From Trichocoleus sp. FACHB-46 (lineage in GTDB: Bacteria; Cyanobacteriota; Cyanobacteriia; FACHB-46): a stretch of DNA of 64,000 nucleotides. The notes below the pieces were generated by a model that searched no databases, was not told the origin of the DNA, and worked only from the letters and a program-made list of their open reading frames with translations. Every line of letters starts with the position of its first letter. Position 1 is the first letter of the stretch. Shown in pieces: positions 1-64,000 of this stretch. The translations under genes were made by a program, and so were the position numbers. The stretch covers positions 310,001 to 374,000 of the forward strand of contig NZ_JACJOD010000013.1 in assembly GCF_014695385.1 (NCBI RefSeq). The letters are read 5' to 3'.

Positions 1-2
1 GC

Positions 3-632
3 GTCCAGTTTGGCGATCGCTTAGATGCGATAGTCATTGGATATGTGCTGTGGACGCTGTTGATCTTCATCATGAACGACATCGCCGTTGGTTTACAGGC
101 AGAAGCCCAAACCGGGACGCTAGAGCAGTTATTCCTATCTCCCTTCGGAGCCTCACGAGTCTTCTTGATGCGGGCGATCGCAAGTCTCACTCTCCGCTTA
201 TTCCTGACTCTCGTAGGGCTGCTGATCATCATGGCAATCACAGGCAGTCGGCTCAATTTCAGCTTCAGTTTATTTTTGCCGCTCAGCACCATTCTGCTTG
301 GAGCCTACGGTTTATCTTTTGCGCTCGGAGCCTTGGCGTTGCTGCTCAAGCGGGTACAGCAAGTGTTAGGCATTTTTCAATTTGCCCTATTGTTCCTGAT
401 TTCAACCCCCACTGAAGATTGGACAGGTTCACTGCAAATGTTATCAAGAATCTTACCGATGACCGCTGGGGCAGGTGTGCTGAGAGAACTAATGGCAGAA
501 GGGCAAGCCCTAGATTGGAACGAGTTGGCGATCGCCTTTATTAATGGGGCTGTCTATTTAGTAGTTGGTGTATTGCTATTTTGGCAAGCCGAACGTCGAG
601 CTAAACAACGAGGTTTGTTAAGCGGATATTGA
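3..632 (+). CDS. ABC-2 type transporter permease, 5' truncated by the window edge
   Basis: The reading frame is open back to the first bases of the window, so the GTG at 45 is probably internal and the true start lies upstream. The visible part is a chain of hydrophobic helices (about residues 15-30, 55-85, 95-120, 170-190 of the fragment). A hydrophilic segment with the pattern GTLEQLFLSPFG follows the first helix, which is typical of ABC-2 family permeases that export drugs, polysaccharides or lipids. The C-terminus is a short basic tail. The ATPase partner is expected upstream, outside the window. The substrate cannot be inferred. Confidence 0.8.
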   Translation, partial: VQFGDRLDAIVIGYVLWTLLIFIMNDIAVGLQAEAQTGTLEQLFLSPFGASRVFLMRAIASLTLRLFLTLVGLLIIMAITGSRLNFSFSLFLPLSTILLGAYGLSFALGALALLLKRVQQVLGIFQFALLFLISTPTEDWTGSLQMLSRILPMTAGAGVLRELMAEGQALDWNELAIAFINGAVYLVVGVLLFWQAERRAKQRGLLSGY

Positions 633-710
633 GCCTAAAATGCGTGAAGAATCACCCCTCCCAACCCTCCCCGACGCGGAGAGAGCTTCAAGCCCCCTAC
701 AAAATCTTTT

Positions 711-1649
711 ATGCAATCTCAAACTTCTGCCCCTGGAAACCAGACTGTCTCTCCCACGCAGTTTTATACCTGGAAAGGATATCGTTGCGCTTATGAGGTG
801 CAAACTCCCCCTGACGCGTCCACGGGAACTGGAACACCCTTGTTGTTAATTCATCCGATCGGTGTGGGATTGTCACGGCACTTTTGGCAGCGCTTTGGGA
901 GAGAGTGGTATCAAGCGGAGCATCGTAACCCTATCTACAACCCTGATCTGTTGGGCTGTGGCAACAGTGATATGCCTCACGTGACTTATACCCCCGAAGA
1001 TTGGGCGGAGCAGTTGCAGTACTTTTTGCAGACGGTGGTTCAGAAGCCTGTAATTGTCGTGGTGCAGGGAGCTTTATTTCCAGTTGCGATCGCCCTTACC
1101 CAACTGCAAAAAGAGACAAATTTAATTCGTGGGTTAGTCCTATCTGGTCCTCCTGCTTGGCCTGTGATGACTAAAGCTTCTAAGCCTTGGCAGCGACGAC
1201 TCTCCTGGAATCTCTTTGACTCTCCCCTGGGGGCAGCTTTCTATCGCTATGCCCGTCGCCCCCAGTTTTTGCGATCGTTCTCTACCAAACAACTGTTCGA
1301 TCGCGCCGAAGCGGTGGATCAAGAATGGGTAGATATGCTAGTACAAGGCGCTCAAGATCCCGCCAGTCGTCATGCGGTGTTTGCTTTCCTCGCGGGCTTT
1401 TGGCGGCAAAATTACGAGCAGGCGATCGCCTCAATTCAACAACCCACGCTGGTAGTGGTTGGGGAAACTGCCTCCAGCATTAGCCGCTCTGGCAAACAGG
1501 AAACTCCCGAGCAACGCATTGCTGACTACCTCGCCCATCTTCCTCAAGGCCGTAGCCTCAAGATGACAGGTCGCAATGTCATGCCCTACGAAACAACTAC
1601 CGAATTTGTCCAAGCGATCGCGCCCTTTGTGCAGGAATTGTCCCAGTAG
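711..1649 (+). CDS. alpha/beta-hydrolase-fold protein, probably without catalytic activity
   Basis: The 312-residue protein has the layout of an alpha/beta hydrolase: a strand followed by HPIGVG (residues 48-53, oxyanion-hole type turn), the NPDLLGCGNSD segment typical of the family, and a C-terminal PTLVVVGE strand. The usual GxSxG nucleophile elbow reads QGALF (119-123), with Ala in the place of Ser. The C-terminal region where the catalytic His normally lies reads GRNVMPYE and has no His. No signal peptide is seen, so it is likely cytosolic. It stands alone between the ABC permease and the DUF3285 gene. The fold assignment is firm. The lack of activity is inferred from the missing residues. 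Confidence 0.8.
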   Translation: MQSQTSAPGNQTVSPTQFYTWKGYRCAYEVQTPPDASTGTGTPLLLIHPIGVGLSRHFWQRFGREWYQAEHRNPIYNPDLLGCGNSDMPHVTYTPEDWAEQLQYFLQTVVQKPVIVVVQGALFPVAIALTQLQKETNLIRGLVLSGPPAWPVMTKASKPWQRRLSWNLFDSPLGAAFYRYARRPQFLRSFSTKQLFDRAEAVDQEWVDMLVQGAQDPASRHAVFAFLAGFWRQNYEQAIASIQQPTLVVVGETASSISRSGKQETPEQRIADYLAHLPQGRSLKMTGRNVMPYETTTEFVQAIAPFVQELSQ

Positions 1650-1815
1650 AGGCAAAGTGCTTAGTTAGGAGTTGTTGCCTGAGCAACGATGATTGTGATC
1701 AATCTGCAAACAAATTGTTACATTTAGGCAATAGGCTGGTGGCTGTTTTACAGGTCACCCCTAGTTTTACAGTCAACAGTCACTTGAACTGGCACACATT
1801 GCTTTGACGAGCCCT

Positions 1816-2037
1816 ATGAATTCAGATCCTTTGCCTGCTGAACCTAGTATTCCGCCCGCTACTGATGCTGGAATTGACAACGCATCACCGGAAGCGGAAA
1901 CTTCTCCGAAGCCTAGTTACGTCAAATTAGCCATGCGTAACATGGTTCGCAAACGGGGTAAGTCCTTGTGGCACTTCACCTTGACCACCGTTGGTTTATT
2001 CGCCGTTCTGATTGGTTTGGCTTATCTGACCCGCTAA
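1816..2037 (+). CDS. small single-span membrane protein, DUF3285 type
   Basis: This small protein has 73 residues from the ATG at 1816; a TTG four codons upstream is the only longer option. The first half is acidic and proline-rich. The second half has a basic stretch (residues about 38-52, MRNMVRKRGKSLWHF) followed by one transmembrane helix and a short tail. This arrangement matches the cyanobacterial/plastid DUF3285 family as I recall it. The function is unknown. It is followed 43 bases later by ybeY on the same strand and may be cotranscribed with it. Confidence 0.7.
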   Translation: MNSDPLPAEPSIPPATDAGIDNASPEAETSPKPSYVKLAMRNMVRKRGKSLWHFTLTTVGLFAVLIGLAYLTR

Positions 2038-2080
2038 AGAATTTTTATCCACTAATTGGGATTGATGGGGAGACTCAAGC

Positions 2081-2674
2081 GTGCAAGTTGAAGTGAGTGT
2101 TCAGGATTGCTTCTACTCATCTGCTGAGCCTGAAAGTGCCGAGCTAGAGTCCAAATTGCCAGAACTGGATCACCAAGAACCGGATCAAAGTGGGGCGATC
2201 GCCAATAATCCTATTGCGATTGAAAAGTGGGACATTTGGTTTCAGAGTTGGCTGGAAACTTTGAGCCAGATAGATCAAGCAGATCAAATTCCGCTAGAGC
2301 TAGACCAAGCTTATGAATTGAGTTTGAGATTGACTGATGATGCTGAAATCCAAACTCTGAATGCTCAGTATCGCCAAATCGATCGGCCAACCGATGTGCT
2401 AGCATTTGCCGCCCTAGAAGTAGACAGCCCGCAGTCGGAGGAGATGCGATCGCTGCCTCTGTACCTAGGAGACATTGTAATTTCTGTAGATACTGCTCAG
2501 CGCCAAGCAGAACAACAAGGGCATGAAGTGACTTACGAATTAGCGTGGCTAGCCGCTCATGGCTTGTTGCATCTCTTAGGCTGGGACCATCCTGACGATG
2601 ACAGTTTGGTGCGAATGTTAAGTCAGCAAGAAACTCTGTTGCAAGTGGTTGGTTTTGCTACTAGAACAGGATAG
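2081..2674 (+). CDS. ybeY: endoribonuclease YbeY (16S rRNA maturation)
   Basis: YbeY is a zinc-dependent single-strand endoribonuclease acting in 16S rRNA 3' end processing and 70S ribosome quality control. The diagnostic H-x3-H-x5-H motif is intact at residues 160-170 (HGLLHLLGWDH), and the RPTDVLAF segment at about 102-109 is also family-typical. Length is 197 residues. The protein starts with GTG, and residues about 10-45 form an acidic insertion that makes it longer than the roughly 155-residue E. coli protein, as is common in cyanobacteria. The next gene, dgkA, starts 24 bases downstream, an arrangement (ybeY-dgkA) seen in many bacteria. Confidence 0.95.
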   Translation: MQVEVSVQDCFYSSAEPESAELESKLPELDHQEPDQSGAIANNPIAIEKWDIWFQSWLETLSQIDQADQIPLELDQAYELSLRLTDDAEIQTLNAQYRQIDRPTDVLAFAALEVDSPQSEEMRSLPLYLGDIVISVDTAQRQAEQQGHEVTYELAWLAAHGLLHLLGWDHPDDDSLVRMLSQQETLLQVVGFATRTG

Positions 2675-2698
2675 ACTGCTACTCCAAAGGAGAGCCTG

Positions 2699-3196
2699 TT
2701 GCCCAACTCCACTAACACCTGTGCTTCCCTGCCTATGTCCCCAGATCTCTCAACTCAAACCTCTAACAAAGTGAGTGATAAGGTAATTGCCAAACCGAAT
2801 CGGGATCTATCCTGGCGGGTTGCTGCTAATTTGTGGATTAGTTTCAAATATGCTTGGGCGGGTTTGAGCTACGCCTTCCGCACCCAACGCAACTTTAGAA
2901 TCCATGTCATCGTCGGCAGTCTAGCGATCGGCTTGGGTGCTTTTTTACGGCTGAGTGCAGTGGAGATGTCAATCATTAGCTTGACGATCGGAGCTGTACT
3001 GGCGATGGAACTGCTCAATACAGCGCTAGAGTCAGTGGTTGACCTAACGGTGAAGCAGTCCTACCATGAACTCGCTAAAATTGCCAAAGACTGTGCGGCA
3101 GGTGCAGTACTGATTTCGGCGATCGCTGCCATTTTGGTCGCGGGTTCCCTGCTGTTGCCGCCACTCCTAACCTTGCTGCAATCTACTTTACGCTAG
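2699..3196 (+). CDS. dgkA: diacylglycerol kinase family protein (DgkA/undecaprenol kinase type)
   Basis: This is an integral membrane lipid kinase that phosphorylates diacylglycerol or undecaprenol. The signature ELLNTALESVVDL and the following KIAKDCAAGAVL segment are present in the second half, with three hydrophobic helices as expected for the trimeric DgkA fold. The TTG start at 2699 is supported by AAAGGAG six bases upstream (2686-2692); an ATG at 2735 would shorten the poorly conserved N-terminus by 12 residues. The soluble N-terminal 40 residues are an extension relative to the short enterobacterial enzyme. It sits directly behind ybeY and 67 bases ahead of the glutaminase gene. Confidence 0.92.
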   Translation: MPNSTNTCASLPMSPDLSTQTSNKVSDKVIAKPNRDLSWRVAANLWISFKYAWAGLSYAFRTQRNFRIHVIVGSLAIGLGAFLRLSAVEMSIISLTIGAVLAMELLNTALESVVDLTVKQSYHELAKIAKDCAAGAVLISAIAAILVAGSLLLPPLLTLLQSTLR

Positions 3197-3263
3197 AGAT
3201 CGGCAAAACCAGCGGCAGTTGGTTAGCTAATGCATCCCTAGTTCTTACTCCTAGGAGTCAATC

Positions 3264-3878
3264 TTGATTCTTGTTATTGATAACTACGACAGTTTTACCT
3301 ACAACTTGGTGCAGTACCTAGGTGAACTTGGTGCCGAATTACCTGTCGCGGCTGAAGTCCAAGTCTATCGCAATGACAAAATTTCTCTAGAGCAAGTTCA
3401 GCAACTCCAACCTGATGCGGTGGTGATTTCTCCAGGGCCAGGTCGCCCAGAGGATGCAGGCGTTTCGCTAGAGCTGATTCGTCAGCTAGGCCCTACCCTA
3501 CCTATTTTGGGAGTTTGCTTAGGCCATCAAAGTATTGGTCAAGTGTTTGGCGGCAATATTGTCCGCGCTCCAGAGTTGATGCACGGCAAAACTTCGCAAG
3601 TTCATCACACAGGACTAGGAGTTTTTCGGGGCTTAGAAAATCCTTTGACAGCGACCCGATATCATAGCTTGGTGATTGAGCCGCAAACCTGCCCAGATAC
3701 GCTAGAAGTCACGGCCTGGGTAGATGACGGCACGATTATGGGGGTGCGGCATCGGAACTATCCTCACATCGAGGGCGTCCAGTTTCATCCAGAGAGTATT
3801 CTGACTAATTCGGGTAAGCAGTTATTGCGGAACTTTCTGTTGTCAGTTGGCGATCGCCAATTAGCGCTTAGCCACTAA
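3264..3878 (+). CDS. pabA: glutamine amidotransferase subunit of aminodeoxychorismate/anthranilate synthase
   Basis: This class I glutamine amidotransferase of 204 residues releases ammonia from glutamine for a chorismate-using partner (PabB for folate, or TrpE for tryptophan). The catalytic triad is visible: Cys85 in GVCLGHQ, His175 and Glu177 in QFHPES. The N-terminal [13 protein letters not shown] and the [10 protein letters not shown] loop are typical of the PabA/TrpG group. The start is TTG at 3264, two bases before the conserved strand would otherwise be cut. The synthase partner is not in the window. PabA and TrpG cannot be separated by sequence alone, and one amphibolic subunit often serves both pathways. 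Confidence 0.92.
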
Positions 3879-4046
3879 CACTTAGCAGTTAAGGCCAGAA
3901 AATCTTGTAGCCTATTTACGGAGGCGAATTGAGGATCACTAATCCTTAATCCTGCTCCAGCGATCGCGCTAAGCTTACCCACGAATCGCTAACAGTTGAT
4001 TGCTAATTGCGATTTAGATGCAAACACAGGGGACGTGAGGAGAACG

Positions 4047-4823
4047 ATGAAACGGCGACAGTTTATGCGCTACGCGCAGGCGGGTTTGTTGGCTGCTGGG
4101 GGCCTGGGTTTAGCTTCTGGTTTTGAAGCTTATCAAGCCCAAACCAGCAATGGCTTGTCAATTAAGTGGCTAGGGCATACCGCATTTTTATTTACAGGTA
4201 GCGGCCAACGCATCCTGACTAATCCGTTTCGACAACTGGGTTGCACAGCAGGCTATCGCAGCCCAAAAGTGAGTGCAGATTTAGTGTTGATCAGCAGTCA
4301 ACTTTTAGATGAAGGAGCCGTTGAGGAACTTTCCGGCAACCCCAAGCTGTTGTATCAACCAGGGGCTTATCAGGTAGCGGGTCTTCAGCTCCAGGGCATT
4401 AGCATTGACCACGATCGCCGGGGAGGAAAGCGCTTTGGTACTAATGTGGCTTGGCGCTGGCAGCAAGGCGGCATCACCGTTATGCATCTTGGTGGAGCAG
4501 CAGCTCCCATTTCCATTGAGCAAAAAATTCTGATGGGTCGGCCTGATGTGTTGCTGATTCCAGTCGGGGGTGGCCCTAAAGCTTACAATCCACAGGAAGC
4601 TAAGCAGGCAGTGCAGATTTTGAATCCGAAGGTAATTATTCCGACTCATTACCGTACGGCTGCTGCCGATGGCGCAAGCTGCGACTTAACTTCTGTAGAT
4701 GAGTTTCTGGCTTTGATGGAGGGCGCTAATATTCGCCAAGTGCAAAATGATGCCATCACCATCAAACCGAGTGATCTGCCCTCAGAAGGTTCTGTCGTCC
4801 GGGTTCTGAGCTATAAATTTTAG
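4047..4823 (+). CDS. Tat-type exported metallo-beta-lactamase-fold protein with a degenerate metal site
   Basis: The preferred start is the ATG at 4047, preceded by GAGGAG; an in-frame ATG at 3996 would put 17 residues in front of the signal. From 4047 the protein (258 residues) opens with MKRRQFMRY and a hydrophobic stretch, a twin-arginine signal. The mature part resembles UlaG-like metallo-beta-lactamase-fold proteins: WLGHTAFLF at 41-49, then ADLVLISSQLLDEG at 77-90 where the family has HxHxDH. Here only the Asp (D88) remains. His148 (MHLGG) and His201 (IPTHYRT) are kept. It therefore may bind metal differently or not at all. It is the last gene of a same-strand run. Confidence 0.78.
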   Translation: MKRRQFMRYAQAGLLAAGGLGLASGFEAYQAQTSNGLSIKWLGHTAFLFTGSGQRILTNPFRQLGCTAGYRSPKVSADLVLISSQLLDEGAVEELSGNPKLLYQPGAYQVAGLQLQGISIDHDRRGGKRFGTNVAWRWQQGGITVMHLGGAAAPISIEQKILMGRPDVLLIPVGGGPKAYNPQEAKQAVQILNPKVIIPTHYRTAAADGASCDLTSVDEFLALMEGANIRQVQNDAITIKPSDLPSEGSVVRVLSYKF

Positions 4824-4927
4824 CGTTTCATCACTTCTGCCAGTCGATTGATAGAGGTGTAATTTGCCTTATCCAGCTAAAATCGCAGGTGTAAGAATCG
4901 CTGAGGCAGGGCAAGCCTTAGAAGCTC

Positions 4928-6535
4928 ATGCAAACTCTTGATTTTTCCTCCTCCGAGCAGGCAGAGCAGTTTCGTCATCTACAGGCTTTGTTGTCCGATC
5001 GCTGGCAGGCGATAGAATCGTTTGATCCCAGCGATGCGGATATTATTGTCATTCCCTCCCTCAGCTTAGATCAGCGAGAGTTGCTAAAGATTCAAGGGGT
5101 ACACCACTACGAAGAGCGGTTGTTGTTCTCACTAATTCGGCTGCGTAACCCCCGGACTCGTTTGATCTATGTCACGTCGCAGCCGCTGCATCCCAGCATT
5201 ATTGATTACTATCTACAACTGCTGCCTGGGATTCCCTTCTCCCATGCTCGCGATCGCCTGTTGCTGTTTTCGACCTACGATTCTGCGTCCACTTCGCTGA
5301 CTCAGAAGATTTTGGAGCGTCCGCGCTTGATGGAGCGGATTCGGCAGGCATTGCGGCCCGACAAGACCTTTATGATCTGCTACAACTCCAGCCCCTTGGA
5401 GCGGGATTTGTCTTGTCAGCTTAATGTACCCTTGTATGCCCTTGATCCAGACTTGTTGTACTGGGGGACAAAAAGCGGCAGCCGCCAAATCTTTGCGGAA
5501 TCTGGGGTTCCTTGCCCGGATGGCAGTGAGTTAGTACGGAGCGTGGATGAACTAGCCGCGGTGGCGGCAGAGTTATGGGAGCGCCAACCTCTCTTAAAGC
5601 GGATGGTAATCAAGCTGAATGAGGGCTTTTCAGGTGAAGGCAATGCTCTGCTAGATCTTCGACCCATTCTTAGCTTGGCTCCGGGACAGGCAACTCACGC
5701 AGAAAGAGTGAGTGCTATCCGCGATCGCTTTGAGGGCATGAGCTTTCAAGCAAAGTCTGAGGTCTGGAGTAACTTTAGTACCCGCATTCCAGAACTAGGA
5801 GCGATCGCTGAAGCATTTATTGAAGGAGAGGAAAAGCGATCGCCCAGCGTACAAGGTCGCATTACTCCCACGGGCGAGGTGGAAATTCTCTCGACCCATG
5901 ACCAAATTCTCGGTGGCCCTGATGGACAAATTTATCTAGGTTGCAGCTTTCCCGCCGATGAATCTTATCGTTTGAAACTGCAAGAGTTAGGACGGCAAGT
6001 AGGCAAGAATCTAGCAGCCAAAGGAGTTCTGGAGCGATTCGGGGTTGATTTCCTCGCGGTGCCACATCACGACTCCCGGACTGAACAAACCCAATGGGAT
6101 TTGCAGGCGATCGAAATTAATTTGCGTAAAGGGGGAACGACTCACCCCTTCATGACTCTAAAGTTTCTCACCAACGGTCGCTATGACCTCTCCAGCGGCT
6201 TGTTCTACAGCCAACAAGGACGACCTAAGTACTACATGGCCACTGACAACCTGCAAAAAGAGCGCTATCGTGGGCTGCTCCCCAACGACTTGATGGATAT
6301 CATCGCCCATCATCAGCTGCACTTTGACAGCAGTACCGAAACGGGGACTGTGTTTCACCTGATGGGAGCGTTGTCTGAGTTTGGCAAAGTGGGAGTTACT
6401 AGCATCGGCAACTCGCTTCAGCAAGCCGAAGACATCTATAACCGAGTGGTCAAAGTTTTAGACGAAGAAACCCAAACCAGACCCTCTGCCAATTGGCCCT
6501 CCCAACCTCATGTGCCGATCACTTGGCAGCGATAG
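4928..6535 (+). CDS. ATP-grasp protein, peptide ligase PGM1-related
   Basis: This 535-residue cytosolic protein has the layout of the PGM1-related (pheganomycin ligase-like) family, which is widespread in cyanobacteria. The N-terminal third is a Rossmann-like domain. The middle and C-terminal parts have ATP-grasp features: VIKLNEGFSGEGN (about 226-238) as the nucleotide-binding strand and loop, and AIEINLRKGGTTHPF (about 396-410) as the metal-binding strand with Glu and Asn. PGM1 forms an amide bond between a carboxylate and an amine. The substrate here is unknown. It stands alone, 105 bases after the MBL-like gene, and converges on the protease gene downstream. Confidence 0.8.
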   Translation: MQTLDFSSSEQAEQFRHLQALLSDRWQAIESFDPSDADIIVIPSLSLDQRELLKIQGVHHYEERLLFSLIRLRNPRTRLIYVTSQPLHPSIIDYYLQLLPGIPFSHARDRLLLFSTYDSASTSLTQKILERPRLMERIRQALRPDKTFMICYNSSPLERDLSCQLNVPLYALDPDLLYWGTKSGSRQIFAESGVPCPDGSELVRSVDELAAVAAELWERQPLLKRMVIKLNEGFSGEGNALLDLRPILSLAPGQATHAERVSAIRDRFEGMSFQAKSEVWSNFSTRIPELGAIAEAFIEGEEKRSPSVQGRITPTGEVEILSTHDQILGGPDGQIYLGCSFPADESYRLKLQELGRQVGKNLAAKGVLERFGVDFLAVPHHDSRTEQTQWDLQAIEINLRKGGTTHPFMTLKFLTNGRYDLSSGLFYSQQGRPKYYMATDNLQKERYRGLLPNDLMDIIAHHQLHFDSSTETGTVFHLMGALSEFGKVGVTSIGNSLQQAEDIYNRVVKVLDEETQTRPSANWPSQPHVPITWQR

Positions 6536-6607
6536 AAAGGCAGGCAGTAATAGGGTAGTGAGGGAATGCTAGCGATCGCGCTCAGCTAGACTACTCAGCC
6601 ACAGCCC

Positions 6608-7987
6608 CTACATCGCCATAGAACCTACAGATCTCGATGGTTTCACAAACACATCTAAATTCTGCAAGGATTCGCTGATCGGGAGGGCAAAGCCCAGTCC
6701 TTCAACGCCTCGACTCACCATTTTTTCGGTCACAATCCCGATCACTGCTCCCTGCTGGTTGAGGAGCGGACCACCACTATTGCCAGGGTTAATGGCTACA
6801 TCTGTTTGAATTAGGTCTCGGCTACCAATAGTCCGAATGCCACTGACAATGCCTTTGGTCACCGTGTTGGAATAAGCAATAGGATTGCCGATCGCCACTA
6901 CTTCTTCTCCTACCTTGACCGCGCTAAGATCCGCGATCGGCAAGGCGGGAATATGGCTAACCTCCCCTTCAAGTTTGACCAACGCGACATCAAAAGCAGC
7001 ATTGCGCTTCAGCACTCGTCCCGTTTGGGTGGAGCCATCGTACAGCTTTACTTTGACTGAGAACGAGGAACCTACAACATGTTGATTGGTCAAAATCAAA
7101 CCCGATGAGTCAATCACAAAACCTGTACCGCGTCCCGTTGGCGTGCGAATCCAAACCACAGAAGGAATCGTATGGCTAGCAATTTGCTCTGTAGAAAGCG
7201 GTAGTTGCGAGCTAGGCAGAGCCGCAATTTGGTAAGTTTTGGCGGAAGTTGGAGCTAAATCTCGTCCCACAGCCTGCTGGAGTGAGGTTGTGAAACTGGG
7301 TTGAGCGAGGAGGGTCTTAAAGCTGGCTCGAATTGCTTCATAGGTGGCCGCAGGATTATCAATGCCCTCAGCTTCAGCTTGACCTGTGGTTGCCTGTCGC
7401 ACAATCACTTTGTTGGTGTCGCGATCGAAGATTTCCCACTGAATCGTTCTTTGGTCTGCCGTTTTGCTGCTGAAAAAAGAACTATAGGAGTTCAGTTCTA
7501 CTTTGGTAATCTTGCCACCCACCAGAAATCTAACGGGTTCAGACTCCTCCATCAGTTGCTCATCAAACACCGAATGTTGCTCTGATCGGCCCACGTTGTA
7601 GCCAGCATTCCCCAACTCATCCTCGATCGCTTGTAAAGCTGCATCTTCTAGCTGTTCATCCAACTGTCCAGAAGCGGTGTAGTGCTGTTGCAGAATTTTG
7701 AGAACGCCTTCGTGATGTCCCCCAATGACAACACCGGGGAGAATGCCAGAGCGAATTCGAGCTACGCCAATGCGAGGCAAAACTTCAGGATTGAGCCTAG
7801 GAGCTGCTGACCGTGGTTCTGAAGCGATCGCACTTTGGAGCTGCCTAGGGCAATTGCCCTGGGCAAGGCTCTCAGAAGTATTGTTTTGAGCTTGACTCAG
7901 CCCCGGAGCTGGAGATGCAAAGGTTGGCAACGAAAATGACCAAAGTATGAGTAGCGCAAGTAGTAGGCTCCAAAGTCCTTTCTTCAT
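6608..7987 (-). CDS. periplasmic trypsin-like serine protease with an extra N-terminal domain
   Basis: The protein has 459 residues. Residues 1-25 form a signal peptide, followed by a low-complexity linker. Residues about 72-240 form a domain that resembles periplasmic assembly or auxiliary proteins (GGKITKVE, then a strand with ADQRTIQWEIFDRDT). Residues about 272-440 form a chymotrypsin-fold S1C protease with His303 (TNQHVV), Asp333 (FDVALVK) and Ser404 (GNSGGPL). No PDZ domain follows, unlike HhoA, HhoB and HtrA, and the chain ends with a short tail. It is likely a periplasmic protease. The N-terminal domain assignment is tentative. It converges on the ATP-grasp gene. Confidence 0.87.
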   Translation of the reverse strand: MKKGLWSLLLALLILWSFSLPTFASPAPGLSQAQNNTSESLAQGNCPRQLQSAIASEPRSAAPRLNPEVLPRIGVARIRSGILPGVVIGGHHEGVLKILQQHYTASGQLDEQLEDAALQAIEDELGNAGYNVGRSEQHSVFDEQLMEESEPVRFLVGGKITKVELNSYSSFFSSKTADQRTIQWEIFDRDTNKVIVRQATTGQAEAEGIDNPAATYEAIRASFKTLLAQPSFTTSLQQAVGRDLAPTSAKTYQIAALPSSQLPLSTEQIASHTIPSVVWIRTPTGRGTGFVIDSSGLILTNQHVVGSSFSVKVKLYDGSTQTGRVLKRNAAFDVALVKLEGEVSHIPALPIADLSAVKVGEEVVAIGNPIAYSNTVTKGIVSGIRTIGSRDLIQTDVAINPGNSGGPLLNQQGAVIGIVTEKMVSRGVEGLGFALPISESLQNLDVFVKPSRSVGSMAM

Positions 7988-8495
7988 TGTGATTTTGGCT
8001 TACAGGTAGCTGGAGTTGTCCCCTAGCGATCGCACTGGCTCTGGTACTGATCGGCTCTCGGTTGCAACGACTAAAAAGCAAATTCACTTCATGCGGTTTC
8101 AGTGGGGGAGCAATCACGCTGAAGTGGCTTTCAGAGGCCGAGGCAAATAGACGCTATGAGGGTCGCGATCGCGCTAGAGGTCTAGAGCGATTCCAAAACT
8201 TTTTACACTTGGAAAATCTGGAATGTACTGAGAATAACAAATATTTATGTTTTTGATCCCACAGCTTTCACGAAATCATCTACCCGTAGGTAGAGATGAC
8301 TACCGCTTTATACAACATGCCAAAAATAAATTTAGTAGAAGATTATACTTAACCTCAAATAAGTCGTAGAGGCTCAACCAAAATAGGTTGACAAAAAATG
8401 AGTGGCGATCGCACTTGATTACAAAACACTGAGGTTTTCGTAGATTTGAGAACTCGGCGATCCGTCTCAGACCTAGGTGATACAATCTTTAACCA
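7988..8495. other. intergenic region between divergent protease and thiC genes
   Basis: About 500 bases separate the divergent protease gene and the thiC riboswitch. The short open frames here have no domain features and no good ribosome site, so I call no gene. The stretch must hold both promoters. A HIP1 octamer and a small imperfect hairpin near 8274-8300 (TCATCTACC against GGTAGAGATGA) are the only structures I see. Confidence 0.5.
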
Positions 8496-9966
<1,471 letters not shown>

Positions 9967-9998
9967 TTAGCCTGTTCAATACATTACGTCTCACGTAG

Positions 9999-10024
9999 GG
10001 GCAGGTCTCGTGCCTGCCCTTTTT
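9999..10024 (+). terminator. rho-independent terminator after thiC
   Basis: GGGCAGG (9999-10005) pairs with CCTGCCC (10013-10019) and is followed by a run of five T. The sequence starts with the GTAGGGGC motif that recurs in a larger palindrome at 22411, so this terminator may derive from a dispersed repeat. It lies between the convergent thiC and pyrE genes. Confidence 0.85.
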
Positions 10025-10076
10025 CTTTGCAGCAATATTGATGTGAAGAGGATACCTACAAGGAGCACCCTTACGG

Positions 10077-10697
10077 TTATGCCTGCAATTGTTTCCAGTG
10101 GGCTTGGAGGTCTTGGATTGTAAATACCGCTTGGAACTTTAAGCCTTCGCGCTCGTATAGCTCCCCTCCCCCCTGCTGGCGATCGACCAGAGAGATTACT
10201 TCTTCAACGACATAGCCCGCATCACGTAGCCGCTCCACAGCTTTCATGGCCGAGCCACCCGTCGTCACTACATCTTCTAAAACTACGACAGAACTATTAG
10301 CAGGTAGGGTTAAGCCTTCAATATAAGCTTGAGTACCATGCCCTTTGGCCTCCTTACGAATAATCAGCGGCGCGATCGCCCGTCCCTCGTAGGCTGCGAC
10401 CACGCTCACTGCGGTCACAATTGGGTCTGCGCCTAGCGTTAGTCCCGCGACAGCTTGGGTATCCTCTGGGAGCAATGAAAGTAAAATTCGACCCACGCCA
10501 ACCGCTCCATAGGGGTGAAGCGTCACCTGCTTGCCATTGATGTAATAAGAACTCTGCTGCCCTGAAGAAAGGGTGAAATTGCCTTCTTTGTAAGCAACTT
10601 CACATAGGAGGTCTAACAACTGCTGACGCACCTGGGGTAAATCAGCAGTGACTAGTGAAGAAAACTCGCGAGTTTGCACTAAAATTCCGTCAGTCAT
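10077..10697 (-). CDS. pyrE: orotate phosphoribosyltransferase
   Basis: PyrE transfers PRPP ribose-phosphate to orotate to give OMP in pyrimidine synthesis. In this 206-residue protein the PRPP-binding motif VVVLEDVVTTGGS is at 137-149. The flexible catalytic loop RKEAKGHG (114-121) and FTLSSGQQSSYYINGK near the N-terminus are also as expected. The N-terminal 20 residues are a short extension. The gene stands alone, convergent to thiC and divergent from the secreted protein at 10816. Confidence 0.95.
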   Translation of the reverse strand: MTDGILVQTREFSSLVTADLPQVRQQLLDLLCEVAYKEGNFTLSSGQQSSYYINGKQVTLHPYGAVGVGRILLSLLPEDTQAVAGLTLGADPIVTAVSVVAAYEGRAIAPLIIRKEAKGHGTQAYIEGLTLPANSSVVVLEDVVTTGGSAMKAVERLRDAGYVVEEVISLVDRQQGGGELYEREGLKFQAVFTIQDLQAHWKQLQA

Positions 10698-10815
10698 GGT
10701 ATGAGCAGGTAGAGTTGAAGAACCGTAAGATGCAGCAGATCACCAAGGTCTGTAGCTAATGATCTTAAACTCAAGGGTGAGTTAGTATTTAACCGAAAAA
10801 TTGAGGAGTAGTGCT

Positions 10816-11280
10816 ATGGGTATGAGGTTTAAAGGTCTAGTTAGTCTATTAGTGCTTGCTACAGCGTCCACAGTCTTTACCTCTGCCGCAGTGGCACAAG
10901 AGCAGGTAACAGTTAGCGATCGCATCAGTACAGAAACTCTCAACGATGCTTTTACTCGTGTGCTTTATACGAACTCAGGCGATTTCTTTCGAGAGCAAGG
11001 GTTGCTCAACCAGGCCAACATCATTTTGGGTCAAGGGTCGATTATTCGCAATTCCTTTCCTGAAAACCGAATCATACGAGACGCTAAACTAATCAACATT
11101 CTCTATCATGATGCTTTAAAGCAGCAGGTATCTTCTGATCCAGTGATTCGGACTATAGATTTACCAACTCCTTACGATACATCGGTACTGGTCAACCCGA
11201 CTATCTACGTCAACCGCCTGACTTCCGATGCTCTTCCTCAGGGTGGCGAGTTACAGTTTGAAACACTACCTCCTCGCTAA
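10816..11280 (+). CDS. small secreted protein of unknown function
   Basis: The start is chosen at the ATG at 10816 because GAGGAG lies about 8 bases upstream; a TTG at 10801 would swallow that site. The 154-residue protein opens with a clear Sec signal peptide (basic MGMRFKG, then a hydrophobic core, cleavage likely after AVA near residue 27). The mature part of about 125 residues has mixed alpha/beta character and no cysteine or motif that I recognise. It is likely periplasmic. It has its own hairpin downstream and no operon partner. Confidence 0.75.
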   Translation: MGMRFKGLVSLLVLATASTVFTSAAVAQEQVTVSDRISTETLNDAFTRVLYTNSGDFFREQGLLNQANIILGQGSIIRNSFPENRIIRDAKLINILYHDALKQQVSSDPVIRTIDLPTPYDTSVLVNPTIYVNRLTSDALPQGGELQFETLPPR

Positions 11281-11296
11281 GTTATAGGGTTTGGCA

Positions 11297-11340
11297 AGGG
11301 AGATTCGGCAATAACACAGACGATGCTGCTGAATCTCCCT
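11297..11340 (+). terminator. long hairpin downstream of the secreted-protein gene
   Basis: AGGGAGATTCGGCA (11297-11310) pairs with TGCTGAATCTCCCT (11327-11340), 14 pairs with one G-T wobble and a 16-base loop. There is no T-run after it, so it may serve as an mRNA 3' stabiliser or a weak terminator rather than a classical one. Confidence 0.6.
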
Positions 11341-11421
11341 CTAAACGGCTGCAACCTCAACCCATTAGAAATTCATACCTAAGTAGTTGTAATGGGTTTA
11401 GAAATAGGATTTATTTGTTAA

Positions 11422-11494
11422 TCCAGGGTGCAGGGGTCGAACCTGCCTATCGCGAATTATGAGTTCGCTGCCTCAACCGCTCGGCCAACCCTGG
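11422..11494 (-). tRNA. trnI-CAU: tRNA-Ile (CAT anticodon, expected lysidine-modified)
   Basis: Read on the minus strand, the 73 bases fold as a cloverleaf. The acceptor arm is CCAGGGT/ACCCTGG, the D arm GCC...GGC, the anticodon stem GCGAA/TTCGC with loop CTCATAA, and the T arm GCAGG/CCTGC. The anticodon is CAT. The D-arm and anticodon-loop context (AACTCATAATT) is like plastid trnI-CAU rather than initiator or elongator tRNA-Met. It would read AUA after TilS modification. CCA is not encoded. Confidence 0.82.
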
Positions 11495-11663
11495 TTAAGC
11501 TTTTTGATTGTATCCTGATACCTAACCTTCTGTACCGAAGCCTTTGGTATCTTCTATCCATATTATGAAATAATCTTTCTCTCAATTCGCATCTTGTTTT
11601 ACTTCTTCTAACGTATTTTTTCAGTGGCATCAATCTTGTAATCACGTACCCCCATCATTAGCA

Positions 11664-12356
11664 ATGAAATTAAATGCAAATGTGGCACTTACCCTAGTTC
11701 TGCTGACTTTGATGTTTGGAGCAGGCTTAGTTAGTGCCGCTTGGGGATTTGCGCTTGGTCGTCAAGCCCTCAGGGGAATTACTCAACCCGATGTCCGACC
11801 AACAAGCAAGTTGGTAGGTCGAGATAAAAATAAGCCACTGCGCCGAGAAGAGGTGATGATTCTCAAGGAAGAGGACATCTTAAAACGGGTTAAAGGCCGC
11901 ATTGAGGGCAAGGATAAGGCGGAGGATGCCCCTGCTAAAAAAGACCGCAATAAAGCGTTAAGTGATGGGGCTAGCTCTGACTCAGGCTCTAAGACTGCGA
12001 TCGCCCAGCCTGGATTCCCGGTTGTGGGTCGAGATCAAGATGTCAGCTTAGAAGTCGATACCGTACAGAAACAAGGTGGTTCTTTGCTGCTCAACGTCAA
12101 GATGCGGAACGAGGGCAAGCAAAACGTGCGGTTTCTCTACAGCTTTTTGAATATAACGGATCAGCGGGGACGAGCTTTGAGTGCTACCGCTGAAGGGTTG
12201 CCAGAAGAGTTACCACCCGCTAGTGGTCCATTTTCTGGTACTGTAAGTGTCCCCATGTCTTTGTTGGACGGAGCTGACAAGCTCTCGATGACTTTAACTG
12301 ACTACCCAGAGCAAAAACTACAGCTGAAGCTATCTAGTATTCCAATTACCAGGTAA
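11664..12356 (+). CDS. membrane-anchored protein of unknown function with a beta-sandwich-like C-terminus
   Basis: This 230-residue protein has an N-terminal hydrophobic helix (residues about 7-30) that may be an uncleaved anchor. A charged Lys/Asp/Glu-rich linker follows (about 50-110). The C-terminal half (about 120-228) has alternating strands with SLLLNVKMRNEGKQNVRFLY, the pattern of an extracytoplasmic immunoglobulin-like or DUF4352-type domain. The function is unknown. It precedes the CNNM transporter gene on the same strand with a 39-base gap and could be cotranscribed. Confidence 0.7.
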   Translation: MKLNANVALTLVLLTLMFGAGLVSAAWGFALGRQALRGITQPDVRPTSKLVGRDKNKPLRREEVMILKEEDILKRVKGRIEGKDKAEDAPAKKDRNKALSDGASSDSGSKTAIAQPGFPVVGRDQDVSLEVDTVQKQGGSLLLNVKMRNEGKQNVRFLYSFLNITDQRGRALSATAEGLPEELPPASGPFSGTVSVPMSLLDGADKLSMTLTDYPEQKLQLKLSSIPITR

Positions 12357-12395
12357 GTTTTGGAGTCGCTATAGCCCGTTGGTCCGGTTTTACAG

Positions 12396-13919
12396 ATGAT
12401 TGCCCCTATTGTCTTTGCGCTGGCGACGAGTAATTCCCTACCTGTCACAGGGCGAGAGGCCCTGCTGCGCTTGTTGGCAGTTTTGTTGCTAATTGCGATT
12501 AATGGCTTTTTTGTTACGGCTGAGTTTTCGATTGTCTCTGTCCGGCGATCGCGCATCAATCAACTGGTCGGTGCAGGGGATGTGCAGGCTAAGACGGTCC
12601 AGGACCTGCAAAGAAGTATTGATCGCCTACTCTCCACTACCCAACTCGGCATTACGTTGTCTAGCTTGGCCTTAGGTTGGATTGGTGAGAGCACAATGGC
12701 CGTTTTAATGGCAGATTGGTTAGCTCAATTACCTGCCCCTGCGGCTCTGCGCCAAACGCTAGCTCATTCTTTTGCGGTGCCAGTGGCTTTTCTACTGATT
12801 GCTTATTTGCAAATCGTATTGGGAGAGTTGTGTCCGAAGTCGGTAGCGTTGCTTTATTCGGAGCAACTTGCTCGATTTCTAGGTCCACCAAGCTTGGCGA
12901 TTGCGCGTTTCTTTAATCCCTTTATCTGGGTTCTCAATCAATCGACTCGTTGGCTACTGAAACTTGTAGGGATTCAATACACTGGACAAGGTTGGTATAA
13001 CCAAGTCACCCCAGAGGAGTTGCAACTGATCATTGCTACTTCGTCAGAGTCCACGGGGCTAGAGGCTGAGGAACGGGAACTGCTCAACAATGTGTTTGAG
13101 TTTGGTGAAGTCTTGGCAGAAGGAGCAATGGTGCCTCGAACCAGCATTGCCGCTATTTCCTGCGATGCCACCTTTCAAGCAGTCCTAGAAGAAGTCGCTG
13201 CATCGAGGCATTCTTATTATCCGGTCATGGGAGAGTCCTTGGATGACATTCGCGGCATTCTTTCCTTCAAGGAATTAGCCGAACCGATGGCTCAGGGATT
13301 GCTTACACCTGAAACTAAGATTGAGCCTTGGATCCATCCAGCGCGATTTGTCCCTGAGTACATGCTGTTGAGCGAGCTGTTGACCATGATGCAGCGATCG
13401 CGGCAAATGATGGTGATGGTGGTGGATGAGTTTGGTGGTACCTCTGGTCTGGTCACCTTAACCGATTTAGTAGCTGAGATTATTGGTGAGACGCCTGAAT
13501 CTGAGAGTAGTGAAGACTTAACGGTGCAAATCTTAGAAGACCAGACGTTTTTAGTCCAGGCTCAGATGGATCTCGAAGAAGTAAATGAACTTCTGAATCT
13601 GAGCTTGCCGCTCACAGATGATTACCAAACCTTGGGCGGCTTTTTAATTGATCAAATGCAGAAAATTCCTACGGAAGGTGAGGTGCTGCTGTACAAGGGC
13701 TTGGAGTTGTCTGTGGTCTCTGCTGAAGGCCCTCGCCTGGACCAAATTCGGATTCGGCGGTTAGAAGAACCGGAAACGGAGCAATTCTTGGAGGAGCTGA
13801 ATGAAGCGATCGCGGCTTCAGAGACGGCAGCAGACGAAACACCCCGTTCCAGTCGTCAGGTAGATAGACCAAACTCAGATGCTTCCGGTCAAGAGTTTGG
13901 TTTCGATCAAGACAATTGA
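12396..13919 (+). CDS. CNNM/CorC-family membrane protein (hemolysin-like), full-length form
   Basis: This 507-residue protein has the order CNNM (DUF21) transmembrane domain with about four helices (residues 20-200), two CBS domains (about 225-365), a CorC_HlyC domain (about 375-455) and an acidic tail. The segment AINGFFVTAEFSIVSVRRSRI is typical of the CNNM family. Family members are linked to Mg2+ or Co2+ homeostasis; the old name hemolysin is historical. The last 13 bases overlap the 3' end of queC, which runs the other way. A shorter relative lies at 20807. Confidence 0.88.
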   Translation: MIAPIVFALATSNSLPVTGREALLRLLAVLLLIAINGFFVTAEFSIVSVRRSRINQLVGAGDVQAKTVQDLQRSIDRLLSTTQLGITLSSLALGWIGESTMAVLMADWLAQLPAPAALRQTLAHSFAVPVAFLLIAYLQIVLGELCPKSVALLYSEQLARFLGPPSLAIARFFNPFIWVLNQSTRWLLKLVGIQYTGQGWYNQVTPEELQLIIATSSESTGLEAEERELLNNVFEFGEVLAEGAMVPRTSIAAISCDATFQAVLEEVAASRHSYYPVMGESLDDIRGILSFKELAEPMAQGLLTPETKIEPWIHPARFVPEYMLLSELLTMMQRSRQMMVMVVDEFGGTSGLVTLTDLVAEIIGETPESESSEDLTVQILEDQTFLVQAQMDLEEVNELLNLSLPLTDDYQTLGGFLIDQMQKIPTEGEVLLYKGLELSVVSAEGPRLDQIRIRRLEEPETEQFLEELNEAIAASETAADETPRSSRQVDRPNSDASGQEFGFDQDN

Positions 13920-14632
13920 GCTTTGTAGGGAAGTGGATCAACTTGTCCCAGTTCGGAAAAAGCCGCTAAACGCAGGCGACAAGAATCGCAGATGCCACAA
14001 GCTACTGCTTCACCCGTGTAGCAGGACCAAGTCTTTTCCCAAGGCACTCCCAAGCGATCGCCTAACTGGATAATTTCAGTCTTTTTTAGCTCAATCAGAG
14101 GTGAGACAATTTGAATCGGTTGTCCTTCGCGCCCCTGCTTCGTGCCTAAACGAAAAACTTCTTGCATGGCTTGAATATAGTCGGGGCGGCAATCTGGATA
14201 GCCAGAATAATCCAGGCTGTTCACCCCGATGTAAACTCGTTCTGCCTCTATAGCTTCGGCGTAAGCCAGGGCAAAGCTCAAGAAAATGGTGTTGCGGGCA
14301 GGCACATAGGTAACAGGAATGTAAGAGGCCATCTCTACTAAGGAGCGATCGCTCGGTACCGCAATGCTGTCATCCGTGAGAGCAGAGCCGCCCCAAAGAC
14401 GCAGATCAAAACTCACTACCTGATGCTGGGTTGCGCCTGCAACCTGGGCGATCGCAGCAGCCGATTCCAGCTCGCGACGATGTCGTTGTTGGTAATCAAA
14501 GGAGATGGCATAACAATCGCAGCCATCAACTTTGGCTTGATACAGCACGGTAGAGGAGTCTAACCCTCCCGACAACAAAATTACAGCTTTCACAGTCAAT
14601 CTCTGCACCTCGCGTTCAACCATCTCAACCAT
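13907..14632 (-). CDS. queC: 7-cyano-7-deazaguanine synthase QueC
   Basis: QueC makes preQ0 from 7-carboxy-7-deazaguanine in queuosine synthesis. In this 241-residue protein the PP-loop SGGLDSST is at 21-28, and the C-terminal zinc site has Cys204, Cys212, Cys215 and Cys218. The start is uncertain: the ATG at 14632 is used, but GTG or TTG codons about 12 residues in, behind a GAGG, would put the start just before the first strand (VKAVILLSGG). Other queuosine genes are not in the window. It overlaps the CNNM gene tail to tail. Confidence 0.95.
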   Translation of the reverse strand: MVEMVEREVQRLTVKAVILLSGGLDSSTVLYQAKVDGCDCYAISFDYQQRHRRELESAAAIAQVAGATQHQVVSFDLRLWGGSALTDDSIAVPSDRSLVEMASYIPVTYVPARNTIFLSFALAYAEAIEAERVYIGVNSLDYSGYPDCRPDYIQAMQEVFRLGTKQGREGQPIQIVSPLIELKKTEIIQLGDRLGVPWEKTWSCYTGEAVACGICDSCRLRLAAFSELGQVDPLPYKAQLS

Positions 14633-14723
14633 GATTCAGCATCAGTAGCTCTGGCGGAAGTAATTTTTGAGGGTTATGACAAGTTACAGCAATCTCTAGA
14701 TTCAGATTGCTAGATGAAGGAAA

Positions 14724-16133
14724 TCATCTCCTCGTCTTGGGGCTGGTACTTTCGTTGACCACTGCGGCGATCGCTGCGGTTGAGGAGATTTGCGTGGTAT
14801 CAGGAACCTCAACCACGATCATATAACCGGAGAAGTTTTTGCCGCCTGTTGCAGTCAGGGCATCCAAAATCTTGGGCATATCAGCTTGCTGCAAACGACC
14901 AGACTCGTCATAGGTCTCTAAAGCAGATAGGCAACCAATCGTTGGGTTCCAATCAGCACTCGCAGGATAGCGTTCCTTGCCGCTGAAGAAATTAGTCGCT
15001 TCCCCACTGCCATGAATGCGGAACAGCGATCGCCCTGCTTTCCCAGCCCAGTAAGTTTGCTGAATGGGAAAATAGTTGCGCCAAGCAGGTGGCAGTAAAG
15101 CTTGATAAGCAGCTAACGTACCCGCGAATCGTCCTTTCTGACCAGGAAGAAAGGATCGCACACCTGACTCGAAGGGCACGAACAGTTTTACTAAAGCAAA
15201 CTGACCATAAGCGCCGAAAAAATCAAAATCTGGTTGCGGCACCACGCCTTCAATCCGGTAAATCCCTTGCGGTGTTTCCCCCCGTTCAAAGTTCCAAGCT
15301 AAATCGTGGAGCGATCGCGACAACAGAGGTACCGACCAAAGCTGACCAGACTGTTGCACAAATTGCCCCGATTGATCTTTCAAAACGGCCCGACAGAGTA
15401 AGCCGCGATCGCGAGGACAGAGCACATACAGATGAGGTTGTTGGGGCGCGATCGTCCACTGCAATAAATCTCGTAACGGCGGCATAGCAGGAGGATTAAC
15501 GCGCTCCGCCACGTCTTGTAAAGTTGTTTGTAGCCACACATCCTGCGACCACCGAGGAAAACGTTGCCGCACGCGATCGCTGAGTGATTGCAACTCTTCT
15601 GGAGCTGAGTCTCCCTGAGCCAGAGCAGATAGCGCCATTGCTACCCACTGCGAGTCAGGACTGCGCTCAATCGTTTGGCGAAATGCCGCCTCTAAACTAC
15701 CGTACCGAGCTGGGAAATGCAGATACATCTGCGTTCCTACCTGCATAGCCATATCTACGGTACGCATTTGGGGCTGCGAGAGCTTGGGGCGACGGGTTAG
15801 GGACAAAATTCCCTCCAACGCTTGGGCTACCTGGGCTGGTTGCGGTTCTCTCAGCGCCGTAGCCCAAAGCACTGTGCGCCAATGCCGCTCATTCGCATCG
15901 GTGACGGGGTAGCGGTTGAGGTCGTAGTTTTCTGGCTGGACTAAGCGGACCTGTTTTTGCCGTTGCTCTACCCTGGCACTGGCAGTGGCTTGCGGAACTG
16001 GGTTGGCAGTAGCGCTATGAGTAGTAGCGATCGCGCTTACTCCAGGCAGCAAGCTCAAAAACATAGCCCAGGCTACCAGGAGCGATCGTTGCTTCACTGG
16101 ATACAGCCACTTTGACCGAAGAAAAGCGTGCAT
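14724..16133 (-). CDS. exported L,D-transpeptidase-like protein with an atypical active site
   Basis: The 469-residue protein starts with a basic region and a hydrophobic signal segment (residues about 15-40), so it is likely periplasmic. The first half is helical and alanine/glutamine-rich with no known domain. The C-terminal part (about 250-450) resembles a YkuD catalytic domain. It has RIHGSGE with His374, and 27 residues later TIGCLSA with Cys401, which would match the H...GC of L,D-transpeptidases, where the usual form is SHGCIR. If correct it would act on peptidoglycan. The assignment rests on these two short motifs and the length of the spacing. Confidence 0.55.
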   Translation of the reverse strand: MHAFLRSKWLYPVKQRSLLVAWAMFLSLLPGVSAIATTHSATANPVPQATASARVEQRQKQVRLVQPENYDLNRYPVTDANERHWRTVLWATALREPQPAQVAQALEGILSLTRRPKLSQPQMRTVDMAMQVGTQMYLHFPARYGSLEAAFRQTIERSPDSQWVAMALSALAQGDSAPEELQSLSDRVRQRFPRWSQDVWLQTTLQDVAERVNPPAMPPLRDLLQWTIAPQQPHLYVLCPRDRGLLCRAVLKDQSGQFVQQSGQLWSVPLLSRSLHDLAWNFERGETPQGIYRIEGVVPQPDFDFFGAYGQFALVKLFVPFESGVRSFLPGQKGRFAGTLAAYQALLPPAWRNYFPIQQTYWAGKAGRSLFRIHGSGEATNFFSGKERYPASADWNPTIGCLSALETYDESGRLQQADMPKILDALTATGGKNFSGYMIVVEVPDTTQISSTAAIAAVVNESTSPKTRR

Positions 16134-16341
16134 TCGTGCCTTTAGAGATAGCCAGGGATTGCCAAATTCTACTATGCACGATAGAAAAGCACGATTTGAG
16201 CAAAACTTTGCCTGAGTTTCAGGAACCTAGATTAAACTTTGGAATTCTTCATAAAGAGAGCCGCTGTGCTACTATCTGGATGGTTTGAGGCGGCTCAGTG
16301 TAGCCAATCTGCTTGATCCCTGTGGTGGTGGAGGTATAGGA

Positions 16342-17421
16342 GTGCAGAACAACATGTCATCGACGCATTCGAATGTCGGTTCGCAACGCAACCAGCCAGA
16401 ACCCATTCGTGTGGGGGTGATTGGGGTTGGCAACATGGGACAGCATCATACTCGCGTCTTGAGTTTGCTAAAAGATGTAGAACTGATCGGTGTGTCTGAT
16501 GTCAACGTGGAGCGAGGCTTAGACACAGCCAGTAAATACCGAGTAAGGTTTTTCGAGGACTACCACGACTTGCTCCAGCATGTAGATGCGGTTTGTGTGG
16601 CTGTGCCCACCCGACTCCACCATGCCGTGGGTATGGCCTGTTTACAGGCAGGCGTGCATGTGCTGATCGAAAAGCCGATCGCTGCCAGTATTGCAGAAGC
16701 TGAGTCTTTAGTGAATGCGGCAGCAGACTCTCATTGCATCTTGCAAGTGGGGCATATTGAGCGGTTCAACCCAGCCTTCCAAGAACTCAGCAAGGTGCTC
16801 AAAACCGAGGAGCTGCTGGCCCTAGAAGCACACCGCATGAGTCCTTACTCAAACCGCGCCAATGATGTGTCGGTCGTGCTGGACTTGATGATCCATGACA
16901 TCGACTTGCTGCTTGAGTTGGCAGGTTCTCCAGTGACTAAGCTGACGGCGAGTGGCAGTCGCGCCTCTGACTCTGGCTACCTCGATTACGTCACAGCTAC
17001 ACTAGGTTTTGCTAACGGCATCGTCGCAACTTTAACCTCTAGCAAAGTCACCCACCGCAAAATCCGGCGAATTGCTGCCCATTGCAAAAACTCGCTCACC
17101 GAAGCAGATTTCCTCAGTAACGATATTTCCATTCACCGCCAGACCACCGCTGACTACATGACCGATTACGGTCAGGTGCTGTACCGCCAAGATGGTTTAA
17201 TCGAGAAGGTATACACCAGCAATATCGAGCCGCTACATGCTGAGTTGGAGCACTTTGTCGCTTGTGTCCGGGGCGGCAACCAACCTTCTGTCGGAGGCGA
17301 ACAAGCCCTAAAAGCCTTGCGTTTAGCAAGCTTGATTGAGCAAATGGCTTTAGATGGTCAAGTTTGGCAAACCCAGGAGTTAGAACTGGAGCTTTCCCCC
17401 TCCTCGGCTGTGCCTGTTTAG
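16342..17421 (+). CDS. Gfo/Idh/MocA family NAD(P)-dependent oxidoreductase
   Basis: The start is set at the GTG at 16342 because GGAGGT (16330-16335) lies six bases upstream; a TTG at 16285 has no ribosome site. From there the protein has 359 residues: an N-terminal Rossmann domain with VGVIGVGNMGQHH, the family EKPIA motif with its catalytic-site Lys, and a C-terminal alpha/beta domain with HDIDLLLEL. Family members oxidise or reduce sugars, inositols or biliverdin-like substrates. The substrate cannot be told here. It converges on the SGNH hydrolase gene. Confidence 0.88.
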   Translation: MQNNMSSTHSNVGSQRNQPEPIRVGVIGVGNMGQHHTRVLSLLKDVELIGVSDVNVERGLDTASKYRVRFFEDYHDLLQHVDAVCVAVPTRLHHAVGMACLQAGVHVLIEKPIAASIAEAESLVNAAADSHCILQVGHIERFNPAFQELSKVLKTEELLALEAHRMSPYSNRANDVSVVLDLMIHDIDLLLELAGSPVTKLTASGSRASDSGYLDYVTATLGFANGIVATLTSSKVTHRKIRRIAAHCKNSLTEADFLSNDISIHRQTTADYMTDYGQVLYRQDGLIEKVYTSNIEPLHAELEHFVACVRGGNQPSVGGEQALKALRLASLIEQMALDGQVWQTQELELELSPSSAVPV

Positions 17422-17483
17422 TTGCAACTCCTGTAGAGGGGGCACGGAGTACGGGGAGTAGAACTAGAGACGATCGCGAGTTT

Positions 17484-18530
17484 TTACGATTCTGGGTCGC
17501 TGGAAGTTTGGGAAGTTGAGCGGTCCAGAATTGTTTGTTGGAGCGATCGCTGCATCGTTGCACTCACTAGTTGATTTCCGGCTGGGCTGAGGTGAATGTG
17601 GTCTCGATAAAGCGTTTCTGGCTGGGTTACAGCATTAAAACTGGGCAAGAAGTCAACGTAGATAATCTGTTCACGCTCAGTGAAGTCTAAGAAGCGCTGC
17701 CGAGCCTTTTGTTCGTAATCACGGGGACCACCTTTGGCGGTGGTTTCTCTCAATAAAGGTGTCATAGCCAGCAATAATTGCCCACCCTGGCTTTGAACCA
17801 AGTTGTGAATCTGTTGAATCGCCGTTAAGTTAAACCCCACGCGATCGCCAGATTCTGCTTGGACGGCTTTGAACTTCGCTTTGAAATCTGGATTGGGCGC
17901 AGGTGGAAAGAGGTAGCGCCCCAAAACTTCTGCCAAGGCTAAAGGCGGTTTGCGGTCTGGGTAATTAATATCATTGCCCACTTGCAGTGAACTAGGAGCT
18001 GTAGCAAACAGATCATCCGTGTTCAGCAACAACACAACGACTTGAGCCTCAAAGCTACCAAAGCGTTTGAGGTAAGCCAATTCATTGCGCGGTCCCCAAG
18101 AGTTAGCCGAAGCATTCAATACTTCTACCTGCTGCCAACGGGTGCCCTGTAAGCCTGGCTGTAGTCGCTGCTGCAAAATTTCGGAAATGATTTTGGTTTG
18201 GTCAGTCCACCAACCACCATTCGCCACGGAATCACCTAAGAGCAAGATTCGCAGCGTGGAGGGTGCAGCACTTGGCGCGATCGCGGGACTCCGCATGGAA
18301 TATTGGTTAATGGCGATGCGATTGCCAAAGCGACGAGTTTGTTGGTTCGGCGCTAGCAGATAACCAATGTCTGGGTCGGCGAGATAAATCAAGGGCTTAC
18401 CAAAGCCAAAGAGTAAGCGCAAGCCAAGTTCCAATAGAATGATCAGCCCCACGAGCCCTGCCAAAAGCAGTCCTGCAATGTTCACGGTGGAAAGTTCTAT
18501 TTGCAACACGAATGATCTTAAGTGAGCCAA
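17484..18530 (-). CDS. membrane-anchored SGNH/GDSL-family hydrolase-like protein
   Basis: This 348-residue protein has one transmembrane helix at residues about 17-42. The rest is probably outside the membrane. The SGNH block I reads LLLGDSVANGG with Ser101 as the likely nucleophile, and the C-terminal block has YRDHIHLSPAGN with Asp310 and His313 as the other triad members. Such anchored SGNH proteins often act on acyl groups of cell-surface polysaccharides. The exact substrate is unknown. The 295-base gap upstream is shared with the divergent ABC exporter. Confidence 0.78.
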   Translation of the reverse strand: MAHLRSFVLQIELSTVNIAGLLLAGLVGLIILLELGLRLLFGFGKPLIYLADPDIGYLLAPNQQTRRFGNRIAINQYSMRSPAIAPSAAPSTLRILLLGDSVANGGWWTDQTKIISEILQQRLQPGLQGTRWQQVEVLNASANSWGPRNELAYLKRFGSFEAQVVVLLLNTDDLFATAPSSLQVGNDINYPDRKPPLALAEVLGRYLFPPAPNPDFKAKFKAVQAESGDRVGFNLTAIQQIHNLVQSQGGQLLLAMTPLLRETTAKGGPRDYEQKARQRFLDFTEREQIIYVDFLPSFNAVTQPETLYRDHIHLSPAGNQLVSATMQRSLQQTILDRSTSQTSSDPES

Positions 18531-18757
18531 GTTTAAACAGACCCAGCATAGACCAGAAAATTCTGAGATGCCTGAATCTCTACTTGAATGACCACGAGTT
18601 GCGATCGCCTCCAGGGATTACAACATACTACATATCATGCTACAATCCGTAGGCTCAAGTGAATCATCTCATCGTCGCGCTGCTTACTTGCTCTCACAGT
18701 TTTTTAGCCTTTGGACTAAGTAGCTGAGTCAATCATTGCTCGGCTTATTCGTACGAC

Positions 18758-18796
18758 TTTTTCAGAGCTTGTTCATAAAATTAAGGCTCTGAAAAA
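18758..18796 (+). promoter_or_regulatory. leader hairpin 28 bases before the ABC exporter gene
   Basis: TTTTTCAGAGC (18758-18768) is a perfect inverted repeat of GCTCTGAAAAA (18786-18796), 11 pairs with a 17-base loop. It lies in the otherwise featureless stretch between the divergent SGNH and ABC genes, close to the ABC start. It could be an operator, an attenuator or an RNA stability element. The T-rich side lies upstream, so it is not a terminator for the plus strand, but it could act as one on the minus strand. Confidence 0.5.
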
Positions 18797-18824
18797 TCAT
18801 TTTGCAGTTTCTCTAGGAAAAGTC

Positions 18825-20639
18825 ATGGCCACCTTCCGGGATGTCCTCGGCTATTACCGTCGCTATTGGCCTACAGCCGCCTTTAGTATCACTGCCTCCA
18901 GTGCCTTCGAAATTATTGATCTTGGAGTGCCCTACGCGATCGGCCAAATTTTGAATGTGCTCTCGCAGGAACCGCTAGATCCCTTTATGCAAGATCTAGT
19001 GGCGCTTGTCGCCAGCTTAGTGCGCCTACCTAACCAGCGCTTCCTAGAGTTAGCAGTGCTGTTGGGTGTCATCTTCATCATTACAGTGGTACGAGCACCC
19101 ATCCAGCCTTGGATTGGTAGTTGGTTCCATTGGGATATTGCACTCCGTAGCCGCCGCGATCACTCTAGGGGGGTACTGGAAAAAATTCTGACGCTGCCGT
19201 TAGAGTTTTATGACGAAAACAACCCAGGCCGCATTGCGGGTCGGGTGGCAAGAGGCTTAGCAAACCATACCTGGAGCTACCCAGAAATCGCTGGGCAACT
19301 AATTCCTAAGTTGTTTCGGGTGCTGGGCATCTTTGTGGTCATTTGGCTGATTGAGTGGCGCATTGCGATCGCCTTCTTGGTCTCGTTTATTTTCATTCTG
19401 AGCTTCACGTTTGCTCATCTGGGACGGCTGATTCAGCGAGAAGAAATTCTCGATCGCTACCAGGAGAACACAGAAAGCCGAACTTCAGAAGTAATTACCA
19501 ACATCAAAACGGTAAAGGCATTTGCCACAGAAGCAACCGAGCTAAAGCGACAGTCGCAACGCTTAGACCGAGAGCTAAAAGTGGTGGAGTACCGCATTCA
19601 CGAGGGTTATACCCGTTTGGGAACTTGGCAGCGCCTAGTAGTGCAAAGCTGCGTGTTCTTTATTCTGGCTTTTACGCTAGTGGCAACGGTGGGCGGCAAA
19701 ATTTCTCTAGGGCACTTTGTCACTCTGCTGACCGTTTCTAGCATGGCTTACTCAGAGCTAGAACCGATTAGTAACTTGGCCGAGACCTTTGCGCGACGCT
19801 ATGCCTCCATGCTGCGATTCCATGAGTTTATGCAGTTACCCCTTGGGTCTGATGCAGGCAGTTTGCAGCCCCTGTCCGAGCAAGATGCGGCTTACTCATT
19901 TACAGGCAAAGTGGAGTTTTCCCATCTCACCTTTGGCTATCATCGCGATCGCCCTGTGCTGCAAGACATTAACTTGTTGATCGAGCCTTACCAAACCGTG
20001 GCGCTAGTCGGTCGCTCTGGTTCTGGCAAATCCACTTTGGTCAAGCTGCTCTTTCGTTACTTTGAGCCAAGCCAAGGCTCTGTGTTGATGGATGGGGAGA
20101 ACATCAGCACGTTGGATGTGACTCAGTACCGAAAACGGTTGGCGATCGTGCATCAAGAAGTAGATGTTTTTAATGGCACCTTGCTCGACAATCTGCTTTA
20201 CGGCAATCACCAAGCCAGTTTTGAACAAGTACAAGAAGCTTGTCGCATCGCTCAGTGCGAAGAATTTATCCAGCAATTACCGCAGCGTTACAAAACAATC
20301 GTGGGAGAGCGAGGTATGCGGCTCTCTGGCGGTCAGCGACAGCGCTTAGGCATTGCCCGTGCCCTCTTGGCTGAACCAGATGTCTTGGTCTTTGACGAAG
20401 CTACCTCTAGCCTTGACTACGAATCGGAGCGAGCCATTCAACTGGCTATGCGATCGATTTTCGGCACCCGCACCACCATCATCATTGCCCACCGTCTGAG
20501 CACAGTGCGAGAGGCAGACAAAATTGTAGTCCTCGATCAAGGCCGCATTGTGGAAATGGGCAACCATGATGAGCTTCTGCGCCAAGCAGGAATTTATCGC
20601 CGTTTGCACTCCTTGCAAGAAACTGGGGAGCTAATTTAG
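18825..20639 (+). CDS. ABC exporter half-transporter (fused permease and ATPase)
   Basis: The 604-residue protein has an N-terminal six-helix exporter membrane domain (about 20-320) and a C-terminal ATPase. Walker A GRSGSGKS starts at residue 396, the signature LSGGQ lies near 500, Walker B VLVFDEA near 524, and the H-loop IIIAHRLS after that. Half-transporters of this type dimerise to export lipids, peptides or drugs. No substrate clue is seen nearby. A strong terminator follows. The domain layout is complete and no key residue is missing. Confidence 0.92.
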   Translation: MATFRDVLGYYRRYWPTAAFSITASSAFEIIDLGVPYAIGQILNVLSQEPLDPFMQDLVALVASLVRLPNQRFLELAVLLGVIFIITVVRAPIQPWIGSWFHWDIALRSRRDHSRGVLEKILTLPLEFYDENNPGRIAGRVARGLANHTWSYPEIAGQLIPKLFRVLGIFVVIWLIEWRIAIAFLVSFIFILSFTFAHLGRLIQREEILDRYQENTESRTSEVITNIKTVKAFATEATELKRQSQRLDRELKVVEYRIHEGYTRLGTWQRLVVQSCVFFILAFTLVATVGGKISLGHFVTLLTVSSMAYSELEPISNLAETFARRYASMLRFHEFMQLPLGSDAGSLQPLSEQDAAYSFTGKVEFSHLTFGYHRDRPVLQDINLLIEPYQTVALVGRSGSGKSTLVKLLFRYFEPSQGSVLMDGENISTLDVTQYRKRLAIVHQEVDVFNGTLLDNLLYGNHQASFEQVQEACRIAQCEEFIQQLPQRYKTIVGERGMRLSGGQRQRLGIARALLAEPDVLVFDEATSSLDYESERAIQLAMRSIFGTRTTIIIAHRLSTVREADKIVVLDQGRIVEMGNHDELLRQAGIYRRLHSLQETGELI

Positions 20640-20724
20640 CCAAGGGTCAGTTAAGCAGAAGCTAGACAAGAAACGCTAGAAGCGATCGCCCAGGCTCATC
20701 GCGCAATTTTAATAAAAGGGAGAG

Positions 20725-20764
20725 AAAGGAGGAGGTTATCATCAACTAAATAGCCTCCTCCTTT
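20725..20764 (+). terminator. terminator-like hairpin between the ABC exporter and CNNM genes
   Basis: AAAGGAGGAGG (20725-20735) pairs perfectly with CCTCCTCCTTT (20754-20764), 11 pairs around an 18-base loop. The T-run is only three bases, but the A-rich flank makes the hairpin usable in both directions. The left arm also looks like a ribosome-binding site, but no start codon follows in range. Confidence 0.7.
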
Positions 20765-20770
20765 GCTTGA

Positions 20771-21928
<1,158 letters not shown>

Positions 21929-22063
21929 AGCAATGCCAGAGAATGAATAACGCCCATCTCGATGAACTCTAGGCATTCCAGTTCGGCTACAGTCTAAGGA
22001 ATTTTTTTAGGAAGTACTTGATTTCCCAAATCGTTGTGTTAATATAGGTTTCCGTGGGTGAAC

Positions 22064-22145
22064 GGGTCGGTGCCCGAGTGGTTAATGGGGGCGGACTGTA
22101 AATCCGCTGGCTACGCCTACGCTGGTTCAAATCCAGCCCGGCCCA
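22064..22145 (+). tRNA. trnY-GUA: tRNA-Tyr (GTA anticodon)
   Basis: This 82-base class II tRNA has acceptor GGGTCGG/CCGGCCC with one G-T pair, D arm CCC...GGG, and anticodon stem GCGGA/TCCGC with loop CTGTAAA, giving anticodon GTA. The long variable arm TGGCTACGCCTACG and T arm GCTGG/CCAGC are typical of bacterial tRNA-Tyr. The discriminator is A and CCA is not encoded. Confidence 0.95.
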
Positions 22146-22192
22146 TCCACGGAACGCACAAACCAAGTTCTTGATCTTGTGCGTTCATTAAC

Positions 22193-22264
22193 GCCCGTGT
22201 GGCTCAGTGGTAGAGCACACCCTTGGTAAGGGTGAGGTCACGAGTTCAATCCTCGTCACGGGCT
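22193..22264 (+). tRNA. trnT-GGU: tRNA-Thr (GGT anticodon)
   Basis: The 72 bases form a standard cloverleaf: acceptor GCCCGTG/CACGGGC, anticodon stem CACCC/GGGTG with loop TTGGTAA giving anticodon GGT, and T arm CGAGTTCAATCCTCG. The discriminator is T. It lies 47 bases after tRNA-Tyr and before a strong terminator, so the two are probably cotranscribed. Confidence 0.95.
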
Positions 22265-22279
22265 CTTTAGCTAAATATC

Positions 22280-22322
22280 AAAAAGTTGCGGCAGAGCAAA
22301 TTTGTTTCTGCCGCAACTTTTT
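22280..22322 (+). terminator. strong terminator after tRNA-Thr
   Basis: AAAAAGTTGCGGCAGA (22280-22295) is a perfect 16-base inverted repeat of TCTGCCGCAACTTTTT (22307-22322), with a T-run at the end. It closes the tRNA-Tyr/tRNA-Thr unit. Confidence 0.92.
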
Positions 22323-22410
22323 GCTGGCTGATAGTTTTTTGTACGTAACGCAGGCATCTCCCTTTATGGTTTATACCAATTCCTAAAAATCGGGCTACAA
22401 ATGATTGGCT

Positions 22411-22438
22411 GTAGGGGCGAACGGCCGTTTGCCCCTAC
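22411..22438. repeat. GTAGGGGC palindromic dispersed repeat
   Basis: A 28-base near-perfect palindrome with arms GTAGGGGC and GCCCCTAC around a GGCC centre. I know the same arms as a common dispersed element in cyanobacterial genomes. The GTAGGGGC start also appears at the thiC terminator (about 9996). Confidence 0.7.
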
Positions 22439-22536
22439 GAATATCTAGCTAGAAAACCGCATCAAAGGCTCAAAGAGCGATCGCCCGCTGTGGCCTTTTG
22501 CGCTTTCGTACAAGATGCAAAGAAGTTGATTAAAAG

Positions 22537-22609
22537 CGCCCCAGGTAGGATTCGAACCTACGACCATCTGCTTAGAAGGCAGATGCTCTATCCACTGAGC
22601 TACTGGAGC
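22537..22609 (-). tRNA. trnR-UCU: tRNA-Arg (TCT anticodon)
   Basis: On the minus strand the 73 bases fold with acceptor GCTCCAG/CTGGGGC, anticodon stem around loop CTTCTAA giving anticodon TCT, variable loop GGTCG and T arm TAGGTTCGAATCCTA. The discriminator is G and CCA is not encoded. It reads AGA codons. Confidence 0.95.
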
Positions 22610-23100
22610 TAGCAATGATGCAGTTTGGCATTCGCCACAACATCAGACTGCAAGTTTCTGACAGCCCTAAAGTAATAGTATCAGAAGGAGTCACGGTTAG
22701 GTCGTAGGACAACTCGTGAACCTTAATTTAGATGCTCAGCTAATCGCTCATGACAAAGCTTGATCTAAATACACTAGCTCACGTAAATTTTATCTGTATT
22801 TTAAGGGAAAGCTAGAGTCGAGCAGCTTAACCGCTCGATGGGGTAGCACCTAGAACGGATTGATAGTAAATGTACGCTAAAAACCAGATAATGAAGCGTT
22901 GACTGAGGTAGTGTGTTAAGCAACGCGATCGCCACCTATGACCTTGGCCGCTATGACATTGGCATAGTAGGATGTCGTGACTAAGAAATGCATCGCCTGT
23001 AAGCCATCATTTCTGCACTAGCATGCTGTATATCAAAAGAGTTGCTCGGTTATTCCCCGCACAGCATCCCCGACCCGGATAGGAGTCAATTGGCAGCGTC
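22610..23100. other. intergenic region without recognised features
   Basis: About 490 bases between tRNA-Arg (minus) and the gene at 23101. I find no open frame with coding character, no clear hairpin and no repeat apart from a HIP1 octamer near 22925. It presumably contains promoters for both neighbours. Confidence 0.5.
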
Positions 23101-23766
23101 ATGTTTATTCTAAAAAGGCAGGATGTTGAAATATCAAGCGTTCAGCATCCCAAGCGGGATCAACAGATTCTGATTCTCCATTATCAGGGGCAAACCTTTC
23201 GCTTGATTAGTGTCTTTAATGCCAGTCAAGAAGAAGAGGCAAAAGCCTTTTGGCGAGACCTCACTGACAACCGTGGCAAAGCTTGTGTGCTGCTAGAAGA
23301 ACCAGAGCGATATAGTGTCTGGGGCAAAGTTCGCATAGAACAGTTGGCAAGCGAGGGCGCTATTGCGGGAGATGCGACCGCCTCTTTCTTTACTCAAGCA
23401 GGCCTGCTAATTTTGCAAGCTCTCTACATCGACATTGAAGACTTGCTAGGGAGCCGACAAGCAGGCCTATTCCAAAAAGATATTACGGAAGTTTTGCGCC
23501 AGTGGCGGTTCCCCCAAGCAGAATCCCCAGAAGCAATCAATTATTTGCTAACTATGGACCCTGTGACTGCCCTGCAACTGCCCCCTTGGCAAGAGCATCA
23601 TCTCAATACACTGATGCAGGAGCTGCATCGCCTCGGCAAAGCCTATTTTGGTAATGCTACGTTTGCAGAGCGGGCTTTAGAGGCTTTGCAGGATATGTCT
23701 GCTGGAGACCGTGGTCAATTTCTGCAATGGCTGGGCCAGTCTCCGGTAGGGAAATTGTGGCAATAG
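23101..23766 (+). CDS. conserved cyanobacterial protein of unknown function
   Basis: The 221-residue protein is soluble, with no signal peptide and no membrane helix. The N-terminal part is strand-rich (FILKRQDVEISSVQ, then HYQGQTFRLISVF) and the C-terminal half is helical, ending in GQFLQWLGQSPVGKLWQ. It resembles what I remember as the Npun_F0813-type cyanobacterial family, but I cannot confirm this. No catalytic motif is visible. The ATG at 23101 is the only reasonable start. It precedes the membrane protein at 23885 on the same strand. Confidence 0.7.
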   Translation: MFILKRQDVEISSVQHPKRDQQILILHYQGQTFRLISVFNASQEEEAKAFWRDLTDNRGKACVLLEEPERYSVWGKVRIEQLASEGAIAGDATASFFTQAGLLILQALYIDIEDLLGSRQAGLFQKDITEVLRQWRFPQAESPEAINYLLTMDPVTALQLPPWQEHHLNTLMQELHRLGKAYFGNATFAERALEALQDMSAGDRGQFLQWLGQSPVGKLWQ

Positions 23767-23884
23767 CCTTAAGAATGTTTGATCACAGTCCCATAACCGA
23801 CAGGGATGTGCGACGCTTGCAGACAATCTCGGTATTGCTGCCCTTTCCATTATTCAATTGCCAGTTACCCGGTTTTGACCTTCC

Positions 23885-24931
23885 ATGAGCAGCCCTTCAA
23901 ATAAGTCCGTTAGCCCTAAATCCCTCCTGTCAGTCCAAACGATTGTTCTCAGTGCGGTGAGTTGGGCTGTGTTAGCCCTCCTCTTCTTCTTACTGTTCAG
24001 CACTTCAGCACCCGGAGAAGAGCGCCCAGCTTGGTATGCCATTGGGACTTATATTTTTGAAGAGGTGGCCTATCTGGGAGCAGCGGTACTGTGCCTGAGA
24101 AATTGGCGCAGTCCCCAAATCGTGAGTGGTCGCAATGTCTGGCTAGGGATTGGACTAGGGATGCTGTCTTATTTCCTGGGCAACTTGGTGTTGGGCTATT
24201 GGGAACTGGGCCTGAAGCAAGATCCTACGGTGTCGCCCGGTGACTTATTTTTTGTGGCAACTTATCTCTTCCTCGGTTGGGGCATGCTGTTAGCGGTGCT
24301 CTCCAGACGCTTGAACTTAGAGAATTGGCAGTGGATAGTCGTTGGCGCGATCGCAGTCATTGGTGGATTGTTGGCTTGGCTGATCGCTGCACCCACCCAA
24401 ACGGCTCAATCATTCCTGATGCCGCCTGCGATCGCTCAAACCGCTCCAGCCCCAAAAACTGCTGCACCACCCAAAGCGGTGAAAGCACCTGCGCTTAAGC
24501 CAGGTCAATCAGCCCCCCCAGCGTCAACTCCTGCTCCAGCCACTTCGTCAACGCCAGCCACGACTGAGCAGAAGGAAGTACCTGCTTGGGTAACGAGCGT
24601 AGAGGAGACGTTAGCTCCTTTAGAAACTATCTTGGGCTGGTTCTATGTCGTCAGTGACTTGGCTTTGCTGATCATTGCCACCGTCTTGCTACTGGCGTTT
24701 TGGGGTGGGCGTTTTTCGCAATCTTGGCGCATGATTGCAGCCGCAGCCTTCTCGCTTTACATTGCTGATATTTGGCTCGGATATGCTCAAAAACACATCC
24801 CCGATTACCAAACAGGTAGCTTGCCGGAAGTATTTTGGGTGTTTAGCGGGGTGCTATTTGGCATTGGGGCAGCGCTAGAACATGACTTATCTACCCGATC
24901 GCGGCGAACCGGAGGCCGAAGACGCGCTTAA
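23885..24931 (+). CDS. multi-span membrane protein with a Pro/Ala-rich insert
   Basis: This 348-residue protein has about five hydrophobic helices in the first 175 residues and two to three more after residue 245. Between them is a low-complexity insert (about 180-240) of Pro, Ala, Thr and Lys. The helical part, with GNLVLGYWELGLKQDP and SPGDLFFVATYLF, resembles the seven-helix sensor region found at the start of some cyanobacterial GGDEF and kinase proteins, but no output domain is fused. The insert begins right at a HIP1-containing codon run (GCGATCGC coding Ala-Ile-Ala). The function is unknown. Confidence 0.65.
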   Translation: MSSPSNKSVSPKSLLSVQTIVLSAVSWAVLALLFFLLFSTSAPGEERPAWYAIGTYIFEEVAYLGAAVLCLRNWRSPQIVSGRNVWLGIGLGMLSYFLGNLVLGYWELGLKQDPTVSPGDLFFVATYLFLGWGMLLAVLSRRLNLENWQWIVVGAIAVIGGLLAWLIAAPTQTAQSFLMPPAIAQTAPAPKTAAPPKAVKAPALKPGQSAPPASTPAPATSSTPATTEQKEVPAWVTSVEETLAPLETILGWFYVVSDLALLIIATVLLLAFWGGRFSQSWRMIAAAAFSLYIADIWLGYAQKHIPDYQTGSLPEVFWVFSGVLFGIGAALEHDLSTRSRRTGGRRRA

Positions 24932-25191
24932 CCACAGCTCCCAATCAATCCGGACGTAGAATGGTGGCGATCGCATCTAGAATTTATCTCCCTCTGTCGT
25001 CAAGGTACGACATAGAATAGATGAAGCTAGTTCTGTCATGAACAGCACACTCAGCTTTGCTAGGTTGGCACCGAGAAGGTGCATCTTTTCTGGCTAAGCG
25101 AGCGCTCCGTTGAAGAGCAAAATATTCCTTCCTCTCCTAATGTTGATGGCTAAACAATTTAGCCAGTGATTTTTCTTTCTGAAGCGGTGGC

Positions 25192-26433
25192 ATGACTCCA
25201 AGAAAACTGTCTGAGTCGGATAAACAAAACATCTTGCATCTGTATCGGCATCCAGGAGAGACAACTTCGACCCTGGCAGAGCGCTATGGAGTCAGCAACA
25301 CGACAATTAGCCGTGTTTTAAAGAGTCTGTTGCCTGAGCATGAATATGAAGCACTCGTGCAACAAAAGCGAGCGGCCCGCCCTCAAGCAGGCTTTGCAGA
25401 ATTTGCTGCGGAACTAGCCTTTGAGGAATTTGAAACAGCGCCTGTAGAAGAGCCTGTTCAGGAACCTGTTCAAGAGCCTATAGAGGTGAGTGAAGCTGCG
25501 ATCGCTCAACCAGACATCCCAGTAGAAGCCGTAGAAGTAACCACAGAAGTAACCACAGAAGTAGAATTAGCCGCAGAAGAGTTTATAGAGGTGAGTGAAG
25601 CCGCGATCGCTCAGCCTAAAATCTCGGTAGAAGCTGTAGAAGTAGCCGCAGAAGTTGCGCCTGTGGAAACGGTAGAAGCAGTTGCCACTTCAACGCCAAA
25701 GCCAGCGATCGCACCACCAATTACGCGACGACAGCGTAAACGTTCCGGTGCTGTTGATGAAATATCAGCAAACGAGTCTGAGCCTGCTTCTGAGCCACCG
25801 GAAGTAGTAGAGGCGCAGCTACAGCTTTTAGAAGTTCCTTCGGTTGCGCCGGAAGTTGAGAAAAAACCAACGAAAGCGCCACCCATAAAAGTCGCGGCAG
25901 CGCCAATAGAAGCTGAGCCGAATCTAGGGTTTACAGAAGCAAGCTTGTCGGCAGATCTACAAGCGCAGGCTGCTGAGTTGGTTGACTTAGACGACGATGA
26001 TCTTGATGACGACGACCTCGATGACGATGACCTCGATGATCTTGATGACGAGGATGAAGACGACGATGACGATGATTTAGATGATGCTGATGCCTTCATG
26101 GGAGGTCAGCTTCAAACTCAAGCTTTTGTACGAGTTTTGCCGTTAGCGGATGCCTCGATTCCCAAAACTTTCTACTTAGTTGTAGATCGAATGGCGGAAT
26201 TGATTACTCGACCCCTCCGGGAGTTTGGAGATTTAGGACAAATTCCTAGCGAAGATGTTCAAGCGAAAACCTTGCCCATCTTTGACAATCACCGAATTGC
26301 TCGTCGCTTTTCTAAGCGCAATCAGCGAGTTATCAAAGTTCCTGATGGCAGAGTGCTACCGAAAGTTAGCGTCTATTTGCAAGCGAAGGGCATTACTCGC
26401 CTGCTGATTGATGGCCAGGTGTACTCGCTCTAA
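25192..26433 (+). CDS. HTH-domain protein with a repetitive acidic linker
   Basis: The 413-residue protein has three parts. Residues 1-55 are a helix-turn-helix (SESDKQNILHLYRHPGE, then TLAERYGVSNTTISRVL), of the kind found in transposases and resolvases. Residues about 60-310 are low complexity, with Glu/Pro/Val repeats, a duplicated block and an almost pure Asp/Leu run at 265-300. The C-terminal 100 residues form a compact domain ending in GITRLLIDGQVYSL. No transposase catalytic core or terminal repeats are present, so it is likely a host DNA-binding protein. The acidic run could mimic DNA or bind polymerase or metal; that is speculation. Confidence 0.75.
   Translation: MTPRKLSESDKQNILHLYRHPGETTSTLAERYGVSNTTISRVLKSLLPEHEYEALVQQKRAARPQAGFAEFAAELAFEEFETAPVEEPVQEPVQEPIEVSEAAIAQPDIPVEAVEVTTEVTTEVELAAEEFIEVSEAAIAQPKISVEAVEVAAEVAPVETVEAVATSTPKPAIAPPITRRQRKRSGAVDEISANESEPASEPPEVVEAQLQLLEVPSVAPEVEKKPTKAPPIKVAAAPIEAEPNLGFTEASLSADLQAQAAELVDLDDDDLDDDDLDDDDLDDLDDEDEDDDDDDLDDADAFMGGQLQTQAFVRVLPLADASIPKTFYLVVDRMAELITRPLREFGDLGQIPSEDVQAKTLPIFDNHRIARRFSKRNQRVIKVPDGRVLPKVSVYLQAKGITRLLIDGQVYSL
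25484..25652 (+). repeat. internal direct repeat within the HTH-protein linker
   Basis: Two blocks of about 57 bases (from 25487 and from 25590) code for VSEAAIAQP plus a VEAVEV segment each, with several silent differences between copies. Each block contains a GCGATCGC octamer that codes Ala-Ile-Ala. They are separated by short EVTTEV-type repeats, which suggests slippage or recombination growth of the linker. Confidence 0.7.
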
Positions 26434-26489
26434 TGGATTAACTGAGTTAATCGTTTAGTCAGGTACAGTCTAGCTCCATTGGATCTCGC

Positions 26490-27023
26490 CTAAGTATGCA
26501 ATTTTTGGTGTAGCTCTTCTGCGACCCGTTTTAGGCGTCGGAGTTGAGCTTGCATGTCTTCTTGAGTCCAGGTGGCGGCAAAGGTGTTGAAGCCGAATCG
26601 TACCAAGGCGTTAGGGATTTCGAATTCAAAACGATTGAGCAAGTAGGTACCCCGATCATTCGGATTACACTCCCAGCGATCGCGGCCATGAAAAAAACCG
26701 TCGAACTCCCAAACTACTAAGCCAGGTTCGCGAGCAGCGACTACGCTACTCAAACTAGGCTGTAGGAAAGGAATCTGGATTACAAAACGGCTACGGCTAC
26801 CAACGTCCGTACTCCACTCGCCTACGGGTTCGCAGCGCAGGGCAGGATTGAGCCAACGGTGCATTAAGCTGAGATCTGTAATGCATCGCTCTACAGCGGT
26901 GGCACTGGCGTTGATTTGAACAGACTGCTCGAAACTTTGCTGAAATGGCATTCGGCGCTGATTGGTCTTTTTCAGGGTGGGAATAGAACGCATCCTACCG
27001 CTATTACTAAACGACTTAAACAT
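26490..27023 (-). CDS. SRPBCC (START-like) family protein
   Basis: The protein has a helix-grip fold pattern of about 150 residues: FEQSVQINASATAVERCITDL at the N-terminus (strand and first helix), several strands in the middle with WECNPNDRGTYLLNRFEF, and a long C-terminal helix. These polyketide-cyclase-like proteins bind hydrophobic ligands. The ligand is unknown here. The start is unsure: the ATG at 27023 gives 177 residues, but Met at 26951 (MPFQQSF) matches the expected domain start better, and none has a clear ribosome site. It converges on the HTH gene. Confidence 0.8.
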   Translation of the reverse strand: MFKSFSNSGRMRSIPTLKKTNQRRMPFQQSFEQSVQINASATAVERCITDLSLMHRWLNPALRCEPVGEWSTDVGSRSRFVIQIPFLQPSLSSVVAAREPGLVVWEFDGFFHGRDRWECNPNDRGTYLLNRFEFEIPNALVRFGFNTFAATWTQEDMQAQLRRLKRVAEELHQKLHT

Positions 27024-27456
27024 TCAGAAGAAGCAAGCCACCGATCGGCTCCAGCAACTGTTGACTCGTCTACTCTAGCGAGAACCCACCTGCTTCAGCA
27101 CGCACAACCGTTTCATCGAACTAGTTCACTAAATTAGTGCACAGTTGGTTGTTGTCTGCGTAAAGATTGTCTATCAAACTCACCTTTGCCTAAGGTTTTT
27201 GAGTTAAGTCTTGAATAATCGTTAAAAATCAACGAATCCTAGCTTTTTACGTCTTAATTCTCCATATAGATAGATGAAAAAGCCAGAATTGGAGCTTACT
27301 TTATCAATGTTTAGTTCTACGTCGCCCAGCTTGTACTTTGCTAGTCGGATGACAGTAGAAACGTGGGGTGCTACGTAAGCTAATTCTCACAAATGAATCT
27401 ATCGTGCAAAAGTCGTGTTCTTACTGGACTGAGGGGCTAAAGCTAGCTCAGGAATT
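27024..27456. other. intergenic region between divergent SRPBCC and TM-repeat genes
   Basis: About 430 A+T-richer bases between divergent genes. I see no open frame with coding character, no hairpin of note and no repeat. It must hold the promoters of both flanking genes. Confidence 0.5.
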
Positions 27457-29247
27457 ATGATTAGAACTTGGCAAGAATTTACACAAATCGTCAACACATC
27501 TGTACCAATACCGCAACTTAACCTCCTATTGGCACAGGCTCCAGCGACTTCTCCCCCAGCGACAACTACAGCACCACAAGCGGGCCCAGGGGCTTACCCC
27601 ACGGGTGCAGACAGTTTCCTCCAGGGAATTGGCCTGAGTTTGGGCACTTCAATTCCAGCTTTAATCAAAGCCCTGCTGATTTTGGTGGTGGGGCTGCTCA
27701 TTGCGGCGCTGGTCGCAGCCGTGGTTCGGGGCTTGTTGAACCGCACCGACATAGACAATAAACTAGCCGCGCGTGTCATCCGCCACCAACCAGGAGCGCG
27801 ACCACCCAACGTAGAAAAATGGGTAGGAGACGCTGTTTTTTGGCTAATCGTCGTGTTTACGGTTGTGGCCTTTTTACAGGCGCTCAACCTAACCGCTGTT
27901 TCTCAACCGTTAAACACCTTCCTCGACCAAATTTTGCGCTTCCTGCCTAAGCTGGCAGGGGCTGGGATTTTGCTGGCGATCGCTTGGGCGCTGGCAACGG
28001 TGGTCAAGCTGATTGTGACGCAGGGACTCCATGCATTTGGCTTAGATCAACGGTTGGGTGAACAAATCAATGAACCACCCGCTAACCCAGATGCCCCGGA
28101 TGCACCTGGTGCCACTCGACCGATTGCACCGCCGCCGTCTGATCCGCCATTTTCGTTGAGCGAAACGATTGGCAATGCGTTGTACTGGTTTATCTTTCTG
28201 CTGTTTCTCCCAGCGATCTTAAACACGCTGGAGTTGCAGGGGACGTTGCAACCTGTACAACAACTGTTGAATGAGATTTTGGCGATCCTGCCCAATATCT
28301 TGGCCGCAGTTCTGATTGGAGCAGCGGGTTGGCTGATTGCTCAGGTAGTTCGCCGGATCGTGACGAATCTGCTGGCAGCGGCAGGAACCGATCGCATTGG
28401 GACGCGCTTTGGGTTGAGAGGCACGACTGGGACTGGTGGCCAATCGCTGTCTTGGATTATCGGCACGATTGTCTATGTTTTAATCTTGATCCCAACGGCG
28501 ATCGCGGCTCTGAATGCGCTGCGGATTGATGCGATTTCTCAGCCAGCCATTTCGATGCTGACTCAGATCCTCAATGCCATTCCGCAAATTTTCACGGCAG
28601 CCTTGATTCTGGCGATCGCTTATGTGATTGGGAAGTTTGTGGCTGATCTGGTCACTAATATCCTGACTAGCCTCGGTTTCAACAACATCTTCTACTGGCT
28701 AGGGCTACAACCAACTCCCTACTCAGCCCCTCCGGTTCGTCCGACAGATGAATCCCCTGTGATTCAAGAGTTGGGTCAAGTTAGCCCCAGTACTCCTAGA
28801 ACTCGCACTCCTTCGGAAGTGATTGGGATTGTAACGTTGGTTGGCATTCTGTTGTTTGCCACGGTGGCAGCGACAAATGTCCTCAACTTTGCAGGTCTCA
28901 CCCTGATTGTGACTGGGTTGCTAGTGGTCTTTGGCCGCATCTTGTCTGGTTTGGTGGTGTTCGCCATTGGTCTTTACTTGGCGAACTTGGCCTTCAACTT
29001 GATCGCAAGCTCTGGCAACGCTCAAGCAAGAGTTTTGGCGCAAACCGCTCGGATTGCCATTATTGCTTTTATTTCAGCCATGGCCCTGCAACAAATGGGT
29101 ATTGCGCCGAATATTGTCAACTTGGCCTTTGGTCTGTTGCTAGGAGCCGTTGCCGTGGCGATCGCACTGGCCTTTGGTCTGGGTGGTCGAGACATTGCGG
29201 CTCAACAAACCAGAGAGTGGTTAGATTCGTTCAAGTCGAAACGCTAA
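27457..29247 (+). CDS. mechanosensitive-channel-related membrane protein made of repeated TM helices
   Basis: This 596-residue protein has a short Ala/Pro/Thr-rich start and then about four copies of a unit of two to three helices (about residues 57-200, 230-330, 335-430, 455-590). Each copy has a variant of ILPNILAAVLIGAAGWLIA near its end, the conserved-TM-helix (PF05552-like) signature of mechanosensitive ion channel relatives. The soluble MscS beta-domain is absent. Proteins of this build are annotated as mechanosensitive channels, but conduction is not established. The copies are separated by soluble Pro-rich loops. A strong terminator follows and is shared with pfkA. Confidence 0.82.
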   Translation: MIRTWQEFTQIVNTSVPIPQLNLLLAQAPATSPPATTTAPQAGPGAYPTGADSFLQGIGLSLGTSIPALIKALLILVVGLLIAALVAAVVRGLLNRTDIDNKLAARVIRHQPGARPPNVEKWVGDAVFWLIVVFTVVAFLQALNLTAVSQPLNTFLDQILRFLPKLAGAGILLAIAWALATVVKLIVTQGLHAFGLDQRLGEQINEPPANPDAPDAPGATRPIAPPPSDPPFSLSETIGNALYWFIFLLFLPAILNTLELQGTLQPVQQLLNEILAILPNILAAVLIGAAGWLIAQVVRRIVTNLLAAAGTDRIGTRFGLRGTTGTGGQSLSWIIGTIVYVLILIPTAIAALNALRIDAISQPAISMLTQILNAIPQIFTAALILAIAYVIGKFVADLVTNILTSLGFNNIFYWLGLQPTPYSAPPVRPTDESPVIQELGQVSPSTPRTRTPSEVIGIVTLVGILLFATVAATNVLNFAGLTLIVTGLLVVFGRILSGLVVFAIGLYLANLAFNLIASSGNAQARVLAQTARIAIIAFISAMALQQMGIAPNIVNLAFGLLLGAVAVAIALAFGLGGRDIAAQQTREWLDSFKSKR

Positions 29248-29265
29248 TGATTACCTAACCTCCAA

Positions 29266-29287
29266 CCCCTTCCCTATAGGGAAGGGG
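29266..29287. repeat. CCCCTTCCCTA palindrome, copy 1
   Basis: CCCCTTCCCTA is directly followed by its exact inverse TAGGGAAGGGG, a 22-base perfect palindrome just after the stop of the TM-repeat gene. The same arms occur at 32613-32635 with one extra central base. Confidence 0.75.
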
Positions 29288-29294
29288 AGAGATT

Positions 29295-29330
29295 AAAGCC
29301 CTTCTCCACCTTGGAAAAAGGGCTTTTTTT
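29295..29330. terminator. bidirectional terminator between the TM-repeat gene and pfkA
   Basis: AAAGCCCTT (29295-29303) pairs with AAGGGCTTT (29318-29326), followed by a T-run to 29330 on the plus strand. The T-run overlaps the pfkA stop codon on the minus strand, and the opposite flank is A-rich, so the hairpin can serve both convergent genes. Confidence 0.85.
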
Positions 29331-30408
29331 AATCGCCTAAGTAAATACCTAAGCCACGAGCAGTTTTGACTAAGGTGCCGCTAGGATCGACGGCCTGGTA
29401 TTGGGCGATCGCCTCAGGAATGGGGACACTGACGACCTGACGATTTTGCCAAGTGACCATGTGGTCATATTTCTCCTCAGCGATCAGATCCACCGCAGCC
29501 ACGCCAAAGGCCGACGCGACCAGGCGATCGAGCGGCGAAGGCGTTCCACCCCGTTGCACATGCCCCAGCACCGTCACGCGAGTTTCAGCCCCGCTACAGT
29601 CACAAATGCGATCAGCTAAGTAGTCACCAATTCCCCCATAGCGACATTGACCTAGGCGATTAGTGATCACCACTGGGTCTCCTGCTTCCGTCCGCACCGC
29701 TTCCGACACGATCACCAGCGAATAGTTTTTCCCTTGTTCTTGGCGCTCTTTGATTTTGTGGCAGATGTTGGCGATGGTATAGGAAATTTCCGGAATTAGG
29801 ATTACATCAGCACCCCCAGCAATCCCAGCGGTAATGGCGATATGGCCTGCATCGCGCCCCATCACTTCTAGAATCATGACGCGGCTGTGGCTAGCGGCGG
29901 TAAAATGCAGGCGATCGAGGGCTTCGGTGGCGGTATTGACGGCGGTATCAAAACCAATGGAGTGCTCCGTCACCCCAACATCATTGTCAATCGTTTTGGG
30001 GATCGCTACTAGATTCAGGTTGCCTTGTTCAGCAATGCGTCGCAGAATTGCCATGCTGCCATCACCTCCGATGCCGATGATCGCATCCAGACCCAGTTGA
30101 TAGTAGCCAGCAATAATGTCTTCTGAACGATCGCAACGGGTGCCATCGGGCATAGGAAAAGCAAAGGGATCACCTTGATTAGTCGTACCGAGCATCGTGC
30201 CACCCGCAACCCGCAGAGAGTCAACGTTTTCCAGTTCTAAGCGAATTGCCTGGGGTGGACTGTGCATGAGTCCTTGGGTCGCTTGCCGAATTCCTAGCAC
30301 TTCCCAATCGTAGGTACCCACCGCTCGACACACCACCGCTCGGATGGCAGCGTTGAGTCCAGCACAATCGCCTCCACTGGTCAGAATCCCAATCCGCTTT
30401 TGTCCCAT
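29329..30408 (-). CDS. pfkA: 6-phosphofructokinase
   Basis: PfkA phosphorylates fructose-6-phosphate in glycolysis. The 359-residue protein has the catalytic block PKTIDND (138-143) and the phosphate-donor loop GGDGS (114-118). Gly at 117 is the ATP-type residue (E. coli Gly104), but Lys138 (E. coli Gly124) is the residue found in PPi-dependent enzymes. This Gly/Lys mix is known in the actinobacterial-type group III enzymes, which use ATP. The sugar-binding MGRDAGH and HVQRGG motifs are present. The gene stands alone. Confidence 0.93.
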   Translation of the reverse strand: MGQKRIGILTSGGDCAGLNAAIRAVVCRAVGTYDWEVLGIRQATQGLMHSPPQAIRLELENVDSLRVAGGTMLGTTNQGDPFAFPMPDGTRCDRSEDIIAGYYQLGLDAIIGIGGDGSMAILRRIAEQGNLNLVAIPKTIDNDVGVTEHSIGFDTAVNTATEALDRLHFTAASHSRVMILEVMGRDAGHIAITAGIAGGADVILIPEISYTIANICHKIKERQEQGKNYSLVIVSEAVRTEAGDPVVITNRLGQCRYGGIGDYLADRICDCSGAETRVTVLGHVQRGGTPSPLDRLVASAFGVAAVDLIAEEKYDHMVTWQNRQVVSVPIPEAIAQYQAVDPSGTLVKTARGLGIYLGD

Positions 30409-30458
30409 ATCGCCCGCCGTCGCCTCAACGACAAATAAGGTCAGGCTGTACAGTACTG

Positions 30459-30662
30459 CTAAGCGGTGGCGTTTCTAAAGAATTCCAGGTTGGCTTTAGG
30501 TTTGCTTACATCTAATTCACCCACTGATGTACAAGCTGCAGGGTTGCTTGGGATATAGCGATCGCTTGGTTGCATCAAGGCAAATAGGACTAGCGCTGGC
30601 AACGCTACTATGGCAATATTGCGCTTCTTGGCAAAACAGCAAACGGTGAACAGGCGCAGCAA
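30459..30662 (-). CDS. possible small secreted or anchored protein
   Basis: A 67-residue frame from a TTG at 30662, filling the gap between divergent pfkA and era. It has a basic stretch (AKKRN) followed by a hydrophobic core (IAIVALPALVLFALM), then about 35 polar residues with one Cys. This is the shape of a signal-bearing small protein, but the start codon is weak and no ribosome site is obvious. It could be a chance frame. Confidence 0.3.
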   Translation of the reverse strand: MLRLFTVCCFAKKRNIAIVALPALVLFALMQPSDRYIPSNPAACTSVGELDVSKPKANLEFFRNATA

Positions 30663-30674
30663 GAACGATAACTT

Positions 30675-31610
30675 ATGTCAGACCTATCAGATCAGTGGAG
30701 CATTCCAGTTGCGCCAGAAGGCTTTAAATCAGGCTTTGTGGGCATCATTGGCCGTCCCAATGTCGGCAAGTCAACGTTGATGAATTATTTGGTGGGGCAA
30801 AAGATTGCCATTACGTCGCCTGTGGCTCAAACCACACGCAATCGGCTTTTGGGGATTTTGACCACGCCCGATACTCAGTTTATTTTTGTGGATACTCCCG
30901 GCATTCACAAGCCCCACCATCAACTCGGCGAAGTGTTGGTCAAGAATGCTCAAATTGCTATTCATTCAGTCGATGTGGTGCTGTTTGTGGTCGATAGCTC
31001 GGTCGATGCGGGTGGGGGCGATCGCTATATTGCCGAGCTAATGAGCAAAACCGAAACTCCAGTAATTTTGGGCCTGAACAAAAGCGACCAGCAACCTGCC
31101 GAGACAGAAGCACTAGACGCTAGCTATCGGGCCTTGGCAGAACCTTACGGTTGGCCGATCGCGAAATTTTCAGCACTGACCGGAGAAGGGTTAGAACCGC
31201 TGCAAACTTTGTTGGGCGATCGCCTGGAACCTGGCCCCTACTACTATCCGCCAGATCTGGTCACCGATCAGCCAGAACGCTTCATCATGGGCGAACTGAT
31301 CCGGGAGCAAATTTTGCTGCTGACTCGTGAAGAGGTGCCGCACTCGGTGGCAATTTCCATTGATCGAGTTGAAGAAGAACCAACGATCACCCGCTTGCTG
31401 GCGACGATTCATGTCGAACGGCAATCGCAAAAAGGCATCGTCATCGGGAAGGGTGGCAGTATGCTGAAGGCGATCGGCAGTGCCGCCCGTGAGCAAATGC
31501 AGAAGTTGATCGCCGGAAAAGTTTACCTAGAGTTGTTTGTGAAAGTGCAACCGAAGTGGCGGCAATCACGCACTCGCCTCGCAGAATTGGGTTATCGGGT
31601 GGAGGAATAG
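30675..31610 (+). CDS. era: GTPase Era (ribosome assembly)
   Basis: Era binds 16S rRNA and helps mature the small ribosomal subunit. The 311-residue protein has G1 GRPNVGKS (26-33), the switch region TTRNRLLG, G3 DTPG, and G4 NKSD, followed by the C-terminal KH domain with [11 protein letters not shown]. Length and order are as expected. The stop codon TAG overlaps by one base the GTG of the next gene, so the two are likely translated from one mRNA. Confidence 0.96.
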
Positions 31611-32542
31611 TGAAACTCATTGAGCGCTATCGAGGAGCCTTGTTAGGGCTGGTAACGGGGGATGCAGTTGGCACAACTCTAGAATTTGAGTCACCGGGTT
31701 CCTTTACCCCCATCACGGATATGGTTGGTGGTGGCCCCTTCAACCTCCAGCCCGGACAGTGGACCGACGACACCTCAATGGCCTTGTGTTTGGCAGAAAG
31801 CCTGATCGAGTGCCAAGGCTTTGACCCCAAGCATCAACTAGAAAAATATAACCGTTGGTATCGCGAAGGCTATCTCAGCAGCACCGGACGCTGCTTCGAC
31901 ATTGGCAATGCCACCCGCACAGCGCTAGAGAAATTTGCTGTTACGGGAGAACCATACTGCGGTTCTACTGATCCTCGCGCTGCGGGCAATGGCTCAATTA
32001 TGCGGTTAGCTCCGGTGCCATTGTTTTACGCCACGCAGCCAGAGGAGGCGATCGCTAAATCTGCTGAAAGTTCTCGCACCACCCATGCCACCCCCACGAC
32101 GATTGATGCTTGCCGTTATTTAGGCGCACTAATCGTTGGGGCGGTTCAAGGAGCCACCAAAGCAGAATTGCTTGCAGACCACTACAGCCCAATTTCAGGT
32201 TCCTGGGAGGCTAATTCGCTCGTTCCTGAAATCGCTGAGATTGCCAGAGGTTCCTTCAAGCAGCGACACCCACCGGAAATTCAAGGCTCTGGCTATGTGG
32301 TGAAATCTTTAGAAGCAGCGCTGTGGGCGTTCTACAATAGCGATTCTTTCCAGGAAGGTTGTTTGCTGGCAGTGAATTTAGGTGACGATGCCGATACTAC
32401 TGGAGCTGTTTATGGCCAGCTTGCAGGTGCATTCTATGGTGAGTCAGGAATTCCAGCGGAGTGGCGATCGCGCTTGGCTTACCGGGAATTGATTGAATCT
32501 TTGGCCGAGCAATTGTTGACTCTCTCGCGAGCATTTTTGTGA
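31610..32542 (+). CDS. ADP-ribosylglycohydrolase (DraG) family protein
   Basis: The start is the GTG at 31610, which shares its G with the era stop codon and has GGAGG four bases upstream; longer frames would lie within era. The 310-residue protein has the family's metal-site residues: WTDDTSMAL (Asp53, Asp54) near the N-terminus, and [10 protein letters not shown] toward the C-terminus. [10 protein letters not shown] in the middle is also typical. Such enzymes remove ADP-ribose from proteins or nucleic acids. DraG itself acts on dinitrogenase reductase, but no nif gene is seen. The target is unknown. Confidence 0.88.
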
Positions 32543-32612
32543 GTATCGTCGAATAAAAGCAGACCTCTCCCCAAACCCCTCTTCTAAGAGGCGAGGGACT
32601 TTGAATTTGTCT

Positions 32613-32635
32613 CCCCTTCCCTAGTAGGGAAGGGG
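32613..32635. repeat. CCCCTTCCCTA palindrome, copy 2
   Basis: The arms CCCCTTCCCTA and TAGGGAAGGGG flank a single G. This is the same element as at 29266, again just past a gene end. A second small palindrome, CCTCTTCTAAGAGG, lies about 25 bases before it. Confidence 0.75.
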
Positions 32636-32649
32636 CAGGGGTTAGGTTC

Positions 32650-33699
32650 CTAAGCCAATAACTCTGTCAATGCAGAAATGAGGGCTTGGTTTTGTTCTTC
32701 GGTGCCGACGGTAATTCGCAGTTTGTCGTCGAGGCGGGGTTGCTTAAAGTAGCGCACTAAAATGCCCCGTTCCTTCAGGGCTTGATAGAGAGCGCCAGCC
32801 TTGTTATTGGGAGCCTGAGCCAAAACAAAATTGGCTTGCGAGGGGCCAACTTTGAAGCCTAGCTGGGTGAGGTCAGCGGTTAACTTGGCACGAGAAGCTT
32901 TCACCCGCTCGGCACTGGCGTTTTTGTGCGCTTGGTCCGCGATCGCTGCAGCTCCCACTGCACAAGCCACCGCATCCACGTTGTAACTATCTTTGACTTT
33001 AATTAGCCCCGACAATAATTCTGGATTGGCAACGCCAAAGCCTAATCGTAAACCTGCCAAGGAATAGCCCTTAGAGAAAGTGCGGAGGACAATCACGTTG
33101 TTGTGCTCTTTCACCAGTTCCAAAGCGCTGTAATCGGCAAAATCGACGTAAGCTTCATCGATCGCTAGCACTCCAGACAAATGGCTGGCTAACTTGCTGA
33201 GCACATCTAAAGGAACTAGCGTTCCAGAAGGACTGTTAGGGGAAGCAATGAAGGTGATCGCCCCGTTTGCCTCGATCAGTTGCTCGACGGGGAGGTTGTA
33301 GTCGTCATTGTAGGGAACCTCAACTACTTTCGTGTCTTGGATTTCTGCTAACGTTTCGTAGAGGACATAGGTGGGCGTGGGATAGACGATTTTGCGATCG
33401 CCTTCCGTACAAGCCCGCACCAGCAAATTCAGAATGTCATCACTGCCATTACCCGCCAAAATCCAATCATGGGGAACGCCTAAAACCTGGCTCGCGGCGT
33501 CACGAAAGGAATCGGCCATTGGGTGGGGGTAACGCCGCAACAGTTCGCCATCGAAGCCACGCAGGACTTGCAGGGCCGCCTCCGAGGGAGGGTAGGGGTT
33601 TTCGTTGGTGTTGAGCTTAATGACTTTGACGCCTGGGGCTGGCTGTTCACCAGGTTGGTAGCCAGTCATCGCATCAACGCTAGGACGGAAGTAACTCAT
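32650..33699 (-). CDS. hisC: histidinol-phosphate aminotransferase
   Basis: HisC is a class I/II PLP-dependent transaminase of the histidine pathway. The 349-residue protein has NTNENPYPPS near the N-terminus (31-40), the ASPNSPSGT loop, DEAY at 181-184 and the PLP lysine Lys210 in RTFSKGYSLAGLR. The length is typical. It starts 13 bases after the aroB stop on the same strand, so aroB and hisC form a unit. No other his gene is in the window. Confidence 0.93.
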   Translation of the reverse strand: MSYFRPSVDAMTGYQPGEQPAPGVKVIKLNTNENPYPPSEAALQVLRGFDGELLRRYPHPMADSFRDAASQVLGVPHDWILAGNGSDDILNLLVRACTEGDRKIVYPTPTYVLYETLAEIQDTKVVEVPYNDDYNLPVEQLIEANGAITFIASPNSPSGTLVPLDVLSKLASHLSGVLAIDEAYVDFADYSALELVKEHNNVIVLRTFSKGYSLAGLRLGFGVANPELLSGLIKVKDSYNVDAVACAVGAAAIADQAHKNASAERVKASRAKLTADLTQLGFKVGPSQANFVLAQAPNNKAGALYQALKERGILVRYFKQPRLDDKLRITVGTEEQNQALISALTELLA

Positions 33700-33712
33700 T
33701 GTTCTTGGTGGG

Positions 33713-34828
33713 TTAGGTCTGTTGCATAGCGTGAAGGACTTGCCGAATCACATCCGCTGGAACTTCATCAGTGATGGTGACGGTGCCAATTTGGGTGGGT
33801 AGAATGAATCGCACCCGACCGTCTTTGACTTTTTTATCGGTTAGCAAGCTAGCCGCGATTGCCTCAATATCCAATCCTCCGGGCAACTTGGTGGGGAGGC
33901 CAGTTTTCTCAAGCAGAGCAAGTTGGCGATCGCTGGAAGCTTGCTCCCACATGTCTAAAGCTACCGCGATTTGCCCGGCTGCTACCATGCCGATCGCCAC
34001 TGCTTCGCCGTGATTAACTATTTTGTATTTAGTCTCACTCTCGACAGCGTGACCAATCGTGTGCCCGTAGTTAAGAATGGCTCTTAGCCCTGACTCTTTT
34101 TCATCTTTGCTGACGACATGAGCCTTCGCTTGGCAGGAACGGGTTAGGATTTCTTGAAGCAGATCGTCGCTAACATAGCGCAGTTGGTCAAGCCGCTGGC
34201 TTTGTTCTAGTTTTTCAAACAGTTCCGCATCCCAAATGATGCCGTACTTGATCACCTCAGCCATGCCTGCCCGAAATTCTCTAGCTGGCAAGGTTTTTAG
34301 AGTTTGAGGATCGATCAAGACTAGCTTGGGTTGATGAAATGCCCCAATTAAGTTTTTGCCGTGAGGATGGTTAACCCCTGTTTTGCCACCAATCGAAGCA
34401 TCGACCATTGCGAGCAGGGTTGTGGGGACTTGCACAAAGTTGATGCCTCGCAGCCATGTGGCAGCGGCAAAGCCTGCCATATCGCCAATGACGCCACCGC
34501 CTAATGCCAGAATCGTGGAGGAGCGTTCTAGACGGTTTTCTAGAGCTACATCGTAGATTTTTTGTAGGGAGGCAGGAGTTTTGTAGCGTTCTCCGGCGGG
34601 CAGAATGCACTGAGCGACGGTAAAGCCTGCTTGCTCTAGAGAGGTGATCGCTTGAGTTCCGTAATGCTTAAAAATCGGGGGACTGGAAACAAGGAGAATT
34701 TTTTTGCCGAGTTTGAGTGGCTGTGAGCCGTGCCCGATGAGCCAGTTGCCTAACTGTTCCAAGCCACCGGATGCGATTGCAATATCATAAGACTGTTGTG
34801 GTAATTCGACAGGAATTACAGACTTCAT
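33713..34828 (-). CDS. aroB: 3-dehydroquinate synthase
   Basis: AroB converts DAHP to 3-dehydroquinate in the shikimate pathway, using NAD+ and a divalent metal. The 371-residue protein has the NAD-binding [18 protein letters not shown], the [19 protein letters not shown] block, and the metal-site residues in [10 protein letters not shown] and [10 protein letters not shown]. The ATG at 34828 gives the usual length. It leads the aroB-hisC pair and is divergent from petL. Confidence 0.96.
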
Positions 34829-34881
34829 TGGTTTCGTGCTGCCGCGATTAACAAATGCCCGTGGGCTGTATTCTACTACTT

Positions 34882-34939
34882 CACCACATCGGATGGTGGG
34901 GCTGGCGCAGCCTGCCTAGCCCGTAAAACCAATGTGGTG
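34882..34939. repeat. compound hairpin in the aroB-petL intergenic region
   Basis: CACCACAT (34882-34889) pairs with ATGTGGTG (34932-34939), and inside it GGGCT (34898-34902) pairs with AGCCC (34918-34922). The structure is placed between the divergent aroB and petL genes, in the probable promoter or leader zone. Its role is unknown. Confidence 0.45.
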
Positions 34940-34996
34940 GAATACTACTCCACTAAATGATTCAATAGTTTTGTTGGGCTTTGTGGAGAATTGTCA

Positions 34997-35092
34997 ATGT
35001 CTGGTGTAATTACTTACGTGTTAGTGCTCGGTTCGTTCTATGCAGCGGCTCTTGGTTTGTTTTTTGGCCTGCGGGCTGCCAAGTTGATCTAG
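34997..35092 (+). CDS. petL: cytochrome b6-f complex subunit PetL (31 residues)
   Basis: The frame ATG to TAG codes for a 31-residue single-helix protein. It starts MSGVITYVLVLGSFY and ends FFGLRAAKLI, closely like cyanobacterial PetL, whose members end in a GLR-A-K pattern. PetL is a peripheral small subunit that stabilises the cytochrome b6f complex in the thylakoid membrane. A GGAGA lies nine bases ahead of the ATG. The gene stands alone between aroB and the ABC permease. The call rests on size, hydrophobicity and terminal motif. Confidence 0.82.
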   Translation: MSGVITYVLVLGSFYAAALGLFFGLRAAKLI

Positions 35093-35121
35093 AACTGAGT
35101 CTTTGGGAGTCAGGTGTCCTC

Positions 35122-35250
35122 ACCCATGTAGGTTTCAACCAAGCACGTCTTTACCAAGGTTCCAGCTTCTGCTCCCCAAGCAGGTGAGAGGCTAGAACAT
35201 TGAGAATCCTATTCATTGAGTACAGACTTCTCGTAGAAACCTACATGGGT
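35122..35250. repeat. 16-bp perfect inverted repeat flanking about 97 bases
   Basis: CACCCATGTAGGTTTC (from 35121) and its exact inverse GAAACCTACATGGGTG (to 35251) enclose about 100 bases without a gene, just downstream of petL. Next to the right arm is a direct repeat, CAGGTACCC twice (about 35258-35276). It could be a small non-autonomous mobile element or an RNA structure after petL. Confidence 0.55.
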
Positions 35251-35291
35251 GCGGGGCAGGTACCCGGCAGGTACCCTTAAGAGGTTTGATT

Positions 35292-36131
35292 CTACCCCTT
35301 CATCCCACTCCCCGCCTCAGTTGGTACAATATAGTGCTGCATCACCAAAAAGAAGAATAAAATCGGCGCGATCGAAATGACAGAACCCGCCGCAATCAAG
35401 CGCCAATCCAGGGAAAACGTTCCTGCTAGCGTTGCAACTCCCAGCGGCAACGTATAGTACTCCGGGCGATCAAGCACGATTAAAGGCCAGAGGAAATCGC
35501 TCCAGGAACCGATAAATACAAAAATTGCTAGCGTCACCAGCGCCGGGCGAATTGAGGGTAGCATCACATGCCACCACAACCCCAGTTCTGAGCAGCCATC
35601 CATGCGGGCGGCTTCTTCCAGCTCTTTAGGCACACTCTGAAACGCTTGCCGCAACAAGAAGATGCCAAAAGCCGAAGCGATCGCGGGAAAAATTAGTCCT
35701 AGATAGGTGTTTCGTAGCCCCAACTGTACGGTCAAGATGTACAGCGGAATCATCACGATTTGAAAAGGAATCATGATTGTTGAGACAACGAGGGTGAAAA
35801 TCGCATCTCGGCCCCAAAAATTTAGCCGCGCCAATGGATAAGCTGCCAACGAACAAAACAGCAAATTCAGCGTAACTGTCAGTATGGCGACTAGGGTGCT
35901 GTTGAACAGGTAGCGACCAAATGGATTAGTTTGCCACACTCGAACGAAATTTTGCCAAGTGGGTTGGCTCGGCCAAAGTTGCGGTGGAAACTGAAAAATG
36001 TTCTCGGTTGGAGACTTGAGCGAGGTACTGACCAGCCACATCAAGGGCAGCAGCATCACCAGCGCGATCGCCCCTAGCAAGCTGTACATGCCAGCTCGTT
36101 GCCATAAAGCCCGCCGCTTAGAACTATTCAT
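35292..36131 (-). CDS. carbohydrate ABC transporter permease (MalG type)
   Basis: This 279-residue inner-membrane permease has six helices. The EAA loop reads EEAARMDGCSELGLWWHVMLP starting near residue 172, the contact site for the ATPase. Its N-terminal NxF and W/P pattern puts it with the MalG/UgpE side of CUT1 sugar or glycerol-phosphate importers. The usual neighbours (MalF-type permease, binding protein, ATPase) are not found in the window. It starts one base after the stop codon of the methyltransferase gene, so its translation is probably coupled to it. Confidence 0.9.
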   Translation of the reverse strand: MNSSKRRALWQRAGMYSLLGAIALVMLLPLMWLVSTSLKSPTENIFQFPPQLWPSQPTWQNFVRVWQTNPFGRYLFNSTLVAILTVTLNLLFCSLAAYPLARLNFWGRDAIFTLVVSTIMIPFQIVMIPLYILTVQLGLRNTYLGLIFPAIASAFGIFLLRQAFQSVPKELEEAARMDGCSELGLWWHVMLPSIRPALVTLAIFVFIGSWSDFLWPLIVLDRPEYYTLPLGVATLAGTFSLDWRLIAAGSVISIAPILFFFLVMQHYIVPTEAGSGMKG

Positions 36132-36132
36132 G

Positions 36133-36933
36133 TTATTTAGTCGCTACTACTGCAATATTCCAAGCAAATCGCTTCATTAGGGGCAATTTCTTCAAGCTTT
36201 GATCTGCTTTTTCCAACTTTAGATAAGTTGGTCTCAAGCGTTCATGCTCCAAAATAATTTTTTTCCAATATCGCTCTTTGTTCGGATCAACTTTTTCTAC
36301 TAAATAAAAACGTAGGAAAATCCAAAGAGTAGCTAACCAAAAGGTGTCATATTCCGTTTTTGTAAATACAGATTGGACAAAGTTGGCAATATTAATATCG
36401 AGGGGAGTTTCGTCCTCAGTCCGTACCTTAGTCGCAATACGACGGTAGACATTAATCACTGGATTGTGTTTCAGCGGGTCCCAAAAACAAGCTTTACCAC
36501 CTGGTTTCAGGACTCGATACATTTCCCGGATAACTGTTTTTGGCTGGGGAATATGGTGCAATAAATTAGAGGCGTAGATAATGTCAAAAGTGTTGTCAGG
36601 AAACTCAATTTCCATCGCATTAATGGTGCGACCCTCCACTGCCACATGGTTGCTTGCTGCCAGCTTGAGCGCGACATCTACCATACCTGGCGAGTAATCG
36701 GCGGCAACACAACGTGCCCCTTTGGTCGCAAAATAAACGCTGTTTTCCCCAGCCCCACAACCTAGGTCGAGTAGATATTTCCCTTTGACATCTCCTAAGT
36801 GCTTGAGGATAAAGCGATTCTCTGGAGCAGTGCAGGCTTCAAAATAATCTCGAACTTGAATTCCTTCGATGTCAATGGCCGCAGCCCACAGGTCGTGAAA
36901 TTCACGTTCGCGCTTGAGGAGGTCGTCTTGCAT
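36133..36933 (-). CDS. class I SAM-dependent methyltransferase
   Basis: The 266-residue protein has a Rossmann methyltransferase domain. Motif I is LLDLGCGAGENS (54-65), then CVAADYSPGMV as the acidic motif II, and YASNLLHHIP, as in UbiE/Methyltransf_11-type enzymes. A helical C-terminal part (about 175-266) is extra. The substrate is unknown. The gene lies downstream of two radical SAM genes (138 bases after the first) and directly before the ABC permease, all on the same strand. Confidence 0.88.
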   Translation of the reverse strand: MQDDLLKREREFHDLWAAAIDIEGIQVRDYFEACTAPENRFILKHLGDVKGKYLLDLGCGAGENSVYFATKGARCVAADYSPGMVDVALKLAASNHVAVEGRTINAMEIEFPDNTFDIIYASNLLHHIPQPKTVIREMYRVLKPGGKACFWDPLKHNPVINVYRRIATKVRTEDETPLDINIANFVQSVFTKTEYDTFWLATLWIFLRFYLVEKVDPNKERYWKKIILEHERLRPTYLKLEKADQSLKKLPLMKRFAWNIAVVATK

Positions 36934-37071
36934 GACAGTTGTACTGACTGGAATTCCAGCATTATGCCAACTGGGAGATTGTTGGGCAATCCTACGGCGC
37001 TATAGAAACTCTTCGCTCCTCACTTCTGGCTTCTGCTTCCCCTCTTTCATTCTGAGCCTGCATTCTGCTTT

Positions 37072-38661
37072 TCAGCTAGCGATCGCCTCAACATTCGCTG
37101 TACTAGCAGCCTTCAGAGTTTTTTGCGCCTCTGCTTCGGCGGTTAGGTATTCGGTGAGTTGCGCTTCGATTTCGTCACAGACGATTTGGCGATATTCGCT
37201 AAAGTGTTCATTGTGGGCACAGACGGTCAGGTAGCGATCCCAGACTTTGGGGTTGTGTTTGAAGATGTTCCAAAGGTTACGCCAGAACTGGAAGCGGGTA
37301 CTCCGAACCACGCCTTGCCGCCAGCAGACAGTAAGTAAGGCGCGAACATCAACCCAGGCTGGCATTTTACCAGGGGCTTTGAATTTGGGCGATCCCATGA
37401 TCAGATGGTGGCGGTACACGCGATCGAGGAATTTCTCAGGGTCGTAAAGCTCGGAAAAGGCGCGCATGTATTCGCGAGCAATTTCCTCTAGGGGGCGGGT
37501 GGGGACGAAGTTCATCAAGGTGGTTTGGTTGATGTTGCCTGCTTCGCCGCGTAAGCGCCCTTCTTTTTTCAGGCGGTGCCAAAGGCCAGTGTCGGGAAGG
37601 ACTTGCAACATGCTAAACAACGCGGTGGGGATCGCGGTTTTTTCGACGAATTGGACGATGCGATCGCCTGCACCCGGTTTTTCGTTGTCAAAGCCGATGA
37701 TGAAGCCTGCCATGACGCGCAAACCCACTTTGGTGATGGATTCCACGGCCTCGCTGAGAGAGTCGCGGGTGTTTTGAAACTTTTGGGTGAGGGCTAGGCT
37801 GTCTTCGTCTGGGGTTTCAATGCCTAAGAAGACGGCGGTGAAGTTGCACTCCACCATCAACTCCATCATTTCTGGGTCTTGGGCCAAGTCTACCGAAGCT
37901 TCGGTGAAGAAGGAGAAGGGATACTGGTGGTCTTCCATCCAGGTTTTTAATTCCTTGAGGAACAACTTCACGTTGCGCTTGTTGCCGATGAAGTTGTCGT
38001 CCACCATGAAGATGCTACGATCCCACCCGAGTTCGTAGAGGTAGTTCAGCTCGGCTAAGAGTTGTTGGGGAGCCTTAGTGCGGGGTTTGCGTCCGTAGAG
38101 GACAATGATGTCGCAGAATTCGCACTGGAATGGGCAACCGCGTGAGAACTGCACCGCCATGCTGTCGTAGGCGCTAAAGTCGAGCAGTTCGAAGCGGGGG
38201 ATGGGTGTGGTGGTAACGTCTGGCTTCACCCCATTGGAACGAAAGACTCCCTGGGTTTCGCCACGCGCGATCGCTTCAATAAAGAGCGGCAAAGTGATCT
38301 CGCCCTCATCCAAAATCATGTAGTCAGCCGCCTGGGCCTCTTCTGGTAGAGCGGTTGGGTAAGGGCCACCCACTGCCACAGGTTTACCTCGGCGCTTGGC
38401 CTCTTGAATTTGGGCCAAGAAATCTTCTTTCTGCACAATCATGGCAGAGAGAATTACCAAGTCTGCCCAAGCCCACTCGTCTTCTGTGACAGCGCGGACA
38501 TTGCGATCGACCAGTTTGAACTCCCACTCCTGAGGCAGAAGGGCCGCAACGGTGACTAAGCCCAGAGGTGGTAGTAAAACTTTGCGCTCGACCAGTTCTA
38601 GAGTTTTTTCAAATGACCAAAAGCTTTTAGGAAACAGGGGGTAGAGGAGTAAAACTCGCAT
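37072..38661 (-). CDS. B12-binding-domain radical SAM protein (DUF4070 type), copy 1
   Basis: The 529-residue protein has an N-terminal cobalamin-binding-like domain (residues 1-145) and then the radical SAM core, with Cys176, Cys180 and Cys183 in CPFQCEFC. The C-terminal part (about 380-510) is the DUF4070-like region. The DxHxxG base-off motif is not seen, as is usual for this class. Such enzymes methylate unactivated carbons, or make other radical changes, in secondary metabolites and lipids. It is a close paralogue of the gene upstream (38791), with the same start (MRVLLLYPLFP) and the same end (AIAS). The substrate is not known. Confidence 0.88.
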   Translation of the reverse strand: MRVLLLYPLFPKSFWSFEKTLELVERKVLLPPLGLVTVAALLPQEWEFKLVDRNVRAVTEDEWAWADLVILSAMIVQKEDFLAQIQEAKRRGKPVAVGGPYPTALPEEAQAADYMILDEGEITLPLFIEAIARGETQGVFRSNGVKPDVTTTPIPRFELLDFSAYDSMAVQFSRGCPFQCEFCDIIVLYGRKPRTKAPQQLLAELNYLYELGWDRSIFMVDDNFIGNKRNVKLFLKELKTWMEDHQYPFSFFTEASVDLAQDPEMMELMVECNFTAVFLGIETPDEDSLALTQKFQNTRDSLSEAVESITKVGLRVMAGFIIGFDNEKPGAGDRIVQFVEKTAIPTALFSMLQVLPDTGLWHRLKKEGRLRGEAGNINQTTLMNFVPTRPLEEIAREYMRAFSELYDPEKFLDRVYRHHLIMGSPKFKAPGKMPAWVDVRALLTVCWRQGVVRSTRFQFWRNLWNIFKHNPKVWDRYLTVCAHNEHFSEYRQIVCDEIEAQLTEYLTAEAEAQKTLKAASTANVEAIAS

Positions 38662-38790
38662 TTAAATTTAGCCTCACAGGTTAAGAGCCCGGTCAAAAAA
38701 GCTTGGGCGAACTGCTGGATGGTTATTCACTTTTCCCGGAGAAGCTTCCACAAACCGGGCGAAAGTGAAGAATTCAGTTTAGCTCGCGAT

Positions 38791-40395
38791 TTAGCTGGCG
38801 ATCGCGTTCATGTTAGCGGTGACGGCTGACTTTGCAGTTTGAGCCTGCGATTTCGCTTTAGTGGCTAAGTACTCTGCTAGTTGAGCTTCAATTTCGTCGC
38901 GAACTGTTTGGCGATACTCCAGGAAGTGCTCACTCAAAGCACAATTGCTCATATAAGGCACAAAGACGCTGGGGTTATGGCGCAGAATCGCAAAGAGCTG
39001 CCGCCAAAACTGCCAACGGGTACTTCGCTTAATGCCCTGCCGCCAGAAAATGGTGAAAACAGCCCGGAGTTCCACCAGTTCCAACATCCGAAATGGCACC
39101 TTGTGCGGCGATGGCTTTTGCTGAATGAAATTGCGATAAACCCGTGACAGATAACGGCTGGGTTCGTACAGCTCCCAAAAACAGCTCAGGTACTCACGCG
39201 CCAACTCTTCTACCGGACGGGTGGGGATAAAGTTGGTCAGCGCCATCTGGTGGCCCTGCGTTTCTTTGTTTGCCTCTAGCATCCGACCTTCTTTTTCTAG
39301 TCGGTTCCAGAGTGCCGTGTTGGGCAGTGCCTGGAGTAAACCAAACATCGCCTTGGGAATCGAGGTAGCTTCAACAAAATCGATGATGCGTTGACCCGCT
39401 CCTGGTTTCTCGCCATCGAAGCCCAGGATAAAGCCAGCCATCACATTCAGGCCCGCTCGATTAATCGTTTGCACCGACTCCACTAACGAGGTGCGGGTGT
39501 TTTGAAATTTGTGAGTCAGCGCCAAACTATCTGTATCAGGAGTTTCAATACCAATAAACACAGAACCAAAGTTGGCAGCGATCATCAAATCCAGCAGTTC
39601 TTGATCTTGGGCCAGATCAATCGAAGCTTCGGTAGCGAGGCGGAAGGGATAGTTGTGAGCTGCCATCCAGGAGCCGAGTTCACGTAGCAACAGCTTGACA
39701 TTACGCTTGTTGCCAATGAAGTTGTCATCGACCATAAAGATCGATCGCCGCCAGCCTAGGTCATAAAGGGTTTGCACTTCAGCAATGAGCTGAGCTGGAG
39801 TTTTGGTGCGAGGCTTCCGCCCATAAAGCACAATAATGTCGCAAAACTCGCACTGGAACGGGCAACCGCGCGAAAACTGCACCGACATCTCGTTATAAGC
39901 CTTAAAATCTAGCAAGTCGTAGCGCGGAATTGGCGAAGTGGTAACGTCTGGTTTCACTTCCCCGGCCCGGAGGACGCCAGAAGTTTTGCCTTGAGCGATC
40001 GCCTCAACCAGCATGGGAAGCGTAATTTCACCCTCATCCAATACCAAGAAATCAGCTCCAGCTTCCTGAGCTGCATCTGGGACAGAGGTGACATAAGGGC
40101 CACCCACTGCAACTAACTTGCCACGTTGCTTAGCCTGCTGAATCAGATGCAACATATCTGGCTTTTGGACAATCATGCCAGAGATAATCACCAACTCTGC
40201 CCAATCCCAGTCAGCTTCCGTCTCCAGCCGCACATTACGATCCACTAGGCGAAACTCCCACTCTTGAGGCAGGATCGCAGCAACCGTAATCATTCCCAGA
40301 GGAGGGAGCGAAACCTTGCGCCCGATCAGTTCTAGAGCCTTATCAAAAGACCAAAACGACCGAGGAAAAAGGGGGTAGAGAAGTAAAACTCGCAT
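38791..40395 (-). CDS. B12-binding-domain radical SAM protein (DUF4070 type), copy 2
   Basis: The 534-residue paralogue of the downstream gene has the same domain order, with the iron-sulfur Cys at 178, 182 and 185. The two proteins are similar along the whole length, with long shared blocks such as GEITLP, VQFSRGCPFQCEFCDI and DDNFIGNKRNVKL. The copies differ at many positions, so the duplication is not recent. Both end in Ala-Ile-Ala-Ser coded over a HIP1 octamer. The 129-base gap between them is free of genes. The substrate is unknown. Confidence 0.88.
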   Translation of the reverse strand: MRVLLLYPLFPRSFWSFDKALELIGRKVSLPPLGMITVAAILPQEWEFRLVDRNVRLETEADWDWAELVIISGMIVQKPDMLHLIQQAKQRGKLVAVGGPYVTSVPDAAQEAGADFLVLDEGEITLPMLVEAIAQGKTSGVLRAGEVKPDVTTSPIPRYDLLDFKAYNEMSVQFSRGCPFQCEFCDIIVLYGRKPRTKTPAQLIAEVQTLYDLGWRRSIFMVDDNFIGNKRNVKLLLRELGSWMAAHNYPFRLATEASIDLAQDQELLDLMIAANFGSVFIGIETPDTDSLALTHKFQNTRTSLVESVQTINRAGLNVMAGFILGFDGEKPGAGQRIIDFVEATSIPKAMFGLLQALPNTALWNRLEKEGRMLEANKETQGHQMALTNFIPTRPVEELAREYLSCFWELYEPSRYLSRVYRNFIQQKPSPHKVPFRMLELVELRAVFTIFWRQGIKRSTRWQFWRQLFAILRHNPSVFVPYMSNCALSEHFLEYRQTVRDEIEAQLAEYLATKAKSQAQTAKSAVTANMNAIAS

Positions 40396-40841
40396 TAATT
40401 GTTAGCCTCTTATCTAAATGACGGCCTGTTCTCAGATATATTGATATGTCTATCTATCCTGAAAACTCTCACGATAAAAGCTTTCAGTCAATGAACAACG
40501 ATTGACTGAATCAACTCGACGCGAAACAAGCCAATCCTCGCGATAAAAAGTGTATTCCTTCGACCAAAGATCAAGGAACTTCCTATATCACTTGTACTGG
40601 AGTTTAACAGACGCAACTCAAAAACGTATGCTTTGAGCGATTCCAGGAGCAGCAAGTAGCACTAAAGACCAAGGAATTAGCTGTAGCAAGAGAAAAGCCA
40701 AAGTATCGAAACACCCACCCTCAGATTCTTCTGGAGGGAGTCTGAGGGACGCAGCCGTCCCTCAGCGGGGGTTTGGGGGCGAGTGCCCCCAAGGGTTCGG
40801 ATTTCCCAAAGATGTTGATTCAGCGAAGTTTGAAAGAGTAG
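40396..40841. other. intergenic region with a structured repeat
   Basis: About 446 bases between the radical SAM copy 2 gene and the oxidoreductase. No gene is seen. The right part contains the dispersed structured repeat described separately (40708-40800). The rest is A+T-richer with no clear hairpins. Confidence 0.6.
40708..40800 (+). repeat. dispersed structured repeat, copy A
   Basis: About 93 bases starting GAAACACCCACC and ending AAGGGTTCGG. Two hairpins are present: GAGGGACG/CGTCCCTC around CAGC, and TTGGGGGC/GCCCCCAA around GAGT. The inverse copy lies at 58999-59092. Most differences between copies are in loops, or keep the pairing. Confidence 0.8.
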
Positions 40842-41843
40842 CTACTCAGCGATCGCCCGTTCTTTAGCTTCAGCAGCCCTCACCCCACCCTGCCCAGGCA
40901 CCCCACTAACCTTCAACACATCTCGAAATGTGGCGCAATAAGTCGGCAAATTGAACGTAGCTGGATTCACCACATGCTCGTAAGTGAAATGCCGATACTT
41001 CAAACAGAAACGGTCCCAAGCTGCCATCTGAATCCGAAATACTGCAATCAGCACATCAGCCAGCACAGACGACAGCGGAATCTGGAACTGAATTTTCTTT
41101 CCTAGATAATCACAAACTGTCTCTATCGCTTCGTTCACCGTCACCCGAGCATTTCCCAGCACCAACTGCCGTGGTTGGCCTAGTTCTGGCGGATGCTCTA
41201 CTAGATGCTGCACCACTTGGGCAATATCACGCCCGTGAACGAAGTGGAAACTACCATCAGCTTTGAGGAAGCGAATTAAATCAATCCACTTGACAACCTC
41301 TGGAATCCCAGATGTTACCGCTGAGTAAGGCTTATGCTCATCCCCACCAAACACCAAGGTAGGGAACAAAGTAGTAACTTTAGGAGCGATCGCCAGCTTT
41401 GATAACTGCTGAAAACAAGAGTACTTCGAGCTAATGTAGTCGGTTCCTAGTTGCCCTGCTTCCTTCAGCAAGTGGTTTTTGCGATCGAGAATACTGGCAG
41501 TTGAGAAGTAAATTACTTGTTCGCAGCGCTCTGGATCGAGCAAGCTCATCAACCGCAACGTCTTTAAAACGTTTACATCATAGGTTTCTTGAGCATTCCC
41601 CCAAGCAGTAGCCACCAAAATCGCCACATCCATTGATGCCAATAAGTCTTCCATGCGGTCAACATCCCGCATATTAGCCTTAATGATGTGAATCCCAGGA
41701 CGAGCTTGGTAGTCAAACTTCAGCTTTGCAGGGTCTCTAACCAGCAGATGTAATTCATGCTCAGTGGACTGAATCAAAGCTTCCGCGATGTAGTGACCAA
41801 TGCAGCCACTGGCACCCGTCATGAAAATTCGCTTGGGGAGCAT
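40842..41843 (-). CDS. NAD(P)-dependent epimerase/dehydratase-like oxidoreductase
   Basis: I prefer the start at 41843 because the conserved Rossmann strand follows at once (MLPKRIFMTGASGCIG); a start at 41897 would add 18 residues, and neither has a good ribosome site. The 333-residue protein is an extended short-chain dehydrogenase, with the TGASGCIGHYIAEAL nucleotide motif near the N-terminus, STAS, and Tyr/Lys in DYISSKYS. The C-terminus (HFTYEHVVNPATFNLPT) is less usual. The substrate is unknown; homologues are common in cyanobacteria. It lies just downstream of hemE on the same strand. Confidence 0.8.
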   Translation of the reverse strand: MLPKRIFMTGASGCIGHYIAEALIQSTEHELHLLVRDPAKLKFDYQARPGIHIIKANMRDVDRMEDLLASMDVAILVATAWGNAQETYDVNVLKTLRLMSLLDPERCEQVIYFSTASILDRKNHLLKEAGQLGTDYISSKYSCFQQLSKLAIAPKVTTLFPTLVFGGDEHKPYSAVTSGIPEVVKWIDLIRFLKADGSFHFVHGRDIAQVVQHLVEHPPELGQPRQLVLGNARVTVNEAIETVCDYLGKKIQFQIPLSSVLADVLIAVFRIQMAAWDRFCLKYRHFTYEHVVNPATFNLPTYCATFRDVLKVSGVPGQGGVRAAEAKERAIAE

Positions 41844-41979
41844 GGAGGTATGAATGAATAGAGAGTTAAGGAGTAGAGCCGAGACCCCAGCTCCCATTAC
41901 GCATGGGTAGTTCTAGACTCGTAATAATTTTGAGCGAGATGCGAAACCCCACTCAAAATCACTACCTGTATATCACCAC

Positions 41980-43044
41980 CTACGCATGAACTGCCAAGAG
42001 TTTGTCAACCTGCTTTGCAGTTTCAAAGAAGTGAGCCACATTCTCCTCAGGAGTGCCTTGCAGAACTCCGTGGCCGAGATTGAGGATGTGACGACGGTTA
42101 CCCGCTTTGCGCACTGTATCTAGAATGCGATCGCGGATGAAGTCTTTGGAGCCAAACAGCACACAGGGGTCAATATTCCCTTGCACACCAATGTTAGCGC
42201 CGAGACGCTGACGAGCTTCGGCTAGATCGACTGTCCAGTCCACACTGACGAAATCAGCGCCGGTTTGTGCCATCCGCTCCAGCACTCCAGCACTGCCATT
42301 GATGTAGAGAATCAGAGGCACATCAGGATGCGCCGCCTTGATCTTGGCAAACACCTGCTTTTGGTAAGGGACGGCAAAGGCATCAAAGTCTTGGGGGCTA
42401 AGCTGACCTGCCCAAGAATCAAACATTTGGATTACCTGCGCCCCACATTCAATTTGGTAGCACGCATAGGTAGCGATCGCGTCTGCAATCTTAGCCAGGA
42501 ATTTATGCAGCATTTCTGGCTCGCTGAACGCCATACCCTTGATGATGGTGTAATCTTTAGAGCTTTTCCCTTCGATCGAGTAAGCGGCCAAGGTCCAAGG
42601 TGCGCCGACAAAGCCGAGTACCGCTGCTTCATTGCCAACTTCTTGGCGCAGGGTTTGCAGAATCGTACGAATAAAGGGCATCGACGCTTCTGGGTCGATT
42701 TCATGCAGATTGTTGATCTGCTCTAGGCTACGAATCGGCGGATCGATAATCGGTCCTCGGCTCTCCACGATGTCGAACGGAATGCCAATACCGGGTAGCG
42801 GCGTCAAAATATCAGAAAACAGAATCACGCCATCGGGCCGAAATACCCGGAAGGGTTGCAAGGAGATTTCAATTGCCAGATCAGGATTCTCGGAGCGCTC
42901 CCGGAAGGAGGGATATTTGTCGCGCAAGTCTCGATACACCTTCATGTAGCGACCCGCTTGTCGCATCATCCACACGGGTGGCCGATCTAGAACTTCTCCA
43001 CGAGCAGCCCGCAACAGATAAGGAATTTGGGTCGATCCGGCCAT
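41980..43044 (-). CDS. hemE: uroporphyrinogen decarboxylase
   Basis: HemE decarboxylates uroporphyrinogen III to coproporphyrinogen III on the way to heme and chlorophyll. I choose Met at 43044 ([17 protein letters not shown]), the usual distance from the conserved [14 protein letters not shown] block; an upstream ATG at 43062 would add six residues. The 354-residue protein carries RQAGRY near the N-terminus, the FSDILTPL segment with the conserved Asp, and GNIDP, as expected. It is followed by the NAD-dependent oxidoreductase gene and may form a unit with it. Confidence 0.96.
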
Positions 43045-43212
43045 TGAAGCTTCACCATTCATTTCTTAAATGCATTTGTTAGCTTATCATTCCCCGATCC
43101 CCCTTTCTCGCTGTGAGTTTGAGAAAGCGACGGGAATTAACCAGGCAATGGTGACAAGATCGGGCAGGATGGTGTCAATGCTTGTTTTGCTTGGCTTACC
43201 GTTACAAAACTT

Positions 43213-44241
43213 ATGCAATTTGACCCTAGCTCATCCGTCCCTCCAGCACTAGCCGCACCCGCACCGCAGCCTTTTCTGATTCCACCTGCTAAGCGACTGA
43301 GTTTTATCTGCGGGTTGACGCTAGCAACTGTCCTGGCTGGTTTGGTAGAGCTGGCTTTTAAGCGTGGCGTTGCGGGGGCGATCGCGGTAGACACACTCAG
43401 CGATTTTGCTGCCGCAATTTGGCGGTATACAGATTGGGCCATATCCAGCTTTGTCTTGGGACTGGCTCAGTGGGTGATTTTACGCCAATATGGACTGACT
43501 CATCTCTGGATCGTAGCGACGGGCATGGGTGGACTCATCGCCCAAGCGGTAGGATTCGGGTGGCAAGCTAAGCTAGGGCTTGTCCTGAGCCGCCTAGCCT
43601 ATGTTTGGTTGGGGCTAGCTCAAGGATTTGTCTTACGACGTGATGTCAGGTCTGCTTGGCTTTGGCTGTTTGTTCCTCCGGTTACGTTTGTGCTCTCTAG
43701 CTTGCTGTTTTTGGTCATCCTAGGGCAGACCCCGACAGGAATTGCCGTAGGATTGCCAGGACCGTCCTACGTGGCATTAATTCCAGCCTTAACCCTTCAA
43801 GGATTGCTGCCCGCGATCGCACTCTGTGGCCTCCGGCAAAAAGGTAGTTCTGCTCGTCGCCCATCTAGTGAGGCTGCGTTCCGGGCCACACCAGAGATGA
43901 CCGATTTAACCCAGTTGCGATCGCTAGCACGAGAACTCCATACTCAATTAACCCAAACAGATATTCCTGAGATTGCGGAAGACCAAGACTTGATTTATCT
44001 GGTGGATATGACGGTAGAAGGCGCGATCGCGATGTATCAGCCTGTAAACCAAGCCGCATTTGACTACGCAGATCAAACCCCACTCCCAGCTTTAGCTGAG
44101 GCAGAGCTAGCAGGTCAGGCAGGTCAGGCAAATCAAGAAAAATATGGGTCTGAAGTAGCCACCTTAGCGCGGTTTCAAGTAATTTTTCAGGCCACGGGTG
44201 ACATAACGATTCGGTCCTCAAATGGGGAACCGTTGAGCTAA
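43213..44241 (+). CDS. membrane protein of unknown function with a soluble C-terminus
   Basis: The 342-residue protein has about five transmembrane helices in residues 30-200 (for example ATVLAGLVELAFKRG and SRLAYVWLGLAQGFVL). A Pro/Ala-rich N-terminal tail precedes them and a soluble 130-residue C-terminal part with many Gln and Ala follows. I do not recognise a family. No motif suggests an activity. It is divergent from hemE, and the next gene on the strand, for a bilin lyase, starts 141 bases later. Confidence 0.65.
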   Translation: MQFDPSSSVPPALAAPAPQPFLIPPAKRLSFICGLTLATVLAGLVELAFKRGVAGAIAVDTLSDFAAAIWRYTDWAISSFVLGLAQWVILRQYGLTHLWIVATGMGGLIAQAVGFGWQAKLGLVLSRLAYVWLGLAQGFVLRRDVRSAWLWLFVPPVTFVLSSLLFLVILGQTPTGIAVGLPGPSYVALIPALTLQGLLPAIALCGLRQKGSSARRPSSEAAFRATPEMTDLTQLRSLARELHTQLTQTDIPEIAEDQDLIYLVDMTVEGAIAMYQPVNQAAFDYADQTPLPALAEAELAGQAGQANQEKYGSEVATLARFQVIFQATGDITIRSSNGEPLS

Positions 44242-44382
44242 GCGAGGTCTCGTGGCAACAGTGGTAGGCACACCAACCGCACTACAGCAATCAAGTGGTG
44301 GTTGATAAAATTTCTTCGTTTTGCACCTTAAACTTAGTAAAGATGACGATTAGAAATTGTGGGCAATAGGATCGTTTAATTC

Positions 44383-44943
44383 ATGAATATTGTGGAGTTT
44401 TTCCAGCAGAGTGCTGGCAAGTGGTTTTCCCAGCGCACCAGTCACCACTTGGCTTTTAAGCAATCGGAAAGTGGCAAATCAGATATTGTGATTGAGATGT
44501 TGCCCAGCGATAACCCCGAAGTGGTAAAGCTGTGCGAACAATATGAAATTGATCCCACGCTGGCTCTCTGTGGTGCTCGCGTCACCTGGAACGGCACGAT
44601 GGAATGGGACGAAGAAAAACACACTGGCTCCACAGTGTTGGTTCCGATCGCTGATCCAGAAAACCCCAAGGAAGGCAAGTTGTTGCGCGAAATGGGCTAC
44701 GCCGAAAAGGCTCCTGTCGCCGGTCGTTACAAAATGGGCGACGACGAAGCCCTGACGTTGATTACCGAGTATGAATCTATGTACTCTGAAGAGCGTCTGT
44801 GGTTCGCCAGTCCCAACTTACGCTTGCGTAACAGCATCCTAAAGCGCTTTGGTGGTTTCAGCATGGCCACCTTCTGCTCAGAAATTCGCATGGGTGGCAC
44901 GCAACCTCAGGCCGAAGCTGCCAGCTCTACCACTAATACCTAA
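44383..44943 (+). CDS. cpcS: phycobiliprotein chromophore lyase (CpcS/CpeS family)
   Basis: CpcS-type lyases attach phycocyanobilin (or other bilins) to cysteine of phycobiliprotein subunits. The 186-residue protein starts [19 protein letters not shown], the family's characteristic opening, and has the lipocalin-like beta-barrel pattern, including [17 protein letters not shown] and [14 protein letters not shown] near the C-terminus. Length fits CpcS-I. The target subunit cannot be decided here. Phycobiliprotein genes themselves are not in the window. Confidence 0.88.
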
Positions 44944-45018
44944 TGGGTTAAAGGCGATCGCGGGTTAATTAGTAAATGCCCTCATCTAGGCATGATGTAG
45001 GGCAAGCTCAAACATTTT

Positions 45019-46029
45019 TCAGACCCGCTGACTCTTGGTTTCGCTAGGACTCAAGGGTTCGGATAGAGCGAGGGAGTTTTCTTGGGGTTGGGCTACTGCC
45101 TTGAGCTTGCTATAGAACTCAGAGGATTCCGGAGGCGGTACAAACTGGTGAATCGGTTCGGGCTTTGCTTGGCCTGCTTGAGCCATCTCTGAACTGGAAG
45201 CTTCGCTGCCTGTGATTGACAAGTCAGAGAGTAGGCGATCGGCTTCTTCTAGAACAGATTCTAGGGCTCCATCCGAAGCCATGTCTGACTCAACTGCCAT
45301 TTCAGCAAGGTGGGAGCTGGAAGTTAGAGGCAATGTCGGGTTAGATAGAGCGTTGGATTCTGCAACAACTTCAGATTCATCGATGCTCGGCTCTAGCGCC
45401 ATTGATATCGGCTCTGCGGCCACAGCATCCATTGGGGCATAGCTTGAGTTGGAAGCTGACGCTGCCACGGTTGGTTCGGAAGCGTTTTCTAACCTAGTAG
45501 CCCCAACCTGGTCTGGTTGCTCCTCTCCAGCGACAGACGCAAGGTTTAGTCCTTCATTTTGGAGCGGTGGCGAGGAGATTGCGATGGAGGGCAACTCGGT
45601 CGCCGCTACCTTAACCGGAGCCGTAGATAGATTGTCAGTCTGGATGACCGCTGCGGGCAGCAAGTAGCGCCAGTGAGACTGGGGCGGAAACTTGGGGGGT
45701 GGCAAAGCCACAATTTCCCTTGCAGTAGCAGGTTTGGGCACTAGCACCTGCGGGAATTTACTGCAAACAATGCGTTCAAATTCATGGTTGAAATGATAAA
45801 GCGGTTGCCCTCGACGTAGCCACAACGCCAAGATTTGCTCAACCGAAATCCCCTTGTAACGCCCTTGATACAAGGCTTCAATGACGGCTGAGCGTATCCA
45901 GAGCGGTTGGTAGATACCTGTCCAAGCAGCCACTAATTCATCAGCAGTGTAGCCATTGAGGTCAAAGCTGTAGTGAATCAGCAGAGCCGCTGCATTTGCG
46001 CTCACAGAGTCTTTTACTGATTCTGTCAT
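45019..46029 (-). CDS. protein of unknown function with a conserved N-terminal domain and a variable tail
   Basis: This 336-residue soluble protein opens with about 85 conserved-looking residues (HYSFDLNGYTADELVAAW, then WLRRGQPLYHFNHEF). A long region of about 180 residues, rich in Ser, Ala, Glu and Pro, with little order, follows. A short C-terminal segment with EFYSKLKAVAQ ends the chain. No membrane helix or signal is seen. The function is unknown. The spacing to the LptD-like gene is 203 bases. Confidence 0.65.
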   Translation of the reverse strand: MTESVKDSVSANAAALLIHYSFDLNGYTADELVAAWTGIYQPLWIRSAVIEALYQGRYKGISVEQILALWLRRGQPLYHFNHEFERIVCSKFPQVLVPKPATAREIVALPPPKFPPQSHWRYLLPAAVIQTDNLSTAPVKVAATELPSIAISSPPLQNEGLNLASVAGEEQPDQVGATRLENASEPTVAASASNSSYAPMDAVAAEPISMALEPSIDESEVVAESNALSNPTLPLTSSSHLAEMAVESDMASDGALESVLEEADRLLSDLSITGSEASSSEMAQAGQAKPEPIHQFVPPPESSEFYSKLKAVAQPQENSLALSEPLSPSETKSQRV

Positions 46030-46232
46030 CTCAATTGTTTACTGCATCCCCCTTTCAAATTAGCTTAGGCAAACTGCGATCGCTTTTCGCAGGAGGGTGG
46101 GACCTAGGTCTAAGCTGATTGACAACGGATCTTCGGCCCCAACGCAGTCTACAAAAGTTAGCAGACTGGAGTAGCGACGGATTTTGCCATTAAACCGCAA
46201 ATCGCCCTTAGATTCAAATGACTTAAGGAAGA

Positions 46233-49124
46233 TTAGTCATTGGTAGGCCGCACCACACCCCCCTCTACGGGGCGGATACCAGTGCCCGCAAAGGGTTCTG
46301 TTCCGCCGCTCCAGTTGAAGTCACTGATGCGTAAGCCAATGGAACCAATCGCTAAAGCTGGGTTGTAGCGTACCGTCACCCCATAGGTGCGGCGGCTGTA
46401 CTCTAAGATGTAATCCGTACTAATTTCATTGCCTGTATCCACATTGATTGCAGTTTGAAACCCGAAGCGGAATGGGCCGTAAATCTGCTGCAAAATCCCA
46501 GCGGAGACGACTTTATCATCCACGACTCGATCGAATAAGAAGGGAGATTGACCGCCAATCGCACTTTGAGAGTAGCTGAGATTGAAACCTGTGTAGTCAA
46601 AGAAGCGCCGAGAAAAATGACCTACCTGTCCTTGCAACCCAATGGTGCCAGTTAGAGTCGTTTGGCTGTCGCCACTGGTATAGCCGTTGGCAACCCCTCT
46701 GACTCCAGTAAATAGTTGCAAATAAGGCACTACCGGAGCGGGAGTATATCGTAGACCTTCGGCAGCAGTGGGCGGTAAAGCTTTGCCTTGCCAAAGGGAG
46801 AATCCTTTATTCAGAGCAGCGCTGGCCTCAAAACGTCCCAAGCTCAACCGATTGTTACTGCGATTGGCATCAAGTAAATCTAGGCGATCGCTATCAGCCG
46901 TAACAAATTGGGCTCCTGCTTGGTAGCTCAAGCTGATTCCGGTATTTCCTAAAGGCACCACAGGAGAAATCAGGAAAGCACCCAAACTGCTCTGCACATC
47001 CTGATAACCCAAAGAGCCATTGAACAGGCGATCGCGGTAGCTATAGTCAAGCGCTAAGGTGTGGTTGCCTGCGACTTGGAGTTGACGCAAACGCACATTA
47101 GCTCGCGCTTCTTCATCAAAATCGCTGGGATCTAAGCTGTTCAGTGTTACGGAGCTGGTCAGCGTGGTGCGAGGGCTGAGATTAGCCGTCAACTTGGTTT
47201 TTAAGCCATACACAGAAGGATCAAAGATGGCCCCATTACTATCTGTCAGGGCTTTTTGAATAAAGAACTGAGGCGTGACGCTAAAGCGAATCTTCTCGTT
47301 AGAAATCGGCTCAAACGTACTTTGGACAAACAAGCCGCCTCGATCTTCCTCGTCGTAGCCAAACTGTAGTAGAGCAGGATCGCGTTCCCGGCGATCGAGT
47401 ATCACCCGCGATCGCAGCAGCGGTAGAGAGAAACGTTGGTCAAACACTAGCCGAGGCCGTTTGGCTCTCACTTCATCCCGGAGTGGAGAAAGGTTAGTCA
47501 GTGTCGCCTCATCCGCGCGTAACTCTAGTTCGGGGGGCGAGAACGGGTCATTGGTAATTCGGACATTCTGGGCTTGCCAACCTCTCGGGTTGAAGGCGAT
47601 TTGCCCCGCCTCAAACCGCAGCCGCCGCACGGAGCCTCCCTGAACTAGAGTGGGTGCATCTTGACCCACACCCGTTCCTACATTGATCCCCCCAGCGTTG
47701 GAAATATTTTGAGTCGGCTGAGCTGCGGTAACGCGATCGCTCAACGGGCGGTCATAGGTGACGCCAGCACTCACATCAGTTGGCAATGTGGGGGTAAAAT
47801 CGGTGCTTGCCGTGGGCAAGAAAATCTCACCCTTCGCACCTGCGATCGTGCCTGTGTTTTGCACAAAGTTGTACTCAAAGCGATCGCCGCGTAGAACTTG
47901 TTCGCCACGAGTGAGCGCTACGTTACCTTCAGCGACTGCCAGACGATTCGGAATATTGACTTGGAGGCGCTCGGTATCGAGTACGGCTCCTCGAAATCGC
48001 ATCAAAACGTTGCCTTCAGCCGTGAAAACCCGCCGCTGTTCGTCATATTCCTGGCGATCGGCACTGAGTTCGATCACGCCACTGGTGGCAGGGTCAGCGC
48101 TGGGCTGCGTACCAGGGCTGGGGGGCGTGACCACAGGTGCCGATTGGGGTGACACGACTGGCGGTGTGGATTCTGGTATGACTAAGGTCGGCGTATCCGA
48201 TGTCGGCGTATCCGATGGAGAAACAGTAGGCTGAGGGCGAGCAGGCGGAGTGGCTGGGGTGCTTGGAGCAGTCGCAGGAGTAACCTCAGGAGCCGTTTCT
48301 AGAGCTGGCTGAGAAGTAGGTCGCTCTCTGACAGGTTGAACGGGGGGCTGCTCAGCGGGGGTGACTGGAGGAGGTGTTGTTTTTGCCGGACTCAAGGAGG
48401 GCAGTTTGGGACCAGAACTCGGCTTGCTATTACTCGCAGGAGGCGTAGCCACAATCGACCAACCGGATGGCGCAGGCGGGGCGATCGCCACGGTAGAGGG
48501 TGCTGGGCTAGAAACTGGAGCGTTGAGCGGGCGAGTGGGTGCGATCGCCCCAGAGCCTGACCTAGCCGTAGAACGGGGACTAGATGAAGCCGTAGGGCTA
48601 GGGGTGAAGGTTGCGATCGCCGTAGGTTGCTTGGCTGCAACGCTGTTAGTGTAGCGAGGCGGCAGCGCTGGAGCTATAGCGTTGATGTGAACGTCAGAGT
48701 GGCGATGGTTAGCAGATTGGGCAGGCTCAGTGAATGAATCGGTCTCTGAAGCTACAACCGATGTATCTCCAATCTCAACAACTTGAGGCGAGCCTAAGGC
48801 CGCAGCCGACTCAGCATGACTTTTCGCAGCAGGCGGGAGAGCTTGAGGAGCTGCTATCTCAGGTTCGGCTGCTAATACCGCAGGCAAAGCAAGCTCATCG
48901 GAAGGCTCATCAGCGGCAGAATTTTCAGGAGCAAAAGTTTCTGGTGGGGTAGGGGCGCTTAAGGTCCCTACCACGACAGACTGAGCAGCTTCAGAAACAT
49001 TTTCCGATGCATGGAATGCAGGCTCAAGTACCGTCGCTGCAACCGTCACTGAGGATTTGTGTTCCTCAGGCGGCAAGGAATTGATAATAGCGGGCGGCTC
49101 AGGGGGTAGGACCGGGTAGGGCAT
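46233..49124 (-). CDS. lptD: LptD-like outer-membrane assembly protein (DUF3769 type)
   Basis: The 963-residue protein has a low-complexity Pro/Ser/Ala/Thr-rich N-terminal third (about 1-350). An OstA/LptA-like domain follows at about 350-440 (VIELSADRQEYDEQRRVFTAEG, then VAEGNVALTRGEQVLRGD split across). The C-terminal half (about 520-960) has alternating strands of a large outer-membrane barrel, ending RISDFNWSGGTEPF. This is the cyanobacterial form of LptD, for lipopolysaccharide or outer-membrane assembly. No signal peptide is seen, and a stop codon lies two codons upstream of the ATG, so the frame cannot extend. Confidence 0.82.
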   Translation of the reverse strand: MPYPVLPPEPPAIINSLPPEEHKSSVTVAATVLEPAFHASENVSEAAQSVVVGTLSAPTPPETFAPENSAADEPSDELALPAVLAAEPEIAAPQALPPAAKSHAESAAALGSPQVVEIGDTSVVASETDSFTEPAQSANHRHSDVHINAIAPALPPRYTNSVAAKQPTAIATFTPSPTASSSPRSTARSGSGAIAPTRPLNAPVSSPAPSTVAIAPPAPSGWSIVATPPASNSKPSSGPKLPSLSPAKTTPPPVTPAEQPPVQPVRERPTSQPALETAPEVTPATAPSTPATPPARPQPTVSPSDTPTSDTPTLVIPESTPPVVSPQSAPVVTPPSPGTQPSADPATSGVIELSADRQEYDEQRRVFTAEGNVLMRFRGAVLDTERLQVNIPNRLAVAEGNVALTRGEQVLRGDRFEYNFVQNTGTIAGAKGEIFLPTASTDFTPTLPTDVSAGVTYDRPLSDRVTAAQPTQNISNAGGINVGTGVGQDAPTLVQGGSVRRLRFEAGQIAFNPRGWQAQNVRITNDPFSPPELELRADEATLTNLSPLRDEVRAKRPRLVFDQRFSLPLLRSRVILDRRERDPALLQFGYDEEDRGGLFVQSTFEPISNEKIRFSVTPQFFIQKALTDSNGAIFDPSVYGLKTKLTANLSPRTTLTSSVTLNSLDPSDFDEEARANVRLRQLQVAGNHTLALDYSYRDRLFNGSLGYQDVQSSLGAFLISPVVPLGNTGISLSYQAGAQFVTADSDRLDLLDANRSNNRLSLGRFEASAALNKGFSLWQGKALPPTAAEGLRYTPAPVVPYLQLFTGVRGVANGYTSGDSQTTLTGTIGLQGQVGHFSRRFFDYTGFNLSYSQSAIGGQSPFLFDRVVDDKVVSAGILQQIYGPFRFGFQTAINVDTGNEISTDYILEYSRRTYGVTVRYNPALAIGSIGLRISDFNWSGGTEPFAGTGIRPVEGGVVRPTND

Positions 49125-49219
49125 ACTTTAGCAGAATGATTCCGACAAGACAGCCCGGACACGTTACCTCAACCGTCTCAGAGGCAATTCTATGGCCTGA
49201 GGAATGAATCAGTAGCTGC

Positions 49220-49336
49220 TTATTCCAAATCCCGCCGACCAGGGTTGCGAGTTGGATCGCTGGATAGAAATCCAAACACAAATAAGCAGATAAAGAGTGT
49301 AACGACGATATAGACCACAATCTTGAGGGTTGCCAT
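49220..49336 (-). CDS. psbI: photosystem II reaction centre protein I (38 residues)
   Basis: On the minus strand the frame codes for 38 residues. It starts [17 protein letters not shown] and ends with [11 protein letters not shown], which matches PsbI (known members have ETLKI-VYIVV, then DPARNPKRKDLE). PsbI is a single-helix subunit close to D1 in photosystem II and helps assembly. A weak ribosome site (AAGG) lies before the ATG. It lies 95 bases upstream of the LptD-like gene, same strand. Confidence 0.95.
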
Positions 49337-49582
49337 ACCAGGACCTTGAGAGACAAGTCTCTCTAATCATATCGGAATGCTGCCTCAATTTTGAGTCTAC
49401 TCAGCCGTCTTAGTAATCCTCAGTCTGGCTCCAGGCTTCAGTCAGCTTTGACGCCATTCCTGACTAGACGTTCCCAGCGGTTGAGACTAACCGATTTACA
49501 ACAGGGACTGCTTGGTTACATTAAGTCTTTTTGGGGCCTTCCTACAACTAGGTAAATGTAATTACTTTCATCAGAGCCAAGA

Positions 49583-51406
49583 CTACTTGCGCCACAACTG
49601 TTGTAACCATTGCCCTACTAAGAGCATGACTTCTTCGAGCCAAAGCATGGTGCGATCGAGCCAGCCAAGAATCCGCTCTAGAGGATGCTTGACGTAACCA
49701 AGTGTAGTGGCTTCTGCCTCAATCCAGGTATTGCTGAGTTCGCCGTAGTCTTCAGAACGAGCCGCTAGCTCTGCACCGGACATGGTTAAGTTACTAGCGG
49801 TGAGCTGATCCCTGGTTGCAGTTGTGCCAGAGCCTACATGGGACAATCCCGCTGACGTAGGGGTGCTGTAAGTTGCCCTACCTCCACGGCTCTGCACCGG
49901 AGTCACAGAAGTTGTCTGAGCAAATTGAAGAGCTAAATCCTGGGATGAGCCGAGAGTTGTCACGATCGCGCCACCATCGGCTCGTGCATCACGATGCCAA
50001 AATCGGTTGATCAGCCTGGCCCATAAATTCTTGGCCGTCGTCATGGGCACTTGCAGTGCTGGCGACAGAGGAGCGGGGGAAGCGATCGCCTGTTCGGATA
50101 AAGCATTCGGGGCAGTCGGGAGGCGATCGCGGTTAGCACTTGGGATCTGACCGAAAACATCCTCATAGCTCAACCAAGGATCGGGGTGCCAGTCATAGTC
50201 GCCCGTCAACAAGCGATCGCGGGTGGCCTGATCCCCAGCCATTTGGGTTGGGTGAGATGGATTGCCTGTTCCTGATAAGCCTAGATGGCGATTGCCAAAG
50301 AAATAGTCAACTGCCGCCCGCAGTAAACTTTGTAGTGGCATGGGTGCCGCTGCAACTTGGGGAGCCATCTCAGGGTCCGCAGTAGAGCGGTTGAGGGTGG
50401 GGAGCGAGACTAGCTTGGCTCGTACCGTGCTGAGTAATCCTTGCCCTCGTTGCACCAACCCATCAGTCAGTGTCAGCACTGGCGGCAAGGAGTGAGCCTC
50501 TAGCTGAGCGATCGCTTGGTCGAGAGGAGCTAGCGCTTCGTAGGGAATGGGTGGAATAGGCAAGATTCCAGCCGTGAAAGTCGCAGAACTACTAAAGTAT
50601 GGCTCCTCTAAGTGGATGGGCTGGGCTACCGCAGTCGATTCTTGAAACCAGTTGAGCGCGATCGCCACAGGCCCAGTTTGCACCCAAGCTATCATCTGCC
50701 GCACTAACCGCATTGGCGGTAAAACTTTGGAGTCGTCGCTGGGAAGCGGGAGCGGGGAGCGCGATCGCTGGCGAACCAATATCTGCAAGTAGCGTTGATA
50801 GTGGCTGACTTCCCAAACAATGCGTTGGTAGAGCTGTTGTTGTTGCTCCAGCGTCAAAATATTCAGAATCTGGTTTTGGCAGGTGACTAAAACCAAGGTT
50901 CGAGTTTCTAGAGCTGTAGCCACCCCTTGAATTGCGATCGCTGACTGCTGACCTAGTGCAACTGAAGTCTTGGTCGCACTGAGAGTTGCAGCAGCGGATG
51001 ATTGGCTGGAGCGCACCACAGCCTGGCCCCGAGAGACCGCCAAACTGCCATTAGCTGCGATTGGAGGCACTACAACTTCTGGTAAGGCAAACGTTTCGAC
51101 TACCTGTAAGACATTACAAACCACTTGGTTCGCTGAAGGTGGTTCTGAGCTTGCATCGCTTGCCACTGCCTGAGCTGCATCTAGAGAGGGTCGTTCAGTC
51201 TCAACCGAGGTTTGAATCTGCTTACCCACCAAGCGGGTGGCTTGAAACATAGCGTAGATCGGGTAGAGCAAAATTTGCGCTCCCCAAACCGTCGCGACTT
51301 TTGCATGTCGGAAGGCGCGATCGCACTGATCTACAAGCTCACGCGATTGCCGAGAGAAAAAATTGAACAACCGACTTTGATAGCGACCAGAAGAGGCGGA
51401 GGACAT
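49583..51406 (-). CDS. conserved cyanobacterial protein of unknown function (607 residues)
   Basis: This long protein has no signal peptide. One mildly hydrophobic stretch at about 40-60 (VWGAQILLYPIYAMF) may be a membrane-attaching helix. The middle (about 70-500) is Ala/Ser/Gln/Pro-rich with several predicted short helices. The C-terminus (about 560-607) has SEDYGELSNTWIEAEA, then VKHPLERILGWLDRTMLWLEE and LVGQWLQQLWRK, an amphipathic helix pair. I do not recognise a family. It is divergent from the alpha-mannosidase gene, with 114 bases between. Confidence 0.65.
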   Translation of the reverse strand: MSSASSGRYQSRLFNFFSRQSRELVDQCDRAFRHAKVATVWGAQILLYPIYAMFQATRLVGKQIQTSVETERPSLDAAQAVASDASSEPPSANQVVCNVLQVVETFALPEVVVPPIAANGSLAVSRGQAVVRSSQSSAAATLSATKTSVALGQQSAIAIQGVATALETRTLVLVTCQNQILNILTLEQQQQLYQRIVWEVSHYQRYLQILVRQRSRSPLPLPSDDSKVLPPMRLVRQMIAWVQTGPVAIALNWFQESTAVAQPIHLEEPYFSSSATFTAGILPIPPIPYEALAPLDQAIAQLEAHSLPPVLTLTDGLVQRGQGLLSTVRAKLVSLPTLNRSTADPEMAPQVAAAPMPLQSLLRAAVDYFFGNRHLGLSGTGNPSHPTQMAGDQATRDRLLTGDYDWHPDPWLSYEDVFGQIPSANRDRLPTAPNALSEQAIASPAPLSPALQVPMTTAKNLWARLINRFWHRDARADGGAIVTTLGSSQDLALQFAQTTSVTPVQSRGGRATYSTPTSAGLSHVGSGTTATRDQLTASNLTMSGAELAARSEDYGELSNTWIEAEATTLGYVKHPLERILGWLDRTMLWLEEVMLLVGQWLQQLWRK

Positions 51407-51520
51407 GGCAGTTGTCAGCGGGGCGGCTGCTGTAAAGTGAGGATGGTGTACAGGCTGCCACGGCGTAGCGACTTCAGCGTGAATCAGGCTGTACAGCTAG
51501 TGACCTGATTCTATCTAAAG

Positions 51521-54500
51521 ATGGCTGACCCAGCGAAACTCCAAGCCCAAATCTCTGAGGCAATTACTCAACTTCGGCAACTCACGCAGCTTAACGTCCA
51601 GACAGGCTGGTATCTGTGCGAGGAGGATTTAGCGATCGCTGAGGCCAATCAACCGCAGCGCTGGCAGTCTTGGCCTTCGGTAACTCTCAATGCCAGAGAG
51701 CATGTTGCTTGGTCCCAGGGACGACAGGTCTTGTGGCTAGGTCAGAGCTTGCTGATTCCTGTTGACTTGCAAGGCTACCCGTTGGAGGGGCTAGTTTTGC
51801 GTTTGGCCCTGACTTGGTGGGCTGAATCTGCCCAGATTTTTGTCAATGGGCAGTTGGTGCAAGAAGGTGATTTGTTTGACTGCTCGGCCCGGATTTTGTT
51901 AAGTGCTGCGGCCCAACCTGGAGAGACCATCACCGTAGCTCTGCGCTTGGTTAGCCCAGGGCATGACGATGGAGCCTTGGTGCGATCGCTTTGCCTCTAT
52001 GAAGTGGCATCTGGCTCAGCAACATCCAGTTCCGCAGCCTTGGGCGATCGCGTGGAACCAAGCTTCGTCGCTGATGAACTGGCGGTTCTCCAGCAGTATC
52101 TCACCGCTTTTGCGCCAGAGAAGTTGCCAGATTTGGCAGCGGCGATCGCAGAGCTGGATTGGGCCGCTCTGAGCCAGAGCGATCGCTCACCCAACCCATT
52201 TGACCAATCCTTGCAGCAACTCCGCCAAACCTTGCAGCCGTACAGTGATTGGATCAAGCAACGCCAAATTTGCTTGTTGGGTCATGCGCATTTAGATTTG
52301 GCTTGGTTATGGCCTGTGAGCGAAACCTGGGAAGCCGCTGAGCGCACATTCAAATCGGTGTTGCAACTCCAGCAAGACTTTCCAGAGCTGATTTTCTGTC
52401 ATTCCACTCCGGCGCTCTATGACTGGATCGAAACCAACCGCCCTGCGTTGTTTGCTGCTATTCAAGCGCAAGTAGCAGCGGGACGATGGGAAACTTTGGG
52501 TGGCTTATGGGTGGAACCAGAACTTAATGTAGTCAGTGGGGAATCGATTGTGCGTCAAGTGCTGTACGGACAGCGCTACACCCAAGAAAAGTTCGGCCAA
52601 ACTAGCCCAGTTGCTTGGCTACCCGATACCTTTGGCTTTTGCTGGCAGTTGCCTCAAATCCTGAAGCAAGGTGAAATTGAGTACTTCGTCACCCAAAAGC
52701 TGCGTTGGAACGACACCACCCAATTCCCCTACGAAGCCTTTTGGTGGCGATCGCCGGACGGCACCGAAATTTTCAGCTTGATGTCCGCTGCCATTGGCGA
52801 AAGCATAGACCCCATCAAAATGACCCAGCACGCCTCAATGTGGGAAGCCAAAACAGGCAATCTCGAAACGCTGTGGCTACCAGGAGTAGGAGATCATGGC
52901 GGTGGCCCGACGCGAGACATGCTAGAAATGGCCCGACGCTGGCAAACCTCACCCTTCTTGCCACAGTTGATATTTGCGACGGCAGAGGAGTATTTGGGGA
53001 AGGTGAGGAGTGAGGGGAGAGGGGAGAGGAGCCCCACCTGGAACGACGAACTTTACCTCGAATTCCACCGAGGCTGCTACACCACCCACGCAGAGCAGAA
53101 ACGTTGGAATCGTCGCTGTGAACAGTTGCTTTACCAAGCAGAATTGTTTGCCTCATTGGCAACGCTGACGGCTGGCGTTGCGTACCCGAAAGCAGAGATA
53201 GAGGCAGCGTGGAAGAAAGTGTTATTTAATCAATTCCACGACATTCTGCCAGGGTCGTCGATTCCAGAAGTATTTGTCGATGCTAACCAGCTTTGGCAGG
53301 AAGCAGAGCAAACGGGACAGGAGGTACTACAGGCAAGCTTGCAGGCGATCGCCGCTTCCATTCAACTACCCGAACCGCCGCATCTTGATGCCCGACCAAT
53401 TGTGGTGTTTAATTCCTTGAATTGGTCGCGATCGCAAGTGGTTTCGATTCCAATTCCATCGGGCACTGAATCAAGTTGGCAAGTACACAACTCAGCAGGT
53501 GAAGCGGTGCCTTGCCAGTTCACAACCTATAACGAGCAAGGCGAATCAACACCAACTCTACTGTTCTGGGCGGAAGAAGTGCCTAGCGTGGGCGATCGCG
53601 TCTTCTGGTTGAGTCCACAAACGGCGACTGAACTACCTGCCATTAACTTGCCCGCTGACGAATGGCTTTTAGAGAATGCAGCTCTGCGCGTAACCGTTGA
53701 TCCAGAAACAGGCGATCTAAAGAGTGTTTGGGACAAAATTCGGCAGCGAGAAGTGTTGAATGGCGCAGGCAATCAACTCCAGGCTTTTCAGGACCAAGGG
53801 CAATACTGGGATGCTTGGAATATTGACCCCAACTATGCCCAACACCTATTACCACCCACCAAGCTGCAATCAATTCAGTGGCTCGATCGCGGCACATTGT
53901 TACAGCGAGTGCGAGTGATACGGCAACTGGGCCAGTCGAAATTTTGCCAAGATTATGTGTTGCCAGCTGACGCTTCGGTACTCAAGATTGCTACCCAGGT
54001 TGACTGGCAAGAACGGCATGTGATGGTGAAAGCCGCCTTTCCCTTGGCTGTGGAATCAGAGCAGGCCACTTACGAAATCCCTTATGGCGCGATCGCCCGT
54101 CCCACCAACCCCACAGAACCGAGAGATAAGGCCAAGTGGGAAGTACCCGCTCTCCACTGGGCTGATTTGAGTACTAATGACTATGGGGTGAGCCTGCTGA
54201 ATGATTGCAAATACGGCTACGATGCCCAACCGAATCAACTCCGACTCACCTTGCTGCGGGGGGCAACTTGGCCCGATCCGGAAGCCGATCGCGGCCAGCA
54301 TCAGTTTACCTATGCCCTTTACCCTCATGCGGGAACTTGGCAAACCGCCCAAACCGTTCGCCAGGGTTATGAGCTAAACATTCCTTTGCAAGCGATTTGG
54401 TTAGAAACTGAGCGATCGCTAAACTCTTCAGGAGCCACATTGCCCGCTGAAGGCCAGTTTTTAGATTTGCAATCTGAAAACCTGATTTTGAGCGCTTTCA

Positions 54501-54715
54501 AGCAATCCGAAGATCATCCACAACAGTGGATCTTGCGGTGCTACGAGTGCCACGGCCAACCCGCCGAGTTAAGGCTAAAAAGTGATTTAGGCTTAGCGAT
54601 CGCTCATCCCGTCAATCTTTTGGAGCAAGCGATCGAACCGGAGAACTCATCAGGAACGCTGCAATCCACCCAGATTGCTCCCTGGAAAATTGCTACTTTC
54701 AAAGTCTCTACCTAA
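51521..54715 (+). CDS. alpha-mannosidase, glycoside hydrolase family 38
   Basis: This 1064-residue protein has an N-terminal beta-sandwich part (about 1-240). The GH38 catalytic domain starts at 254 with GHAHLDLAWLWP, and the likely nucleophile Asp369 lies in AWLPDTFGF. The helical middle and C-terminal beta domains (about 700-1060) follow. The residues around the metal site (His255, His257, Asp259) are intact. GH38 enzymes cleave alpha-mannosides. No signal peptide is seen, so it is likely cytosolic and may recycle mannose-containing glycans. It is divergent from the 607-residue unknown. Confidence 0.9.
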   Translation: MADPAKLQAQISEAITQLRQLTQLNVQTGWYLCEEDLAIAEANQPQRWQSWPSVTLNAREHVAWSQGRQVLWLGQSLLIPVDLQGYPLEGLVLRLALTWWAESAQIFVNGQLVQEGDLFDCSARILLSAAAQPGETITVALRLVSPGHDDGALVRSLCLYEVASGSATSSSAALGDRVEPSFVADELAVLQQYLTAFAPEKLPDLAAAIAELDWAALSQSDRSPNPFDQSLQQLRQTLQPYSDWIKQRQICLLGHAHLDLAWLWPVSETWEAAERTFKSVLQLQQDFPELIFCHSTPALYDWIETNRPALFAAIQAQVAAGRWETLGGLWVEPELNVVSGESIVRQVLYGQRYTQEKFGQTSPVAWLPDTFGFCWQLPQILKQGEIEYFVTQKLRWNDTTQFPYEAFWWRSPDGTEIFSLMSAAIGESIDPIKMTQHASMWEAKTGNLETLWLPGVGDHGGGPTRDMLEMARRWQTSPFLPQLIFATAEEYLGKVRSEGRGERSPTWNDELYLEFHRGCYTTHAEQKRWNRRCEQLLYQAELFASLATLTAGVAYPKAEIEAAWKKVLFNQFHDILPGSSIPEVFVDANQLWQEAEQTGQEVLQASLQAIAASIQLPEPPHLDARPIVVFNSLNWSRSQVVSIPIPSGTESSWQVHNSAGEAVPCQFTTYNEQGESTPTLLFWAEEVPSVGDRVFWLSPQTATELPAINLPADEWLLENAALRVTVDPETGDLKSVWDKIRQREVLNGAGNQLQAFQDQGQYWDAWNIDPNYAQHLLPPTKLQSIQWLDRGTLLQRVRVIRQLGQSKFCQDYVLPADASVLKIATQVDWQERHVMVKAAFPLAVESEQATYEIPYGAIARPTNPTEPRDKAKWEVPALHWADLSTNDYGVSLLNDCKYGYDAQPNQLRLTLLRGATWPDPEADRGQHQFTYALYPHAGTWQTAQTVRQGYELNIPLQAIWLETERSLNSSGATLPAEGQFLDLQSENLILSAFKQSEDHPQQWILRCYECHGQPAELRLKSDLGLAIAHPVNLLEQAIEPENSSGTLQSTQIAPWKIATFKVST

Positions 54716-54755
54716 CCTAGAATACCTGTGTGACTAGCTTGGCAAGGAGATTGGT

Positions 54756-56174
54756 GTGGTTGTTGCAAGAAAGCCAGTTGGGTTGAGTTTAGTTGCTGCT
54801 TTAGGAGTAGCAGTAAATGCGATCGCGCCATTTAGTGGCCTGTCTAGTGCGATCGCCCAAACAACTGGTTTTAGTGATGTACAGCCAAACAATTGGGCTG
54901 CTGCTTGCATTGGAGAATTGGCGAAACGGCAGATCATTAAGGGATATCCAGATGGTCGGTTTCGTCCGGCTGACCCGGTGACACGGGCCGAGTTTGCAGC
55001 GCTATTGCGGCAAGGTTTTCCGAATCAACCGCAAGTCAGAGAGGCCATCGGATTTGTAGATGTCCCAAGCAACTATTGGGCTGCTGCTGCCATTCAGGAA
55101 GCTTATCGCCGGGGTTTTCTTTCCGGATATCCCGATCGCAAGTTTATCCCGACTCAATCAATTCCCCGCGTCCAGGCTCTCGTAGCGCTAGCGAGTGGCC
55201 TAAAGTATGCGGCAACACAGCCAACGACAGTAGTTCTAAATGCAGCTTATGCGGATGCGGGAGCGGTTCCAGACTATGCACGCAATGCCGTAGCAGCCGC
55301 CACCGAGAAGAATTTGGTTGTTAATTATCCTAAAATTCAGCAGCTAGAGCCTACCCGCTTCGCTAGTCGGGCGGAGATCGCTACGTTCTTATGTCAAGCG
55401 ATTCAGCCTGGATTGGTGCCAACGCAATATATTGCCAACACTCAGCAATTTTCGACGGAGACCAAGACCGCTGAGGAGGAAAATGTCCGGGTACAACTGA
55501 CCTATCGACCCCGTGAGCCTTTAGCTGACAATTTTCGGATTCAAATTAGTCGCAGCGGCCAGACAGTTCTAGAAGCAGCAATGCCAGTGGACGAAGGATT
55601 ACAGCGCTTTTCTAATCTGGAAGTGCAGGATCTGGATGGCGATCAGGAACCAGAAGTCGTGGTGGATTTATTCAGTGGTGGCGCTTACTGCTGCACGTCT
55701 TCTTATATTTATGGCTACAATGCCACCCAAAACGCCTATCGGAACGTCAAGCAATTTTGGGGCAGTCCTAGCTATCGGCTCGAAGATTTAGATCAAGATA
55801 ATTTGCCTGAGTTTGTCAGTGGTGACCCTCGCTTCGATGCTCAATTTACCGCTCACGCGGCTTCTGGGCTGCCGATCCAGATTTGGCAATATCGGCGATC
55901 GCAGATGCAGAATGTAACGCGCAATTATCCTAAATTGATCTACGAAGATGCCGTGCAACATTGGCAAAACTACACCTTTAGTAAAGACCTTGGAGCCAGC
56001 GCCACTCGGGGGTTTTTAGCGGCTTATTTGGCCGATAAGCACTTGCTCGGTCAAGGACAAGAGGGGTGGCAGTTGGTGCAGCAGGCTTACCCATACGACG
56101 ATCGCCGCCAATATTTCATTGACTTAAGAGATTTCCTGCAAAAGAACGGCTACATCACTACCACGTCTCAGTAA
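54756..56174 (+). CDS. exported S-layer homology (SLH) domain protein
   Basis: The GTG start at 54756 has AAGGAG six bases upstream. The 472-residue protein opens with a signal peptide (about 1-34, cleavage near AIAQT). It has three SLH repeats: FSDVQPNNWAAACIGELA (about 38-85), FVDVPSNYWAAAAIQEAY (about 95-140) and a divergent third (about 160-212). The C-terminal half has a DLDGDQEPEVVVDLFSG segment like an FG-GAP-type or integrin-like repeat. SLH domains bind peptidoglycan-linked polymers at the cyanobacterial surface. No porin barrel is present. The role is structural or adhesive by inference. Confidence 0.85.
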   Translation: MVVARKPVGLSLVAALGVAVNAIAPFSGLSSAIAQTTGFSDVQPNNWAAACIGELAKRQIIKGYPDGRFRPADPVTRAEFAALLRQGFPNQPQVREAIGFVDVPSNYWAAAAIQEAYRRGFLSGYPDRKFIPTQSIPRVQALVALASGLKYAATQPTTVVLNAAYADAGAVPDYARNAVAAATEKNLVVNYPKIQQLEPTRFASRAEIATFLCQAIQPGLVPTQYIANTQQFSTETKTAEEENVRVQLTYRPREPLADNFRIQISRSGQTVLEAAMPVDEGLQRFSNLEVQDLDGDQEPEVVVDLFSGGAYCCTSSYIYGYNATQNAYRNVKQFWGSPSYRLEDLDQDNLPEFVSGDPRFDAQFTAHAASGLPIQIWQYRRSQMQNVTRNYPKLIYEDAVQHWQNYTFSKDLGASATRGFLAAYLADKHLLGQGQEGWQLVQQAYPYDDRRQYFIDLRDFLQKNGYITTTSQ

Positions 56175-56314
56175 AGCGTGCCAAGACGAAGCATTCCAAG
56201 CCTCAAGAGCTGGCAAATCAACATTTTGTAAACCCGTACTTTCAGCTACAGTCTTACGCCTGGTCCTAGCCAAGAATAGGAACTCAGACAGCTCTGCCAA
56301 GCTCCGGGTTCGCT

Positions 56315-58018
56315 ATGGAATCTCGCATTATTGTTTGTAGTCTGGGTCGAACTGGCTATCAAATTTTCTCTTTGTTGCGGCAACAGGGCATCCCAGTTAT
56401 TGGGATTCATGATCAACCCCTGAGCTTCGCCGACCCAGATGTGATTGTCGGGGACCTAAAGGCCACTCCCACTCTGATGGCTGCGGGCATTGAACAGGCG
56501 CATACGCTAGTGATTGCCAGCTCGGATGATGCTTTGAATCTGGCCATTTTGATGCAGGCCAGAGTCTTGAATCCTCACATTCGCGTGATCAATCGCTTGT
56601 TCAACACTAGTTTGGGCGATCGCCTTGACCACACGCTCACGCATCATGTCAGCCTCAGCGTGGCAGCTTTAGCGGCTCCTGTGTTTGCCTTTGCCGCGTT
56701 GGGCAGCCGAGCCATCGGGCAGTTGCGATTGTTTAACCAGACTTGGCCGATTCACGAAGAATACATTGATGAATACCATCCTTGGCAAGGCCGCAAACTC
56801 AGCGAGCTGTGGGATGAGCGATCGCGCATGTTGATCTATTACCTGCCTGCCGACAAACGGATGGACTTAGTCTCTGCGGTCATTCGAGGCCAAGTTCTGC
56901 AAGTCGGCGATCGCTTAATTATTGGCAGTCAGCCGAATGCTAGCGTTCAAGCGGTGCGACGATCCTGGCGACAGCGTGGCACTAAGCTGGTGAATAACTT
57001 ACGCCAATTTCAGCGCTACGGTCAGTCAATGGTTGTCGTCACCTTGGTTTTGCTAGTGACGATTTTGATTGCCACACTCACCTATGTTTGTTTCAATCGC
57101 CATACCTCCATCATTGATGCCCTCTACTTCTCCGTCGGCATGATTACAGGGGCAGGCGGTGAAGAGCAAGTTATAGAGCAGGCTCCTAACAGCATTAAAG
57201 TTTTTACCGCGTTAATGATGTTATTGGGAGCGGGAGTGATTGGGATTTGCTATGCCCTACTCAATGACTTTGTGTTGGGCACTCGCTTTCGCCAGTTTTG
57301 GGATACGGTGCAAGTTCCGGCTCATCATCACTACATTGTCTGTGGCTTAGGCGGGGTCGGAATTCAGATTGTGCAGCACTTGCGAAGTTGTGGCTATGAC
57401 GTAGTGGCGATCGAGCAGGATGCCAACTGTCGGTTTTTAAGCATTGCTAGAGCCTTGAAGGTGCCAGTCATTTTAGGCGATGCCAGTTTACCGACTACGC
57501 TTAAGGCAGCTAACCTGGCTCATGCCTCTGCCTTACTAGCCGTAACTAGCAACGACACTGCCAACTTAGAAATTGCCCTCACTGCTAAGGGTCTAACTCC
57601 CAAAAGTACTGCGATCGTGCGTTACCAAGATCCCACGTTTGCCCGGATGGCCCATCAAGTATTTGGCTTTGAAGCCGTTCTCAGCCCCACAGAACTGGTA
57701 GCTCCCACCTTTGCCGCTGCGGCGCTGGGAGGCAGAATTTTAGGCAACGGCATGACAGGGCATAGTCTGTGGGTGGCGTTGTCAACCTTGATTACGGCTG
57801 GACATCCTTTTTGCCACCGAGTTGTTAAGGATGCCGCTATGGATGCGGATTTCGTCCCGTTGTATCTAGAAACCGGGCAACGCAGAGTGCATGGTTGGGA
57901 CTTACTCAACACCTACCTTAAAGCAGGAGATGTTTTGTACTTAACGATGCCTGCCACTCATCTCGACCAGTTATGTTCTGTCCCAGCCCCAGAAATGTCA
58001 GAAATGATGGTGCATTAG
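56315..58018 (+). CDS. RCK-TM-RCK protein: potassium-channel-like, with a non-canonical pore loop
   Basis: This 567-residue protein has one TrkA-N/RCK unit before (about 1-215) and one after (about 330-560) a small membrane part of two helices (about 238-262 and 290-320). The first RCK has CSLGRTGYQI, the second CGLGGVGIQI with VVAIEQD, both NAD-binding folds. The loop between helices reads YFSVGMITGAGGEEQ, in the place of the TVGYGD filter of potassium channels. It may conduct another ion, or be regulatory. The 3' end overlaps the next gene, on the other strand, by four bases. Confidence 0.82.
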   Translation: MESRIIVCSLGRTGYQIFSLLRQQGIPVIGIHDQPLSFADPDVIVGDLKATPTLMAAGIEQAHTLVIASSDDALNLAILMQARVLNPHIRVINRLFNTSLGDRLDHTLTHHVSLSVAALAAPVFAFAALGSRAIGQLRLFNQTWPIHEEYIDEYHPWQGRKLSELWDERSRMLIYYLPADKRMDLVSAVIRGQVLQVGDRLIIGSQPNASVQAVRRSWRQRGTKLVNNLRQFQRYGQSMVVVTLVLLVTILIATLTYVCFNRHTSIIDALYFSVGMITGAGGEEQVIEQAPNSIKVFTALMMLLGAGVIGICYALLNDFVLGTRFRQFWDTVQVPAHHHYIVCGLGGVGIQIVQHLRSCGYDVVAIEQDANCRFLSIARALKVPVILGDASLPTTLKAANLAHASALLAVTSNDTANLEIALTAKGLTPKSTAIVRYQDPTFARMAHQVFGFEAVLSPTELVAPTFAAAALGGRILGNGMTGHSLWVALSTLITAGHPFCHRVVKDAAMDADFVPLYLETGQRRVHGWDLLNTYLKAGDVLYLTMPATHLDQLCSVPAPEMSEMMVH

Positions 58019-58887
58019 ACCGTAGCCATCCAAGCTAAACATTTTTGCATCTGCTGCTGCATGGTGGCGCGATCGCTGTGGTAGCGACGACCATGCCCAG
58101 GCAACACCCACTCAAAGTCATATTCAGCTAACTTATGCATCGATTTCACCAGTTCTGGCCAGGAGTACCAGCACACATCTCTAAAAGCCACTAACTGCTG
58201 CCGTGACTCAGACCAAGCTAGATGATCGCCTGTGAACAGGAACCTATGGTCATAGAGCAGAACGGTATGACCTTTCGTATGCCCTGGCACGGGAATAATC
58301 AGCAAATCAGGAGCTAGTTGCACAGGTTCCGCACCTTTGAGCTGGATTTCTACATCCTGCGTCCCATGATTAATTTCATCTTGGTGCAAAATGCGATCGC
58401 AGCCAAAGTGGTCATGGAACTTACGATGGTCAGCGACATCATCTCGGTGAGTTAAGTACAGATAGCGCACACCACCGAGTTCTTCCAGTCGCTTTACCAA
58501 TGGCGGCGCAAATCGGGGAGAGTCTACCAACACGTTGCCTTCGGGTCGCTGAATTAAGTAACTAGCAGCCCCATAGGAGCTTTCTGCGTGGTAGCCACAG
58601 TGGTAGACATTGGCTTCTAACTGAATTGGGAAGCTGTGCTGAGCAGTTTTAATATCCGTCGGCTTTGCAACTGTGCCAATCGATGCGGTGGGGCAAGACA
58701 ATAGGGCTTGCATGGCCCGCAGTCGCTCAGTTTCATCAACAGGCTGGTGATAGACTACTGACTGCTCATCTTCGCGATGAAACACTTCCGGGGTCATCCA
58801 ACGGCAGGTATCGCAGTCAATACAAGTCGTATCAACATAAAAATCACCGTTGATATTTTGAGGGTGACGCTGCTGCAAATGAGCCAT
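58015..58887 (-). CDS. MBL-fold hydrolase with an N-terminal ferredoxin-like domain
   Basis: The 290-residue protein has a short ferredoxin-like domain at the N-terminus, with Cys22, Cys25 and Cys28 in CIDCDTC and Cys65 in SCPT, so one iron-sulfur cluster is possible. The metallo-beta-lactamase domain (about 85-285) has THRDDVADH, GHTKGH, FTGDH and PGHG, the full metal-ligand set. The fusion suggests redox or oxygen-related hydrolysis, but no partner is known. It is likely cytosolic. It converges on the RCK-TM-RCK gene. Confidence 0.88.
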   Translation of the reverse strand: MAHLQQRHPQNINGDFYVDTTCIDCDTCRWMTPEVFHREDEQSVVYHQPVDETERLRAMQALLSCPTASIGTVAKPTDIKTAQHSFPIQLEANVYHCGYHAESSYGAASYLIQRPEGNVLVDSPRFAPPLVKRLEELGGVRYLYLTHRDDVADHRKFHDHFGCDRILHQDEINHGTQDVEIQLKGAEPVQLAPDLLIIPVPGHTKGHTVLLYDHRFLFTGDHLAWSESRQQLVAFRDVCWYSWPELVKSMHKLAEYDFEWVLPGHGRRYHSDRATMQQQMQKCLAWMATV

Positions 58888-59438
58888 AATGGCACCTCAC
58901 CGGGTCGGGTTATCTCTAGGCTAGATGGTGGGGTGAGGTTTGTGGGATGAAGGGTTGCTGACGAAGCAAGCGAGCTAAATCTTAGTGACACACTTGAGAA
59001 CCAAGCCCTTGAGGGCACCTGCCCTCAAACTCCCGCTGAGGGACGGTTGCGTCCCCAGACCCCCTCCAACCGAATTTGACTGTGAGTGTTTCAATTCTTC
59101 TGTTCTTTTTCATCCTTCATCCCTTCTGTCTCGTCACCCTCTTAGAGCAAAAGAAAAATGAGAGACCTGTTTACAAATTCAATACAGGAACCTTAATTTC
59201 TCAGTTCTGTCTCTTGGATGGGAATAGGACTGATCTAGAGGAAGAGTCGAGGGCTATAGCTGCTACAGTACATTGCAGTTCAAGCAAATAGCGGAGCTGA
59301 AGTACGGAGATCCCCTCTACCTTAGTGCTCCTGAAAAGCAGCTGTTTCTTGTATAATTCAGCCATCAATTCTGAAAAATACTTTTCAATACTTAATATTT
59401 TTCTTCACATCCTTTAACAAAAATTCGTAAAAACCGTT
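58888..59438. other. intergenic region with the second copy of the structured repeat
   Basis: About 550 bases between the MBL/ferredoxin gene and the DUF2949 gene. The left part contains the dispersed repeat copy B (58999-59092). The right part (59093-59400) is A+T-rich with no gene that I can support and probably holds the DUF2949 promoter. Confidence 0.6.
58999..59092 (-). repeat. dispersed structured repeat, copy B
   Basis: Read on the minus strand this is the relative of 40708-40800: it starts GAAACACTCACAG and ends CAAGGGCTTGGTT. The second hairpin reads TTGAGGGC/GCCCTCAA here, where copy A has TTGGGGGC/GCCCCCAA, so a G-C pair became A-T with pairing kept. Confidence 0.8.
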
Positions 59439-59630
59439 ATGGAAACTAGAAGATTGGCCCGATTGATTAAATTTTTGCGAGAGGAGTTGGCAGTGCCTGC
59501 CGCCGCGATCGCTATTGGGTTACGCCATCGGGAGCAAGATATGAGCCAGCTACCGATGATTCTTTGGCAGTATGGGTTGATCACCCTTGACCAGCTCAAT
59601 CGCGTATTCGACTGGATGGAAACGGTATAG
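59439..59630 (+). CDS. small DUF2949-type protein
   Basis: A 63-residue protein that starts METRRLARLIKFLREELAV and has LPMILWQYGLITLDQLNRVF toward the end. This is the pattern of the small DUF2949 family of cyanobacteria as I recall it, probably two to three helices. The function is unknown. It lies 92 bases before ftsH on the same strand. Confidence 0.75.
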   Translation: METRRLARLIKFLREELAVPAAAIAIGLRHREQDMSQLPMILWQYGLITLDQLNRVFDWMETV

Positions 59631-59722
59631 CGGATAACCACCCCTTCAGCAGGTTTACCCGAACGCTCTTTGACTTCTAGAATTCAAGCAATTGCTTTAA
59701 GAGAATTCAAGAGCTTTCAGAA

Positions 59723-61606
59723 ATGCCAATTAAAAAAGATCAGCCTCAAGCTCCCCGTTCTCGCCAAATTGGCAATATCTTGCTATTGCTATCAGGCTTA
59801 TTTTTGTTGGTAAATCTATTTTTCCCGACTTTATTTGCCTCCCAAGTACCCCGAGTTCCATACAGCTTGTTCATTCACCAAGTTGATGAACAAGAAGTCG
59901 CTAGAGCTTCTGTAGGCCAAAACGAAATTCGCTATCAGTTGAAAGGAGAAGGTGACCAACAGGGTCAAGTTCTCAGCACTACGCCCATCTTTGACCTCAA
60001 CTTACCTAAGCTTTTAGAAGAAAAAGGAGTTGAGTTTGGTGCGACTCCACCACCTAAGAATGGCTGGATCGGCACCCTCGTCAGTTGGGTGATTCCCCCG
60101 CTAATCTTCATCGGCATCTGGCAGTTCTTTATTGCTCGGAGTGGTGGTGGCTCTCAAGGCGGCGTGCTGTCCATTGGCAAGAGCAAGGCCAAAGTTTATG
60201 TGGAAGGTGAGTCTGCCAAAATCACATTTGCGGATGTGGCAGGCGTAGAAGAAGCCAAAACTGAACTGGTTGAGATTGTGGACTTCCTCAAGACTCCCGA
60301 TCGCTTCCTGCAAATTGGTGCTCGCATTCCCAAAGGTGTGTTGCTCGTCGGCCCTCCAGGTACGGGTAAAACTCTGCTAGCTAAAGCAGTTGCAGGTGAA
60401 GCTGGAGTGCCTTTCTTCAGCATCTCTGGCTCTGAGTTTGTCGAAATGTTTGTGGGTGTCGGTTCTTCCCGTGTCCGTGACTTGTTTGAGCAAGCGAAGA
60501 AACAAGCGCCTTGCATCATCTTTATTGATGAATTAGACGCGATCGGTAAGTCCCGTGCCTCCGGTGGTTTCTACGGTGGCAACGACGAGCGCGAACAGAC
60601 CCTCAACCAGTTGCTCACTGAGATGGATGGCTTTGCGGCGGGTGGCGCGACTGTGATTGTGTTAGCTGCTACTAACCGTCCTGAGAGTCTAGATCCCGCG
60701 TTGCTACGCCCAGGCCGTTTTGACCGCCAAGTGTTGGTCGATCGCCCAGACTTATCGGGTCGTGAAGAAATCCTCAGTATTCACGCCAAGAAAGTGAAGC
60801 TAGGTCCAGATGTGAATTTGCGAGCGATCGCAACTCGGACCCCTGGCTTTGCAGGTGCGGACTTAGCTAACTTGGTCAACGAAGCTGCTCTCCTAGCCGC
60901 TCGTCAAAATCGTCAAGCTGTAGCGCAAGAAGATTTTGCAGAAGCGATCGAGCGGGTGGTAGCAGGCTTGGAGAAGAAGAGCCGCGTCCTCAACGAAAAA
61001 GAGAAAAAGATTGTGGCCTACCACGAAGTCGGTCACGCTTTAGTTGGTGCTCTTATTCCTGGCAGTGGTCGCGTGGAAAAAATCTCGATTATTCCACGCG
61101 GTATGGCAGCGCTGGGTTACACCTTGCAGCTTCCTACTGAAGATCGGTTCTTGATGGATGAAGGAGAACTGCGCGGTCAAATTGCCACGTTGTTGGGAGG
61201 TCGCTCTGCTGAAGAGATTATCTTTGGCAGCATTACCACAGGCGCGTCCAATGACCTCCAACGAGCTACCGATTTGGCAGAGCGCATGGTCACAACATAC
61301 GGTATGAGCAAAGTTCTCGGGCCGCTCGCCTATGACAAAGGTCAACAGGGCATGTTCCTAGGGGGCGAAGGTATGAATCCTCGCCGCATGGTGAGCGAAA
61401 AAGTGGCCGAAGAGATCGATCGCGAAGTTAAGGACATTGTTGAAACGGCTCATCAACATGCCCTCGACATCTTGAACCAAAACCGAGACTTATTGGAGGC
61501 GATCGCCGCTCAACTCCTCGAAACAGAAGTGATTGAAGGCGAAACGCTGCACAAGCTCTTAAGTCAAGTCAAGTCAGCCGACAGAATCCCTGCTGGCGTT
61601 GCTTAA
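59723..61606 (+). CDS. ftsH: ATP-dependent zinc metalloprotease FtsH
   Basis: FtsH is a membrane-bound AAA+ protease. In cyanobacteria such proteins degrade damaged D1 in photosystem II repair and other thylakoid or plasma-membrane proteins. The 627-residue protein has two helices (about 17-37 and 115-135) and Walker A GPPGTGKT at 210-217. The second region of homology [19 protein letters not shown] is present, and the zinc site HEVGH is near 434-438. All functional motifs are intact. Which of the four cyanobacterial paralogues it is cannot be told with certainty; the soluble loop and length are like FtsH2/FtsH4. A terminator follows. Confidence 0.97.
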
Positions 61607-61642
61607 GGCTTTTCTAGTTAGCTAAACCCAATAACTGATCAG

Positions 61643-61680
61643 AGGCTGAATTACCTAATTCTTGGTAGTTCAGCCTTTTT
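61643..61680 (+). terminator. terminator after ftsH
   Basis: AGGCTGAATTACC (61643-61655) pairs with GGTAGTTCAGCCT (61664-61676), 13 pairs with one G-T wobble, followed by a T-run. It also lies close to the 3' end of the convergent gene at 61696. Confidence 0.92.
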
Positions 61681-61695
61681 CCGTAGCTACCAGTT

Positions 61696-62142
61696 CTAGC
61701 TGGAATAGTTGAACAGTTCTAAGATCTCGCGGCAAAATCCTTTTAGTTCTTGAGCAATTTCGGGCACAGGCTGAGTCGTTCCTTCAAACGCCCAGTTTTC
61801 TATCGTCGAAAGCCGCCACTGTTTACCTTTATGGTCGAACCCGACTGCTTCCACCCCGATCGCTCGCCGAATTTTCGTCAGCGGGTCTTGATACAACCGG
61901 ATTTGCACCAAAATACTGCGACTTTGAAACAAGCGACTGCGCCCCGGAAAGTGAAACCCAATGTCAATTGAGTCCGGGTCTACTAAGTCCCTGGTATCGG
62001 AATCATTCGCCCAAGGCTTGAGATCAGCTCTGGCATCAGGAAACTTTAGCTTAAATAAATTAACCACCGTTGCGATTTTGCTGGCGGTTTCAAGGTCGAG
62101 GGCCTGTTCGGCTGCGTTCACCTGAACCACTCCTTCCGACAT
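61696..62142 (-). CDS. conserved protein of unknown function (148 residues)
   Basis: This small soluble protein has a helical N-terminus (AAEQALDLETASKIATVVNLFK) and a strand-rich body (SIDIGFHFPGRSRLFQSR, then SILVQIRLYQDP). A C-terminal helix with EIAQELKGFCREILELF ends the chain. No signal or membrane segment is seen. I do not recognise the family. It converges on ftsH. Confidence 0.65.
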   Translation of the reverse strand: MSEGVVQVNAAEQALDLETASKIATVVNLFKLKFPDARADLKPWANDSDTRDLVDPDSIDIGFHFPGRSRLFQSRSILVQIRLYQDPLTKIRRAIGVEAVGFDHKGKQWRLSTIENWAFEGTTQPVPEIAQELKGFCREILELFNYSS

Positions 62143-62294
62143 ACCAAAGGGACGAGAAACAATAGGAACTTGATAAGTAATGGTGCCAATTGTTCATCAA
62201 TGGGCAGACTGAACTTGGCGAAACTGCGATGCTAGGTTCATTTGCAGCTCTGTATATAAGCAGTTCAACGCCGAACTATCAGGAGTTCAACCAC

Positions 62295-62672
62295 ATGGCT
62301 ACACCCTGTCACATCATCGTAGAAGGTAATCCAGCAATCATCTACGCCAGTAGAGAAGGAACTCCCACGAAAATCTTGCCTCGGCTTCAGCCTTTCTTAG
62401 CAAAATTTTGGCAGGAAAGAGACAGCTCTGGAGAATACTGTGATACGCCAGAGTGTTTAGTAGCTCAGTTGGTCGTGAGATTTGGGTATGAAATGTGTGA
62501 GGATGACTTCTCCCATCTACGGGTAGGACTCACTTATCGCCCAGAAGTTGATTACCTTTACTACATTGCTACCAACCGCACTGTACGTATCTGGGTTCCT
62601 AGTGCAGCTTATCGCAGCACTCCCAGCTTAGGGCTCCAAGGCTGCGAGCTGCTAGTCAATGAATTTTGTTAA
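62295..62672 (+). CDS. small protein of unknown function (125 residues)
   Basis: The start is set at the ATG at 62295 (MATPCHIIVEG), with AGGAG about nine bases upstream; the longer frame from 62190 has no ribosome site and looks non-coding at its start. The protein is strand-rich with four Cys (ECL, EMCE, GCE, FC) and ends NEFC. No family is recognised. It lies divergent to the 148-residue unknown. Confidence 0.6.
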   Translation: MATPCHIIVEGNPAIIYASREGTPTKILPRLQPFLAKFWQERDSSGEYCDTPECLVAQLVVRFGYEMCEDDFSHLRVGLTYRPEVDYLYYIATNRTVRIWVPSAAYRSTPSLGLQGCELLVNEFC

Positions 62673-62782
62673 CTACTAAAAAATAATTCTGTCAGCATAG
62701 CCTTCTGAGTGCTCTTTATGACCAAAGGGACAGGGCTCTAAACCAGTGGCAAGTTTACATTTAAAAATAAAACTTACTTGCT

Positions 62783-63022
62783 ATGTTTTCTGAGTCCCCT
62801 TCAGTCAAAAAACTCTACGAGCGTCTTTCCCACAAAATCAAAGTTGTTTCTCAAAATATTGACGACAAAGTTCAGAGCGCCATTGCAGATCGGGTTAGCG
62901 CTCCCTCTGACAACCTAAATGCACCCACTTACTTGGATGAAATGCTCATCCTACAAACCCTCAAGACCATTGAGAGTAAAGCCAAGGACCAGATAGAGCA
63001 GTCTGACAACTCTTGGTCGTAG
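62783..63022 (+). CDS. possible small helical protein (79 residues)
   Basis: The frame from the ATG at 62783 codes for a highly charged, mostly helical peptide (KKLYERLSHKIKVV, then EMLILQTLKTIESKAKD). There is no clear ribosome site. Composition looks protein-like, but the gene is short and I know no family. It lies tail to tail with the histidine kinase. Confidence 0.4.
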   Translation: MFSESPSVKKLYERLSHKIKVVSQNIDDKVQSAIADRVSAPSDNLNAPTYLDEMLILQTLKTIESKAKDQIEQSDNSWS

Positions 63023-63054
63023 TATCGCGATCGCCCACAACCCAACAGCCATAC

Positions 63055-64000
63055 CTAGGTTTGGCGCAAAGGAATTTCAATCAAGAACTCGGTGCCTTTT
63101 CCTGGGGCAGAGTTACAGTGCAGTACTCCCCCATGTTTATCAGTCACAATCTGGTAACTAATTGACAACCCCAATCCTGTTCCTTTGCCGATAGGTTTGG
63201 TCGTAAAGAAGGGGTCAAATAATCGCCGTTGATCAGCTTTAGCAATGCCAGGACCATTGTCAGCAATCCGAATTTCAACGGATTGGGAGCCTAGCTGGCG
63301 GGTGTGAATTGCAATCGTTGGGGTTTGCGGAGGTTCAGAAGCTGGAGTTTGGCCATCCTCTAAAGCATCGATCGCATTAGTGAGCAAGTTCATAAAAACT
63401 TGGTTGAGTTGCCCTGCATAACACTCGACGAGCGGCAGATTCCCGCAGTCTTTGACCACCGCAATCTCAGGGCGATCGCTCTTGGCTTTGAGCCGATTCT
63501 GCAAAATCATTAAGGTGCTATCAATCCCTTCGTGGATGTCAACCGCTTTCATCTCGGCTTCGTCCATGCGGGAGAAGTTCCGCAGAGACAAGACAATCTT
63601 CTGAATCCGGTCTGCGCCTACTTTCATGGAAGCGAGAAGTTTGGGCAGGTCTGCTAGCAAGAAATCAAGGTCAATTGCTTCTATTTCCTCAGCAATTTCA
63701 GGGGTAGGATGCGGGAACTGTCGCTGATAAAGCTTCAATACCCCAGTTAGGTCTTGAATGTACTCTCCGGCGTAGTTGAGGTTGCCGTAGATGAAATTCA
63801 CGGGGTTGTTAATTTCATGAGCTATGCCTGCCACAAGCTGGCCTAGGCTGGACATTTTCTCGCTTTGTACCACTTGGGCTTGGGTTTGTTGCAGTTCACG
63901 CAGCGTCTGTTCTAGCTCTTGCGCCTTCTCTTGCAGTTCGGCGCTAGTCTTTTGCACTTCCGCAAATAAACGTGCATTATCCAGCGCTGTAGCAATTTGC
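63055..64000 (-). CDS. GAF-containing sensor histidine kinase, N-terminus beyond the window
   Basis: The frame continues past the window's right edge: the bases after the first in-window Met still code IATALDNARLFAEVQ, the end of a GAF domain. A coiled-coil linker (about residues 1-35 from the Met) leads to the H-box GIAHEINNPVNF. A HATPase_c domain has the N-box LLTNAIDALEDG, the G1-box IRIADNGPGI and the G2-box GTGLGLSISYQI. This is the common cyanobacterial GAF-HisKA-HATPase class. The ligand or signal and the partner regulator are not visible. Confidence 0.9.
   Translation of the reverse strand, partial: QIATALDNARLFAEVQKTSAELQEKAQELEQTLRELQQTQAQVVQSEKMSSLGQLVAGIAHEINNPVNFIYGNLNYAGEYIQDLTGVLKLYQRQFPHPTPEIAEEIEAIDLDFLLADLPKLLASMKVGADRIQKIVLSLRNFSRMDEAEMKAVDIHEGIDSTLMILQNRLKAKSDRPEIAVVKDCGNLPLVECYAGQLNQVFMNLLTNAIDALEDGQTPASEPPQTPTIAIHTRQLGSQSVEIRIADNGPGIAKADQRRLFDPFFTTKPIGKGTGLGLSISYQIVTDKHGGVLHCNSAPGKGTEFLIEIPLRQT

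Follow-up and report, generated by a model that had tools for sequence, protein, structure and literature searches.

Matched three-base changes in a dispersed intergenic repeat of a cyanobacterial genus carry the signature of tandem purine-motif intrastrand DNA triplexes

In this study, we analyzed a dispersed repeat with two copies in a 64,000-nucleotide stretch (hereafter the window; contig C13:310001-374000) of the 6.56 Mb genome of Trichocoleus sp. FACHB-46. Judging from how its copies have changed, this element carries the signature of a purine-motif intrastrand DNA triplex, with two class I units in tandem. The third-strand base, the stem purine and the stem pyrimidine switch jointly between G.G-C and A.A-T, and such matched changes of three bases are what would be seen if a DNA triple helix, and not a mere hairpin, were being preserved by evolution. 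The whole explanation, which we consider probable, is that the element is an old intergenic repeat in which a double triplex of the purine-rich strand, folded as single-stranded DNA, is under selection, that the fold acts as a road-block or platform, and that the repeats serve as recombination sites.

The original prediction was of a 93-base element with an inverse copy at 58999-59092 that has most of its bases in common, and the within-window alignment bore this out, since copy A (40708-40800, + strand) and copy B (58999-59092, - strand) agree at 82% over 95 bp (E 1.7e-21). With up to three mismatches allowed, a 20-base core from hairpin 1 occurs twice in the window versus zero times expected (100 shuffles), and the limits of the element are at ~40705-40802 (+) and 58999-59098 (-), making it a repeat of ~98 bp. 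A genome-wide covariance search, which had been proposed together with the prediction, revealed that the family is not limited to two copies. With a covariance model of the two hairpins, at least 83 copies were identified in the same genome at E<=0.01 among 150 scored of 2061 first-look candidates, and more may exist because just those 150 were scored; a nucleotide search of this genome gave 40 places among the matches listed. The model identified 69 and 76 copies in two congeners at E<=1e-5. Outside the genus, matches were few and weak, with 13 genomes of a 59-genome sample having 1-19 each (best 1.2e-20).

The anatomy of the repeat was defined on an 86-column alignment of 221 copies, in which the window position of copy A is 40721 plus the column number. 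The order on the + strand is a tail (columns 9-13), a purine arm R'1 (14-19), a TCT turn (20-22), the stem-1 purine arm (23-30), the loop CA(A/G)C (31-34) and a pyrimidine arm (35-44), followed by C45, a second purine arm R'2 (46-50), a TTT turn (51-53), the stem-2 purine arm (54-59), a loop (60-63) and a pyrimidine arm (64-71). R'1 and R'2 do not complement the stem purine arms but mirror them around a TNT turn, so that each stem purine arm has a purine third strand with matched G.G-C or A.A-T triads. The complementary pyrimidine arm is on the same strand and the loops are short, as in a class I motif. Over all helices, 97.4% of cells are paired, with a covariation score of 0.158 compared to 0.103 +/- 0.003 in shuffled data.

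Copy A (40705-40802, +) is of the full-length type, starting with TCGAAACAC at its left and finishing with GGTTCGGATTT at its right, as determined by DNA and covariance searches of its own genome, and it has orthologous copies at the same intergenic site in both congeners. Its tail bases C-T-G (columns 10-12; 40731-40733, +) can pair with loop-1 bases 40752-40754 (columns 31-33). They are followed on the + strand by R'1, AGGGAG (40735-40740), hairpin 1, CTGAGGGACG-CAGC-CGTCCCTCAG (40742-40765), R'2, GGGGG (40767-40771), and hairpin 2, TTGGGGGC-GAGT-GCCCCCAA (40773-40792). Copy B (58999-59098, -; G000:C13:368998-369076) is from a subfamily with an A.A-T triad in hairpin 2, and its stem 1 is one G short. 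Its parts on the - strand are R'1, which reads AGGGGG in the sequence (59060-59065), hairpin 1, CTGGGGACG-CAAC-CGTCCCTCAG (59036-59058), R'2, which reads GGGAG and mirrors GAGGG (59030-59034), and hairpin 2, TTGAGGGC-AGGT-GCCCTCAA (59009-59028). Hence, both copies fold into two hairpins as had been described. A decayed remnant of copy B adjoins the orthologous left gene in genome G001. Full-length copies have TCGAAACAC at their left end, other copies start just before the tail, and both types end near CTCGGATTT; no terminal inverted repeats were seen in the element, whose ends diverge fastest. Purine-rich heptamer-like tracts (GAGTGAGGAGTGAG...), which resemble cyanobacterial short tandemly repeated repeats, are present at 59099-59145 and in the left flanks of many full-length copies. 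The hairpin 1 loop (columns 31-34) is inverted from CANC to GNTG in several copies (e.g., L228, L229 and L280), and the loop differs between orthologs at several sites, suggestive of cruciform or template-switch inversions.

The columns that mirror one another proved to be the most tightly coupled in the family. The top four of 741 polymorphic column pairs, based on 171 distinct copies, were 17-25 (phi 0.92) and 18-24 (0.92) between R'1 and stem 1, the tail-loop pair 10-33 (0.90), and 49-55 (0.88) between R'2 and stem 2, against a median |phi| of 0.09 over all pairs. The next were triad partners, 25-40 (0.81), 17-40 (0.74), 49-68 (0.71) and 55-68 (0.65), interleaved in the ranking with some neighbouring pairs from the variable ends. 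Counts in 158 distinct cores show which combinations the three bases take: GGC 128, AAT 18, GGT 9 and AGC 3 at columns 17, 25 and 40; GGT 123, AAT 25 and others 10 at columns 18, 24 and 41; and GGC 118, AAT 19, GGT 14, GAC 4 and others 3 at columns 49, 55 and 68. The same picture of the triads was obtained with one vote per orthologous site group. A G-C to A-T change in stem 2 with pairing kept, noted in the original prediction, is present (TTGGGGGC/GCCCCCAA in copy A versus TTGAGGGC/GCCCTCAA in copy B). It belongs to a single triple at 49/55/68, GGC in copy A and AAT in copy B, whose linked third change in the spacer purine tract (GGGGG versus GGGAG) had been missed. Within the genus, the tail-loop pair 10-33 alternates between T-A (53) and C-G (44), with six other combinations (n=103). 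Columns 17, 18, 24 and 25 are inside the 10-33 span and have |phi| <= 0.33 with column 10. As the coupled columns skip near-independent ones between them, tract-wise gene conversion alone does not account for the linkage. Bistable alternative hairpins were also considered and fail to explain 18-24, because the third strand is a mirror of the stem arm, not its complement.

Comparison of flanking sequences assigned the copies to 92 site groups (by either flank), 45 of which are common to all three species (40 by both flanks), including the site of copy A; the positions of the repeat are mostly inherited. This made it possible to follow changes at orthologous sites. Joint changes of columns 18 and 24 had occurred at 11 sites among the 70 clean ortholog groups, against two sites with a change of column 18 alone and none with a change of column 24 alone (Fisher 3.6e-11, the best of 1326 pairs), and co-change was also detected for 10-33 (p 4e-6) and 49-55 (p 4e-4). 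Divergence between orthologs was 0.041 and 0.036 in the third-strand arms, 0.033-0.059 in the stem arms, 0.107 and 0.193 in the loops and 0.26-0.31 at the element ends. Divergence is equally low in the third strand and in the stems, and both are thus under similar constraint.

The mirror idea came after the data from the genus, and a scan of 84,980 prokaryote species, each represented by one genome, served as its test. The pattern used, GGGGRGTNTGRGGGGN{3,10}CCCCYC, left all three bases of one triad free and matched at least 118 stretches. Organisms among the matches listed include Actinobacteria, Rhodobacteraceae, Bacteroidales, Rokubacteria, Chloroflexi, Spirochaetes, Firmicutes, Cyanobacteria, a Woesearchaeote and others. 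Triads among the matches listed were AAT 34, GAT 1, AGC 0, GGC 85 and GGT 3 (Fisher 3.7e-29, optimistic because some genomes supply several matches), with AAT 24, GAT 1, AGC 0, GGC 58 and GGT 1 in the first 80 loci, and the A.A-T form among the matches listed was drawn from many different organisms. Viral contigs gave AAT 19, GAT 0, AGC 0, GGC 38, GGT 4 and AAC 2 for the class I pattern (p 1.6e-15, optimistic for the same reason). The pattern was weaker for class II in viral contigs (AAT 3, GAT 1, AGC 4 from one locus, GGC 77, GGT 15), and when the free triad was shifted a step farther from the turn, the class I pattern matched two viral stretches, too few for use. A class-wide pattern comparison of the loop-proximal sixth position detected no coupling, with third base A/C in 17/4 genera where the stem has A-T and in 17/5 where it has C-G; therefore, the outermost triad contact is unsupported. 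Where the first base past the pyrimidine arm is A, the turn base pairs with the second one (C-G 27, T-A 25, G-C 21, A-T 4; T-T 21, other 4). Tail-loop pairing outside the genus was not significant in the broad species set (38 versus 32.1 +/- 3.9 expected, p 0.07), and this pair is supported only within the genus.

Several further observations were made in these scans. In a cyanobacterial genome of 5.6 Mb (G087), a class I triplex motif has expanded to the extreme of 296 exact matches of AGGGGGTNTGGGGGCN{3,9}GCCCCC. Loci of Rhodobacteraceae such as L306, L328, L359 and L362 have a common leader, AAATATCCC, directly 5' of the third strand, which suggests a separate repeat family. Five viral or proviral contig loci (L432, L438, L466, L471 and L476) have class I motifs as two adjacent units.

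The fold that we propose for this old, high-copy and vertically inherited intergenic repeat would be formed by its purine-rich strand, which as single-stranded DNA could adopt two tandem class I purine-motif intrastrand triplexes. The Watson-Crick stem of each hairpin would take the adjacent 5' purine tract into its major groove (R'-TNT-R-loop-Y; G.G-C and A.A-T triads). In unit 1, the tail past the third strand would also pair with the hairpin loop. The covariation shows that selection keeps the triads matched. The strand most likely folds while it is transiently single-stranded, as may occur during replication, transcription or negative supercoiling, and the fold may act at the DNA level as a road-block, or as a binding or protein platform, at gene ends, with homologous copies doubling as recombination sites. 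Purine-motif triplexes, which consist of G.G-C and A.A-T triads with an antiparallel third strand (PMC4666352), are reported, in that paper's citation of Semerad and Maher (1994), not to form in RNA. Mismatches on the + strand of the repeat are G.T versus A.C in a ratio of 78:37 excluding pair 24-41, which is itself mostly G.T, an excess that argues for the purine strand as the folded one, although mutational strand bias could contribute. The folded molecule is probably DNA, with single-stranded DNA favoured, because of the reported lack of purine-motif triplexes in RNA and the + strand preference for G.T. The same triads on the opposite strand are C+.G-C and U.A-U, which makes an RNA of that strand still conceivable. 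In vitro, a stable triplex that melts at ~70-82 C is formed by a related G/C-rich motif as DNA; for the E. coli relative, DMS footprinting revealed no stable triplex in vivo, and it was without promoter or terminator effect (PMC4666352).

Of 218 classified copies of the repeat, only six are not intergenic, and these overlap a crude ORF call. Their neighbours, which were ORFs called by length alone, are more often convergent (67) than divergent (22), and the stop codon of a gene faces the right end in 140 of the 212 copies with called neighbours (median gap 18 bp). No intrinsic terminator (a G+C-rich hairpin plus a U-run) or promoter was found at the element in either window copy, and no orientation bias by chromosome half was detected in G001 (p 0.49). 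Comparison between genomes identified four cases (L028, L048, L183 and L007/L005) in which flanks of different copies are joined, the left of one with the right of another. Both flanks were located for three lineage-specific copies, two of which are at synteny breaks, as is copy B, and a joined-flank search for lineage-specific copies found the flanks, with the sites rearranged or replaced, not cleanly empty. The repeats have probably acted as recombination sites, most sites being stable, as indicated by these exchanges of flanks between copies and by the copies at synteny breaks; this agrees with the reported instability of the E. coli motifs (PMC4666352). Elsewhere in the window, two tandem, similar radical-SAM-like proteins of 529 and 534 aa are encoded at 37072-38661 and 38791-40395 (-), with a related locus in G002:C64 (72% DNA identity), and a TPP riboswitch is present at 8490-8586 (+; 68.2 bits).

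The original interpretation, that structure is under selection as for an RNA or a palindromic mobile element, held in its first part, well beyond one compensatory change, but neither of the two readings attached to it is favoured. Were the repeat a non-autonomous mobile element of the REPIN or IS200/IS605 type, with the folded single strand as a transposase substrate and the structure kept for mobility, one would have an explanation for ~80 dispersed copies in both orientations, for the conserved folded strand and for sites present in one species only. We consider this unlikely, as about half of the site groups are common to the three species, no clean empty allele was seen at the single lineage-specific site that was examined completely, none of the three Y1 transposases (PF01797 matches) in the genome has a copy in its locus, and the motif class covers many phyla. 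Transcription of the C-rich strand, to give an RNA pyrimidine-motif triplex or a plain double hairpin after stop codons that stabilizes or regulates as a 3' UTR, would fit the many stop codons facing the right end, and its C+.G-C and U.A-U triads are possible in RNA (PMC4666352). However, G.T is preferred on the opposite strand, most copies would have an A.C mismatch at pair 24-41, a search of Rfam gave no family match, and the hairpins have no U-run after them. The RNA would also have four to five C+.G-C triads in a row, and such runs require protonation. Together with the three-base covariation of the purine-rich strand and the reported absence of purine-motif triplexes in RNA, this makes an RNA quite improbable.

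Neutral processes would offer an account in which gene conversion and hairpin-templated repair homogenize the copies and their stems and no triplex is selected. Subfamily changes common to related copies are consistent with this, as are the loop inversions (CANC to GNTG) at several sites, which are hairpin-type mutational events. Against it, templated repair yields reverse-complement matches, not mirror ones, the linkage skips the columns in between, and the same three-way coupling occurs in unrelated phyla and viral contigs, leaving a neutral origin very unlikely in our estimation. The four G-tracts of about five within 60 nt could instead form a G-quadruplex to which the hairpins are incidental. 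We give this little credence, since a quadruplex cannot account for the coupling of third-strand and stem purines to the pyrimidine arm (17-40, 49-68), and A.A-T triads also occur in single-unit motifs that have just two G-tracts.

In kind, the element is known, being a potential intrastrand triplex element. The motifs described as PIT elements, BoxC and TMECO in the accounts cited here (Hoyne et al., 2000, 2002; Holder et al., 2015, PMC4666352) are likewise dispersed intergenic G/C-rich repeats in which one strand can form a purine-motif triplex, with 3-nt turns and G.G-C and A.A-T triads, and they are reported to be abundant in cyanobacteria and linked with genome variability (PMC4666352). 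TMECO is a class II motif (Y-R-R') of proteobacteria with one unit and 9-nt arms, whereas the element here is class I (R'-R-Y), with two tandem units in a ~98-bp repeat and a tail-loop pair. It is not TMECO or BoxC proper, whose class II order is 5'-CCCTCNCCCN3-6GGGNGAGGGN3GGGNGAGGG (PMC4666352). The E. coli motif sites are reported to be unstable (PMC4666352), while about half of the site groups here are common to three species. The repeat resembles REP/BIME and REPIN elements in being short, high-copy, intergenic, palindromic and commoner near gene 3' ends, but no REP-type tag was identified in it and no Y1 transposase adjoins any copy here. To our knowledge, a mirror third strand is not among REP features. 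With H-DNA it has in common a homopurine mirror repeat and purine-motif triads; it differs by having a separate pyrimidine arm on the same strand, which allows the entire triplex to be built from a single strand. Three features appear to be new, namely the arrangement of class I units in tandem, the tail-loop pairing within the genus and, above all, the three-base covariation. No prior covariation analysis was found in the literature searched, which covered few subscription papers, or in PMC4666352.

Intramolecular DNA triplexes have long raised the question of whether they occur in cells and are of importance there. A wider proposal, which in our assessment is evenly balanced, is that selection maintains DNA triplexes across bacteria and archaea, with class I motifs folding as single-stranded DNA in living cells, where a general cellular process reads them. 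On this proposal, the three-base covariation would amount to the first proof from evolution of a purine-motif DNA triplex, and a cyanobacterial genus would carry a double-triplex version at ~80 mostly stable sites. The family supplies natural matched sets of G.G-C, A.A-T and mismatched triads at orthologous sites, and the three-base pattern may be used as a search criterion that tells real triplex elements from G-rich noise. Matched triple changes in separate lineages of the genus, and in many phyla, indicate that the geometry of the triplex has consequences that are visible to evolution.
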